64,000 bases of DNA from Gentiana macrophylla (lineage: Eukaryota > Streptophyta > Magnoliopsida > Gentianales > Gentianaceae): assembly GCA_026214975.1 (NCBI GenBank), contig JAOBSW010000714.1, forward strand, positions 1 through 64,000. Direction: 5' to 3'. The notes beneath the pieces are model-generated. The model saw only the letters and a program-made list of their open reading frames with translations, did not search any database and had not been told where the DNA came from. Numbering within the stretch: position 1 is the first letter of the stretch; each line of letters opens with the position of its first letter. Positions 1 to 64,000 of this stretch are shown in pieces. The position numbers and the translations under genes are program-made.

Positions 1-597
1 CACAATTAATGGTGCATGTGTCAACTTTGGATACTATTTTTGCAATGGCTTTGAAGCTAGAGGATCGGGAGGAATCACGAGTAAATTCGAGATAATCTTG
101 TTTTTATAATAGGGCTTTTAATCAAAATTCTTCGGTCTGGTTCCCGGAATAGTGGTTTTCAACAGGTGTTAACAAACCATTAAATAGAACAATCAAGAAG
201 AATTCAGAAATACTCAAGCTGGAAAGAAGGTCCAATGCATGCACGCTGGCTATCTGAGGCATAGTGTATAAGTGTTACAAAAACATGGATTTCCACCTCG
301 TTTGGAAGCCAAGAAGCAAGGTTAATATGGTAGAAACAATATGAAGATCAAGAAGAAGCCCTAACTGGGCATGATCTAGCTGCTTGCATGCATGATTCTA
401 ACAATTTCACCATGAATAAGACTTAATATCAAATGGATTGTATTGGACACTCGAGAAAGTGGGCACATATAGTCATATGGCAAATCAAGCAACTTTACTG
501 GCCACTTAATTTTGTTCCTACTTTCTTTGACATCAAGTCTGTCCCCAATCCTAATAAATTTAGTAATTCTAGAAATTTTGGTAATTCTTTATCTTGG
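1..597 (+). pseudogene. Ty1/copia element C1, gag C-terminal part
   Basis: Remnant of the capsid (gag) region of a copia retrotransposon whose 5' end lies outside the window. No long ORF survives. The assignment rests on continuity. The last codons here (Pro-Asn-Pro-Asn-Lys-Phe..., about 540-597) lead into Ser-Leu-Ser-Trp, and the reading resumes at 6010 with Trp-Ile-Ile followed by a decayed Asp-Ser-Gly protease site. The 5 bases CTTGG end this part and are repeated at 6010-6014. Inference: this is the left half of one copia element split by the insertion at 598-6009. Confidence 0.6.
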
Positions 598-1679
598 TGA
601 TGTATACCTTGGACACTAACAATGAAATTGTTAAGAACCCTAAGTAATACAATGAATATCCCGAAATAAAAAGGAAAATAGAATTAGATGAAGGAAAAAG
701 ACTTGAGCAAAAGTAGTTTAACTCAAGGATGAGACTAGAAGAACCAATGGCTATGAAAAGCCAAGACCAACTTCTAATGATCCTTAAACCAAAGACTACA
801 ATGAAACACTTTAAGCTATGCTCACAAACTTAAAATGCATTTTAACAAAAGTTGTAAAAACTCTAAGAGAAAACTCTCAATATGATTATAATTCAAGGTG
901 TCAAATACATATGGTGTGCCTCCTTTTATAGGCTAAGGATGTTGGCATTTTATTTCCTATAAAATAAAAATAAAATAAGAAAATGTAAAATAAAAATGAA
1001 CCTAGTCACCTTTTATGTCTAGGTGAAAAGAAATAAAAATAATTCTAATATAAAAAGAAATCTTCAAATCAATCATTAGTAAATAATCCCCAATCAGTTG
1101 ATTGATTATCTACCAAAATTAGGTGAAGATTTGATGAAATCAATCATCATAAGACTACTAATTTAAATGCTATATGGCCTTGGTAGGCTTTATTGGTCAC
1201 CAATATTAATAATAAGACTTCAAATAAATAGAAAATAGCCAAAAGTCCATCTTAGTTTCTCTTGAATTCTTGATCCATGCTCTTTGGCCCAAATGTATTA
1301 AAATAATCAAAAGTAAGAAATCATTCTCTTCATTTGTACATGTACTTCATCACATTGGGCTTCTCTTGAGATGATAATAGTCAACATGGTGACAAGTGGA
1401 TCGTTGAAAATGTGCAAGTCCGCTGAATATGCAAACTTGCGAATTTAGCTTGAATAAAGGACAACTTGTATCCATTAATAGGCGACCACTTGATACTTAT
1501 GAGTAACCTTAAATTATCATAAATGATAAATTAAAGTTCATAAGTTTCCCACATTTAATGGAATGCGGATCTCATGCAAATCACTTGATATAAGTCTTAG
1601 GCGGTTAACGATCATCAATGTGAAATTGTGGACCATAAAATTTGTGTAGAAAATGATGATGCTTGATGGTCCTCCATCA
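598..1679 (-). repeat. 3' LTR of the gag-only gypsy element
   Basis: Direct repeat of 4920-6009, similar along its whole length, with TG and CA at the ends. It is 1082 bp against 1090 bp for its partner. The differences are scattered substitutions and small indels. Confidence 0.85.
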
Positions 1680-1697
1680 TATCCTCCCCTTTGAAAA
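1680..1697 (-). promoter_or_regulatory. Polypurine tract of the gag-only gypsy element
   Basis: Read on the minus strand, a run AAAGGGGAGGA lies directly against the 3' LTR. This is where plus-strand DNA synthesis is primed in LTR elements. Confidence 0.7.
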
Positions 1698-2904
1698 GAT
1701 TAGTCCTCGAATCCAAAACATCATGGAGAATGCGAATCGTCATCAAGATCACGCCAACCACAACCAACAAAAACAACAAGCTAGAACAAAAGATTAGTAG
1801 ATTAGTCCTTTAACTTTGTGTTTAGTATTCTTCTCAATAAATTTATTCCATGAAATAATTTCCTCTATCATTCACAAAGAAATGAAGTAAATTTACTATC
1901 TTTTCATTTGCAAAAATTCCATCAGACAAACTTTCAAAACTCTTTCCTTTTAAACAAACTTACTCTCATTTTCTTATCAAAAACTCCACACATGCTTAAG
2001 TTATCTTGGCAAAGGATAAAGCATAAGAGTTACTGCAAAATTTTGAGTTCACTAAGCACAACATTTTTATATAGTGGACAACTAAAATAAAGATGATATG
2101 CTTCAACTTTCACTTTATTTCTCTCAACTAAATCATTATTGCCAAATTTACCCTCATTTCCATCACATTTATTTCTCTCAAAACAAGAAAAATGATTGGA
2201 AAAGCGAGATACATGCAAATCGCTATCACCAAAATGATGAGAATTAAAGATAATTTCATTATCACTTAGAAAGCGGATCTAAATAATTATGGAAAAATCT
2301 TACGTATTTTATTTTCATAAAATTCTCATCTTTATCTCCACAAACACCATCAAGAGATGGAGATTCTTCAATCTTGCATAAGACATGATTTACCAACAAA
2401 AAAGTTTTGCATTTCAATCACATCAAGACTTTCACTCACATCAACATCTTCCAATTGAATCCTTTCCTGAAAATCGAGAATAAAGTGCTTCTTGTTCCAT
2501 TTGAAAAAATTCATTATTATAAATATGAAAATTATTTTGGCCAATGGAATCATTTACACTCGATTCTTCCACATCAAACAAAGGATTGTCATACCACTTG
2601 ATTTCAAGATTTTCAACATTTAATTACGAACACACATGAGATCCATTCTCAACCATATAATTTGTTGGATCCATTTCCAAATCATGCTACTTAATTTCCA
2701 TTCAAGGCATCAAAATCATTTAGATTCATTCACATTGCATCCCATTATCATTATCATACACCATTGGTTCCATGATTCATTTGTTTGGCTTAAACATTTC
2801 AAAGATGATTCTTTTCTTGAGTTAGCCATTTTTAATTGAGTTTCAAGAACTTGTTGATTATTCAAGGGAAGTTAGTATAATGGTTTTATTATTTTGCTTA
2901 AATC

Positions 2905-3290
2905 GAAACACATTAAGTTTACCATCATACTTAGCTCGCTTTTCCTTTGACCAAGAGTTTTCCCAAAATTATATGACAATTAAGCATAGGGATGACATCA
3001 AATAAGATCTGATCATGGTAAGTCCTAAGAGAATATGAAATCACAACTTGCTTTGAAACCTTAATTTCCTCAAACTCATTAAGCCCTTGTAGACTATATA
3101 GGTTTGGATGATCAAAACTTTCAAATTAAGCTTTTCTACATTTCTTGGCTTACCACATTAGATTCACAAGTATTATCAATTCTTACCAAGCAGTTCGGTC
3201 CATCACCATGAATGTTGTATAGAACTCTTGATTTGCAAAGAATCGAACAAACTCACTTCTTTAACCTTACTCATAACCACTTGTTCATGG
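2905..3290 (-). pseudogene. Retroviral-type aspartic protease relic (gypsy)
   Basis: Reading the minus strand with a few frameshifts gives a chain that fits the gypsy protease domain. There is an Arg-Ile-Asp-Asn-Thr-Cys-Glu-Ser-Asn-Val-Val-Ser stretch where families have Asp-Ser/Gly-Gly-Ser-Cys-x-Asn-Val. Then comes a KQVVISYSLRTYHDQ segment, followed by a Cys-His-Ile-Ile-Leu-Gly-Lys-Pro-Trp block that matches the usual His-Ile-Leu-Leu-Gly-Arg-Pro-Trp. The catalytic Asp is visible but the Ser/Thr-Gly after it is not, so activity is unlikely. It lies downstream of the zinc knuckle, as expected for gag-protease. Confidence 0.65.
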
Positions 3291-3589
3291 TTGAGTGTTG
3301 CTCACCTTCACCAACTCCGCTCACAATAAACCAAGAGGAAACATTTTAAAATTAGAAATCCTCACATCCTCACAAGATTTTCTTTTTCGATTTAATTTTC
3401 TCCTCCTCATTATTCTTTTCAATTTCTTTTTCCCTTTTTTAATTTTCTTGTTCTCTTCCAATTCAACCCATGCCTTTTCCAAATCAAGATTTTGTACATC
3501 TTTTGTGCAAAATTTGTAGATCTAGAACAAAAGAATCATGAGAATTACAATAAGTATTTTTGGCATTTCTTATGTGCTTATGATCGATG

Positions 3590-3700
3590 CTTTGGATCAC
3601 TATATTGTTTCCTCAAAGTAGGACATTTATGATCGTAATGCCCATAATTATTACAAATAAAACAATATAAATCTCTAGTTTTAAAGGAACTAGAAGAATG
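3590..3700 (-). pseudogene. Gag zinc knuckle (CCHC) relic
   Basis: The minus-strand frame reads Tyr-CFICNNYGHYDHKC-Pro with the C-x2-C-x4-H-x4-C spacing complete (codons 3664 down to 3623). This motif binds RNA in the nucleocapsid part of gag. A stop follows soon after. Upstream, about 4010-3890, a Lys/Glu/Ser-rich stretch may be gag linker, but I cannot define the capsid domain. Confidence 0.7.
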
Positions 3701-4905
3701 ATATTTACAAGTTGTTCCCTTTTGGTCTTAAAATTTTGATCATAAGTATTAGGAGTTTTAGATCTCACTTTCTTGATATCAAAAGATTTTATAGAATTGT
3801 AATTAAGATTTCCCCAAGAAAGGAAAGATAATGTGACATTATTTTTTTATTTACAAAGAAAGGAAAAAAATATAGACAAAAGAAAATAAAAATCCTCACT
3901 TTCACTCTTTATCTGGGTGATTGATGATTCACTCTCACGGCTTTTCTCCCCTCTTATGGACTCACCACACAATTGCCTTTTACGCTCTTTCTCAATTAGA
4001 GTATTAAGCGATTAAAAAGTGCACAATAATATATTTGCAATGCTATGTGAATCTTTGTATCCTTAGTCCTCAAATCACAAGAGAGAGAAGGCTATGATGG
4101 ATTCAAAAGTGAGAAGAAAGACAAAATAATGGAGTAGATGTGGAAGAGACCAAAGATGTATGAGACTTGGGGCACCTTTTGAGTAGTGACCCTTTATATG
4201 ACTTTTTTTTTTTAATAATTTTTTGTTTGACTCAAAAAACTCTGAAGAACATGGATTAGATCGGACTATCTCCTTTTAATCGATTGCCTAAATGATTAGC
4301 ACTTCAATTGGAGTTCGGTAACAACTTCCTGATTTTGTCCAGAAATTCAGCCACTGCACTTATTGCACGTGCAGCCCAAACAAAAGCAATTTCAACTGGA
4401 AGCAAAAAGAAATTTGTAGAATAATGAGTTATGTAGATGATACCCAAAATTCAGATTTTTAGACTTTTATAGGTTGAAAAAACAATCGTTTCTTATCAAC
4501 TACCTCAATCTGTCAAAATTTTCCAGAATTGTAGCAGTGACTTATTTTCCGATTGTGATCAAACTATGACGAATATGGAAACACCCAAAAAGATGCAAGT
4601 TGTAGAACAGAAATTTCCTATCACACCACCAATTTTCAATGAATTTGGAATTTTATAACCCACTCAAACGAAATTCGAAAGAAGATCTCTGCTGCAGAAT
4701 TTCAGAGCAAGTATTCTGTGTTGCAATGCAGTTTCAGTATGATCTGATTCGAATTTTCAGATACAATAAAAAGAGAAAATGTAGATCTATTGGTTATTTA
4801 TTTGTGATAAAAATTCAGATTTTTGAGGTTTTATGAGTATTAAACGAATTGAAACAAAAGCAGGTGTCAAATCAGCAACACCAAAACAAATGGATTGAAC
4901 ACTTT

Positions 4906-4917
4906 GCTCTGATACCA
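4906..4917 (-). promoter_or_regulatory. Primer-binding site (initiator Met tRNA type)
   Basis: Minus strand TGGTATCAGAGC, the standard complement to the 3' end of initiator methionine tRNA in plant LTR elements. Two bases separate it from the 5' LTR. Confidence 0.85.
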
Positions 4918-4919
4918 AG

Positions 4920-6009
4920 TGATGTATACCTTAGACCCCCTAACAATGAAATTGTTAAGAACCCTAAGTAATACAATGAATATCCCGAAATAAAAGGAAA
5001 ATAGAATTAGATGAAGGAAAAGACTTGAGCAAAAGTAGTTTAACTCAAGGATGAGACTAGAAGAACCAATGGCTATGAAAAGCCAAGACCCTTCTAATGA
5101 TCCTTAAACCAAAGACTACAATGAAACACTTTAAGCTATGCTCACAAACTTAAAATGCACTTAACAAAAGTTGTAAAAACTCTAAGAAAACTCTCAATAT
5201 GATTATAATTCAAGGTGTCAAATACATATGGTGTGCCCCTCGCTTTACAGGCTAAGGATCTTTGGCATTTTATTTCCTAGAAAATAAAAATAAAATAAGA
5301 AAATGTAAAATAAAAATGAACCTAGTCACCTTTTATGTCTAGGTGAAAAAGAAATAAAAATAATTCCTAAAATAAAAGAAATCTTCAAATCAATCATTAG
5401 TAAATAATCCCCAATCAGTTGATTGATTATCTACCAAAATTAGGTGAAGATTTGATGAAATCAATCATCATAAGACTACTAATTTCGTTATATATGGCCT
5501 TGGGTAGGCTTTATTGGACACCAATATTAATAATAAGACTTCAAATAAATAGAAAATAGCCAAAAGTCCATCTTCGTTTCTCTTGAATTCTTGATCCATG
5601 CTCTTTGGCCCAAATGTGTTAAAATAATCAAAGTAAGAAATCATTCTCTTCATTTGTACATGTACTTCATCACATTGGGCTTCTCTTAGATGATAATAGT
5701 CAACATGGTGACAAGCGGATCGTTGAAAATGTGCTAGATCCACTTGAGAATATGCAAACTTGCGAATTTAGCTTGAATAAAGGACAACTTGTATCCGCTT
5801 AATGAATCTGACCCTTGATACTTATGAGTAACCTTAAAATTATCAAAATAAATGATAAATTAAAGTTCCATAAGTTTTCCACATTTAATGGAATGCGGAT
5901 CTCATGCAAATCACTTGATATAAGTCTTAGGCGGTTAACGATCATCAATGTGAAATCGTGGACCATAAGAGCATGTAGAAAATGATGATGGCTTGATGGT
6001 CCTCCATCA
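4920..6009 (-). repeat. 5' LTR of the gag-only gypsy element
   Basis: Partner of 598-1679. It begins TGATGTATACC right after the primer-binding site and ends CCTCCATCA before the target duplication CTTGG. Confidence 0.85.
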
Positions 6010-9000
6010 CTTGGATTATAAACTCACGGGTACTCACGATCATATTGTCACTAGTAGAGCTTGTATGCGGACTTACAGACACTGTTTCACATGTTAGTAG
6101 AGTGCGCTTTAATGGTTCTAGTATGTGATAACATATATTAGTCTTGTATGTTTAAATGATAAATTAATCGACCAATGTGTTATGCATTCCAGGACTTACT
6201 GCCATTTCAATCTTATATCCTTGGCCAACTTTGAATCTTGACCTGCCTTGTCTATTGTCTTTAACTTTGACTTTTGTCTCATGCAGGACAAAACTTGGGA
6301 TAATGATTGGATCGACTAATAAATCTAAAAAGGTCTTCATGTTACGAGCAATGATAGGCAAATTTTACATAATATCAATCTTTGTCAGTGGTACACGAGT
6401 TTGATGATCGATCTAGGATTGCAAATGAGCAAGTCGGCATTACAGACTTGGTCATCTGCATAATAAAGATTGTCTCATTTGAGTTGTATTGATTCCTCTT
6501 GTAAAAACATTGTAGATGTATGTCATGTTTGTCAACTTGCTAAACAAAAGAAATTCTTTCCCCTTGAGTCAATCGATGTACACAATATATTTGATCTAGT
6601 TCCAGCTTCAATATATGGGGACATTATAGACAACAAGCAGTTCATGGTCATTTTACTTTCTTATAGTAGTAGATGCTTTTCAAGATATACTTGGGTTTTC
6701 TGCTTTGAAACAAAAATGAAGTCGGACAACTAGTTCAATCTTTTGTTGAGTTTGCTTTAGTCTGATTTGGAAAACATGTTAAAATTGTTAGAAGCAGACA
6801 ATGGAGTGAATTTGATATGCTGATTATTACACACAAAAAGGGATCATACACCAAACATCTGTGTGGACACACCACAATAGAATGGTATAGTAGAAAGAAA
6901 ACATCAAGCATATCTTGAATGTAGCTAGAGCTTTGAAATTCAGTCTAACTTGCCTTTGTCTTCACTGGGTTAATTTGTCTTACATCTTTGTGTTTTGATT
7001 AATTTGACACCATCACGAGTCATTCAAAATAACACACCTCATTTCTTGCTCTATGGTAAATAGTTTGATTATCTGAGTTGAGAGTTTTGGTTCACTTGTA
7101 TATGTATGCACTCCTGCTCATAATAGAGCAAAGTTTGAACCTAAGAGAGCTAAACAATGTGTGTATCTTGGAGTTCTAAGTTTACAAAAGGCCACATTGT
7201 ACTAGACAAGCAGGACTAGGGACATCTTTGTATCTAGAGATGTGCAATTTTATGAAACCATTTTCATTTTACATTTGAAAGCTACAGTGCAAGTGGTAGC
7301 TCATGTTCCATTACCTATTATATATGAAAGAGATCAGAGACAATCATGATACATCCTCTCACAATAATGAGATGACACATGAGAATCTACTCATGATGCT
7401 TCAAACAACACTACACAACTTGAGTTCAACATGAAACAAGAAGATCTATCAGGCAGAGACAAATCCCAACATATCTTAAGGAATATGTGGTCCACTAAGA
7501 CAAAGTCACCACATTCAATAAATAATGTGGTCACATATGAAAACCTTTCAAGCAATTATTAGAAGTTTGTTCTCTTGACGGACCATATACAAGAGCCTAG
7601 AACCTACAATCAAGCGATTAAACATGATTATTGGAAAGAGGCCATGCGAGAAAGAGTTAGATGCATTACAAGCTACCAAAACACAGGAGATTGTCTCTTT
7701 ACCTCGAGGAAAGTCCCTTATAGGTTGCAAATGGGTATATAAAGTAAAGTACCATCTTTGATAAATCCATAGAAAGATATAAAGCAGATTAGTGGCAAAG
7801 GATACACTGAGACCTATGGGATATATTACCAGAAACATTCTCACCTGTAGCCAAGGTGAAAACAATCATAACTCTGTTAGCAACACGGCATCAAGAAATG
7901 GCATATCCATCAAATGGATGTCAACAATGCCTTTCTCCGTGGGGATTTGTATAAGGAGGTATACATGGAGCGCCTCTTGGTGTCAAGGCAGAGAAACTTG
8001 GCCAAGTGTGCAAATTGTCCAAGTCTTTATATGGCCTTAAGCAGACCCGCCAGACAGTGGAACTCAAAAGCGGCCCGAGACCACAATAGAAATGGGATTT
8101 TCCACAGTCACCTCATGATCACGGTTTATTCACTTAAAAGGCACATGTAGTAACTTTATAGCTCTACTTGTGTATATGGATGACATCATTGCAACCTTGA
8201 CTCAACAATGAGTCAATAGATGAGGTCAAACAAGTTTTACACAAAAGGTTTGATTAAGGATATTGGTGACCTCGGATACTTTTTGGGAATTGGCGTTGCA
8301 AGATCCATTAAAGGTATCTACATCAACGAGAAAACATACATTCTAAATCTCCTATCGAATATGGATTCTTAGAGGCAAAACCGATTCGACACTATGAATT
8401 CCAAGCGAAGCTATCGGTGGGGATTGAACTACTTTAGATAATACCATAAAGCAGGACCTTTGGTAAGAAAACTCATTTACCTATCCTTCACTAGACGACA
8501 TAGCATACTCGGTTCAACAACTTAGTCGGTTTTGTCTCATCTACCGTAAACCACATGCAAGAATTTGCACATAAAGTTTTGAGATACCTCAAGAGCAATC
8601 ACAGTCGAGGCATCCTTTTTGAAGCGAGATAATGACCTTCTACTCAAAAAGGTATAAGCAGATTACGATTGGGGCGTTTGTGAGGACACAAGGAAATATA
8701 TATCGGGTACATCATGTTCTTAGGATCATTTTATTTTCTGAAACAAAAAAGCAAAGTACAATAGCGAGAAGCTCATCCGAGGCGAGAATATAGAGCCATG
8801 GAAAATGCTATATATGAGCTGCAGTGGCTTGTTTACCTCATGCAAGACTTACATATACCAGTTCAATTACATGTTACGCTTTTTGTGATAATGCGGTGCT
8901 ATGCACATAACCAAGAACCCAATTTTTCATGAAAGGACTAAGCATATTGAGGCTGGATTGTCACATCACCAGAAGTGAAGTCCATGGAGAGTTCTCAAAC

Positions 9001-9404
9001 TTATGCTGTAAGAACAACTAATCAACTAGGCGATATATTGACCAAGCCACTTTGGACACTCCAATATTGACTATCTCGCTCTACAAACCAGTCATCTATT
9101 CCATCTTCAAACCTTGATCTTCACACCAACTAAGAATTGATGCTACACTCTCGGCTGATCTGCGATGCTACACTCGATGTGAGACAATCATCGGCAGAAC
9201 ACTCTCGTGACCAGACCATCATCAGCAAACACTCCTCAGCAGTTTGCTGATAATCCTCAGCAGTAGCAACTGTATCAGCAGCATCAACAACCTATCAGCA
9301 CCTTTATCTTCAGAACACCTGAGCCGACTTTCCTGAGGAATACATATAAGCTACATGTCTAAGATGTTCAAGTGCAAGCTTCAAGTACTTTCAGCTTGAG
9401 GGGG
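6010..9404 (+). pseudogene. Ty1/copia element C1, decayed pol
   Basis: Broken polyprotein in normal copia order. Protease start at about 6010-6070 (Trp-Ile-Ile, then a decayed active site, then His-Ile-Val-Thr). GAG-pre-integrase zinc region at 6430-6560 with CHVCQLAKQKKFFP. Integrase core about 6570-7180, including a Pro-Gln-Gln-Asn-Gly-like block and Val-Glu-Arg-Lys near 6870-6910. Reverse transcriptase about 7660-8340, with Gly-Cys-Lys-Trp-Val-Tyr-Lys near 7725, MDVNNAFLRGDLYKEVYME near 7914, and Tyr-Met-Asp-Asp at about 8173. RNase H about 8700-9060, with a Cys-Asp-Asn block. Many stops and frameshifts make it non-functional. A run CTTGAGGGGG (9395-9404) is the likely polypurine tract. 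Confidence 0.8.
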
Positions 9405-9763
9405 TGTATTAGAGTTAACATACATAGAAGCTACGGTTGTGTTTGTTTCGGGTTGAGTTTTTTTGGGTTTTTAGATAAAGTGATTGAAGTAATGATTATA
9501 AAGTTAAGATGTTTTTTTGAAATTTGTGTAGATTATGAAATGATTGGTGAAATAAAGTAGAATAATGAATAAAATAATGGTAAAAAAAGGTAATAAAGTT
9601 GATAAAGTGAAATGATGAGAGATGATTTAATATTTTTTATTTGTAGTTGAAGATTTGATTGGTGGGAGAATTGTAAGAAATGATTGGTGATGTGATGTAA
9701 AAAAAACCCCAAAAAAACTCTTGGCAAAACAAACACAACCTACATGTCTAAGATGTTCAAGTG
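9405..9763 (+). repeat. Truncated 3' LTR start of C1, split by a MITE
   Basis: TGTATTAGAG starts right after the purine tract, as an LTR should. Only about 30 bases precede the MITE and about 23 follow it before homology to the 42902 segment begins, so the LTR is cut short. The stretch around AAGCTACATGTCTAAGATG occurs twice, at 9350-9373 and again here with the MITE inside it. Confidence 0.45.
9435..9740. mobile_element. MITE with about 40-bp terminal inverted repeats
   Basis: The left end GGTTGTGTTTGTTTCGGG and the inverted right end GGTTGTGTTTGTTTTGCC match, and the pairing continues through a poly-T/GGGTTTT stretch. Flanking TAC occurs on both sides (9432-9434 and 9741-9743). The 306-bp size and lack of coding fit a MITE. 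The 3-bp duplication is closest to the PIF/Harbinger class, although TAC is not the usual TWA. The neighbouring copy at 9350 shows the same sequence without the insert. Confidence 0.75.
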
Positions 9764-10420
9764 AACAAGGAGATTATAGTTGGAAGAATATCAATCTTCA
9801 AATAGACTCATTTGATGTATCTTTAAAAAAAAGTGGTTGTAAGAACTAAGTGATTGTTTTAGAGATTTTCCTTTTTTTTTTTGGGCGAGAACCACAATGA
9901 AGCACAAGACACGAGTGAAAAATGAAAGCGAAACACCCTGAAAAAAATATATAGAGATGGAAGGAAAAAAAGCGAGAAAAGATTACAAAATGAATAAATA
10001 GGACACATTACTTTTTAGTTGCAAAAGAACAAACAATTTCAAACCGACAAGAATACCCTTTTAAAAAGGAAGCGCGCATGTCTTGATTTATTCCGCTTCA
10101 GCCAGGTTGTTTGTTGTTGTTTTTTTTTTCAAACATCCGTAACTTTTGATTTATAACTCCGATCATGAAATTTTTCACCAAAATTCATATTTTTGCTCTT
10201 TAATTTGAGCCAAAATCGATACCCTTCCGGCGTAAATTTTGAAAGGCGAAAAATATTTTCATTAACGAGCGTTTTTCTTATAAGCGAGCGTAACTTTTGA
10301 TTTAGAACACGATCATCAAAATTGTTTCATCAAAGTTCATTTTTATCTTCGTTTTGAGACCTCATTTGATACCTTTTCGGCGTAGTGTTTGAAAGCCGAA
10401 TTTAATCGCGGCATTTTGCA
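9764..10420. other. Non-coding part of the duplicated segment
   Basis: Homologous to 42902-43590. Its first 190 bases also match 20727-20905 and 32188-32370, the 5' part of the gag-relic repeat. I see no gene. Two paragraph-like repeats (CGTAACTTTTGATTTA near 10140 and 10290) occur about 150 bp apart. Confidence 0.6.
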
Positions 10421-10429
10421 CTAACATAG

Positions 10430-10750
10430 TATCGATAAACAATATCGATGTCGATAAATAGTATCGATGTCGGTAAAGGCTTAATTCAAGTGACTACTTC
10501 AAGGCACACATATCGGCTCATATAAGGCTTAATTCAAGGACACAATATCATATATGGCTCATATAAGGCATACAATATCCTTAATGATATTATATCTGAG
10601 AATCGATGTCGATGCTTGATGTCGATATTAGCATCAGTATCAAGCTAATTTAAGGCTTAATTCAAGTGACTACTTCAAGGCACCACATATTTGGCTCATA
10701 TAAGGCTCGTTTAAGAGGCTTAATTCGAGGGACACAATATCGTATGCAAC
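10430..10750. repeat. Imperfect tandem repeat, period about 173 bp
   Basis: A unit beginning AAGGCTTAATTCAAGTGACT and containing CTACTTCAAGGCAC and GGCTCATATAAGG occurs at about 10477 and again at about 10650. GATGTCGATA runs fill the space between. The sister copy near 43620-43700 and 45400-45640 is interrupted by solo LTR E2. Confidence 0.6.
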
Positions 10751-10772
10751 GAAGAGAATAAGATGAGAATGT

Positions 10773-11600
10773 TCATTTTGTAAATGACTTTGTTAACAAA
10801 CAAACAGATACTAATTCAAGTCTCTTATTGACTAAGGCAAAACCAAATAAGAGAGATGTGCATATACAATCGAGAATGTCAATTTCTAAATTTATGTCGG
10901 TCCTCGTATATAAAAGCTCATTGGTTGCAGCGTTAATCATCAATGCAACATTAGGGGTCTTTATCAACATGATAATGACATATTGAATTTGAAGAATGAA
11001 TTCCCAGTTACGGAAGTTGAAGAATTGAAAATTTGATTCCTTCGAGAAGTTCCAATCGATGGTGGAGCAACACCACTCTTCACAATCTTTCCCAATCAAA
11101 CCAAACACCAAAATTCCAATCAATTTGGCAACCTCTTCTAATGGTTTCCCATTCTGTATGATGTTACTATCAAATCGAAATGAATAGCATGTAGGGGTAA
11201 TATGGGTAAGCTTGACTGCTAAGTTCATCAAACATGATTTCCGTTGTATGACAACCGGTGCATCATGCATACAAAGGAAACACTAAACATTCATCGACAT
11301 AGTTTCCTTCACTTGCTTTCAACATAAATGGGCGTTGGCTTGTAATGGATTTTCCTCATCACATCTATTTCATTCTCGGTTCCCAAACCGTAATCCAAAT
11401 CATGGTTACGGTTGGGCTTTTCACTACAAGCGAGAAAAACATTTATAATCATCCCTTGATAATAGAACAAACAAGTCTTTTATTCCTTCAAACCTTAAAC
11501 CATTAGTAGAGGCGTTTCCAATTACATCAATCCCGGATCAAAACTTGCGGAACACAATTGGATAAAGGTACATAATCATTGTTACCATTGAGTTGTTCAA
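10773..11600 (-). pseudogene. H1: unknown protein relic, divergent from G1
   Basis: A 165-codon frame (11270 down to 10773) includes LTHITPTCYSFRFDSNI and GKPLEEVAKLIGILVFGL. Related sequence continues upstream to about 11600 with frameshifts. The sister locus at 48130-48975 matches. I do not recognise the family. Near 11600-11690 the two copies differ completely: the segment that encodes FPSKLVVEKVAYKVF in the sister is replaced by AT-rich sequence here. This copy has therefore lost the start of its visible exon. Confidence 0.4.
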
Positions 11601-11995
11601 ATGGCCCATTTAAGCGAGGTATATTAAATCAGGTGGAATTTATTTGTCACTAATCTATTTAAAAAATTAAAACATGATTAACTTAATTAAATGAGAAAAA
11701 TGAACTATAAACTAATTTTTCCAAATATATATTGGTGATTTTTTTTAATGAAAACACATCTTGCTTAATTTTACATCACCCGTAAATTAGACGTAAAAGA
11801 ATATCCAGATAATTATTTTTATTGGAAAATGATTAAATTCTAAATTGTGGTGTACTTACAAGGGATTTATCAGGGCACAGATATCATAAGAATCATACGG
11901 ATCTTTTCGAACAGCGTTCTTGAAAAGCTATGTTTACAAATAGGGTATAAGGCTTTCTCTTCTTCACGATCCCAAATCAAGAAAAAGTAAAAAGC

Positions 11996-12067
11996 ACATC
12001 CTCCCACAACCTGGTCGGGTCTGGGGGTGGGGGGCGCCTGGGGTGGGCGATTCCACCTTTTGGTACA
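11996..12067 (-). mobile_element. 72-bp GC-rich insert with 17-bp target duplication, SINE-like
   Basis: The 17 bases AAGAAAAAGTAAAAAGC occur on both sides (11979-11995 and 12068-12084). The sister locus near 49240 has them once with nothing between. Long duplications of this kind are left by LINE-type machinery. On the minus strand the insert contains CCCCCAGACCC and GTTGTGGGAGGATG, which recall the 3' part of tRNA-derived plant SINEs. A full SINE head is not visible, so it may be truncated. The family assignment is tentative. Confidence 0.5.
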
Positions 12068-12180
12068 AAGAAAAAGTAAAAAGCAAAGTTCACTAGTTCA
12101 TCATCGCAAAGAAAATCGACTACTGTAAAATTATCGGAAAGAAAAGAAGAAGAAGAAGCTGCCACTCAATCCAATCCATA

Positions 12181-13765
12181 ATGTCTTCGACTTGCTTTCA
12201 AGCACCGATGAAGAGACTCCCCAATTTCAAATCGATCGTTAAAACCTTCAATAATTCTCTATCAATGTCATCACCCGTTTTGCCCCCCGGGGCCGGGAGG
12301 AAGAATAATAAGCCATTATTAATGCAGATTTCTGGTAATATTGCTGCTGCTGCTGCTGCTAAAAAGCCCTTGAAGAATCAGGTTATCGACGTTGTTGGCG
12401 TGAAGAAGAAAGAGAATTGTAAGGGTTTCTTAGTAAATCCTCGTCCCCAATTGAAGTACAAATCTTGGGATGAAATTCTTAGTAAGACCAAGTATGATGA
12501 TATGCCTACAAAGAAACAACAGATGAGGAGTCCTGTTTTAAACCCATATTTGATGCCTGCAGACGAATTATCAGATTTTCCTGGCCCCAAAACCCCGTTT
12601 GGAATTCCTGTCTGGAAGGGAAACCACTGAATTTATCTGATGCAAAAAGTGATCTCAAGATGATGCTGGGTGATGATTCAGCCATGAATTCCTCTTCTTT
12701 GCCAAAGATTGTGCTGAAAATTAAACCTTTGATTCCTTCATCAAGCCGCTGTCATGATGATTCCGGGAGGGATTTCATAGAGAAGAAAAAAGCAATCTTC
12801 TTGACCTGCAAAAGTTCGAGAAACCAAGACGACGACGACGATGCTGTTTTGAATTCGAAACCGAAACCGAAACCGGAACTGGCTAATGCTGATTTGAATT
12901 CGAACCCGAAACCGGAACCGGCTAATGCTGATTTGAATTCTTGCCCGAAACGAAACCGACTAAAGCAAAGAAAGCAGTACTCATGCCGAGAGAATCACCC
13001 TGTAGCCACCAAGCCCCTGTTGTGAGTAGATGTCTGAAACGTAAACCTGTCAATTCAATCCGTAGTGATTCCGGGATGTATTTCAAAGCCAAGAAAGCAA
13101 TCTTGCCATCCAAAAGGGCAAGAAACAGAAGCGAGACGACGACACTGCCTTGAAAAGAAGGAAAGTTACTTTGAGTTCGGAGGACAAGCCTGAAGAATCA
13201 TTAGAAACTGCAAGCAGCCCAACCGTTGTCGGTTGTAAGCCTTTCAGAAGAACCACCTGCAGCCGATCATTCGGTGAATCAGTACTCGGATTATACATCT
13301 ATAAATGTTCCTGCAGATGAGCAAAAATCCGTCAAAACCGTTGCCCTATCGAGTAATATTAATTCAATCCCGGATAGCGACTGCAATATCTCTCCCATTA
13401 TTATTGATGGCGGCGACACTTACATTAAGGCCGAACACGAGGTTAAGTTGTTGAGTTGCTACGAAGACACTATCCTTAAATCTGTAACCGATCCGATACA
13501 AAAAGAGCTAGAAAGAGAACGGATGAGATGTAAAGTAAAAGAATTGAAGACAAGATGAGGCGTACAAAAGCGAAAATTACAAGAAAAGAATAGCTGCCCG
13601 GATTGCATTGGATAAGGTTGTCAAGACCATAGAGTTCCACGATAACAACATCGACTATATGGAGGAACTGCACCGTTTATACAACATCCGTCTATTTGAT
13701 CTTAATTATGAAACCTCGGTTTTTCGAAGCCATTAGAATGGCTTGGCCTATCCATAAGGTAGATT
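12181..13765 (+). pseudogene. G1: frameshifted copy of the lysine/proline-rich unknown gene
   Basis: Aligns along its full length with G2 (49346-50938) and uses the same ATG. The first 149 codons are open. A single missing C near 12585 shifts the frame, and further small indels follow (about 12950, 13130, 13235, 13545 and 13560). No copy-specific domain has been gained. The indels are one or two bases, and several lie in CAG/CTG or homopolymer contexts, so some could be sequence errors. As given, the product would be a truncated protein of 149 residues. Confidence 0.7.
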
Positions 13766-15100
13766 AATTCTTGCCTTGCCTTGCCTGGTAATGTTGATGA
13801 ATTGATTGAATATAACCACATATTCCACTGTTGTGAATATGCATTCTTTTGTAAATGGTAAAGTAGGTTGCATATGCTTTCTGAGTTTGTATTTTGATGG
13901 ATGGTGCATGGACAAAGTATAAATAAACAGCAGCACAAAATGGATGGTTGGTTTTTGCTGAGAGTTTAATTTGTGTCCCTAAAATTTTCTACAGGTCTTA
14001 AGTATCTGTGTGTGTGATATTTCATTTCATGACTACTACTACATATTTACAAAGAGAAATGTTTTTGATATGAACTTACATTTTGCGGTTGATTATGGCG
14101 TTGGACGCATAGATAGATGAAGGTCAGCCCATGTCAATGATAAAATGATAAAAGATGTGTTGTGTTTATGATACTTTTGATCGATGATAAAAGATGTGTT
14201 GTGTAGCATTTTTTTTTATTGATACTTTTGATCAAGTGAATATGATAATGGGGATGTTAATTGGTGTATACAGTTGTTGTGGGTTTTTATGTTGTGAAAG
14301 TGTATTTTGCATGAAATGTCTTCTACTCAAATAGTGGTATTTTTGTCTTGTGAAATAACAAAGGCCTCCTCAACATAAAAAGACAAGGTAAGACATTTTA
14401 ACAAAGTCACCGACCCCTTAGATTTCTCCTCCTTTTCCCCTCTTTCGAGCGAGACACATCATCAGTGCAGAAAATCTTACAATGTGCGATTACTCGGCAT
14501 CTTATAAATCACTCTTGGCACAACATATTTTACAATTATTAAACTTAATTTTATATATTATAGTTCAATACGGGTCAATAGGGATCAATATATAAAAATA
14601 AGATGGTCGGTACACATATAAAATGTGTACCTAAAAAAAATTTACACTTTAATATTTTTTTTAGCAGGTCGGGTGACCCATTTCTAAATATGTAAAGCCG
14701 CCCCTGAGCGTCACTAGAACTAACGTTGGTTTTCAATCTCAGCGTCGGTGTGATGATTTTCTGATTATAATGATGACATTGGTGTAAAAAAGAAAGCGTC
14801 GGTGGGCTGACACGGCGGATAACGAGGTGCCAAAAGTGATTTGGTAGTGTGATGAAGTAAATGAAAAGTAATATAAAAGAAAGAATATATATCTCGGTTA
14901 TATATGCGGATATATCTTTCGAGAGCAATCTTCTTCTGCCACAACAAAATTGACACAACATATTTGTATACCATGATCACAATGTATGATATTATGATTG
15001 AGCTGTGTCATTGACTGTATCATTTTTGTTGTGATCGTACCGTTGCCCATATCTTTATAAGTAATTTCATTTCCTGCATTTTGAGGAATAAAATGATACA
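13766..15100. other. 3' flank of G1, no gene seen
   Basis: Collinear with 50939-52365 and 53895-55268. It includes a candidate polyadenylation context (AATAAACAGC near 13921). It has lost about 130 bases near 14523 that both sister copies keep. That deletion removes the left end of a hAT-type MITE whose right end remains at 14693-14706, followed by the 8-bp flank AGCGTCAC. Confidence 0.6.
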
Positions 15101-15102
15101 CC

Positions 15103-17101
15103 TCTCCCTACTATACACATAGACAGACAAAAGCGTATAGAAACGGATATACGAAATTTGCGTAATGTATTCAAATGAGAAAATCCCTTTAAAAAAATTA
15201 TGTCATGTTTTTTCTCCACAAACATAATATACAACAAACTAAATCAAAGGCAAAAATTGTATGTTTCTACAAACTCAATTCTTACATTGAAATTGATATT
15301 GAGAAAGGTGTTGCATGTAAATTTTACTTTTTTTTGTATTTTTGCATTGGTTTAATTTCAAATGTTTTTGCTACATATATCTCCACATTTAAAGCGATTG
15401 CAGCGTAGCATTGTAGATTGTTTTAACTTGGCATAGGCATTGATTATGTAAATTTCAATGTGTTATATGATGTAACAGGTGAAAGTTTTCTTCAAGGATT
15501 ATTGAGAACAGGGTGGCTCTTAGATTTGGTATATTTATACGGTCATGTGGAGCGTCTATTGCAAATGGGCGTTGGTCATGTAAGCTCAATGCATTTTGAA
15601 GTCCTTGAGTCTTTTATTACGGTTTCTTCTTTATAATCATCTATGGCTTCCATTGCATTGTTGTACTCATCGAAGGAAGTTTTGAGAACATGCGCGACTA
15701 GCTTTTGGTGCGCCATTCTATCAAAATACAAGGTTCTTTAAACAATCTTAGATTTTGAAATGTTGTTAGTTGCGCAAAAGCGAGGTTATAAGCGATTCAT
15801 TGTCTTGATATCGGTGATCCATCTAGCATAATAATCGAGTGGTTACCCTGCTTCTTAGATCTAAAGAAAGCTCTTAAGATATATGGCTTTCAAGCGGATG
15901 CAGTTACCAAAATATCCTCTGATTTTAAGGTATCTACAGGTAGCTTGCTTTTCGCTGGATGAATTTTGTTGATGATTCAAATCACTTTTACACTCTATTT
16001 CCATAAAGTATCTTTTTTCTTGTTATTGGCATTTACATCCTTGTTGATTCTGGCCATTTTCATCTTATCAGACTCAAATGCTCTGTACCACCTCAAAACA
16101 TTAGAAGTTGGATCGAATTCGCTGATCTTTGTTGTCAAATGAGGGGCCCTTGTAACTTTCGAAGATCTTTTTTTTTTTTTTTGTTAAGGGTTCTAATGGC
16201 CTTGTGAGGTTGTAAGTTTGAGAAAATTATTTCCTTAGAACGATGAATCTATGATTTGTTCACCTCGGAGGATTGTGAGTTCCAATGTCTCATTTTTATT
16301 TGCTTTTCTTTGATTTGACAATTTGTTCTACTTGTAGGTGTATGTGGTAAAGCGTTCTTTGCTTTAGATGTAGAAGGGTTGATTAATATTATCATGTCAT
16401 GTTCTTAGATCGACAACTTGTGAGGCCATTATGTTTCATTACATCAATGCTTGGTTGCGACCATCACTTTCTTTCGGATGATAGTGGATGTATGTCTTCT
16501 AGAATAGCCAAAACACTAGCTAGCGAGGTTAGAGACAAATATTCAAACATAATGCGTTTGAGAATTGCGACTTGGCATTCTACTTTATAGGTGTTACACA
16601 TTAGTGTGACCATGTCAAAATCAAGTTGGAATATAAACATCGGTGTAGTGCAATGTAGTAGTGAGTTGCGGTTTTTAGCCAAAGGCATGTCTTTCTTGGT
16701 ATTTATTGCATTTTCTTAATATATACGGTTCTTCATTCATAGGTGTATCTGCCGGATTGAGCTCATCAATATTTGGTAACCGTTGACTGACTTGTTGATG
16801 GTGGTTATGCAATACGCATAAGCGCAATGTTGCTCATTCTTTGGTGCTATGATTTAATGTTTATGATATGGTCATTGGTAACAAAGCGATCAACTAAAAG
16901 TGATCAATCAACTCACCACCCAGATTTCAATGTATGGAGAAGTCATTATACACTGTAACAAGTACTGTGATAATTTTTTCAAACTGTAAATTGTGTTTTC
17001 AATTTTCTTTGTCTAATGTATTTCATCACCTCAATATCAAGAATATCAATATCTTTCTAGAGCCGTTCATCGTCGTGCCTTGCACGGCAACTACCACTAG
17101 T
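15103..17101 (+). mobile_element. Helitron-like element with gene-fragment-like interior
   Basis: The 3' end is the best evidence: a hairpin (GCCGTGC-CTT-GCACGGC in the sister copy, one wobble here), then AACTACCACTAGT and a T-rich junction. This matches the stem-loop plus CTAGT ending of plant Helitrons. A possible 5' end is TCTCCCTACTATACAC at 15103, but the base before it is C instead of the expected A, so the left border is weak. The interior has intron- and exon-like stretches, for example a minus-strand reading KLVAHVLKTSFDEYNNAM near 15700. I do not recognise the source gene. Confidence 0.45.
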
Positions 17102-17520
17102 ATATATATATAATAGTAGACCAAAAATATTAACGTATAAAGTATTTATTATGTAATATACCAATGTCACATATGTTGATAAGACATTTAAGTAATGTGA
17201 CCATATAAATTAATTTTCAAAACATTTGTTACGTAGATCAAAAACACTTATCGGACTAAAACTGATCGTGAAGTAAATACGTAATATATCCCAAAATAAA
17301 TATTTTGAAATACATCAACACAAAATACTCAACAAATAGGCCGGGTATTGACAGTGGGTTGTAGTTGTAGGATAATAACTTAGTAAGCCCGGTAATTCAT
17401 AGGCCCAATAATTCTTTATCCAGATATATTAAGTGCTGGAACGTAATTGTAATAATGTTGGGCCCAATAATACCATAATTACAACATCATATCATATTTA
17501 TAAAGTGATGATAAAAATAT
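17102..17520. other. AT-rich intergenic stretch, no gene seen
   Basis: Collinear with 28804-29228. It starts with a short TA run right after the Helitron-like end. No coding sequence or clear element ends. Confidence 0.6.
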
Positions 17521-17748
17521 AGGTTAAAGGTTGTGAAGAATTTGTTTTTGATCTAAAATGAGGAAAAGGACAAGAAAAAAGATAGTGGTTGAGAAGGACA
17601 AAAGCGCGTATTTACTACATGTGTTACTACATGTTGCTACAATCACATGTAATATGCAGGTGTGTTTTTGTACTTCTCAACCATTATTTTTCTTGTCTTG
17701 TCTTTTCCCATTTTATATCTTATTTTGTCCTTACGGCCTCTGGGCCCT
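17521..17748. mobile_element. Near-palindromic hAT-like MITE, 228 bp
   Basis: An 8-bp duplication AAAAATAT lies on both sides (17513-17520 and 17749-17756). The sister locus at 29221-29228 has AAAAATAT once with nothing inserted. The two halves pair over about 80 bases: the left half contains TAAAATGAGGAAAAGGACA and the inverted right half TAAAATGGGAAAAGACA, both followed by a TGGTTGAGAAG block. The outermost bases (AGGTTAAAGG against AGGGCCCAGAGG) match poorly. Duplication length and structure fit the hAT superfamily. It arrived after the segment was duplicated, or was lost from the sister. Confidence 0.8.
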
Positions 17749-17756
17749 AAAAATAT

Positions 17757-17969
17757 ATCATACACAATTGATTTTAATCATTTATGATGTGTAATTCAAG
17801 GTACTGAAAAAATGACGAATTGCCTTTGTAAGTCATGTGACTTTTAGCGAGGGTTAGTAATGAGATAAAATATATATGGCAAATAGATATGGTCTTTGTA
17901 AAATTAATCAAACCATTTAATGGTTTATTGTAAGCACAACAATATCCCAACACATTATAATATGGTGTA
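17757..17969. other. Intergenic stretch before solo LTR E0
   Basis: Collinear with 29229-29441. The last part (TTAATGGTTTATTGTAAGCA to ATGGTGTA) repeats at 21020-21070 and 32480-32530. E0 therefore landed in a copy of the gag-relic repeat. Confidence 0.6.
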
Positions 17970-19697
17970 TGATGGCCGTTTTACGGTAAAGCCAACTCTA
18001 ACGGCGAGTACCGAGTCGGTTGTACTATAAATGGCGAGCAAGGTCGTATCCACAAGGAATGCGGTCAAGTATCAAAGTCAAATTATCGTTCTAGTTCGAG
18101 GCCAACACAACTACTAGACATGGTGATTTGTCAGATCACCGGTTTTAACTACTAATATGCACAACAAAGAGTTTAAACTATATAGAAGAGATAGCCGAGC
18201 TATTATCCAACCAACTACTTTCTAGCACTAACTCATTTCCGGAGTGATTTTGATCGACTCTAATGGTCTTGGTATCATTAAAGGGTGTCTTCTCCTATTT
18301 CCGAGAATAGACATTATTTCAATAATCTACCCTCATATGTCAGGTTCAACAGTCCGCTGACCGGATTTAACTGACCTAACACGGTCTACGATCAATGAAA
18401 CGCTCAACAAGTTGATACAAGCCTCACACACAAAACTGAATCTAAACAACTCATTCGGTTTTTCAGGGTGATCCTAGAACCTCGGTTCCTGTACCCTCTG
18501 GCAAAATACATAAATAAAGACGATACGTGAGATATGATTATCGAGTCGCAAATTCAACAATCGTGATTAAGCATAAGTTCTAGAACAACAACAACACCAA
18601 TATCTAACAATCAACATATCAAAATACCTCAATCAATAGGCTAGGATTCGATTTCGAAGATTATCGTATAACTCGGCTATACACGGGATAACTACTCATT
18701 AATCTAAGCAAAATATAAGGAATCAACAATAATTTGAACAAGCATCAAGATCGAAACAAGAAATCGATATTACCAAAAGATGAAGTTGAGGAAACCGGAA
18801 GAAAAACAAAATCCAAATTGAAATTGCAAGAGCTAGCAACACGAGTCTTCGAATTACAACAATTTAAACCTAATCTAAGCTAACTATTTACCAATCTAAG
18901 TTAATCTAAGAAAAATGGTGAAAAAGCTGCTGAAAACGCTGAAGAAGATGGGGATGACCTAATAGCAAAATGGGGGTATTTATAGGTGGAGGGGTGCAAG
19001 TGGGTAAAAAAAAAGTCGGTAGGTGCACACCTGCCATTTTCATAGGTGTGCACCTAAGGAGTAAGCCAAATTCCCCAACTCTTAGTACTGATAGGTGTCC
19101 ACATACCAAATTGTTTGGTGTGAACCTGTCAAGTGCTCTGTTTAGGGGTGTCTCTGATCTTGTAGATGCGCTTTGCCATATCGTTAGAGTCTGTCTGTGA
19201 CACATATTGATAAATAAGCCATAACTTTGTGTGTAGACCTCAAAATCCAGTGATTCAAAATGTATTGGAAAGATTATTGAATTGTCTACGACTTTCATGA
19301 ATATTTCCAGCATAGAAAATGCCTCTACATTGGACCAAAATGCAGATCAAGTGAAGGTAGGGTGAAAACACCAACGAGTTTTGGTCTGTTTGAGCGTTTA
19401 AGCTTCGGGCACATGCTCCGACCCCCGTATCTCGCATTCCGGTAATCTCGAACACTTAAGTCCTGAAAAATATCACAACAAGTACTACACACAACCCCTA
19501 CAGGACACTAGGGTGATAGAGAATGCGTCAAAACACCTAAAACATCGAGATTTTTGAACATTACGGCCTAGGTCTCGTAAATACAAACCATGGTGTAAAT
19601 ACATCAAAACACAACCAAATGACTCTGTATACATATAAAACGAGGTATAAACGGGGTATAATCACATAGAAAATGATAGGCAAGTTGAATCTCATCA
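17970..19697 (-). mobile_element. Solo LTR E0, first copy
   Basis: 1728 bp, TGATGGCCG at the left and CTCATCA at the right. It is flanked by GTGTA and GTGTG, and the unfilled sequence GGTGTATGACAAA is visible at 21071. Orientation is minus, inferred from the TATA box (minus-strand CTATAAATACCCCC near 18975-18986) and from the terminal block with ACCGAGTCGG near 18012, which corresponds to the end of the E2 and E1 LTRs. No interior or second LTR is present, so the element was reduced by recombination. The matching copy at 29442-31171 has the same borders, which places this event before the segment duplication. Confidence 0.8.
19021..19197 (-). promoter_or_regulatory. Paired 12-bp dyads upstream of the E0 TATA box, first copy
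   Basis: AGGTGCACACCT at 19021 and AGGTGTGCACCT at 19044 (starts 23 bp apart). AGGTGTCCACAT at 19093 and TGGTGTGAACCT at 19116 (23 bp apart). A worn third pair lies near 19164 and 19186. Arms AGGTG and CACCT surround 2 bases. See the second copy, where the third pair is intact. Confidence 0.7.
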
Positions 19698-19701
19698 GTG
19701 T

Positions 19702-20700
19702 GTGACAAAAGAAATGTGGTTACTTTCGAGGAGTGGTCGCCATAACCCCAGATATCTGATTTATTCAGTGATTTTCCCTTCGTACTGGTTGGGTTGGTGG
19801 GCTGCCTCATGGGGCGTTATTTCTCTCCGATTTGTACTTGTCGAGGGCTCCATGTGCGACCAGCTTTTCAATTTATCTCCTCAATAGTCAGCAGGAGCTT
19901 GTGTCGTGTCAATGGTCTCTGTGGTATTCGCAGTACTTAGTCATGTCACGATTTTTCCTCTGGTCGCTTCATATTGGGCGAGGATTATGGAGTTTGTCCT
20001 TGATCTCGTGCATGGTCTCTTCTATAGGGGCAGTTAGGAGGTGTACTGTTCTTTCTTGAATTTCTCAGGCCTTTTGATTTCCCTTTTGCGGCTCAGGCCC
20101 TCTTTTGCCGAGCTGGGCTTAGTTTTGTCTCTTAGTCCGGACGGCAGACACAGAACATCTTCAGAGGCAAAGAATTTTCTTGCCGAAGAGAGCATCTACT
20201 GTAGATTTTCGGGCAAACTCAGCCTTGAGTGGGCCTTGAGTGGGCCTTTAGTTAGGCCGCTTTGGAAGCTTGTCATGACCATGTTGTCGGCGAGACCTCA
20301 AGTCTCATCATAAACTCATACAAATCTATCATAATAGCTTTGAGTCGACTCACCTACTCCCTGCCGGACCTCATAAAGGTCGTCTAATGTCTTCTAAGGC
20401 TGACCCGCCGACTTGAATTCTGCAACGATTTTAGATTGGAGCTCGGGCCAGGAACTGATCGACCTGGAAAGCAATGGAATTGCGAGTCAAGTCATTATAA
20501 ATTGATTCATAGTTCGATTTTAGCCCATTATACATCCCAGAGACAATGGAATGTCATTTTATATTATTTTTTCCCGTGTACTTGATTAATGAGATCATTG
20601 TATGGCCTTTTCTCCCTCAACTAATTTTTCTTAAATGTTTTTTTTTTGGTCTAATGGTAGTACAACGGTTCCAGAAGACCAAAGTGCTGAACCGCTGGAC
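19702..20700 (-). pseudogene. Ty3/gypsy gag relic S1
   Basis: Minus-strand reading, from right to left: a retrotransposon gag core (about 20430-20170) with TLDDLYEVRQGVGES, Tyr-Tyr-Asp-Arg-Phe and DNMVMTSFQSGLTKGPLKAE, typical of the gag family in Tat-like gypsy elements. Further on (about 19945-19870) is Lys-Tyr-CEYHRDHGHDTSSC-like sequence followed by Arg-Gln-Ile-Glu-Lys-Leu-Val, the Cys-His region after the capsid. Stops and frameshifts interrupt it. No protease or reverse transcriptase follows, so this is a gag-only fragment. Confidence 0.7.
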
Positions 20701-21088
20701 ACTGGATAGATTGCCTAAAAAGTTCTGCTACAAGGAGATTGTAGTTGGAAGAATATCAATCATCAAATAGACTCATTTGATGTATCTTTAAAAAAGAAGT
20801 GGTTGGAAGAACTATGAAGTAATTGTTTTAGAGATTTTTCCCTTTTTTGGACGAGAACCACAGCAGAAGCAAAAGAAACCAGTGAAAAATGAAACGAAAC
20901 ACCCCCGGAAAAAGAAATATTGGTGACTTGAATAATCCTGCGTTTTTTCATTCTTCTTTTGTTCATACAATGAACTTCTACATATGGCAAATAGGTATAG
21001 TGTTGTAAAATTAATCAAACCATTTAATGGTTTATTGTAGGCACAACAATATCCCAACACATTATAACATGGTGTATGACAAAATAAA
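20700..21088. repeat. Left-over 5' part of the gag-relic repeat unit
   Basis: Contains CTACAAGGAGATTGTAGTT and ends ATGGTGTATGACAAAATAAA. It matches 32180-32548 and, in part, 9764 and 42902. No gene seen. It separates S1 from S2, so the gag relic is a tandem repeat of about 1.39 kb. Confidence 0.6.
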
Positions 21089-21709
21089 CGTGGTTACTTT
21101 CGAGGAGTGGTCGCCATAACCCCGAGATATCTGATTTATTCAGTGGTTTTTTCGTGCTGGTTGGGTTGGTGGGCTGCCTCATGGGGCGTTATTTCCCTCC
21201 GATTTGTACTTGTCGAGGGCTCCATGTGCGACCAGCTTTCAATTTATCTCCTCAATAGTCGGCAGGAGCTTGTGTCGTGTCCATGGTCTCTGTGGTATTC
21301 GCTGTACTTAGTCATGTCGCGATTTTTCCTTTGGTCGCTTCATATTGGATGATGATTAGGGAGTTCATCCTTGATCTCGTGCATGATCTCTTCTATAGGA
21401 GCAGTTAAGGGGTGTACTTTTCTTCCTTGAATTTCTCAGGCCTATTGATTTCCCTGGTGCAACTCAGACCCTCTTTTGCCGAGCTGGGTTCAGTTTTGTC
21501 TCTTCGTCCGGACGGTGGACACAGAACATCTTCAGAGGCAGAGAATTTTCTAGCCGAAGAGAGCATCTACTATAGATTTTCGGGCCATTTGAGGGCAAAC
21601 TCAGCCTTGAGTGGGACTTTAGTTAGAAGCTTGTCATGACCATGCAGTCGGTGAGACCCCAAGTCTCATCATAAACTCTGACAAATCTATCATAATAGCT
21701 TTGAGTCGA
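21089..21709 (-). pseudogene. Ty3/gypsy gag relic S2, cut by E1
   Basis: Second tandem copy of the S1 gag relic with the same Cys-His and post-capsid part. It stops at GAGTCGA|TGACGG (21709/21710) where the E1 LTR begins. The sister S2' continues through this point (42530) without interruption. Confidence 0.65.
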
Positions 21710-23646
21710 TGACGGACGTTTTCTAGACTATTACAATCCTTACCGGCAGTGTACCGGGTCAAATTGTAGTGCTAGTATGGTGAGTCAGGTGTCGAATCCT
21801 CAGGGAACGTGGTAATTCGTTTAAGTGTGGTTAAACACCAAACAGCTATTATTAACTCGATCTAAATCGCAGGTTTATCATACGAGTCACTACTATACTA
21901 ATAAACAGAAAATAAATGCATAAATTAAAACTAAACTAATATAATATATATAAATACATAAATATATATAGTAATACATAAATTGTAATATATATATATA
22001 TATATACCAATATATTAAATACTAATAATTATTATAGAACTAGCCAAGATATATGTAATTGAATTATTCAATCTTTTTAGTTTAATGGATGTGCTCGTTC
22101 TTCCTTTTTATTAGGTCCAATTGAATATGTGAAACGGTGCACTCCTCAGCTCAACAGTTCCCTCTCACACGCAGCGTCTTAAATCGTCATATGTCTCATC
22201 AATCTGTCAATATCATCCAAAAGATTGGGTACTCCGTTTTGTCATGCGGTCAATGTTAAAGATCTTGATCGAACGGGTGAATTAACGTAATTAGATCTCG
22301 AAAGTGAGATAATTTCAAGAAGTGTTTCTCTTTTCAAAAGATAAAACAATTCTACCCGGGTAGGAAATAGGATTCCGTTGTCACGTTTTCACTCGGCCAT
22401 TTTTACCCTCCGGTTTTTCTACCTTTTTCTCATATCCTAACTTCACCGTTTAGTTCGTCATTAGGTTATGGTGCGATTCATATTGGTTAATTACGTCAAT
22501 ACGAATATTTTCAATACATTTCAAGTAGAAAAAGATTCATCAAATTCAATTTTAATCAATTTTAGTTATAGTCATCATCCATTTTACCAAAAGATCGAAA
22601 TATTTCAATTACATATCTTGGCTAGTTATAGATTTAGCTTACTAACATTATAAAGAAAAACATAAAAACAACAAACATAAAACTTTAGAATATTACCAGG
22701 TTACAACTGCTGATTTAGAGGCCGTATTCTCCGGAAATTACAATAACTTCTTCAACATCGAACTCCCGATAACCGTCCAAGCATTACAACGATACTACAG
22801 CTTCTACATTATTTATGGCATAATGCCTACTAATATATACATTACTACTACTAATTTAAGAGATTAGAAGATATATATATAGGCTAGTATATATATATTG
22901 GTACCTCCCCCAACAGCCTGCATGAATGCTGTATTTATAGGAGACATTTTCAAGGCCGGATCGATCCGGAGTTAGGTCGGATCGATCCGAGAATAAAAAA
23001 TATTATCTCCCAGGCTTATCCTCTGCATAACCACATATTAATCATCATTATGTTTCCTTATCAGATAAGCCGGATCGATCCGGGGTTAATCCGGATTGAT
23101 CCGGGTAGCATTTTTCCAAATCTTGATCGAAACTTGATAAAATCATAACTTGAGCTCTGGATCTCCAAATGACATAATTCAAGAAGCGTTGGAAAGCTCT
23201 TTAAAAGATCTATAACTTTCATGAAGGACTCTTCTTCAGAAAATGCCTTTTTGATGGGTCATTTGTTCGTCGAAAATATAATTCGATAATAATACTACGA
23301 ATTGATGATCCACTTGAATTCTTAATCTCGTGGCACTTCCTTACTTCCTTCAAAAGACATGTTTTAACTTCAAAAGTTTCGTCACTCGGGGTTTTGGTTT
23401 ATCTAAAAATCTGCAATAAAACACCAAAAATACCCACGTAAATCGACACGACGACACTCCGGTTACTAAACCGGTACAAAATTTATAACTTTTATTACTT
23501 TTACTAGATTTTTATATTATTTTAGACTTATTCATAACTATTGATATTACATAAGATTATCATTATAATTTCTTATATTTTATATAGAAAGAGTTGATAA
23601 AATATATAAAATATCGTAATTTTTATCATATAAATGTTATACATCA
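21710..23646 (-). repeat. 3' LTR of E1
   Basis: 1937 bp, TGACGG... to ...CATCA. On the minus strand it reads: start, a block shared with E0, E2 and E3 (CTACAACTTTCATGAAG type, near 23210-23250), two pairs of CGGATCGATCCG dyads, a TATA box (CTATAAATAC, 22931-22940), and an end block (near 21748-21800) containing CCGGTACACTGCCGG-like sequence that recurs in E0, E2 and E3. Confidence 0.75.
22957..23103 (-). promoter_or_regulatory. Two pairs of CGGATCGATCCG dyads upstream of the E1 LTR TATA box
   Basis: Dyads start at 22957, 22978, 23071 and 23092. Members of each pair are exactly 21 bp apart. The last one has one change (CGGATTGATCCG). Each is a 5-bp arm CGGAT, the bases CG, then ATCCG. The nearest dyad is 17 bp upstream of the TATA box at 22931-22940 on the minus strand. 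The position indicates promoter-proximal protein binding sites; the binding protein is unknown. Confidence 0.75.
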
Positions 23647-23690
23647 ACTACTCCCTACTTAGCTTTTTGATCGTCCTCGAGCAAAATAAG
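23647..23690 (-). promoter_or_regulatory. Polypurine tract and conserved 3' end of E1
   Basis: On the minus strand, GAGGACGATCAAAAAGC is followed by AAGTAGGGAGTAGT and then the LTR start TGATG. A GAGGACGAGCAA-purine-TGATG ending of this kind is common before the 3' LTR of plant gypsy elements, as I recall it. Confidence 0.65.
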
Positions 23691-25218
23691 TGGTAATATA
23701 TAAAAATTACAATAAAAATGATATACTTGGTAGATTAAATTTCAAGTCAGTAAAATATCATTTCAATATTATAAATATATTAATTATATCTTTCTTAGAA
23801 ATTAACAAGATAATAAGTGTATATAACTTAGATAAATTATTTATCAAATATCATTTAAATGAAATTCTACATAATTTACTTAATAAATATAATTAAAATT
23901 CTAGAATTATTCTCCTATCTCAACTTATATGAAATATTTGGAATCAAGGACTAAGTCAAGTAGTTGGCAAAATGGCTTATAATGTTTTAGGCTCAGGTGT
24001 TGGTTAATCGAAAGGATAGAAAAGGAAATCAAAAGAGAAAGAAGAAAGTAAATGCGTCTTTACACCTTCATATTTTTGATCAAAAATATCTCGATTAATA
24101 ACATTCTAATATTATTTCACCTATTTTTCAGATTTTCTCTCTCTTTTTTTTTTAATTTTTTTTTATAGAATACTAACATACCCAAACTCATTGTCAAAAT
24201 CGACTATCTTGCAAGCGTCATGAGGTGAGATCGAATATATTAATACCTATCTAACTTTTCCAATCTCAGCATATACCATTCTTTTGCATCGATACTTAGC
24301 TTTTATGTCATCATCTCCTTTCATAAGTACGTACGAACTCGTGGGAATTTTAGGAAATGTAGACCAAAATAGGCTAAGGGTCGGTTATAATTGGTTTAAT
24401 CACAAATAGCTATTTCAAGTGAGGTCTGGCCACTCTATTTGGCTGAGGTGGGGACAAAAATTGGAAATTTTATTCAGGTAGGCTATTTGGCTATAGCTGA
24501 TCAAAGTTATGCCAAAAATCGTCATCCCTAGTCCGATTCCATATTCATATTTCGTTTTGAAAAGAAAATTATTCTAACATTTCATTATAGATATAAGTAT
24601 ATTTGCTAAATTTCATTAAAAAAATTACTCGATAATATTTATGTACAGTTACATATACTTAAAATCTTATAAAAATCTAAAACTGACATATATAATATAA
24701 TTATAATATATCTAATTTACTTTACTTAATTAAAAATCTATTCTTACCAATTTATATTATTTTTATTCATATTAATTATATATTATCTACTTAAATTTAT
24801 TCAAGAAAAATTAAACTAAGTATTAAGAAATTAAGTATATATTTATATGAAAAATTTTAATTTTTATTTACTAACCTAACTCTACTCCACTTACTACGAA
24901 GCATCGTCGTCACGATGTTCAATGAGTAATAAAAAAGTAGGTTGAAAAAATTAAAATTTTATATGATTTTTTTTCTCGTTTTTTAGTGTTTTAAATGATA
25001 TTACTAACATATATTACTATGATTGAACTAAAGTAATAAAATTAAAGAAAACAACATATATATTAAACATAATAAAAACTATTACAAACTTATAGAGAAT
25101 TAATTAAACATGATACTAAGCTACTAATTAAGAAAACACTAAATTAAACATCTTACTACCAACCAACTTATAATAAACCAACAACTAAAAAAAAAACTCA
25201 CTCCATCCAAAACATATC
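23691..25218. other. AT-rich 3' interior of E1, no gene seen
   Basis: Very AT-rich on both strands with only short frames. It lies between the stop of the 25219-26069 ORF and the purine tract. It may be an untranslated region of the element. I found no gag, polymerase or integrase motif. Confidence 0.55.
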
Positions 25219-26069
25219 AAACTATAGATGAGCAACCGGGAGTATCAACCGGAAGCAGTCCCATTTGAGAATCACGAGAAGGATAAATCTCGTCCGTAGC
25301 AACCTCAGGGACTCCATTCAAATGAACACACAGTCTGGATATAAGCCAAGAAAAAGGCATCGGCCTTCCTCTACTACGTCTTTCCACCGCGAAATTAATT
25401 GCCGTCTTGTATATTAAAATCCCCTAGTCCACATATGCTCCAACAGTTATTGCATAAAATAGAAGCATCTCGTCGTCAGTAACCCCAGAAAAGTCACTAG
25501 TGGGATAGATTCGGGAATTAATAAAGTGTTTCCATGCCCTCAGATGAGGGGGTAAAGCCAAAGTGGATGAATCATAGTTATGGTCAAAAAGTGGAAACAC
25601 ATCTTTGGAATGCTTCGCAAAGTCACGATTGACAAAATTATAGGCATTTCCGAGCTCCCATTGAAACTTCGAAATGTGGGTTTGGAACAAAGCTACGGCG
25701 GGATTTCAAAATTTTGATTAACAACGATCAAGAAAAGGTTATAATGATACCCCAACAAGTAATAAGATGAGTTGAGGCTACCGTCGTGACGTCAGATAGA
25801 GATGCGTAAAAATCTCGAACAACAAAAATGTTGATTCTACCTCGGGGATGGCTAACCAACTTTCTCCAACCACAGCCTCGGATTAAATTTCGACCCCATT
25901 GATCTATTTTTTCCGTGTTTAATCCCTTCTCCATCAGTATAGGAGAATTAACAAAATTCAAACGTCTTGGGAGATTATTATGGAAAGAAGAGGATTGAGA
26001 AGCGGGAACCACAACATCTGGAGTCAGTGGTTCGTAACTATTAACGGAAGGAGTCAAGTGATTAGACAT
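25219..26069 (-). pseudogene. E1 ORF b: putative plant transposon (Transposase_32) protein
   Basis: Starts at ATG 26069 with Met-Ser-Asn-His-Leu-Thr-Pro-Ser after a short leader. The N-terminal part reads LNFVNSPILMEKGLNTEK, then a Trp-Gly-Arg block and VVRDFYASLSD, the expected start of the domain. After an apparent frameshift at 25690-25790 it continues with WKHFINSRIYPTSDFSGVTD, then after another near 25427 with GILIYKTAINF, RGRPMPFSWLISRLC and GVPEVATDEI, and ends Ser-Ser-Ile-Val-stop at about 25219. The domain order matches the family. The family's function is unknown; the name does not show that it is a transposase. A TATA box and four dyads lie upstream. Confidence 0.7.
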
Positions 26070-26146
26070 AATTAAAAAAAACTTATGCAGAGAAGTGAAG
26101 AAGAGATGAGTAAGAAATGAGCAATTTCTAAGGCTGGCTGATATTT

Positions 26147-26158
26147 CCTTATATAGAA
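26147..26158 (-). promoter_or_regulatory. TATA box of E1 ORF b
   Basis: Minus strand TTCTATATAAGG, about 80 bp upstream of the ATG at 26069 and about 58 bp downstream of the nearest dyad. The leader between is pyrimidine-rich, as is common at plant start sites. Confidence 0.6.
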
Positions 26159-26215
26159 ACATACACATCGTGCAAAAGTAGAAAAGATCTTTGTTTTGGC
26201 ATTTATTGGGTTTCC

Positions 26216-26323
26216 CGGATCGATCCGGGAAAGGGCCGGATCGATCCGGCCTATCAGATTAAAATCCATGTCAGGTCGGCATACTAACACCGGATCGATC
26301 CGGGATCAGGTCGGATCGATCCG
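26216..26323 (-). promoter_or_regulatory. Four CGGATCGATCCG dyads upstream of E1 ORF b
   Basis: Exact dyads start at 26216, 26237, 26291 and 26312, again in two pairs 21 bp apart. All four core sequences are perfect and equal to those in the E1 LTR. The surrounding DNA does not resemble the LTR, so this is not simply a piece of LTR; only the dyads and their spacing are shared. Confidence 0.8.
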
Positions 26324-26574
26324 GCACTACTATTCCTAACAGAGTTGTTTTTGGCTTGAAAATGCCGTAATTTTTCTAGTTTGTAATATTTTTGCTTAAA
26401 AACTTTTGTTTCTTATTTCATTTTTTTATTTTTGTAGAATATTGATAACGACAAAATTTACTACACGGTGCGTAAAATAAAATCATACGAAAATAAAGAT
26501 CAAAAACTAGTTGTTCGAAAATAAATTGTTTAAGTTTCAACATATCATAAAATGTTTCAAATCACTCCTCATCA

Positions 26575-28055
26575 TCTCCAATCTCGGCAAAGCTCGAACT
26601 AGGCATGGATTGAGAACTAGCAGGATCATGAGTCGACTCAAACAATGGTTCTTGAAAAGGCGTCGACATCCTAACCGAACTATCGAATCCCATAGAACTC
26701 ATCCTGTTGTGATATCAAGCAAAAGTTCTTCCCCGACTTGTCGTGGTGTGGGAAAATGCTCCAAATCCTCCCCGAACTAGATCACATTTGCCGCCATGTG
26801 GTACTGTCGAAAAATCACCTACACCACTAGTTTGATTTCCAAAAGAATGTGACATTGGTTGGAAGTTTGATTGAGGTGGCATTGGTGGAATCATTTCGGG
26901 CAAGGTATATGGCTCAGATTGGCAATGCGGAATATCCATTCCGGCGTGGGTGGTTCGAAAGTATATTCATCGATATAAACCTCGCATGCCTTGCCTTAAA
27001 TCTTGAGACCATTGCCTATTCCTTTCGCATAGATAGCCATATTGGCATGGGCACGAGTAACATCAAAGGATAAGGATTGAAACATGTCATAAGTGATGGT
27101 ATTTGGAAGCTGAGATTGTGTTTGACTTGATGATGGAGGAACAGTGGTGGGTTGAGAAGCAGTGGAATAGGTGAGGTCGGGCGGCGGTTTGGGTTCATAA
27201 AATCTATTTTTCCGCTTGGTTGAGTGGCAAACTAGGGCCTATCAATGCTTCATCAGCCAAAATCAGATTATCATTAGGTAGCTCAGGAACACCTATTTGT
27301 CGACATAATGAAGAAATAAAACAAGGAAAAGGCATATGACTGCCTGGTTTAGCAGTCGTGACAAATTCCTTGGCCCGTTTATACATGACTTTGCCTACAT
27401 CCATAGCTATATCATTGACCATAGCCCATGCAATACAAAGATCCTCTTTACCAAAAGATGTCAAATGACGAGTAGGGTAAAGAGTCGAACTAATAAAACG
27501 CTTAATGGCTTTCATATCCCTTATACACTTTCCATATGAAAATCTATTTTCATGCCATCTAGCTGTAGGATCTAACTCGTTCTGGGCTATTAAGACTATA
27601 TGGTCAAAATCTGCAGGTTCATCAAGATTCCACACTGTATAATAATCTTCATCTTCTGGTATATCGGGAATACCATATATAACATTTATAATATGAGGAG
27701 TAAACGGCACTGTCTTGGTTCTTAAGGTTGCAGAGGCTAACTCACCATCTTCTGTTGCATTATGTGTTGCTAACAGAGAATAAAACTCAGAAACCAAGGT
27801 TGTGTTAACTTCACCTTCTCTTAAAGCGGCTAACTCCATCCACTGTCTACTTTCAAAAATCGCTTTCACTTCCTTTCCCAAATCCTTAAAATCTAAACCC
27901 CTTTCTATCGCAACTAAACATTTTCCAAACTTATTCCTTAATGCACTTTTAGCTGCTTTAGACGCGGTTCTTTGAAAACTAACTGCCAACTCTTCAGGTG
28001 TTAATGGCCTTGTTTCTATGACCGGAATTTGGATTGGGATATTTGGCTTACGTTT
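26575..28055 (-). pseudogene. E1 ORF a: putative plant transposon (Transposase_32) protein, N-terminus cut off
   Basis: The longest clean stretch is 261 codons from 27989 to 27204. In-frame sequence continues upstream (Pro-Val-Ile-Glu-Thr-Arg-Pro-Leu-Thr) to the junction at 28055, so the true start is lost. Domain features: VNTTLVSEFYSLL at residues 61-73, VPFTPHIINVIYGIPD at 94-109, FISSTLYPTRHLTSFG at 165-180, FPCFISSLCRQIGVPE at 221-236. After a frameshift at about 27205 the tail continues (TYDMFQSLSFDVTRAHANMA) and seems to end near 26575 with Glu-Ile-Gly-Asp-Asp-Glu-Glu. It is related to ORF b but clearly diverged. It acts, if at all, as part of the retrotransposon; its role is unknown. 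Confidence 0.7.
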
Positions 28056-28803
28056 TTAGCGGCTTTAGATGTAGAAGAGTTGATTAATATTATCATGTCT
28101 GTGTTCTTGGATCGACAACTTGTAGGCCATTATGTTTCATTACATCAATGCTTGGTTGCGGCCATCACTTTCTTTTCGGATGATAGTGGACTGTATGTCT
28201 TCCTAGAATAGCCAAAACACTAGCTAGCAGGTTAGAGACAAATATTCAAACATAATGCGTTTGAGAATTGTAGCTTGGCATTCTACTTTATAGGTGTTAC
28301 ACATTAGTGTGACCATGTCAAAATCAAGTTGGAATATAAACATCAGTGTAGTGCAATGTAGTAGTGAGTTGCGGTTTTTAGCCAAAGACTGTCTTTCTTG
28401 GTATTTATTGCATTTTCTTAATATATACGGTTCTTCCTTCACAGGTGTATCTGTCTGATTGAGCTCATCAATATTTTGTTACCGTTGATCTGACTTGTTG
28501 ATGGTGGTTATGCAATACGCAAACGCAATGTTGCTCATTGTTGGTGCTATGAGTTAATGTTTATGATATGGTCATTGGTAACAAAACCGATCAACTAAAA
28601 GCTGATCAATCAACTCCACCAGCAGTTTCAATGTATGGAGAAGTCATTATACCTGTAACAAGTACTTGTGATAAATTTTTTTTCAAATTGTAAATTGTGT
28701 TTTCAATTTTCTTTTTCTAATGTATTTCATCACCTCAATATCAAGAATATCAATCTCTTTTTAGGGCCGTTCATCGCCGTGCCTTGCACGGCAACTACCA
28801 CTA
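28056..28803 (+). mobile_element. 3' fragment of the Helitron-like element, second copy
   Basis: Matches 16358-17101 and ends GCCGTGC-CTT-GCACGGC-AACTACCACTAGT, with a perfect 7-bp stem. The left edge is the E1 junction, so only the 3' third is present. Confidence 0.5.
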
Positions 28804-29441
28804 GTATATATATATATATAATAGTAGACCAAAAATATTAACGTATAAAGTATTTATTATGTAATATACCAATGTCACATATGTTGATAAAACATTTAAG
28901 TAATGTGACCATATAAATTAATTTTCAAAACATTTGTTACGTAGATCAAAAACACTTATCGGACTAAAACTGATCGTGTAGTAAATACGTAATATATCCC
29001 AAAATAAATATTTTGAAATACATCAACACAAAATACTCAACAAATAGGCCGGGTATTGACAGCGGGTTGTAGTTGTAGGATAATAACTTAATAGGCCCGT
29101 TAATTCATAGGCCCAATAATGCTTTATCCAGATATATTAAGTGCTGGAACGTAATTGTAATAATGTTGGGCCCAATAATACCATAATTACAACATCATAT
29201 CATATTTATAAAGTGATGATAAAAATATATCATACACAATTGATTTTAATCATTTATGATGTGTAATTCAAGGTACTGAAAAAATGACAAATTGCCTTTG
29301 TAAGTCATTTGACTTTTAGCGAGGAGTTAGTGATGAGATAAAATATATATGGCAAATAGATATGGTGCTGTAAAATTAATCAAACCATTTAATGGTTTAT
29401 TGTAGGCACAACAATATCCCAACACATTATAATATGGTGTA
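28804..29441. other. Intergenic stretch, second copy
   Basis: Collinear with 17102-17969 but without the 228-bp MITE; the unfilled site AAAAATAT is at 29221-29228. No gene seen. Confidence 0.65.
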
Positions 29442-31171
29442 TGATGGCCGTTTTACGGTAAAGCCAACTCTAACCGGCAGGATACCGAGTCGGTTGTACT
29501 ATAAATGGTGAGCAAGGTCGTATCCCACAAGGAATCTGGTTAAGTATCAAAGTCAGTATCGTTCCTAGTTCAGGCCAACACAACTACTAGACATGGTGAT
29601 TTGTCAGATCACCGGTTTTAACTACTAATATGCACAACAAAGAGTTTAAACTATATAGAAGAGATAGCCGAGCTATGATCCGACCAACTACTTTCTAGCC
29701 CAAACTCATTTCCGGAGTGATTTTGATCTACTCTAATGGTCTTGGTATCATTAAAGGGTGTCGTCTCCTATTTCCGAGAATAGACATTATTTCAATAATC
29801 TACCCTCATATGTCAGGTTCAACAGTCCGCTGACCGGATTTAACTGACCTAACACGGTCTACGATCAATGAAACGCTCAACAAGTTGATACAAACCTCAC
29901 ACACAAAACCGAATCTAAACAACTCAGTCGGTTTTACAGGGTGATCCTAGAACCTCGATTCCCGTACCCTCTGGCAAAATACATTGATAAAGACGATACG
30001 TGAGATATGATTATCGAGTCGCGAATTCAACAATCGTGATTAAGCATAAGTTCTAGAACAACAACAACACCAATATCTAACAATCAACATATCAAAATAC
30101 CTCAATCAATAGGCTAGGATTCGATTTTGAAGATTATCGCATAACTCGGCTATACACGGGTTAACTACTCATTAATCTAAGCAAAATATAAGGAATCAAC
30201 AATAAATTGAACAAGCATCAAGATCGAAACAAGAAATCGATATTACCGAAAGATGAAGTTGAGGAAACCGGAAGAAAAACAAAATCCAAATTGAAATTGC
30301 AAGAGCTAGCAACACGAGTCTTCGAATTACAACAATTTAAACCTAATCTAAGCTAACTATTTACCAATCTAAGTTAATCTAAGAAAAATGGTGAAAAAGC
30401 TGCTGAAAACGCTGAAGAAGATGGGGATGACCTAATAGCGAAATGGGGGTATTTATATGTGGAGGGGTGCAAGTGGGTAAAAAAAGTCGGTAGGTGCACA
30501 CCTGCCATTTTCATAGGTGTGCACCTAAGGAGTAAGCCAAATTCCCCAACTCTTAGTACTGATAGGAGTCCACATACCAAATTGTTAGGCGTGAACCTAT
30601 CAAGTGCTCTGTTTAGGGGTGTCTCTGATCTTGTAGATGCGCACCTGCCATATCGTTAGGTGTGCACCTGCTGACACATATTCAGAAAATAAGCCATAAC
30701 TTTGTGTGTAGACCTCAAAATCCAGTGATTCAAAATGTATTGGAAAGATTATTGAATTGTCTACAACTTTCATGAATATTGCCAGCCCAGAAAATGCCTC
30801 TACATTGGACCAAAATGCAGATCAAGTGAAGGTAGGGTGAAAACACCAACGAGTTTTGGTATGTTTGAGCGTTTAAGCTTCGGGCACACGCTCAACCCCC
30901 GTATCTCGCATTCCGGTAATCTCGAACACCTAAGTCCTGAAAAATATCACAACAAGTACTACACACAACCCCTACAGGACACTAGGGTGACAGAGAATGC
31001 ATCAAAACACCTAAAACATCGAGATTTATGAACATTACGTCTTAGGTTTCGTAAATACAAACCATGGTGTAAATACATCAAAACACAACCAAATGACTCT
31101 GTATACATATAAAACGAGGTATAAACGGGGTATAATCACATAGAAAATGATAGTCAAGTTGAATCTCATCA
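29442..31171 (-). mobile_element. Solo LTR E0, second copy
   Basis: 1730 bp with the same ends and the same imperfect flanks (GTGTA and GTGTG) as the first copy. It was duplicated together with its surroundings and did not insert separately. TATA box near 30449-30459 (minus strand). Confidence 0.8.
30492..30669 (-). promoter_or_regulatory. Three pairs of AGGTG-NN-CACCT dyads upstream of the E0 TATA box
   Basis: Starts at 30492 and 30515, 30564 and 30587, 30635 and 30658. Each pair is exactly 23 bp apart and successive pairs are 72 and 71 bp apart. The best members are AGGTGCACACCT and AGGTGTGCACCT (twice); the others have one to three changes. The first dyad is about 33 bp from the TATA box at 30449-30459. 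Confidence 0.8.
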
Positions 31172-31175
31172 GTGT

Positions 31176-32574
31176 GTGACAAAAGAAACGTGGTTACTTT
31201 CGAGGAGTGGTCGCCATAACCCGAGATATCTGATTTATTCAGTGGATTTCCCTTCGTGCTGGTTGGGTTGGTGGGCTGCCTCATGGGGCGTTATTTCTCT
31301 CCGATTTGTACTTGTCGAGGGCTCCATGTGCGACCAGCTTTTCAATTTATCTCCTCAACAGTCGGCAGGAGCTTGTGTCGTGTCAATGGTCTCTGTGGTA
31401 TTCGCAGTACTTAGTCATGTCACGAATTTTCCTCTGGTCGCTCATATTGGGCGAGGAATATGGAGTTTGTCCTTGATCTCGTGCATGGTCTCTTCTATAA
31501 AGGCGATTAGGAGGTGTCTTGTTCTTTTTGAATTTCTCGGCCTTTTGATTTCCCTGTGCTGCGGCTCAGCCTCTCTTTGCCGAAGTGGGCTTAGTTTTGT
31601 CTCTTAGTCCGGACGGCAGACACAGAACATCTTCAGAGGCAGATAATTTTCTTGCCGAAGAGAGCATCTACTGTAGATTTTCGGGCGAACTCAGCCTTGA
31701 GTGGGCCTTTAGTTAGGCCGCTTTGGAAGCTTGTCATGACCATGTTGTCGGCGAGACCTCAAGTCTCATCATAAACTCAGACAAATCTATCATAATAGCT
31801 TTGAGTCGACTCACCTACTCCCTGCCGGACCTCATAAAGGTCGTCTAATGTCCTCTAAGGCTGACCCGCCGACTTGAATTCTGCAACGATTTTAGATTGG
31901 AGCTCGGGCCAGGAACTGATCGACCTGGCAAGCAATGGAATGGCGAGTCAAGTCATTATAATTTGATTCATAGTTCGATTTTAGCCCATTATACATCCCA
32001 GAGACAATGGAATGTCATTTTATATCATTTTTTTCCGTGTACTTGATTAATGAGATCATTGTATGGCCTTTGCTCCCTCAACTAATTTTTCTTAAATGTT
32101 TTTTTGTCTAATGGTAGTACAACGGTTCCAGAAGACAAAAATCTTGAACATTGGACCTTTGGATAGATTGCCTGAAAAGTTCTGCTACAAGGAGATTGTA
32201 GTTGGAAGAATATCAATCATCAAATAGACTCATTTGATGTATCTTTAAAAAAGAAGTGGTTGTAAGAACTATGAAGTAATTGTTTTAGAGATTTTTCCCT
32301 TTTTTGGACGAGAACCACAGCAGAAGCAAAAGAAACCAGTGAAAAATGAAACGAAACACCCCCGAAAAAAAAAATATTGGTGACTTGAATAATCCTGTGT
32401 TTTTTCATTCTTCTTTTGTTCATACAATGAACATCTACATATGGAAAATAGATATAGTGTTGTAAAATTAATCAAACCATTTAATGGTTTATTGTAGGCA
32501 CAACAATATCCCAACACATTATAACATGGTGTATGACAAAATAAACGTGGTTACTTTCGAGGAGTGGTCGCCAT
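31176..32574 (-). pseudogene. Ty3/gypsy gag relic S1' and start of S2'
   Basis: Second copy of S1 (19702-21088), followed by the first 26 bases of the next tandem unit before L1 interrupts at 32575. The gag core (about 31990-31690, minus) and Cys-His region (about 31425-31350) are recognisable and carry stops. Confidence 0.65.
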
Positions 32575-34413
32575 TGTTAGGAAAATATCATCGCAACGGA
32601 AGCGATTTAAGGATCTAGATCTATATAATACACGTAATAAAACATTAAATCTACATCTACAAGTAAGTTGTAGAACATACCTCTTGGATCTCTAAATCCA
32701 AGTTGAAGAACCGCAATAGAAAAGAAGATGTGAAGAGCACCACGATCTTCCGCACGTGTGATCCAAGCAATTCCCGGTGGAAGGAATTCTCGACTCGAAC
32801 CCCTCCGATATGCTACCCGGAAAAATCTCCAAGATTTTCCCCTTAAACCCCTTGGCCGAAATTATCACTTCTTCTCTCTAAGAGGAGAAGTCGAAATTTA
32901 TTGTGTGTTGTAAGGCTTGGGAGAACTCTCTTTATATAGGAGAGTAAAACTTAGCCTCCAAGGATTTTATAATTAATACAAAATCAATTATAATAATCCT
33001 ATTAAATAAAAGATAATCTCAAAATATTCTAGAACAAATCAAGAACATTTTTATCTTTATTATTTACCATAAATATTTATCCAATAAATATTTTATGCAC
33101 ATGTCTTTTTAACACACAAGAAAACTAATTCCTTGTCAAAATAAAGACACATGTGGCGCCACAAACATATATTGACCTAGTCAATATTAATTTTGCCATT
33201 ACACAATAATTGGGCCAAGATTATGGAAAATGTCTTTTCCACATATTTAATTATTTAGCCCAACTAATTTAATAGTCCACTAAACAATTAATTCACATAT
33301 CGTTTTAATAAAGTCCAACATGAACTAAATTAATATTATTAGGATTCGACGTCCGAGAATATACATGCTATATTAGGAGGCACGTCGGGGACCATGGACT
33401 AATAATCGTGGCTCCGATAAATCAAATAAATAATTATCTTATGAAGCAGAATAATTATATTCGATAAATCAATCACAGAATATGCCACCATAATCCCGTG
33501 ATCGCACTCCTCCGATTATAAGATTATATTTATCTCCTCACGAAAGTAATAAGCGCCCACCGATATAATCATTTCATATGGATTAATCCTCCATGATGAT
33601 ATTCATTCTAAATCGGGAAGTTACCGTTAACCCTTTTCGTAACATCTTGTCCTTACTTACCATTAACCCCTAGTGATCAATAATTCAAATAACTCCTTTG
33701 GTAGCTAATCGGTGTAATATGAATCCCATGGATCGATCAATGTCTAGGATTAACTCATAAAAGGGCTGTCTATCTACTTCCATAAATGGAAGGAATGGAT
33801 TCCGTATCTGTGATAACACGGACTACTCACTCAATCCAAATACAATGCCAAGATGGGGTAATTCGGATCACGGACTCGATTGTAATCCTTAACCGTCAAG
33901 TCAAACCTCATACCGATTCAAGCGGTTGGATCGTGATCACCTCGGGATTAAGATATATCCATAATATGATCATCTAATGATTCGATAAGACTTCTCAATT
34001 ACGGAATTATATTGAGAACTCGAGATCAAATCGGTCCAAACCATATATGATATATCTATCATATATAAATGCCCCATTAGGTTCCCTTAACCGAAAGTCC
34101 GGATAAGGCGATCACACCTATCGTGTTATGGGCGCATTAATAGTAATGCGTTAAAGGGAGACCCGATACTCTCGATTAACTTTACTACGGACTAATTGTA
34201 TTTTAAGTACATCTTCACTAACTCAATCCTCCGTGTATATCTCATACACTTGAGTTAAGTGATTACATAAACGATATACTCGGGGTTTTACAGTAGTGTA
34301 AATACTATTTGTCACATCGGTGATTATGAGAATAATAAATATGAATAATAATATCATTTCATTTATTAAATAAAACAATTACAAAAATTGTCTTTCGGGC
34401 ATCACACCTAACA
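32575..34413 (-). repeat. 3' LTR of L1
   Basis: 1839 bp with 7-bp inverted ends TGTTAGG and CCTAACA. On the minus strand a TATA box (CTATATAAAG) lies near 32930. The purine-rich stretch AAGTGGGAGA against its inner edge (34414-34428, minus) is the polypurine tract. Confidence 0.85.
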
Positions 34414-34639
34414 ATCTCCCACTTGCACTAAAGCTTGTGATTAATTGTTTTAGAGCACACCCTATTATTTAAAACTACAGCAAACTACATCTCCCACTTG
34501 CTCTAAAGCAATGGAGACTCATCCCGTATTTTAGTACCTACAAAACTTATCATAACCATTTCAGATTCCAAAGTACACTCCGAGTATGCCGTCGTAGGAT
34601 AGGTCGGGGACTCGGGAGCACCTATATCTCGAATGTCAT

Positions 34640-35020
34640 GGGTCTTAATGATCAGTCAGGTTGTCGGCTCGAGGCGATCCGTAGAATCGAAACGTCGCCG
34701 GTCCATCTGATCATGTGGTACCTACCCAATATGCTCTTGAACTCCAATGATTTCGGAAATCCTTATAAGCTACCCCTTCATTGTTTGCACAATGATGTGG
34801 TATCTGCTTTCCAAATCTAGAATGACTCCCAGATATGGAAAGGAAATCCTTAAGCTATATCGCCTCTCTAGCTACTACAAAAGCCGCTAATCACCCAACT
34901 AGTTAAAGTCGAGTTGGCGTTGCTGGATTTCTCCAGGCAATAGCTTCAACAAGAGTAAACACTGAGCCCGAGATCGACTTTAACGATCATCCTCAATCTG
35001 ACTTAAAGTCAAAATCAGTG
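34640..35020 (-). pseudogene. Copia RNase H relic of L1
   Basis: Minus strand frames give Asp-Phe-Lys-Ser-Asp, then Ser-Ile-SGSVFTL and AIAWRNPAT, matching the Asp-Ser-Asp...SGSVFTL-x-GGA-x-x-W-x-S segment. Next is Ala-Ala-Phe-Val-Val-Ala-Arg-Glu-Ala-Ile (the AASEAAKEA block), then CANNEGVAYKDFRNH, and GDVSILRIAS near the end. Stops and frameshifts are numerous. Confidence 0.65.
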
Positions 35021-35500
35021 TATCACACATATCCAAGCTCATACATGAATATGTCCGCATATTATTCCTCGTTCTCTCAAGATACTAAAGGACATACTAA
35101 ACTTGCTTTGTTAACTGCCGAATCTAAGATTCGATCAAAATTGACGTCAATAACCTGACCATCTCTTGTCACAAAGAGAATCCATCCCATTTCTCTTTAT
35201 CCGAAGATTTAGAGAGTCATTCCCGAGGCATAGGGTAGAACTTCCTCGTTGAATGTTGCATACATGGATGCATCATCTTAACCAATAAGATGGACGGGAA
35301 ACCAATGAGTGATTCTAATGAATTCGACCGAGTCAAACTCTTGAGAATGTTGTCCAAATCTCATTGCAGAGAGAATTGTGGCATTGTCGGTCGACTTGAG
35401 ATAACACACCCATGTTGAGTCCAGCTGGTGCAGCGTTATCCTTCACAAACACTAATATATATGTATATATTCACTCATCGTACTAAAATTGATATCCAGT

Positions 35501-35845
35501 CTACACAAGACTTATCAATATTCGGTCAAATCCATATATTATAGAAATATATGACTTCCAATGACCAAGAGGTTTGCTTTTTATCCACAAAGGACATAAG
35601 CCTTGGCAGTCATCCATCATAAGTTCATAAGGCAATACCTTACATTTTCGAATGAATCCAGTTCTGTTTGTTTGGCAAGAAAGTCTCGGGGAATCACCCC
35701 TATTTTCTCGCTTTTGAGCGAAATCATGAATTACCGAATTCATTCTACTCTTTTTCGTGTAGATCCAATTACTCCCACTGGGCCTGAGACTCTCAGGTGG
35801 TTCTACAAGATTATGAACAGCTCTGGAGTACCAAACTCCATTCAC
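35501..35845 (-). pseudogene. Copia reverse transcriptase N-terminal relic of L1
   Basis: An open stretch of 114 codons. Its beginning, Val-Trp...NLVEPPESLRP followed by Ser-Asn-Trp-Ile-Tyr-Thr-Lys-Lys, matches the copia polymerase start (Val-Trp-x-Leu-Val-x-x-Pro...Gly-Cys-Lys-Trp-Val-Tyr-Lys). The rest of the frame does not match and the catalytic Tyr-Val-Asp-Asp box was not found. Confidence 0.55.
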
Positions 35846-35849
35846 AGGG

Positions 35850-38800
35850 TTATGGCTTGTAAACCAACCTCTATTATCAGAATCCTATACTACTCACAAA
35901 AGAGCCATAGGTCATCAATCGATCCTCAGACTACAAAGTCCGCAGAAACCGTAATGGGTAATGGATAAACCATACTCCCACTATTTTCTTGGTGTATCGA
36001 AATTCTGATCTAGTTTAGCAGTATTTAGTGTTATCACCAACAACCAAAGTTGGATGTGGTTTGATCTAATCAGTAAGTAACTACCTTGAGTATCCGTACT
36101 CTAAGGTTCAAGGTTTGTTGTTCATAGACTCTATCAGAAAGGATGCAACAAAGATATTTGTCCTTCCGGATGTCAAGAATCGATAATGAACCTTTCTCTC
36201 AATTCTTCAAGATATATCACGATTTGGTCAGCGACCCGAGCGTGTGCGTGAAATTCGATCCTACCATCAAGCGTCATGTGCTAAATGCTTATATTGCGGA
36301 ATTTGGGTGAACCGAATCCACTCATTATCCGTTAATTCCAAAGCACATTCTAGGTAGACTTCTCGGTTCTACATTTCAATGTAAACCGTTATTTCACTTC
36401 AATATCTTTATTGAGTTAAGCGGTGTATTGTAGCACATCTACAACTATGTAAGGCAATTCAATGGTTTCTTCCTTAGTGAAAGCATTTCACTATGAGGCG
36501 AGCCGAACATCGAGTCTCTACAGGACTATGTGATGGCCCATTTTAAAGTATAGAATACTCCATCTCAGCGAGAATCCGAGACACCATAAAATATTTTGGA
36601 TAAACTTACCGGAGTGTTTGAATAGTTATCGAGACAAGAAGTCACTACTCGGAAGCTCCTACTAGCTTGTATCTTTCATCGGACCCGAAGGTCGTCATGA
36701 ACAAGCTATGTTACTTGTTTATAACCATTATCCTTTCCCGATTGAAAGGAAACTTAGTCATTGAACCTTTGAGACAATATAACCAGACTGGGAGAAAGGA
36801 ATCACCCTGAGCCAGTCTTTAGGTCTTGTCTTTTAGGGACTATGCACTAACTATGGAATATGAAGAAGCGTTTATCGAAATATAGAAACCAATTGCTTTT
36901 AATAGTTCTTAAGATGGTACATATCGTATTTGACATTTCTTAGTGGTTTTGACTTTATCAAACAAAAGTCGAGTCTTAGATTCGTACTACAAATGGTATA
37001 TTCACTTTCTATAAGACAAACAAATTATCGAATAAAAGGTAAATCCATTCGTTCCAACGAATCTTAAAGAAAAATAAATCTTCTGCGATATCCAAGGATT
37101 GAATCGAGATTCATTTCCTCATATCACTCCCACTATTTTGCTAAAATTACGCCCGTTGTCTATTAATCGTTAATGCACAACTATCTCGTTCTTCCAAAGA
37201 ACATAGCCTAAGAGAAAATCACCAAGGATTCATAGGTTGGTGATCGAAATCACTATCCTTATCCTATGACTTTCGGTTTGTTAATTTTCGTTTTTAGCCT
37301 TAAAATCAACTCGATTTTAGATGACTAACACTTTTAGACATATTCTCCCATTCTTGACTTTCCGTGAATGGAAGCAGATCTTGAACCAATGGTTCGTTTG
37401 AGTAGACACTACTCTTGAACCGTGGGATGTCTATTTCGATTGTTACTTGTTAGGACTTCTCGGATTTTCTATCATACCGAGAAAAAAACAACAAATCATA
37501 ACATTAAAGCTCCCACTAGTTTATCGGTTCCAAATACCGTCTAACCGAAGAATGCTTCTATTTTATGATTTTCCAATTTTTCAATTTGAAAATCTCTCGT
37601 GTAAACACTTACACAGTTCTAATGTTTCAGGAAAAACAACAAATCATAGAACTCCCACTAGTTCATCGATTCCAAATATCGCCCAACTAGCGACATTTCA
37701 TGACTTTCCGGTTTTCAATTAGAACGATTACGTGTGTAGTCAATTACACTTTTCTAATGTTCTAGAAAAACAATAAATCATAAAGCTCCCACTAGTTCAT
37801 CAATTCCAAATATCGTCCAACTAGTAACACTTCATGATTTTCCGATTTTTCAATTAGAAAATTTACTCGTGTAATTACTACACACTTAAAATTCACTAGA
37901 AGAATTTCAAAGTCCGAAATCACCTTTGATCAAACTAAGTTTGTCTCCCATTTAACACAAATGACACTAGTGACATACCCATATGTCACTCACGTTTTAA
38001 AAGGCTTAAGAGAAAATATCTCTTTGAAAAATAATTGCATTATCAATTAACTAGTTCAACGTCCTAGTTACTTTCCACTTTTAACGAAGTCAATACTAGT
38101 CAATTATAAATTTTAAGCAATTTAGTAAGGGATATAATGTCTGTAAATAAAATGACATATATTAATTCAAGTTTAACACTACTATATTATTTTATTTTAG
38201 GAATTGTAAACTAAAAGTAAGTCTACTCTACCATTCCAAGGTTTTAACCCCGCATCTCAGTGCCGCCGTAGGGTAGGTCAAAGAGATGAGACGGTTAAAT
38301 CAATGAATAACTTGTGAGAATCGGACATCCCACGAGAATCGAACATCCCTTTATTCATTGACTACCTTCCTTTTAGCCTAGGTATTTATCAAAAATACCC
38401 TTGATGAGTGTGACCTACTATATCGGATCTCTTAGACGCGCCCGAGAGTGTGCCGTCGTAGGATAGGTCGGTGACCCGACGAGTACCGTAAATCCTATCC
38501 TTTCGGAGACCAAGCCATGAATGTTGATAGGGGTGAACACCATCCGTAGGGGACGAAATCAAAGCGCCGCGCGGCGTCACCTCTCTCACTTACTTGCATC
38601 ATAGTAGAGGCCGTGGGGTTGTTGTCGCCTCCCCGCTCCCACTCAATATTTTGGAAGTGGTTGTGGGTTAACTAACCACGTCTTTTGATGTTATCATAAA
38701 AGCTCATCAAATCAAGGATTCGAAAGGTGTCGGTGGCGTAGGCAAGCCTACCCGTCCTATTCGTTGGAACATATGTGATGACCGGACGAAATCGGGTCAA

Positions 38801-40100
38801 AACGACCTCATTGAGATAAGAAGGAATCACCCTCCGTTCCCGGTGTAGCTTAGTCTTGCCGGACCCCGTGCATACATCACACTAGGAGGGTTAAGTCGGT
38901 CGAGCCTAGCTCGATTGACCACCCAACCTATAAAGCGAACCGCTTTTATCCAAGATTTATTGTTCTTTTACCATCATTCAATCTCGTAGACACTACGAAT
39001 TGAAAGCGTGATCTCGTTTGTGCTTTAAGGCGGTTCACCGAGAACACACACCGAAAAGGCTTAACGATTTCATAACCCGTCCTCGGATCTTTAATTAGTT
39101 ACTAAATTAATTAATTACCACGTATTAATTAAATTTCAACTAATTACGCGAGTTTGTATACATGCCTATTTTAATTACCAAAATTAAAATTCTACATGTA
39201 TGCATGGAGTGGATTTATGATATGATGCATGTCATGGCAATTCCGATTTTATATCTATTTTATGATCAAACACATAAAAATAAATTACGGAAAATTTAAA
39301 CACCGAGATGGATCGTTGGTACCCCCGACTAACCTATTTTCTAAGGAAAAGTAAAATTTAATCTAGGTCTTCAAATCTCGATCTTGATCTTGATCTTGAA
39401 ATAACTTCCGGATCTTGAACCTTCGATCTTGTACGAACCCTAACGAGCAGCGAGGAGAGAGGCGTAATATACCAATATATTTAATATATATCTATATTAT
39501 CAAATTGTTTTATATAAAAAAACTTATTATTATTATTATTATTTTTAACAATTCACGGCAGCTTTTTTTTTTTTTTTTTCTTTAATTTTATTTTGTTACA
39601 GCATAAGGCCTTGCGGCCAAAAAAAAAAAAATTAGGTTACTAAAAAAATTTGCTGCCGTGACCTAAAATAAAAAAATTAGGTTACCCTAAAAAAATTGCT
39701 GCCGCCGATGGAAAAAAAAATAATTAACTAAACAATTCGGCCTCCTCCCGTTTTACCTTTGATGATCTTCAATACCACGATCTTCAATACACCATCTTCG
39801 TAAATGCCTCGAACAGGAACATCAAAATTATAATAAAAGATGCTACTTTTACATAAATTTCAAAATTTGACATAAATAAAAATACATCTATGCTCAATTG
39901 TTACTAAACAAAGGAGCTACAATAGATCTAACGAGTAAATAGTACCAACCCCAATCCATCTCTTCAACCAAGACATTCATAACATAAAAAAATAAATAAA
40001 TTTCGGCCCCCTTTATTTAAAAAAAAATTGGGACAAAAAATCTACATGTTTTACCACTCCTAGATCTAATATTTTATACGTATAAATATAGATCAACCTG
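35850..40100. other. L1 interior without recognisable genes
   Basis: Expected to hold integrase, protease and gag in a full copia element, but I could not identify them in either strand. It holds a three-unit tandem repeat (37486-37890), three copies of a GTCGTAGGATAGGTCGG-like motif counting one at 34589, and T- and A-rich runs near 39558-39720. Confidence 0.5.
37486..37890. repeat. Three tandem units of 135-142 bp in L1
   Basis: The block AACAAATCATA...CTCCCACTAGTT...CAATTCCAAATA recurs with TCCCACTAG at 37511, 37653 and 37788. Units differ by scattered substitutions. Confidence 0.75.
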
Positions 40101-40112
40101 TCTCTGATACCA
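40101..40112 (-). promoter_or_regulatory. Primer-binding site of L1
   Basis: Minus strand TGGTATCAGAGA, complementary to the initiator methionine tRNA end, one base from the 5' LTR. Confidence 0.8.
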
Positions 40113-40113
40113 C

Positions 40114-41936
40114 TGTTAGGAAAATATCATCGCAACGGAAGCGATTTAAGGATCTAGATCTATATAATACACGTAATAAAACATTAAATCTACATCTACA
40201 AGTAAGTTGTAGAACATACCTCTTGGATCTCTAAATCCAAGTTGAAGAACCGCAATAGAAAAGAAGATGTGAAGAGCACCACGATCTTCCGCACGTGTGA
40301 TCCAAGCAATTCCCGGTGGAAGGAATTCTCGACTCGAACCCCTCCGATATGCTACCGGAAAAATCTCCAAGATTTTCCCTTAAACCCTTGGCGAAATTAT
40401 CACTTCTTCTCTCTAAGAGGAGAAGTCGAAATTTATTGTGTGTTGTAAGGCTTGGGAGAACTCTCTTTATATAGGAGAGTAAAACTTAGCCTCCAAGGAT
40501 TTTATAATTAATACAAAATCAATTATAATAATCCTATTAAATAAAAGATAATCTCAAAATATTCTAGAACAAATCAAGAACATTTTTATCTTTATTATTT
40601 ACCATAAATATTTATCCAATAAATATTTTATGCACATGTCTTTTTAACACACAAGAAAACTAATTCCTTGTCAAAATAAAGACACATGTGGCGCCACAAA
40701 CATATATTGACCTAATAATATTAATTTTGCCATTACACAATAATTGGGCCAAGATTATGGAAAATGTCTTTTCCACATATTTAATTATTTAGCCCAACTA
40801 ATTTAATAGTCCACTAAACAATTAATTCACATATCGTTTTAATAAAGTCCAACATGAACTAAATTAATATTATTAGGATTCGACGTCCGAGAATATACAT
40901 GCTATATTAGGAGGCACGTCGGGGACCATGGACTAATAATCGTGACTCCGATAAATCAAATAAATAATTATCTTATGAGCGTAATAATTATATTCGATAA
41001 ATCAATCACATGGAATATGCCACCATAATCCCGTGATCGCACTCCTCCGATTATAAGATTATATTTATCTCCTCACGAAAGTAATAAGCGCCCTTGATAT
41101 AATCATTTCATATGGATTAATCCTCCATGCATTATTCATTCTAAATCGGGAAGTTACCGTTAACCTTTTCGAACATCTTGTCCTTACTTACCATTAACCC
41201 CCTAGTGATCAATAATTCAAATAACTCACTGGTAGCTAATCAGTGTAATATGAATCCCATGGATCGATCAATGTCTAGGATTAACTCATAAGGGACCTGT
41301 CTATCTACTTCCATAAATGGAAGGAATGGATTCCGTATCTGTGATAACACAGACTACTCACTCAATCCAGTACAATGCCAAGATGGGGTAATTCAGATCA
41401 CAGACTCAGTGTAATCCTTAACCGTCAAGTCAAACCTCATACTGATTCAAGCAGTCGACTGTGATCACCTCAGGATTAAGATATATCCATAATATGATCA
41501 TCTAATGATTCGATAAGACTTCTCAATTACGGAATTATATTGAGAACTCAGATCAAATCGGTCCAGCCCTATATGATATATCTATCATATATAAATGCCC
41601 CATTAGGTTCCCTTAACCGAAAGTCCGGATAAGACGATCACACCTATCGTGTTATGGGCGCATTAATAGTACGTTAAAGGGGAGACCCGATACTCTCGAT
41701 TAACTTTACTACGGACTAATTGTATTTTAAGTACATCTTCACTAACTCAATCCTCCCGTGTATATCTCATACACTGAGTTAAGTGATTACATAAACGATA
41801 TACTCAGGGTTTTCTGTAGTGTAAATACTATTTGTCACATCGGTGATTATGAGAATAATAAATATGAATAATAATATCATTTCATTTATTAAATAAAACA
41901 ATTACAAAAATTGTCTTTCGGGCATCACACCTAACA
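40114..41936 (-). repeat. 5' LTR of L1
   Basis: 1823 bp, partner of 32575-34413. Differences by eye are mostly CG to CA or TG changes (for example CGGATCACGGACTCG against CAGATCACAGACTCA), plus small indels. Confidence 0.85.
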
Positions 41937-41941
41937 GCCAT

Positions 41942-42900
41942 AACCCGAGATATCTGATTTATTCAGTGGATTTTTCGTGCTGGTTGGGTTGGTGGGCTGC
42001 CTCATGGGGCGTTATTTCCCTCCGATTTGTACTTGTCGAGGGCTCCATGTGTGACCAGCTTTAAATTTATCTCCTCAACAGTCGGCAGAAGCTTGTGTTG
42101 TGTCCATGGTCTCTGTGGTATTCGTTGTACTTAGTCATGTCATGATTTTTCCTCTGGTCGCTTCATATTGGGCGATGATTAGGGAGTTCATCCTTGATCT
42201 CGTGCATGATCTCTTCTATAGGAGCAGTTAGGGGGTGTACTTTTCTTCCTTGAATTTCTCAGGCCTATTGATTTCCCTGGTGCAGCTCTTACCCTCTTTT
42301 GCCGAGCTGGGCTCAGTTTTGTCTCTTCGTCCGGACGGTGGACACAGAACATCTTCAGAGGCAGAGAATTTTATAGCCGAAGAGAGCATCTACTATAGAT
42401 TTTCGGGCCATTTGAGGGCGAACTCAGCCTTGAGTGGGCCTTTAGTTAGAAGCTTGTCATGACCATGCATTCGGCGAGACCCCAAGTCTCATCATAAACT
42501 CTGACAAATCTATCATAATAGCTTTGAGTCGACTCACCTACTCCCTGCCGGACCTCATAAAGGTCGTCTAATGTCTTTTAAAGCTGACCCGCCGACTTGA
42601 ATTCAGCAACGATTTTAGATTGGAGCTTGGGCCAGGAACTGATCGACCTGGCAAGCAATGTAATGGCGAGTCAAGTCATTATAATTTGATTCATAGTTCG
42701 ATTTTAGCCAATTATACATCCCAGAGACAATGTAATGTCATTTTTTTTTCTGTGTACTTGATTAATGAGATCATTGTATGGCCTTTGCTCCCTCAACTAA
42801 TTTTTCTTAAAAGTTTTTTTTTGTCTAACGGTAGTACAACGGTTCCAGAAGACCAAAGTGCTGAACAGCAGGACGCCGTATGGATTGCCTGAAAAGTTCC
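41942..42900 (-). pseudogene. Ty3/gypsy gag relic S2', right of L1
   Basis: Continues S2' across the L1 insertion, matching 21113-21709 and then S1. The gag core (about 42620-42400) and Cys-His part (about 42140-42060) are on the minus strand and broken. It runs directly into the sequence homologous to 9764, which shows the original order of the segment. Confidence 0.65.
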
Positions 42901-43701
42901 GCTACAAGGAGATTATAGTTGGAAGAATATCAATCTTCAAATAGACTCATTTGATGTATCTTTAAAAAAGAAGTGGCTGTAAGAACTAAGAAGTGATTGT
43001 TTTAGAGATTTTTTCCCTTTTTTTTTGGACGAGAACTACAATGAAGCATAAGACACACGATGAAAAATGAAACGAAACACCCGAAAAAAATATAGAGAGA
43101 TTGAAGGAAAAAGAAAGAAAAGATTACAAAATGAATAAATAGGACACACTACTTTTTTTAGTTGCAAAAAGGACAAACAATTTCAAACGGACAAGAATAC
43201 CCTTTTAAAAGGGAAGCGTGCATGTCTTCAGTTTATTCCGCTTCCTTCAGGTTTGGTGTTGTTTGTTTGTTTGTTTTTTTTTTCAAACATCCGTAACTTT
43301 TGATTTATAACTCCGATCATCGAAAGTTTTTCACCAAAATTCATATTTTTTTGCTCTTTAATTTGAGCCCAAATACGATACCCTTCCGACGTAAATTTTG
43401 AAAGCCGAAAGAATATTTGCATTAACCGAAGCGTTTTTCTTATAAACGACCGTAACTTTTTATTTAGAACACCGATCATCAAAATTGTTTCATCAAAGTT
43501 CATATTTTTTTATCTTCATTTTGAGACCTCATTTGATACATTTTCGACGTAGTGTTTGAAAGCCGAATTTAATCGTAGCATTTGCACTAACATAGTATCG
43601 ATGCTTGATGTCGATGAAACAATATCGATGTCGATGAAACATCATCGAGATCGAAAGGCTTAATTCAAGTGACTACTTCAAGACACACATATCTGGCTCA
43701 T
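42901..43701. other. Non-coding part of the duplicated segment, second copy
   Basis: Collinear with 9764-10512. No gene seen. It ends at the left target site CTCAT of E2. Confidence 0.6.
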
Positions 43702-45394
43702 TGATGAGAGACAAATTGTCGCTTATTATTATGACATTTTACCCCATTTCTGATACCACTTTGAGTATTATTGTACCAATTCAAGTCATTAATTATTTAT
43801 TTTCATCCATATGTGTAGATAGTAATTATTATATAAAATATCATATTTTATAGGTTTTGTACCGGTTTAGTAACCGGAGCGTCGTGTCGGGTTTACGCTT
43901 GGTATTTTGGTGATTTACTGCAGGATTATAGGTTGACCAAGACCCCGAGTTACGACACGTGTTGAGCCTAAAACACGTCTTTTGAGGGCTAGAAGAGTGT
44001 GCCGGAAGCTATCAAGTTCAAACGGATCAATTGTCTTTTGCGTTTCTACCATAGCCTATCTTCAAAGGACATTTGACCCAACTTAAAGGCATTTTCTGGG
44101 GAATACTTCTTCATAAGAGTTGTAGATCAAGAAATGATCTTTCCAACGCACTTTGAATCACATCAATCGGAGGTCTACAGCTCAAGTTATGATCATTTTA
44201 CCGAGACCCGGTGCAGACCGAATCTTTACCGGCGCACGCGCCAAATCGTCGCAAAAAGCTGTCAGATGCTGTCGGAAGTTAGTTATACCGGCGCGCACGC
44301 CGAAACGCCACAGAAGTAGATTTCAGCATAAATACATCATCCAGGATCACATTTTCCCCAATCTTTCAACCCCATCTTCTTCTTCCCCTTCTTCTTTTCT
44401 TTCTTGCGGACTTTATTAGTTAAAGGCTCTTAGAGACGAAAATTAGTTACAATATTTAGCTATTTTCATCTCAAAATTAATTCTTTGAATGTTAACTCAA
44501 CCGGTTGGGGTAGTTAATTGGATGAAGCTCAACACCAAGATCAGTCGGCTCCATGAATGATCTACGAAGATGATTGAAGATTTTCCTTTGAAATTCAACG
44601 GTTGTAATCGGTAATATTCTAGTTTTATTTTTGTTTTGATAATCTTATTGCTATGAATACTAATTTTAACATGTTAGTAATTGTAGTAATGAGTAGCTAA
44701 ATTTGTAACTAGCCAAGATGATGTTGTTGTGATAATTATTAATCTCTATTATGTTGATTGGGAATGTTAATTCATGTATTTCATAGCTTTTTGTGTTGTT
44801 GCTATCTTTTTCTATTTTCACTGTATTGCTTGTTGGTGTTGGATTGATCATCTAACACTAGCACACACACACTTAGTTGAGACCGAACGGAGATATTAGG
44901 TGTGGGAGAAGGAATAGGAGAACCGGAAGGTAAAATTGGCCGTCTGACTGAACCCTCTTTCTTATCCGGGGAAAGAATATTTGTACTCGAGAGCTTAATC
45001 ATGTTGAATCATTAGGTCTAGGGTTCTTAGACCAAGGAGGAGACATAGAGTAGTATCGTACACTCGTATGAGGGGAAACTACTAGCTTAGGAGTGCACCG
45101 GTAACACACACTTGAACACTAAAGGAAGGTTGGTAGGTAGTTCATTCCCATGATGCTAGTAGAGTTATACCTGATCAATGCATTGTCTTGGCTAGGCTTT
45201 TTATCATTTTATTACCCATTGTAGTAGTAGATTTTAGAAAAATTTACTTTCGTTAATTCGACTTAGATCAAGATAATAATAGCTTTTGGTGTTCAACCTC
45301 ACAATCCTCGTGGGATACGACTTTGACCACTTACTAGACTACAATTGACCCGGTACACTGCCGGTAAGATTGGACACCTAGAAAGTCTCGATCA
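43702..45394 (+). mobile_element. Solo LTR E2
   Basis: 1693 bp, TGATGAG... to ...CGATCA, in the opposite orientation to E0, E1 and E3. The flanks are CTCAT (43697) and CACAT (45395). The first copy of the segment reads GGCTCATATAAGG at 10514 without the insert. It shares with E1 the block TACCGGTTTAGTAACCGGA (43861, inverted in E1 near 23465) and an end block with GGTACACTGCCGGTAAG near 45353-45369. No interior sequence remains. Confidence 0.75.
44210..44301 (+). promoter_or_regulatory. GGCGC-type dyads upstream of the E2 TATA box
   Basis: GGCGCACGCGCC at 44231 and GGCGCGCACGCC at 44290. A shortened partner GGTGCAGACC lies at 44210, 21 bp before the first. The TATA-like CATAAATAC is at about 44328-44336. 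The pairing is less clear than in E0 and E1: the two good dyads are 59 bp apart. Confidence 0.5.
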
Positions 45395-45760
45395 CACATA
45401 TAAGGCTTAATTCAAGGGACACAATATCATATATGGCTCATATAAGGCTCATATAAGGCATACAATATCACTAACAGTATTATATAAGGCATACTGAGAT
45501 CGTGATCGGTAAATGATGATCGATATTAGTATCAGTATCAAGCTAATTTAAAGCTTAATTCAAATGACTACTTCAAGGCACACATATTTGGCTCATATAA
45601 GGCTCATTTAAGGCTTAATTCAAGGGACACAATATCATATGCAACGAAGAGAATAAGATGAGAATGCTCATTTTGTAAATGACTTTGTTAACAAACAACA
45701 CAGTACTAATTCAAGTCTCTTATTGACTAAGGCAAAACCAAACAGCATAGATGTGCATAT
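45395..45760. other. Duplicated-segment stretch between E2 and E3
   Basis: Matches 10517-10868, including the second unit of the 173-bp tandem repeat and the 3' end of the H relic. No separate gene. Confidence 0.6.
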
Positions 45761-46689
45761 TGATGAGCTTAAATTTACCCCTCAAAAATACATTTATAAA
45801 GACTCATGAATGTGGGTAAACTAACTCTAACTGGCAGAGTACTGTGTCGATTGCTAGGATAGCTACGTGGAGTACGAGGTCGTCCCAAGAGAAATGTGGT
45901 TGTGAGTACCAAAATGAACGTCGAACTTAGTCTAGGTGATCAAAGTTTAGGTGGAGTGTTTTATACTAATGCAAAAAGTAAAGTTTAACTAACGATTGTA
46001 GTTCTAGTGATTAAAAGGTATAGCCGAATTATGATCCAACGAGTTATTTTACCCTAAGGAAGACTTGACATGGAGCGTGTTTTAACCAACCTACCTTTCC
46101 ACAAAGATTTTAACGACATCCACGGGTGCCAACTCCTAATTCGGTGTTAAGATCCGAACAACTCTCACTAACACCCTATGTGAAGTTAATTAATTTTCCC
46201 TTTAGAAAACCGATTAACCTAACATGATTACGCTCTTGAGTCGCTCGAACAACGATGAGAAACCTCAGTATTGGAAACGGTCCTAACAACTAGGCCGAAT
46301 CACGCTTAACGATCCCAAACCCCTTTTCCCACATCTCACCGCAAAATACATTTATAGGTTCGATATGTGTGATGATGAACTAAATGATCGGTTTAATTCA
46401 AAGACGCTTGATTAAGTTTTAGGACGTGGATTACTCATTAAAACATTATTTTACGCGCTACACAACTCCCGTTTAATCCCGCTTGTATGCGTTTTACTCG
46501 CTTTTACATAATTCGACTATAACGCACGTTTAGCTATTCATTTTGACGATAATAACGGAATGATTAACGGAAATTATATTAATGAATGGAAAGTAAAAGC
46601 GAATTCATTTTTATAAGTACATATATATATTTATATATATAGATATATAGTTATATAGCTAATAATATATATAATTGCATAAAAGTAAA

Positions 46690-46691
46690 TA

Positions 46692-46740
<49 letters not shown>

Positions 46741-46911
46741 TGCGTAAAAGTAAATACGTAAGTAAATGCGTAAAAGTAAATATAATATATATATATATAT
46801 ATAAGTGCGTAAATAAATGCTGTAAGTAAAATGCGTAAAAGTAAATAAAAGATCAAAACAACGAACTATTGATAACTATACTATTACAACGGTATTTTAA
46901 TTAATTTATAT

Positions 46912-46997
<86 letters not shown>

Positions 46998-47411
46998 GAT
47001 CTACTTATATATAGCCCAAAAGATGAAAAGAAGATGGAAGAAGATGGAAAATGATGGAAAAGAGATCTATATAGTTATATATATCAACAAAACAAAAACA
47101 AAACAAGATGAAGATTTTGATGATGATGATCATGGATGAAGATGATGGTTGACGATGAAGAAAAAACTTGAAGATGGTGATCATGGAAGTTGAAAGAAAG
47201 AGATGGTGAAAAGAGATATATATATATATCTCTCAACAAAAATCAAAACAAAAACAAACAAAAATTGATGATGATGATGATGATCACGATGAAGAGAAAA
47301 AGTGGAGAAGATGAAGATGGAGAAGAAGAGAAGATGGAGAAGAGAAGAGAGCTATTCCCTCTCCCAACTCAAGCTCTCTTTGATGCAATTGAGGGGGTAT
47401 ATATAGGAGAA

Positions 47412-47455
<44 letters not shown>
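46690..47455. repeat. TA microsatellites within E3
   Basis: Long (TA)n runs at about 46695-46737, 46785-46802, 46914-46990 and 47417-47450, with GATGAT-rich sequence between (47040-47340). Apparent ORFs here are low-complexity artefacts. Confidence 0.9.
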
Positions 47456-47457
<2 letters not shown>

Positions 47458-47523
47458 GCATATCTATGGATATCTCCCCGTATCTATGAGAAATCTGATG
47501 AAGATCTGCTGCAAAATACGGTC

Positions 47524-47556
47524 CGGATCGATGCTGAAAAGTCCCGGATCGATCCG
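47524..47556 (-). promoter_or_regulatory. Pair of CGGATCGATCCG dyads in E3
   Basis: The full dyad is at 47545-47556. A partner at 47524 has the left arm and centre intact (CGGATCGAT) and a changed right arm. The starts are 21 bp apart. The TATA box (minus CTATATATACCCCC, about 47393-47407) is 117 bp away because a TA run separates them. Confidence 0.65.
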
Positions 47557-48129
47557 GTATCGTTTCACTGATCCGAATTGTCAAAATTCGTCTACACGAT
47601 GATCGCAGTTCAGTAAAATGGCCATAACTTGAGTTGTAGATATCCGATTGACGTGATTCAAAGTGCGTTGGAAAGCTCTTTCAAAGATCTACAACTTTCA
47701 TGAAGGACACTTCTTCAGAAAATGCGTTTTGATAGGCCATTTGTTCGTCGAAGATATAATTCGATAGTGGTCTACGAACCATCGATCCACTCGACTTTTT
47801 TGCTCATGGCGACACACTCTTATATCCCTAAAAACACCTCTTTTAGGCCTCAAACGTGTCGTTACTCGGGATTTTGGTCAACCTATAATTTCGCAATAAA
47901 CCACCAAAATACCAAACGAACTGACAACGATTACTCCGTTTCATTAAACCAGACAAAACTAGTAAAAACACATAAAAACACGATATTTTACAAAATAATA
48001 ACGACTTATATATTTTTATGAAATTTAGGAATTAAAGACTCAAAATGATATAAAAGTGCTCAAAATGATATCGAAACGGGTGAAATGTTATGAAAATAAC
48101 AGTGAATTTTTCCGTCATCACATATACAA

Positions 48130-48975
48130 TCACAATGTCAATTTCTAAATTTATGTCGGTCCTCATATATAAAAGCTCATTGACTGCAACGTTAATCATC
48201 CAATGCAACATTAGGGGTCTTTATCAACATGACAGCATATTGAATTTGAAGAATGAATTCCCAGATTCTGGAAGTTGAAGAATTGAAAATTTGATTCCTT
48301 CCAGAAGTTCCAATCAGTGGTGGAGCAATACCACTCTTCACAATCTTTCCACCATCAAACCAAACACCAAAATTCCAATCAATTTGGCAACCTCTTCTAA
48401 TGGTTTCCCATTACCGTATGATGTTACTATCAAATCGAAATGAACAGCCTGTAGGGGTAATATGGGTAAGCTTCAGCCTGCTACGATCATCAAACATGAT
48501 TTCCGTTGTATGACAACCAGGGTGCATCATGCATACAAAGGGAAACACTAAACATTCATCAGCATAGTTTCCTTCAGCTTGCTCAACATAAAGGGGCGTT
48601 GGCTTGTAATGGATTTTCCTCATCACGTCTATTTCATTCTCGGCCCCAAACCGTAATCTAAATCATGGTTCGGGTTGGGCTTTTCACTACAAACAGAAAA
48701 ACATTTATAATCATCCTCGATAATAATTGCATGCTCTTTTATTCCTTCAAACCTTAAACCATTAGTAGAGATGTTTCCAATTACATCAATCCCCGGATCA
48801 AAAACTTGCGGAACACAATTGGATAAAGGTACATAATCATTGTTACCATTGAGTTCTTCAAATGGCCCCACAGAAAACAACTTTGGCATTTCATTAAACA
48901 CTTTGTAGGCAACTTTCTCAACTACAAGTTTTGATGGAAATAACCCCTCAAAGCTTTGCAGTCTAATTTTTCCAA
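48130..48975 (-). pseudogene. H2: unknown protein relic, divergent from G2
   Basis: Minus-strand frames joined across small shifts: FPSKLVVEKVAYKVFNEMPK (near 48950), then VPLSNCVPQVFDPGIDVIGN, then PTPLYVEQAEGNYADECLVF (near 48590), CMMHPGCHTTEIMFDD, and LTHITPTGCSFRFDSN (near 48440). It begins just after a possible splice acceptor (TTAG near 48963) and is cut by E3 on its other side. I do not recognise the family. It is probably a former multi-exon gene. Confidence 0.4.
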
Positions 48976-49123
48976 ATATATATTGGTGAACTTTTTTTTT
49001 AATGAAAACACATGTTGCTTAATTTTACATCACCCGTAAATTAGACGTAAAAGAATATCCAGATAATTATTTTTATTGGAAAATGATTAAATTCTAAATT
49101 GTGGTGTACTTACAAGGGATTTA

Positions 49124-49330
49124 TCAGGGCACAGATATCATAAGAATCATACGGATCTTTTCGAACAGCGTTCTTGAAAAGCTATGTTTACAAATAGGGT
49201 ATAAGGCTTTCTCTTCTTCACGATCCCAAATCAAGAAAAAGTAAAAAGCAAAGTTCACTAGTTCATCATCGCAAAGAAAATCGACTACTGTAAAATTATC
49301 GGAAAGAAAAGAAGAAGAAGAAGCTGCCAC
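49124..49330 (-). other. Possible divergent first exon of H or antisense frame
   Basis: An ATG-started frame of 68 codons beginning Met-Ala-Ala-Ser-Ser-Ser-Ser-Phe-Leu, with NFTVVDFLCDDELVNFAF. Its ATG is only 15 bp from the G2 ATG on the other strand. The first 32 residues are kept in the copy at 12165, and the 11996 insert changes the rest. It might be the first exon of H or merely a frame in a G leader. I cannot decide. Confidence 0.25.
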
Positions 49331-49345
49331 TCAATCCAATCCATA

Positions 49346-50938
49346 ATGTCTTCGACTTGCTTTCAAGCACCGATGAAGAGACTCCCCAATTTCAAATCGA
49401 TCGTTAAAACCTTCAATAATTCTCTATCAATGTCATCACCCGTTTTGCCCCCCGGGGCCGGGAGGAAGAATAATAAGCCATTATTAATGCAGATTTCTGG
49501 TAATATTGCTGCTGCTGCTGCTGCTAAAAAGCCCTTGAAGAATCAGGTTATCGACGTTGTTGGCGAGAAGAAGAAAGAGAATTGTAAGGGTTTCTTAGTA
49601 AATCCTCGTCCCCAATTCAAGTACAAATCTTGGGATGAAATTCTTAGTAAGACCAAGTATGAGGATATGCCTACGAAGAAACAACAGATGAGGAGTCCTG
49701 TTTTAAACCCATATTTGATGCCTGCAGACGAATTATCAGATTTTTCTGGCCCCCAAAACCCCGTTTGGAATTCCTGTCTGGAAGGGAAACCACTGAATTT
49801 ATCTGATGCAAAAAGTGATCTCAAGATGATGCTGGGTGATGATTCAGCCATGAATTCCTCTGCTTTGCCAAAGATTGTGCTGAAAATTAAACCTTTGATT
49901 TCTTCATCAAGCCGTTGTCATGATGATTCCGGGAGGGATTTCATAGAGAAGAAAAAAGCAATCTTCTTGACCTGCAAAAGTTCGAGAAACCAAGACGACG
50001 ACGACGATGCTGTTTTGAATTCTAGCACCAAACCGAAACCGGCTAATGCTGATTTGAATTCGAAACCGAAACCGAAACCGGAACCGGCTAATGCTGATTT
50101 GAATTCTTGCCCGAAACCGAAACCGAAACCGACTAAAGCAAAGAAAGCAGTACTCATGCCGAGAGAATCACCCTGTAGCCACCAAGCCCCTGTTGTGAGA
50201 AGATGTCTGAAACGTAAACCTCTCAATTCAATCCGTGATTCCGGGATGTATTTCAAAGCCAAGAAAGCAATCTTGCCATCCAAAAGTGCAAGAAACGAAG
50301 CAGACGACGACAGTGCCTTGAAAAGAAGGAAAGTTACTTTGAGTTCGGAGGACAAGCCTGGAGAATCATTAGAAACTGCAAGCAGCCAAACCGTTGTCGG
50401 TTGTCGCCTTTCAGAAGAACCACCTGCAGCCGATCATTCGGTGAATCAGTACTCGGATTATACATCTATAAATGTTCCTGCAGATGAGCAAAAATCCGTC
50501 AAAACCGTTGCGCTATCGAGTAATATTAATTCAATCCCGGATGACGACTGCAATATCTCTCCCATTATTATCGATGACGACGACACTTACATTAAGGCCG
50601 AACACGAGGTTAAGTTGTTGAGTTGCTACGAAGACACTATCCTTAAATCTGTAACCGATCCGATACAAAAAGAGCTAGAAAGAGAACGGATGAGATGTAA
50701 AGTAAAAAGAATTGAAGACAAGATGAGAGCGTACAAAAACGAAAATTACAAGAAAAGAATAGCGGCCCGGATTGCATTGGATAAGGTTGTCAAGACCATA
50801 GAGTTCAACGATAACAACATCGACTATATGGAGGAACTGCACCGTTTATACAACATCCGTCTATTTGATCTTAATTATGAACCCTCGGTTTTTCCGAAGC
50901 CATTAGAATGGCTTGGCCTATCCCTTAAGGTAGATTAA
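49346..50938 (+). CDS. G2: unknown lysine/proline-rich, probably nuclear protein, 530 aa
   Basis: An uninterrupted single-exon frame of 530 residues. No known catalytic domain. Visible features: a basic N-terminus; an Ala run at 55-60; an Asp run at about 218-222; a repeated KPKP...PANADLNS region at about 229-265; a Lys-Arg-Arg-Lys-Val nuclear-signal-like motif near 325; an acidic Ile-Ile-Ile-Asp4 patch near 408-414; and a charged, probably helical or coiled-coil stretch at about 432-485, followed by a tail containing NYEPSVFPKPLEWLGL. The start is the first ATG of the frame, shared with G1. The leader upstream is AG-rich, and AATAAA-type signals follow near 51090. Two broken copies (G1, G3) flank it, so this is the only member likely to be functional. 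Role unknown; a chromatin or nucleolar role would be speculation. Confidence 0.7.
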   Translation: MSSTCFQAPMKRLPNFKSIVKTFNNSLSMSSPVLPPGAGRKNNKPLLMQISGNIAAAAAAKKPLKNQVIDVVGEKKKENCKGFLVNPRPQFKYKSWDEILSKTKYEDMPTKKQQMRSPVLNPYLMPADELSDFSGPQNPVWNSCLEGKPLNLSDAKSDLKMMLGDDSAMNSSALPKIVLKIKPLISSSSRCHDDSGRDFIEKKKAIFLTCKSSRNQDDDDDAVLNSSTKPKPANADLNSKPKPKPEPANADLNSCPKPKPKPTKAKKAVLMPRESPCSHQAPVVRRCLKRKPLNSIRDSGMYFKAKKAILPSKSARNEADDDSALKRRKVTLSSEDKPGESLETASSQTVVGCRLSEEPPAADHSVNQYSDYTSINVPADEQKSVKTVALSSNINSIPDDDCNISPIIIDDDDTYIKAEHEVKLLSCYEDTILKSVTDPIQKELERERMRCKVKRIEDKMRAYKNENYKKRIAARIALDKVVKTIEFNDNNIDYMEELHRLYNIRLFDLNYEPSVFPKPLEWLGLSLKVD

Positions 50939-51765
50939 TTCTTGCCTTGCCTTGCCTGGTAATGTTGATGAATTGATTGAATATAACCACATATTCCACT
51001 GTTGTGAATATGCATTCTTTTGTAAATGGTAAAATAGGTTGCATATGCTTTCTGAGTTTGTATTTTGATGGATGGTGCATGGACAAAGTATAAATAAACA
51101 GCAGCACAAAATGGATGGTTGGTTTTTTGCTGAGAGTTTAATTTGTGTCCCTAAAATTTTCTACAGGTCTTAAGTATCTGTGTGTGTGATATTTCATTTC
51201 ATGACTACTACTACATATTTACAAAAGAGAAATGTTTTGACATTTAACTTACATTTTACACTGGTTGATTATGGCGTTGGACCTATAGATAGATGAAGGT
51301 CCCTTCATAATCAATGATAAAATGATAAAAGATGTGTTGCGTTTATTCTATCGTGGGGACGTAGCATTTTTTTTTTATTGATACTTTTGATCAAGTGAAT
51401 ATGATAATGGGGATGTTAATTGGTGTATACAGTTGTTGTGGGTTTTTATGTTGTGAAAGTGTATTTTGCATGAAATGTCTTCTACTCAAACAGTGGTATT
51501 TTTGTCTTGTGAAATAACAAAGGGCCTCCTCAACATAAAAAGACAAGGTAAGACATTTTAACAAAGTCACCGACCCCGCTTAGATTTCTCCTCCTTTTCC
51601 CCTCTTTCGAACGCGGCTTCTATCGGTACCACGAAAATACTTACAGCACCACGATTACTCTCGGCATCTTATAAATCACTCTTGGCACAACATTGAATAT
51701 TTTTGTTATTTTGAACAGCACAACATCAGTGACACTGACGCCCGTTTGCGGTACGAGCGTCACCA
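50939..51765. other. 3' flank of G2
   Basis: Collinear with 13766-14520 and 53895-54716. No further gene seen. It ends in AGCGTCAC, the left 8-bp target duplication of the following MITE. Confidence 0.6.
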
Positions 51766-51975
51766 GAGGCGGCTCCAGGAATGTAACGATACGGGTCGAA
51801 AATTTGTCATATTTTACAATTATTAAACTTAATTTTATATATTATAGTTCAATACGGATCAATATATAAAAATAAGATGGTCGGTACACATATAAAATGT
51901 GTACCTAAAAAAAATTTACACTTTAATATTTTTTTTTATGTCGGGTGACCCATTTCTAAATATGTAAAGTCGCCT
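51766..51975. mobile_element. hAT-type MITE, G2 flank copy
   Basis: The left end CAGAGGCGGCT follows AGCGTCAC. The right end (AAGTCGCCTGG...) is altered here, but the copies at 14693 and 54931 read AGCCGCCCCTG followed by AGCGTCAC. Together they give 11-bp inverted ends and an 8-bp duplication, as expected for hAT. The interior has no coding. Confidence 0.65.
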
Positions 51976-53075
51976 GGAATACTAGAACTAACGTTGGTTT
52001 TCAATCTCAACGTCAGTGACAGTGATTTTACAGTTATAACAGTGACATTGGTGTAAAAAGAAAAACGTCAGTGGCTCTGACACGGATAACGTGGTGCCAA
52101 AAAGTGATTTGGTAGTGTGATGAAGTAAATGAAAAAGTAATATAAAAAGAAAGGATATATCTCTCGGTTATATATGCAGATATATCTTTCGGGCAATGCT
52201 ACGGCCACAACAAAATTGACACAACATATTTGTATACCATGATCACAATGTATGATATTATGATTGAGCTGTGTCATTGACTGTATCATTTTTGTTGTGA
52301 TCGTACCGTTGCCCATATCTTTATAAGTAATTTCATTTCCTGCATTTTGAGGAATAAAATGATACACCTCTCCCTACTATACACATAGACAGACAAAAGC
52401 GTATAGAAACGGATATACGAAATTTGCGTAATGTATTCAAATGAGAAAATCCCTTTAAAAAAATTATGTCATGTTTTTTCTCCACAAACATAATATACAA
52501 CAGACTAAATCAAAGGCAAAAATTGTATGTTTCTACAAACTCAATTCTTACATTGAAATTGATATTGAGAAAGGTGTTGCATGTAAATTTTACTTTTTTT
52601 TGTATTTTTGCATTGGTTTAATTTCAAATGTTTTTTTGCTACATATATCTCCACATTTAAAGCGATTGCAACGTAGCATTGTAGATTGTTTTTAACTTGG
52701 CATAGGCATTGATTATGTAAATTTCAATGTGTTATATGATGTAACAGGTGAAAGTTTTCTTCAAGGATTATTGAGAAGAGGGTGGCTCTTAGATTTGGTA
52801 TATTTATCTGGTCAAGTGGAGGCGTCTATTGCAAATGGACGTTGGTCTGTGTAAGCTCAATGCATTTTGAAGTCCCTCAGTCTTTTATTCTGGTTTCTTC
52901 TTTATAATCATCTATGGCTTCCATTGCATTGTTGTACTCATCGAAGGAAGTTTTGAGAACATGCGCAACTAGCTTTTGGTCTGCCATTCTATCAAAATAC
53001 AAGGTTCTTTAAACAATCTTAGATTTTTGAAATGTTGTTAGTTGCAGAAAGCAGGTTATAAGCGATTCATTGTCT
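51976..53075. other. 3' flank of G2 with the left part of the Helitron-like stretch
   Basis: Matches 14708-15815. It includes the block ACGTTGGTTTTCAATCTCA, which with its inverse near 51730 looks like CACTA-type subterminal repeats, and the candidate Helitron 5' end TCTCCCTACTATACAC at 52368. It stops at GATTCATTGTCTT, where G3 begins. Confidence 0.5.
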
Positions 53076-53087
53076 TCAACACCATAA

Positions 53088-53894
53088 ACCGAAACCGGCT
53101 AATGCTGATTTTAATTCGAAACCGAAACCGGAACCGGCTAATGCTGATTTGAATTCTTGCCTGAAACCGAAACCTCTCAATCAATCCGTAGTGATTCCGG
53201 GATGTATTTCAAAGCCAAGAAAGCAATCTTGCCATCCAAAAGGGCAAGAAACGAAGCAGACGACGACAGTGCCTTGAAAAGAAGGAAAGTTACTTTGAGT
53301 TCGGAGGACAAGCCTGAAGAATCATTAGAAACTGCAAGCAGCCCAACCGTTGTCGGTTGTCGCCTTTCAGAAGAACCACCTGCAGCCGATCATTCGGTGA
53401 ATCAGTACTCGGATTATACATCTATAAATGTTCCTGCAGATGAGCAAAAATCCGTCAAAACCGTTGCGCTATCGAGTAATATTAATTCAATCCCGGATGA
53501 CGACTGCAATATCTCTCCCATTATTATTGATGACGACGACACTTACATTAAGGCCGAACACGAGGTTAAGTTGTTGAGTTGCTACGAAGACACTATCCTT
53601 AAATGTGTAACCGATCCGATACAAAAAGAGCTAGAAAGAGAACGGATGAGATGTAAAGTAAAAAGAATTGAAGACAAGATGAGAGCGTACAAAAACGAAA
53701 ATTACAAGAAAAGAATAGCTGCCCGGATTGCATTGGATAAGGTTGTCAAGACCATAGAGTTCAACGATAACAACATCGACTATATGGAGGAACTGCACCG
53801 TTTATACAACATCCGTCTATTTGATCTTAATTATGAACCCTCGGTTTTTCCGAAGCCATTAGAATGGCTTGGCCTATCCCTTAAGGTAGATTAA
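53088..53894 (+). pseudogene. G3: N-terminally truncated copy of the unknown gene
   Basis: Begins in the KPKP-PANADLNS region, so about 230 N-terminal codons are missing and there is no in-frame ATG start. Compared with G2 it also lacks about 35 codons between the Cys-Pro-Lys repeat and Pro-Leu-Asn-Ser, and one base is missing near 53182. From there to the TAA at 53892 it is open and almost identical to the G2 C-terminal half. It is probably not expressed as a normal protein. Confidence 0.7.
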
Positions 53895-55436
53895 TTCTTG
53901 CCTTGCCTGGTAATGTTGATGAATTGATTGAATATAAGCACATATTCCACTGTTGTGAATATGCATTCTTTTGTAAATGGTAAAATAGGTTGCATATGCT
54001 TTCTGAGTTTGTATTTTGATGGATGGTGCATGGACAAAGTATAAATAAACAGCAGCACAAAATGGTTGGTTATTTTTTGTTGAGAGTTTAATTTGTGTCC
54101 CTAAAATTTTCCACAGGTCTTAAGTATCTGTGTGTGTGATATTTCATTTGTACTACATATTTACAATAGAGAAATGTTTTTGACACGAACGTACATTTTA
54201 AACGATTGATTATGGTGTTGGATCTATAGATAGATGAAGGTCCCTTCATAATCAATGGTAAAATGATAAAAGATGTGTTGTGTTTATTTTATCGTGGGGA
54301 TGTAGCATTTTTATTTTTTATTTTATTTTTTTTATTGATACTTTTGATCAAGTGAATATGATAATGGGATGTTAATTGGTGTACACAGTTGTTGTGGGTG
54401 TTTATATTGTGAAAGTGTGTTTTGCAAGAAATGTCTTCTACTCAAACAGTGGTTTTGTCTTGTGAAATAACAAAGGGTCTCCTCAACATAAAAAGACAAG
54501 GGAAGACATTTTAACAAAGTCACCGACCCCGCATAGATTTCTCCTCCTTTCCCCCTCTTTCGAACGCGAACACATCGGTCACTAAAATACTTACAGATTC
54601 ACGATTACTTTCGACACTTTATAAATCACTCTTGATACAACATTGAATATTTTTATTATTTTGAACAAAGACAACATCATGGCAGACTGACGGCGCTTCA
54701 TGCGATACGAAAGGCCACGAGGGCTAGCCAGGAATTTAATGATACGGGTCGGAATTTATCATATTTTACAATTATTAAGCTTAATTTTATATATTATAGT
54801 TCAATACGGGTCAATAGGGATCAATGTATAAAAATAAGAGAGTCGGTACACATATAAAATGTGTATCTAAAAAAATTTACACTGTAAATTTTTTTTGAAC
54901 GGGTTGGGTGACACATTTCTAAATATGTAAAGCCGCCCCTGAGCGTCACTAGAACTGACGTTGGTTTTAAATCCCAACATCAGTGACACTGGTTTTACGG
55001 TTATAAAAGTGACATTGGTGTAAAATCAGTTATAAAAGTGACATTGGTGTAAAAAGAAAAACGTCGGTGGCTCTGACACGGATATATCTTTTGGGCAATG
55101 GTACGGCCACAACAAAATTAACACAACATATTTGTATACCATGATCACAATGTATGATATTATGATTGAGCTGTGTCATTGACTGTATCATTTTTGTTTT
55201 GATCGTACCGTTGCCCATATCTTTATAAGTAATTTCATTTCCTGCATTTTGAGGAATAAAATGATACACCTCTCCCTACTATACACATAGACAGACAAAA
55301 GCGTATAGAAACGGATATACGAAATTTGCGTAATGTATTCAAATGAGAAAATCCCTTTAAAAAAATTATGTCATGTTTTTTCTCCGCAAACATAATTATA
55401 CAACAGACTAAATCAAAGGCAAAAATTGTATGTTTC
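53895..55436. other. 3' flank of G3, ends at the SNM1 gene
   Basis: Third copy of the G flank. It includes another hAT-type MITE (about 54717-54941, right end AGCCGCCCCTG then AGCGTCAC), a short local duplication of AGTTATAAAAGTGACATTGG (54999 and 55027), and the candidate Helitron 5' end at 55269. Homology stops at ATTGTATGTTTCT. No gene. Confidence 0.6.
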
Positions 55437-55604
55437 TGCCAAATCACAATCCTATAGCCAAATTGACGTTTGAAAAAGAAAAAAAAAATAAAAATTTAAG
55501 CATCTTTCACCAGCAGTGTTAGATGCTAGCAACTCGGTTAAAGATCGATCAGGTGTACAACATACAATCGGAATATCCAAACTCGATCCAATACAATGAA
55601 ATTG

Positions 55605-57327
55605 TTATGCTAAGAGTTGAGAGATCATAGCATTTGCTGATTCGGGTCCATGATTATTGACACTCGGAATAATTTGTGCAGGAGAGATGAGCTTCACAAA
55701 ATCTCTTAGTTCTGAAAAGCTGGAATGCTCACTGTATGGTACTTCATATCTGTGATGAGGATAAAACGATATTTTCGTCAGCTCAAGTTGAGAATTCAAA
55801 CTTGTTGTACAAAAAGAAGTCACCTGATCTGCGTCGGTCATAATGAAGTTGATAGCAATTTTAAAATTCGAGAAAAATCACCTGATCATGGTACCCTGCT
55901 GCAACCTCTTTCCAGTCGTTTTCTTCCTTCCTTTACCAAAGGTCCAACCAGTTGGAGAGAAAGCAACGATCAGATTGTATCTTCCCTGTACAAGTGAACA
56001 GCAACGACATAATATCGTGTTAGACTATTTCAATCAATGAAGGACAAACAATGGTCTCTATCAAGCATTCAACTACATTTATGCACAGTAAATTATCTAT
56101 ACAAATTTCTGTATGCCAATTTCTTACAGTAAGATTTAACAAGGTACTTGCAAAACTCACCGCATACTGGTTAGCTATATACTTCAATCTTTTAAAGCTT
56201 GCAACTGTCCACATAGGCACCACATGTATGTGACTTTCGTTTTCGTTTAAAGTAAACCACTGCATGTCTTCCTTTGGGAATCCGAGGCATTCCAAAAGGC
56301 GCAATTTAGGTGCACTGACATAGATTTTTTTACGAAGAACACGAGCAACCTCCATAAACAACCTTTCCTTTCCTGGATATAAAGGACACAAAAAATGAAG
56401 AAAAGATGCCCCGAAGAAGTATGAGTGTGAATAAAAGACTAGGCCTGAATTGTACCAATTGAATAGCTGCCGATCAAGAATAGAGTTTTGGGGTTAAATT
56501 CTTCTGCTTGAATGGCCTCAATTGCAAACTGAACTACTGCCTCCTGTTTAGGAAAGTCGTACTACACAAACAGCAAAATCTTAGAATTATTCCGGTGCAC
56601 TAATTGAACACAAGTGTCTGTAGCAGAGATTTTCACTCAAGCTTAGTTTAGGAAACAAAGAAGAATATAAGCACGGAATATGAAGTTAGAATTATTCCTT
56701 TGGAACTCATTACCCTCAGATGTGATCGAATATATCTGTGTTTTTCAAACAGTTATAAGCACAGGTTAGATCAAAGGTTTTAATTACGACCCGTGATAAA
56801 CATATGCTAGATAAGACTCATTGTAACCATCCATCAAAAAGGACGATAAGTTATGTACTTAATATGCAAGCAATTCAAGTAATAAGTCATTAGTTACCGA
56901 AGTACCCTACCTGAGGGTTGCAATAGGTGGTGTCGAGGATCAGTGTGTGGATATAGTGAGCCCGGAGAGCAGACATATGTGCTATTTCATCACTGAAACG
57001 AAAATCCCCTGTATGTAAGACGGTCTAGATGCATGGAAAAGCAAGGGGATCAGAATAAAAAAAACAACTTTGTGTTATATCTAAAACCAAGAAAGTAGTA
57101 CAATCATACCTTCCCATTAGGAGGCTCAAAGAGAATTATTACGGCACCAGGACAATGGTTTGCATCAAAGCAAGTTACATCAATCCCTGCAATGTTGATC
57201 TTCTGATTAAGGGGTAAAACTTTTAATTTGTCCCATGAAATGCCAAGCTTCATATTCACAAGCTTAGCAGTAATGGAGGAGCAATATATCATCCCATGAG
57301 AGAAGGACCTTGTGAGCCCTTGATAAT
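55605..57327 (-). CDS. SNM1: SNM1-type DNA cross-link repair nuclease, 3' exons
   Basis: C-terminal half of a beta-CASP metallo-beta-lactamase nuclease that repairs DNA cross-links and oxidative damage in the nucleus. Six exons with GT-AG borders and matching phases, in coding order: 57327-57110, 57024-56911, 56561-56456, 56372-56161, 55985-55882, 55749-55605 (stop TAA). Motifs: [11 protein letters not shown], then [17 protein letters not shown], then LHTGDFRF, then [11 protein letters not shown], the [38 protein letters not shown] block, [14 protein letters not shown], and the DRMBL end [16 protein letters not shown] with IIPSVNN. The exon starts mid-codon in His/Asp-Tyr-Gln-Gly, right after the metal-binding His-x-His-x-Asp-His. 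I could not find the exon carrying that motif in 57328-58875. It is either deleted, altered or outside the window. Confidence 0.85.
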
Positions 57328-58455
57328 CTGCAATGAAAAATAATAAACTTTCAAAGGGGAAGAGTGAAACCATTCGATAATTTTCTCAGGCCCCTTGATT
57401 TGGACATGAAATAAAAAATGATCTTGAACTCAATTTCCACACTTTTGCGAGTATGCCCCAGAAAAGTACATAAAAAAAATTCAACCCCAGAACCTGTCTG
57501 ATCCGACTTATTTAGCTTCTGCGTTTTTTCATATGCATTCTCTTGCTTATTTAATGACAGACTCGACGATTGTTTTTCCTTTAGGGGGTCAAGAGAGAGA
57601 TATGCTATCCAATAACAATTGGTCTCGTTCCTACATTTCCTTGTTCAATAGTTGTGTTCATTGTACATAAGATTCTGAAGAAAGACACAAAATTCTGCAT
57701 GGCGGGCAATGATACAGTAAAATAAAAATGAAAAGCTTAGCTTAGCCCCAGCATTCTGCACAAATTCCGATTCAGCAAGATTTTTTCTGGGTCCAAAACA
57801 TGACTGAATCGTCAGTGATTCTACAGTGCAAGCATTTTAAGGCAGAAAACAAAATCTTTTCATCGTGAAGTATTCCCACAATCAAAATAACTCAAGTTTT
57901 TGCTTAGTGTCCTGCACTTTATACGGTCGGAAGATCATACCACTCTTGAAAGTTCTATCCAGTATTGTAACTCTTTCGTGGTCTTATATTTTTGGAATGG
58001 AGTGAAGATACTCAAAAGCAGTAAATGGTCCTTACAATATTTTTCTTTGTTGAATATGTCTTTCTTTTTATACCTCGTTATCATGGCATCACAAAATGGA
58101 CCAAACGTAAAGATAATAGCACAAACATTCAATTTAGTATTTATAATCAAAATTCAACAGTAGGCTAAAATGAAAAACCTGGCCAAGAGAATGGAGCACA
58201 TTTGAAAACTTTACAACTACAACATGTCATGATATTTTTTTTCTTTCCAAGAAATATTGCTCTGAAATCAGAATCAATCGCAGAAGATTCAAACGAAATA
58301 AGAAAATGTTGAAATAAGCAATCATCATATAGAAGTAACCAAAAACCAAAAAAAAGACATACAAACACCAGCCATTTACACTCAAGTTCTTTCTTTCCCA
58401 TAGTTTACTTCAAGCACATTGACAAAATCAAAAGCAAAGTTATTTAATCTTAATA
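57328..58455. other. Presumed SNM1 intron, right part
   Basis: No exon found in either strand. I looked specifically for a His-Phe-His codon pattern on the minus strand and did not see it. Confidence 0.5.
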
Positions 58456-58729
58456 CTCCCTCCGTCCCGTAATATAAGTCATTTTAGCATTCTTTTTGTA
58501 GTGTCCTATAATATAATTCCTCACAAATCAATACAACATTTATTGCATTTTGTTCCTATTTCACCCCTATTAGCTATACCCCAAATCAACTAATTAATAT
58601 GCTTCCTTTTGGTATTCCAATGCATAAAACTCATTTAAAGATAAAGGGTATTTTTGTCCTAGAATACCACAGCTTTCATGAACTGTGTATCAAAGCAAAA
58701 GGACTTCTAATTTGTGATGGAGGCGGTAG
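58456..58729. mobile_element. Stowaway-like MITE in the presumed SNM1 intron
   Basis: The left end CTCCCTCCGTCCCG and the inverted right end CTACCGCCTCCATC match in most positions. TA lies on both sides (58454-58455 and 58730-58731). CTCCCTCCGT ends and TA duplications are typical of Stowaway (Tc1/mariner) MITEs. 274 bp, no coding. Confidence 0.75.
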
Positions 58730-58875
58730 TAGTTTCTACACATGGATGCATAATGTGAACTTTCAGGTCAAACAAACAAAAATATATATAGTCACAGTTT
58801 GTGGGCATTAATTGATGAACTAGTCCGTTTACAATATAAAGTCTCTATTTGTTGTGAATGATATGACAAACAGTT

Positions 58876-59119
58876 TGTTGAATTAGGAAGGTTATTTCTG
58901 TCTTATTTATTTATTAGGGCACAAACCGTGTGGCAGCAGGGTTTGTGAAGTTTATTTATGGTTTACTTGGGGCTAAGTATGGAAGGCGGCTGCCTAGGGT
59001 TTAGAGTAATTTGGGTGTTTATTTTATTATAAAAGGCGAGGCTCTTTGTGTTATATATCCTTTTCAGAGAATTAATAAAAATAAAGTTTTCCACAGCCAT
59101 TCATCTATCTTTTCTAACA
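58876..59119 (+). repeat. 5' LTR of C2
   Basis: 244 bp. Differs from the 3' LTR at a few clustered places, mostly around CAG/CTG-like sites (for example GGCAGCAGGGT against GGCGGCGAGGT). Confidence 0.9.
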
Positions 59120-59131
59120 TGGTATCGGAGC
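59120..59131 (+). promoter_or_regulatory. Primer-binding site of C2
   Basis: TGGTATCGGAGC, one base from the usual initiator-tRNA complement TGGTATCAGAGC, immediately after the LTR. Confidence 0.9.
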
Positions 59132-59229
59132 GTAGGTTCGATTAAACCTACAAAGATGAATTACCGTGCAGCTTTCACGGGGAGTTGATCAACCCGATTG
59201 TTGGTCAATCTTGAACACTGGAGCAAGCA

Positions 59230-60130
59230 AATGAGGAAGGAAACTTCAATAATTCCTCCTCTTTGTTGGTTCCCGGTAAATTAAATGGCAAAAACTACCT
59301 TGAATGGTCACAGACCATCAAGCTAGCCATTGATGGGACGCAGCAAGCTAGGTTTTTGATTTGGAGCAATCAAGGAACCGGGTGCCAATGATCCCAAGCA
59401 CAAAGACTTCGCGATCGTAAAACTCCATGGTCAAGGCATGGCCGATCAACTCAATGGAGCGGACCATAGCTAGACCCCATATATGTCAAAAGCGCCAAGA
59501 TATATGGGAAGCAGTCAAAGAGCTATATTCGATCTAAAGAACTCCTCACAGATCTACCATCGAAAAACCGAATGTGGAATTTGAAGCAAGGAGGCAAGGA
59601 TGTGACATCTTATTACAATGAGATAGTCACACTTTGGCAAGAATTGGATATGTGTCATGCGGACACATGGGATTGTCTGAGGGGACAGCACCAAATTTGT
59701 AAAAGAGAGGAAAATGAAAGGTTTATTCCTTTTCAAGTGGTCTGAATTATGAATTGATGATGAGGTGCGGGTAGGATCCTTGGAAGGAATTCTCTCCCAT
59801 CATTGAGAGAGGTGTTCATGGAAGTCGGAAGGAAGAGGCAAAAGAGGAAGGTTATGCACAGTGGGGATGATTCCTTCAAAATAAACCTGGGGACAAGACC
59901 TTGAATCATCGCCTTGGTGACTGCTAAGGGTGAAAACAGAGGCAAAAATGTAAAGCGTGGTGTGACCACTTTGCAAAAACAAAAGGCACAACAGAGGGGC
60001 AATTGTTGGGCAATTCATGGCAAACCAAACCAACTGGAAGCCAAGGGTCAATCTGGGAATGTTGGTGAGATAAGGAGCAATCAAGTGTCATCAGATCCAA
60101 GTCAGACAAGTCCTGGATGACTTTCTTTGA
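59230..60130 (+). pseudogene. C2 gag (UBN2-type) relic
   Basis: LLVPGKLNGKNYLEWSQTIK near 59265 is the classic gag start of plant copia elements. Later frames give LKQGGKDVTSYYNEIVTLWQ near 59582 and a Lys-Gly-Leu-Phe-Leu-Phe stretch near 59716. Frameshifts and stops break it. Confidence 0.75.
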
Positions 60131-60179
60131 CTAAGGAGCGAGATAGAGCTCTTGAGTAACTCGCTTAGCAAGTCAAACA

Positions 60180-61320
60180 CACATCCAACCCTCCAAACCC
60201 CAGTGTACCCTTGCCGAGTCGGGTATGGCATCCGCTTTTCTGACCTCTTGAATCCCTTACACCTGAGCACACTGATCCTTGATTTGATTCGGGTGCAGCA
60301 GATCCACGTGACCCTTGCTCCAAAATGTTCGGTTCTATTTTCCATGTGGAGGAAATCGTAGAAAGTGAGGTGGCGAGATGGATCCTTTTCAACGAGAGTG
60401 GAAAGAGCTCAGCACCACCATCGCCTCTATTACTCTTCATGATGTCCTCCATGTCCCCAAACTTTCCTGCAATTTAAGTTCTCTTCACAAGTTGGCCTCG
60501 TGCCAGCTGTCAGAATTAATCTTTTCTCCTACTATTTGTGAGTTTTGTGGATGTGACTTTGGGAAGGTGATTGATGTGCTAGGATCAAAGGAGGACTCTA
60601 CATCCTCGAGAGAGGGATAGTCAAAAAATAAATTGGCTCTAAGAATCATTGTTTTAGTATTTCTAGTTTGTCATCTAATGATGAAATAATGATGTGGCAT
60701 ACTAGATTAAGTCACCCTAGCTTTGGGTATTTGAATAAATTGTTTCCTAAACTTTTTATTAATAATAAAAGTTCTGATTTTCAATGTGAAATTTGTGTCT
60801 TGTCTAAACATAAGAGGAGCACTTATATTCCAAAATCCTACAGACCCACTAAACCATTTACTCTTATTCATAGTGATGTTTGGGGTCCTTCCGCACACCT
60901 AACTATGGTAGGAAGAGATGGTTTGTGTCCTTTATAGATGATCACACAAGAGTTACTGGATCTATCTCATTAAAGGAGAAGTGCAGGGTTGAGAAAGCTT
61001 TTAAGAATTTTTATAACATGGTCAAGACCATTTCATACACAAATTGAAATTTTAAGAACTGATAATGGAACCGAGTACTATAACAATCTTTTGAACAATT
61101 TTTTTTTTCTGAAAAAGGCATGATCCATCAAAACTCATGCCCTAATACACCCCAACAGAATGGTGTGGCAGAAAGGAAAAATCAACATGTCTTGGAAGTG
61201 GTCAGATCCATCATGTTGTCCTCTAAGTGGCCTAAATTCTTGTGGGGTGAGGCTCTTCTAATCATGGTTTATTTAATCAAGCAGACTTCCTCTAAAATTT
61301 TAGACTTTAAAACTCCTTAA
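60180..61320 (+). pseudogene. C2 protease C-terminus and integrase relic
   Basis: LHDVLHVPKLSCNLSSLHKL near 60437 marks the end of the protease region. The pre-integrase zinc region is at 60695-60810 (Trp-His-x-Arg-Leu-x-His...Cys-Glu-Ile-Cys). HSDVWGPS near 60868 starts the integrase core, and NTPQQNGVAERKNQHVLEVV near 61144 is its conserved end with the last acidic residue. Several shifts lie between. Confidence 0.8.
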
Positions 61321-62229
61321 ATGAATTAAAAGAAAACTTTCCACACACTAGGATCGGTCCAGATCTTCCTCTCAAAGTGTTTGGGTGTGTAGCATTTGCA
61401 CACACCTATCACCAAGGAAGTTGGATCTAGAGCCACTAAGTGTATGTTATTGGGGTATTACGCCAATAAGAGGGTATAGGATTTTGATTTTGGTAAAAGA
61501 AGAGTCATAGAAACAATGGATATCACTTTTTGAGAACACAATGTACTATGACAAGCACCATCTTCAGTGGGGGCTTATGACTCAAGAAGATGTGGCTGAT
61601 TTTTGAAGACATTGTGGTTTGGGGTGATGAGTCTAGTATGCCAAATCCTATGGAAATCATCGGTAATGAACAAGTCTTTGGAAGATCCGGGAGAAGCAGG
61701 AGGTAAGTCACCCTCGTGTGAGTGGCCAAACCCCTAAAACTCCCAGTACAACTCAAAGATTTTGGGGAAAAACATATTTTAGGACCTATCCTAAATCCAG
61801 AGAGCATGTGGAACCTCCAATTGGGACTGTCCAAGAACCTGAACCGGCACATCCTGGGCAATCAAATGATATGGAGGAATCTGAGTCACCAAACCTTGAG
61901 CCTCTAATCCCAGACCTTGATGCACAGCCTGATACAGAACCCTTGGTCCCAGATCTTGATGAACCATCCACTCCTAAGCCTAAAAAACAGTCCAGAAAAC
62001 AGGCCGTGGTAAATAGTCCAGATCCTTTACTGGATGTCCCTATTGCGATTAGAAAACCACCAAGGGCCTCGTGACTAAAACTCCTAGATACCCTATACAA
62101 AACTACTTAACCTATCAAAATGTGTCACCATCCCACAAAGCCTTCCTTACTACTAGTGTGTCTCGAACATCAAATTCAAGAATATTCAGGAAGCTCTATA
62201 TGTACCTGAGTGGAAGGCTGCTATTCAGG

Positions 62230-63260
62230 AGGAAATCAGGGCTTTGGAGAAGAATGGCACTTGGGAAGTGGTGAATATGCCATGGGGAAAGAAAGTTGTG
62301 GGGTGTAGATGGGTGTTCACCATTAAGTTCAAGTCTAATGGTGAGGTTGAGAGATATAAAGCTAGGTTAGTAGCCAGGGCTACTGACCAAACCTATGGAA
62401 TTGATTACTCGAGACTTTCTCACCGGTGGCTAAGCTCAATCATTGTGAGGTTGTATTCTCCATACCGTGTGAACCTAGGCGGCCATTGTTTCAACTTGAT
62501 GTGAAGAATGCATTTCTTCACGGACACTCAAGGAGGAAGTGTATATGGATCCTCCCCAGGACTTTGCCGGGTCGGGTTTGGAGGAAAGGTATGTAGAGAA
62601 GAAGTCTCTGTATGGGTTGAAGCAAAGTCCAAGAGCTTGGTTTGATAGGTTTTAGCGATTTGTCCTAAAGATAGATTCAAGCAGGACACTCTCGGATCAT
62701 ACCTTATTTGTGAAGAGGTCCAAAGAAGGTAAGATGGTGGTCCTAGTAGTATATGTGGATGATATCATCCTTACCGGAGATGATGTGGATGGGATTAATC
62801 GGTGAAGAGAAATCGGCTGGGAATTTGAATCAAAGACCTTGGGGTTTTGAAGTATTTCTGGGAATGGAGGTAGCTCGGTCCAGGAGGGGATGGTGGTGTC
62901 CCAAAGGAAGTATGTGTTGGATCTGGCCGACGTAAGCAGAATGTTGGGGTGTAAACCTGCTAGTACACCTATGGATCAAAATGTGAAATTGGATCAAGCT
63001 GATGGTGAGGAGCCAGTGAACAGAGAGCAGTATCAAAGGTTAGTTGGCCGACTGATTTATTTGGCTCACACAAGGCCAGACATTTCCTTTGCAGTTGGAG
63101 TGGTGAGTCAGTTTATGCATGCCCCAAAACAGTCTCATAATCAAGCAGTGGTGAGGATTCTGAGATATTTAAAGGGAACAGTTGGAGTAGGGTTGTTGTT
63201 CAAAAAGGTGGATAAAAGGTTTGTGGAAGTATATCGCCGTCTTGATTGGTGGCTCTAAAA
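62230..63260 (+). pseudogene. C2 reverse transcriptase relic
   Basis: GTWEVVNMPWGKKVVGCRWV near 62260, RYKARLVAR near 62352, LDVKNAFLHG near 62497, the active-site box VVYVDDIILTGDD at about 62748-62784, and LIYLAHTRPDISFAVGVVSQ near 63052. The domain is all there but spread over several frames. Confidence 0.85.
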
Positions 63261-63709
63261 AGGAAGTCTACTACTGTGGTAACGCTCATTTGTCCTGAGA
63301 AATCTGGTTACTTGGAGGAGCAAGAAGCAAGATGTGGTGGCTAGAAGCTCAGCTGAAGCCGAGTTTAGAGCTGTGGCACAGGGCATATGTGAAGAGTTGT
63401 GGTGAAAAGGGTCTTTGGATGATCTGCAGATCGCCTTTGGCAATGCCTATGAAGGTCGTTTCGTGACAACAAGGCAGCCATTGCCATTGCAAATGATCTG
63501 TGCAACATGACAAGACTAAACATGTGGAAGTAGACAGGCATTTCATCAAAGAGAAGCTAGAGAAGGGGCTGATTTGTATTCCTTTCCTACCATCACCTTT
63601 GCAAGCAACTGATGGTCTTACTAAGGCATTAATGAAGCAGCAATTTGATGGTTATGTGTCCAAGTTGAACATGATTGATATCTATGCTCAACTTAAAGGG
63701 GGGTGTTGA
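63260..63709 (+). pseudogene. C2 RNase H relic
   Basis: Val-Ala-Arg-SSAEAEFRAVAQGI near 63340 and HDKTKHVEVDRHFIKEKLE near 63502, ending with DGLTKALMKQQFDG and Leu-Lys-Gly-Gly-Cys-stop just over the purine tract. The first part (about 63225-63290) looks scrambled compared with the family. Confidence 0.8.
63693..63703 (+). promoter_or_regulatory. Polypurine tract of C2
   Basis: AAAGGGGGG run directly before the 3' LTR start TGTTGAATT. Confidence 0.85.
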
Positions 63710-63949
63710 ATTAGGAAGGTTATATCTCATCTTATTTATTTATTAGGGCACAAACCGTGTGGCGGCGAGGTTTGTGAAGTTTATTTCAGTTTACTTGGGG
63801 CTAAGTATAAGGCGGTTGCCTAGGGTTTAGAGGCGGTTGGGTGTTTATTTTATTATAAAAAGCGCAAGAGGCTCTTTGTGTAATATATCCTTTTCAGAGA
63901 ATTAATAAAAATAAAGTTTTCCACAGCCATTCATCTATATTTTCTAACA
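63704..63949 (+). repeat. 3' LTR of C2
   Basis: 246 bp, followed by the CAGTT duplication. Confidence 0.9.
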
Positions 63950-63985
63950 CAGTTGAAATAATAAACAAACAAAAAATACACTTAC

Positions 63986-64000
63986 GATCCATATGGAAGT
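63986..64000 (-). CDS. Possible upstream SNM1 exon, cut by the window edge
   Basis: On the minus strand CCATATGGATC is followed by GTAAGT, a strong donor site. It would read Pro-Tyr-Gly-Ser, resembling the Phe-x-Tyr-Gly-x-Ile segment that precedes the metal-binding motif in SNM1 proteins. Only 15 bases are visible, so this is a suggestion. Confidence 0.35.

Follow-up and report, generated by a model that had tools for sequence, protein, structure and literature searches.

Retrotransposons of one family in Gentiana macrophylla carry a single type of short dyad at each of their promoters – that of the long terminal repeat (LTR) and those of two accessory genes, ORF a and ORF b – and related lineages in the same genome carry dyads of other types, which likewise match within an element. 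Layout, abundance and conservation in the copies read are, like this lineage-specific matching, direct observations. Our favoured reading, which we consider rather probable, is that one lineage-specific trans-acting factor switches the LTR and the accessory genes; with less certainty, it would be encoded by the element, with the product of ORF a or ORF b as its likeliest source.

The E1 element and its promoters

The window (the whole 64,000-nucleotide stretch of contig JAOBSW010000714.1 that was analysed) holds E1, a decayed member of an Athila-like family of Ty3/gypsy retrotransposons (Table 1). The name 'Athila-like' is a putative assignment based on the accessory ORF. In the L008 copy (minus strand) RT/RNase H (9178-9900) is followed by integrase (8160-8663), which is the Ty3/gypsy order; the integrase-before-RT order of Sireviruses (Ty1/copia) is not found in this copy, and the family does not have the build of VANDALs, which are Mutator-like DNA transposons, LTRs and pol being present. 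Its Transposase_32 accessory ORFs lie in sense orientation between pol and the 3' LTR.

Eight exact copies of the dyad CGGATCGATCCG occur in the window, and none in 100 dinucleotide shuffles. Four of them are where the sequence-only reading had placed them, upstream of ORF b, and its description of these as two pairs, 21 bp apart within each and upstream of a TATA box and the ATG (26069-26067), is borne out; the gap from 26237 to 26291 is 54 bp. The E1 LTR has the same two-pair layout, with one base changed in the last dyad and with its TATA box ~17 bp from the nearest dyad, and the full LTR is longer than the part in the window (L008 and L009 share 1,946 aligned bases, 95.4%). A further sequence, CGACCTGAC, stands between or beside the ORF b promoter dyad pairs in three of four E1 copies (the window, L005 and L008) and in lineages C (L019) and C' (L054), and is perhaps a second, separate site; as a site constant across all types it was rejected, being missing from the ORF b promoters of L007 and of three F copies. 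Elsewhere in the window are LTR sequences of two other elements, E2 and E3, and, on the plus strand at 49262-50938, a 558-codon open frame in a repeated region, with related frames at 12097-13025 and 53148-53894.

Table 1. Positions in the window of E1 features and of dyads in two other elements
Feature	Position	Strand	Basis
Part of E1 3' LTR, 88.5% identical to the LTR of the L008 copy	22589..23609	-	alignment
LTR TATA box, CTATAAATA	22932..22940	-	sequence
LTR proximal dyad pair, exact CGGATCGATCCG at 22957 and 22978	22957..22989	.	dyad search
LTR distal dyad pair, 23071 exact, 23092 CGGATTGATCCG	23071..23103	.	dyad search
ORF b remnant, downstream piece, Transposase_32 15.5 bits, below cut-off	25424..25705	-	PF20167 score
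ORF b remnant, first piece with ATG at 26069, Transposase_32 18.7 bits, below cut-off	25731..26069	-	PF20167 score
ORF b promoter TATA box, TATATA	26150..26155	-	sequence
ORF b promoter proximal dyad pair, exact at 26216 and 26237	26216..26248	.	dyad search
CGACCTGAC between ORF b promoter dyad pairs	26270..26278	-	sequence comparison
ORF b promoter distal dyad pair, exact at 26291 and 26312	26291..26323	.	dyad search
ORF a, Transposase_32 90.8 bits, 5' end truncated at 28055	27204..28055	-	domain score
LTR of other lineage E2, type-C-like dyads (44209 CGGTGCAGACCG; 44289 CGGCGCGCACGCCG)	43848..44330	+	sequence
Dyad pair, one degenerate and one exact, in LTR of third element E3	47524..47556	.	

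ORF a and ORF b are paralogues, both with Transposase_32 domains and 24-25% identical to each other. The domain that the sequence-only reading had assigned to the ORF at 26069 is real, scoring 77.6 bits in the open, 283-codon L005 copy (an open ORF a scores 93.3 bits), but in the window that ORF is interrupted and survives as two stop-free pieces, each below the 45-bit cut-off for PF20167. The window also lacks the ORF a dyad promoter, because ORF a is cut near its start. Fuller copies in the same genome have three dyad promoters per element, at the LTR, ORF b and ORF a. Copies L005-L015 were fetched from the genome list of exact E1 dyad matches; L005, L006+L007 and L008 keep the 3' part, with the ORF a dyad set ~2.2-2.3 kb further upstream than the ORF b set (at 6764/6785 in L008, 8163/8184 in L005 and 9527/9547 in L006). 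Simple sequence patterns picked up no TATA box in the ORF a promoters read. The ORF a leader has an intron-like stretch at L008 6478-6334 (AAG/GTAACA ... CGTAG/A ATG, with slashes at the presumptive splice points) and at the equivalent places in L005 and L057, and one E1 copy has a Transposase_28 ORF nearby (L005 3-818, minus strand; 50.9 bits).

Pfam-type domain scoring, a PDB profile search and a structure model revealed no DNA-binding domain in either ORF. A profile of seven Transposase_32 proteins gave weak matches only against the PDB (best E 0.045), with no solved relative, and the AlphaFold model of the window's ORF a, made from a single sequence without an alignment, has a mean pLDDT of 34.2. 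Among 2,110 word-sharing candidates in a protein database, none matched ORF a at E 0.001 or better.

Dyad sets of the related lineages

The exact E1 dyad occurs 15,938 times in the 1.79-Gb genome, against 26 times for the same letters reversed. The corresponding counts are 11,744 and 0 for the dyad of lineage B and 3,030 and 8 for that of lineage F, and exact sites of the three types number about 30,700. The first 50 exact E1 dyads along contig C1, taken in genomic order, were assigned to LTRs (36), ORF b promoters (nine) and ORF a promoters (four), with one unclassified; the LTR group includes short elements that have two long LTRs and no ORF of more than 137 codons between them (L014, L015).

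Transposase_32 loci were also picked by protein score alone, as the best 30 of 150 scored (17,504 candidates). Grouped by ORF, 17 of these 30 form lineage B, and at 16 of the 17 a dyad with at most two mismatches from CTCGGTCGACCGAG stands shortly before the ATG (the remaining B locus has no B dyad), against 0 of the 13 other loci. Thirteen B loci have a pair exactly 22 bp apart, and the others have spacings of 24 bp or 41 bp or a single dyad. Downstream of two B ORFs (L049, L050) the same dyad recurs as a 22-bp pair before a CTATATAAA box. This stretch is taken as the B LTR since L049 continues into what we presume to be a primer-binding site and the similarity of the two copies stops there, the B and C LTRs alike being assigned from position, TATA box and neighbours and not from paired LTRs; one more dyad pair lies beyond the site in L049.

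The Transposase_32 domain does not imply the circuit, since in 12 of the best 30 of 150 scored loci the neighbourhood of the ORF is free of E1, B and C dyads. No such dyads lie near another large group of Transposase_32 ORFs (MVRKKE or MPRRFVNPRAH; L035, L037, L039, L041, L042, L044-L046 and others), and L026 has two other CGG-CCG palindromes, more than 1 kb upstream. The LTR in L053 (reverse complement 4460-4540) has TGACCTGCGCCA-like repeats, perhaps yet another dyad type; the ORF promoter is lost there, so matching is unreadable.

Lineage C, a class defined after the sequences were viewed, has an ORF b (L019) that is 47% identical to that of E1, with CGGTYTGCRCCG-like dyads 20-21 bp apart in its promoter and likewise in the ORF a promoter (L051). 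About 8 kb upstream of these ORFs, L052 is taken as the C 5' LTR because it has C-type dyads, a TATA box and then an ORF whose start agrees by eye with that of an ORF in the E1 copy L009; a CGGTCTGCGCCG dyad is common to this LTR (in reverse) and the C ORF b promoter. An LTR directly downstream of L019 was not found in L048. In C' (L054) C-like dyads stand at both ORF promoters, the types matching, and the 5' LTR was not found in L055. The C' ORF b promoter aligns with that of E1 with the dyads in the same columns, other cores and shared flanks, and the C promoter aligns less well. The reverse complement of L054 also has a piece of ORF b duplicated ~2.2 kb apart (3540-3839 and 5738-6037, 93.8% identity) and, at 6990-7210, GGCGTTC repeats ahead of a CTATAAATA box, apparently the promoter of an unrelated LTR that has repeats of its own.

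Lineage F allowed a prediction, recorded before the search, that an autonomous F relative should carry the F dyad at the LTR, ORF b and ORF a. One LTR in L007 has CGGACCGGTCCG together with CGGACCGATCCG. Three pairs of sites among the 50 F matches listed are 2.26-2.29 kb apart, and the first F element has the dyad at all the predicted places – the ORF b promoter (L056), the ORF a promoter (L057) and the 5' LTR (L058, similar to LTRs in L007 and L014) – with the exact E1 dyad absent from all three loci. A 3' LTR of this first element was not found in L059. Two further F elements, which count for less as they were picked by match spacing, agree: L063 and L066 have the dyad at ORF a, and L065 (by homology) and L064 (by distance only) have it in the place that corresponds to ORF b. 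The E1 and F dyads are one symmetrical transition apart, one base per half, and the switch between them is not clean, since F sets (in L057, L063, L066 and the L007 LTR) include hybrids in which one half of the dyad is of the E1 type.

The sequence-only reading had proposed that the LTR and the promoter of one accessory gene share a site set. The sharing holds, and the single gene becomes two accessory ORFs: in all eight elements with both kinds of promoter readable the internal dyads match the element's own LTR, and no mismatch was encountered. Four of the eight are E1 elements (the window, L005, L006+L007, L008), two are B (L024+L049, L020+L050), one is C (L019+L051+L052) and one F (L056-L058). 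In a ninth, C', the two ORF promoters match each other. Counted by promoter, 11 of 11 in E1 have E1 dyads (at most one mismatch) and none has B or C dyads, and own-type dyads are present at 3/3 promoters in C, 2/2 in C', 3/3 in B and 3/3 in F. Exact dyads number 34 E1, 0 F and 0 B at nine E1 loci, 19 B, 0 E1 and 0 F at 19 B loci, and 7 F, 0 E1 and 0 B at seven F loci, with none of the three types at four C and C' loci, in a count made without L007, L014 and L015 (L007 holds an E1 element and the F-type LTR of another element).

A common factor and the alternatives

One trans-acting factor per lineage is the best explanation for whole sets of sites that differ together, in pairs about two helical turns apart and adjacent to promoters; and because the dyad sets change between lineages within one host, a factor encoded by the element is more likely than one of the host. 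The products of ORF a and ORF b are natural candidates, with putative DNA-binding activity. Each dyad would be bound by a dimer of the lineage-specific factor, with two dimers sharing one face of the helix close to the start of transcription, and the LTR, ORF a and ORF b would be switched together. From these sequences we infer a self-regulating circuit, as the sequence-only reading had suggested, in which either of the two ORF products may be the regulator.

A less likely account, though one to be taken seriously, is that host transcription factors bind the dyads and that the element has gathered host sites, the CGG...CCG frame denoting a host family and the middle letters picking the member. 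All dyad types have CGG-CCG ends, as do 12 of 13 motifs of Sireviruses, and this points to a shared reader; the Sirevirus motifs were matched mainly to stress-related plant sites (PMC2829016, sections available). On this account, however, each lineage would need to have swapped its host factor at two or three promoters together, and E1 and C' would need to have done so at aligned sites.

It is improbable that the internal dyads were copied from the LTR by recombination or template switching, so that matching would reflect copying and no shared reader. Copying would account for the partial likeness of the 33-bp pairs with their spacers, which in the window are ACCTAACTC (LTR) and ACCTGATCC (ORF b promoter) and in the F element GCCTATTCC (ORF a) and GCATATTCC (ORF b), and for the weak flank similarity of the C LTR and C ORF b promoter (z 2.4, dyads masked). 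The likeness of LTR and ORF b promoter is in the 9-bp spacer within a pair, and the flanks are otherwise unlike, in agreement with the claim that the DNA around the ORF b dyads does not resemble the LTR: with dyads masked, LTR and ORF b promoter of three E1 copies compare at z -0.3, 0.0 and 0.8 against shuffles, and all within-element comparisons of promoters lie between z -0.5 and 2.4 (n=11). Between lineages, by contrast, masked E1 ORF b promoters score z 4.1 to 5.1 in three comparisons (C' twice, and C), and masked E1 ORF a promoters z 12.7 against C' and 2.4 against C; the E1 and C LTRs score z -0.4. The dyads thus agree within an element despite unlike flanks, and in ORF b and in C' ORF a they differ between lineages amid like flanks.

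Nor would copying alone explain why dyads rich in CpG have been kept in LTR and ORF b copies that have diverged, CpGs being expected to decay first. In figures that are inflated for copies L005-L015, as these were chosen by exact dyads, dyad columns are 96.8% identical against 60.8% for the rest in four E1 ORF b promoters, 96.0% against 72.8% in ten LTRs and 94.4% against 77.5% in three ORF a promoters, and CpGs are kept at 132/138 inside the dyads against 32/91 outside in the ORF b promoters and at 888/972 against 34/194 in the LTRs, the ORF a promoters going against this trend (28/32 inside, 40/42 outside). A derivation of the E1 dyads by decay of F dyads was rejected because these fast-decaying CpGs are kept in the LTR and ORF b promoters.

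It is very improbable that the dyads are RNA or chromatin signals (dimer or packaging palindromes, methylation or small-RNA landmarks) rather than transcription factor sites: the palindromes are rich in CpG and CHG, the internal dyads lie inside the genomic RNA and maize Sirevirus LTR palindromes are reportedly linked to small RNAs, but at each promoter read the dyads are clustered ahead of a TATA box (LTR, E1 ORF b) or ahead of the ORF leader, the pairs are mostly 20-22 bp apart (two B loci, at 24 and 41 bp, are exceptions), and many C-type dyads are imperfect palindromes, from which poor pairing is expected.

A lineage-specific factor thus remains our preferred reading. Less certainly, it would be encoded by the element, most likely as the ORF a or ORF b product, and may act in a feedback loop of the foamy virus Tas kind, or as an anti-silencing protein like VANC; short, coding-poor elements with dyads only in the LTR may use it in trans. 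A bolder version, plausible but somewhat short of an even chance, makes a Transposase_32 accessory protein the lineage-specific regulator. It would bind the matched dyads and through them activate or un-silence the LTR, the gene that encodes it and that gene's paralogue; protein and sites would change together from lineage to lineage, and coding-poor elements would persist because they carry the dyad currently in use.

The matched dyads bear on the role of accessory genes in large plant retrotransposons and give a testable claim, that a single factor reads all the dyads of an element and that lineages sharing this genome differ in the specificity of their factor. The dyad types are ready-made binding substrates, and the roughly 30,700 exact sites allow binding or methylation to be compared genome-wide. 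If the bolder version is true, plant Ty3/gypsy elements would have Tas-like feedback control, and Transposase_32, a domain named 'putative plant transposon protein', would gain a function.

Comparison with known systems

The closest design is that of Sireviruses, whose element-specific palindromes, with CGG-CCG ends in the proportion given above, are repeated many times in the LTR, ahead of its TATA box, and recur in front of ENV; the four elements without ENV are, in the available sections of that account, also without internal palindromes (PMC2829016). The E1 family likewise has CGG-CCG palindromes before the LTR TATA box and upstream of a 3' gene. Sireviruses belong to Ty1/copia, whereas the E1 family has the Ty3/gypsy order and Transposase_32 accessory genes, and it differs further in that each of two accessory genes has its own set, that the pairs are mostly spaced at 20-22 bp, and that dyads of related promoters differ together. 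New here are the occurrence in a second superfamily (Ty3/gypsy), the presence of two accessory promoters, the pairing of dyads and the way in which whole sets differ in concert from lineage to lineage. The same arrangement was not found in the literature searched, of which coverage was incomplete, and its absence from print is not claimed.

Among Athila elements, a sunflower accessory ORF carries, in part, a Transposase_32 domain (PMC11728184, as far as available). Athila6A, an element of the Athila type, shares with the E1 family an internal promoter ahead of a 3' gene, there ENV, and differs in that the sections available describe no motif shared by LTR and internal promoter (PMC4977677).

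Related VANDALs resemble the related lineages described here in having different motifs, each read in VANDALs by the element's own VANC anti-silencing protein, and differ in that their targets are often tandem repeats and that they have no LTR (PMC5735166, in part). Retand elements, like the E1 family, have extra genes between pol and the 3' LTR, for which a DNA-binding regulatory role has been proposed (PMC11963269, in the portion available). The Retand ORFs are antisense and of the Transposase_28 type, whereas those of the E1 family are sense and of the Transposase_32 type.

In foamy viruses the internal promoter drives accessory genes. Tas acts on both the LTR and this internal promoter, and its binding is reported in the available parts of two accounts (PMC4929722, PMC8670036). 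The E1 family, too, has the same sites at the LTR and at internal promoters, with Tas as the one factor there and a putative factor, deduced from the sites alone, here; foamy viruses are animal retroviruses, and the likeness is one of arrangement, with no homology claimed.
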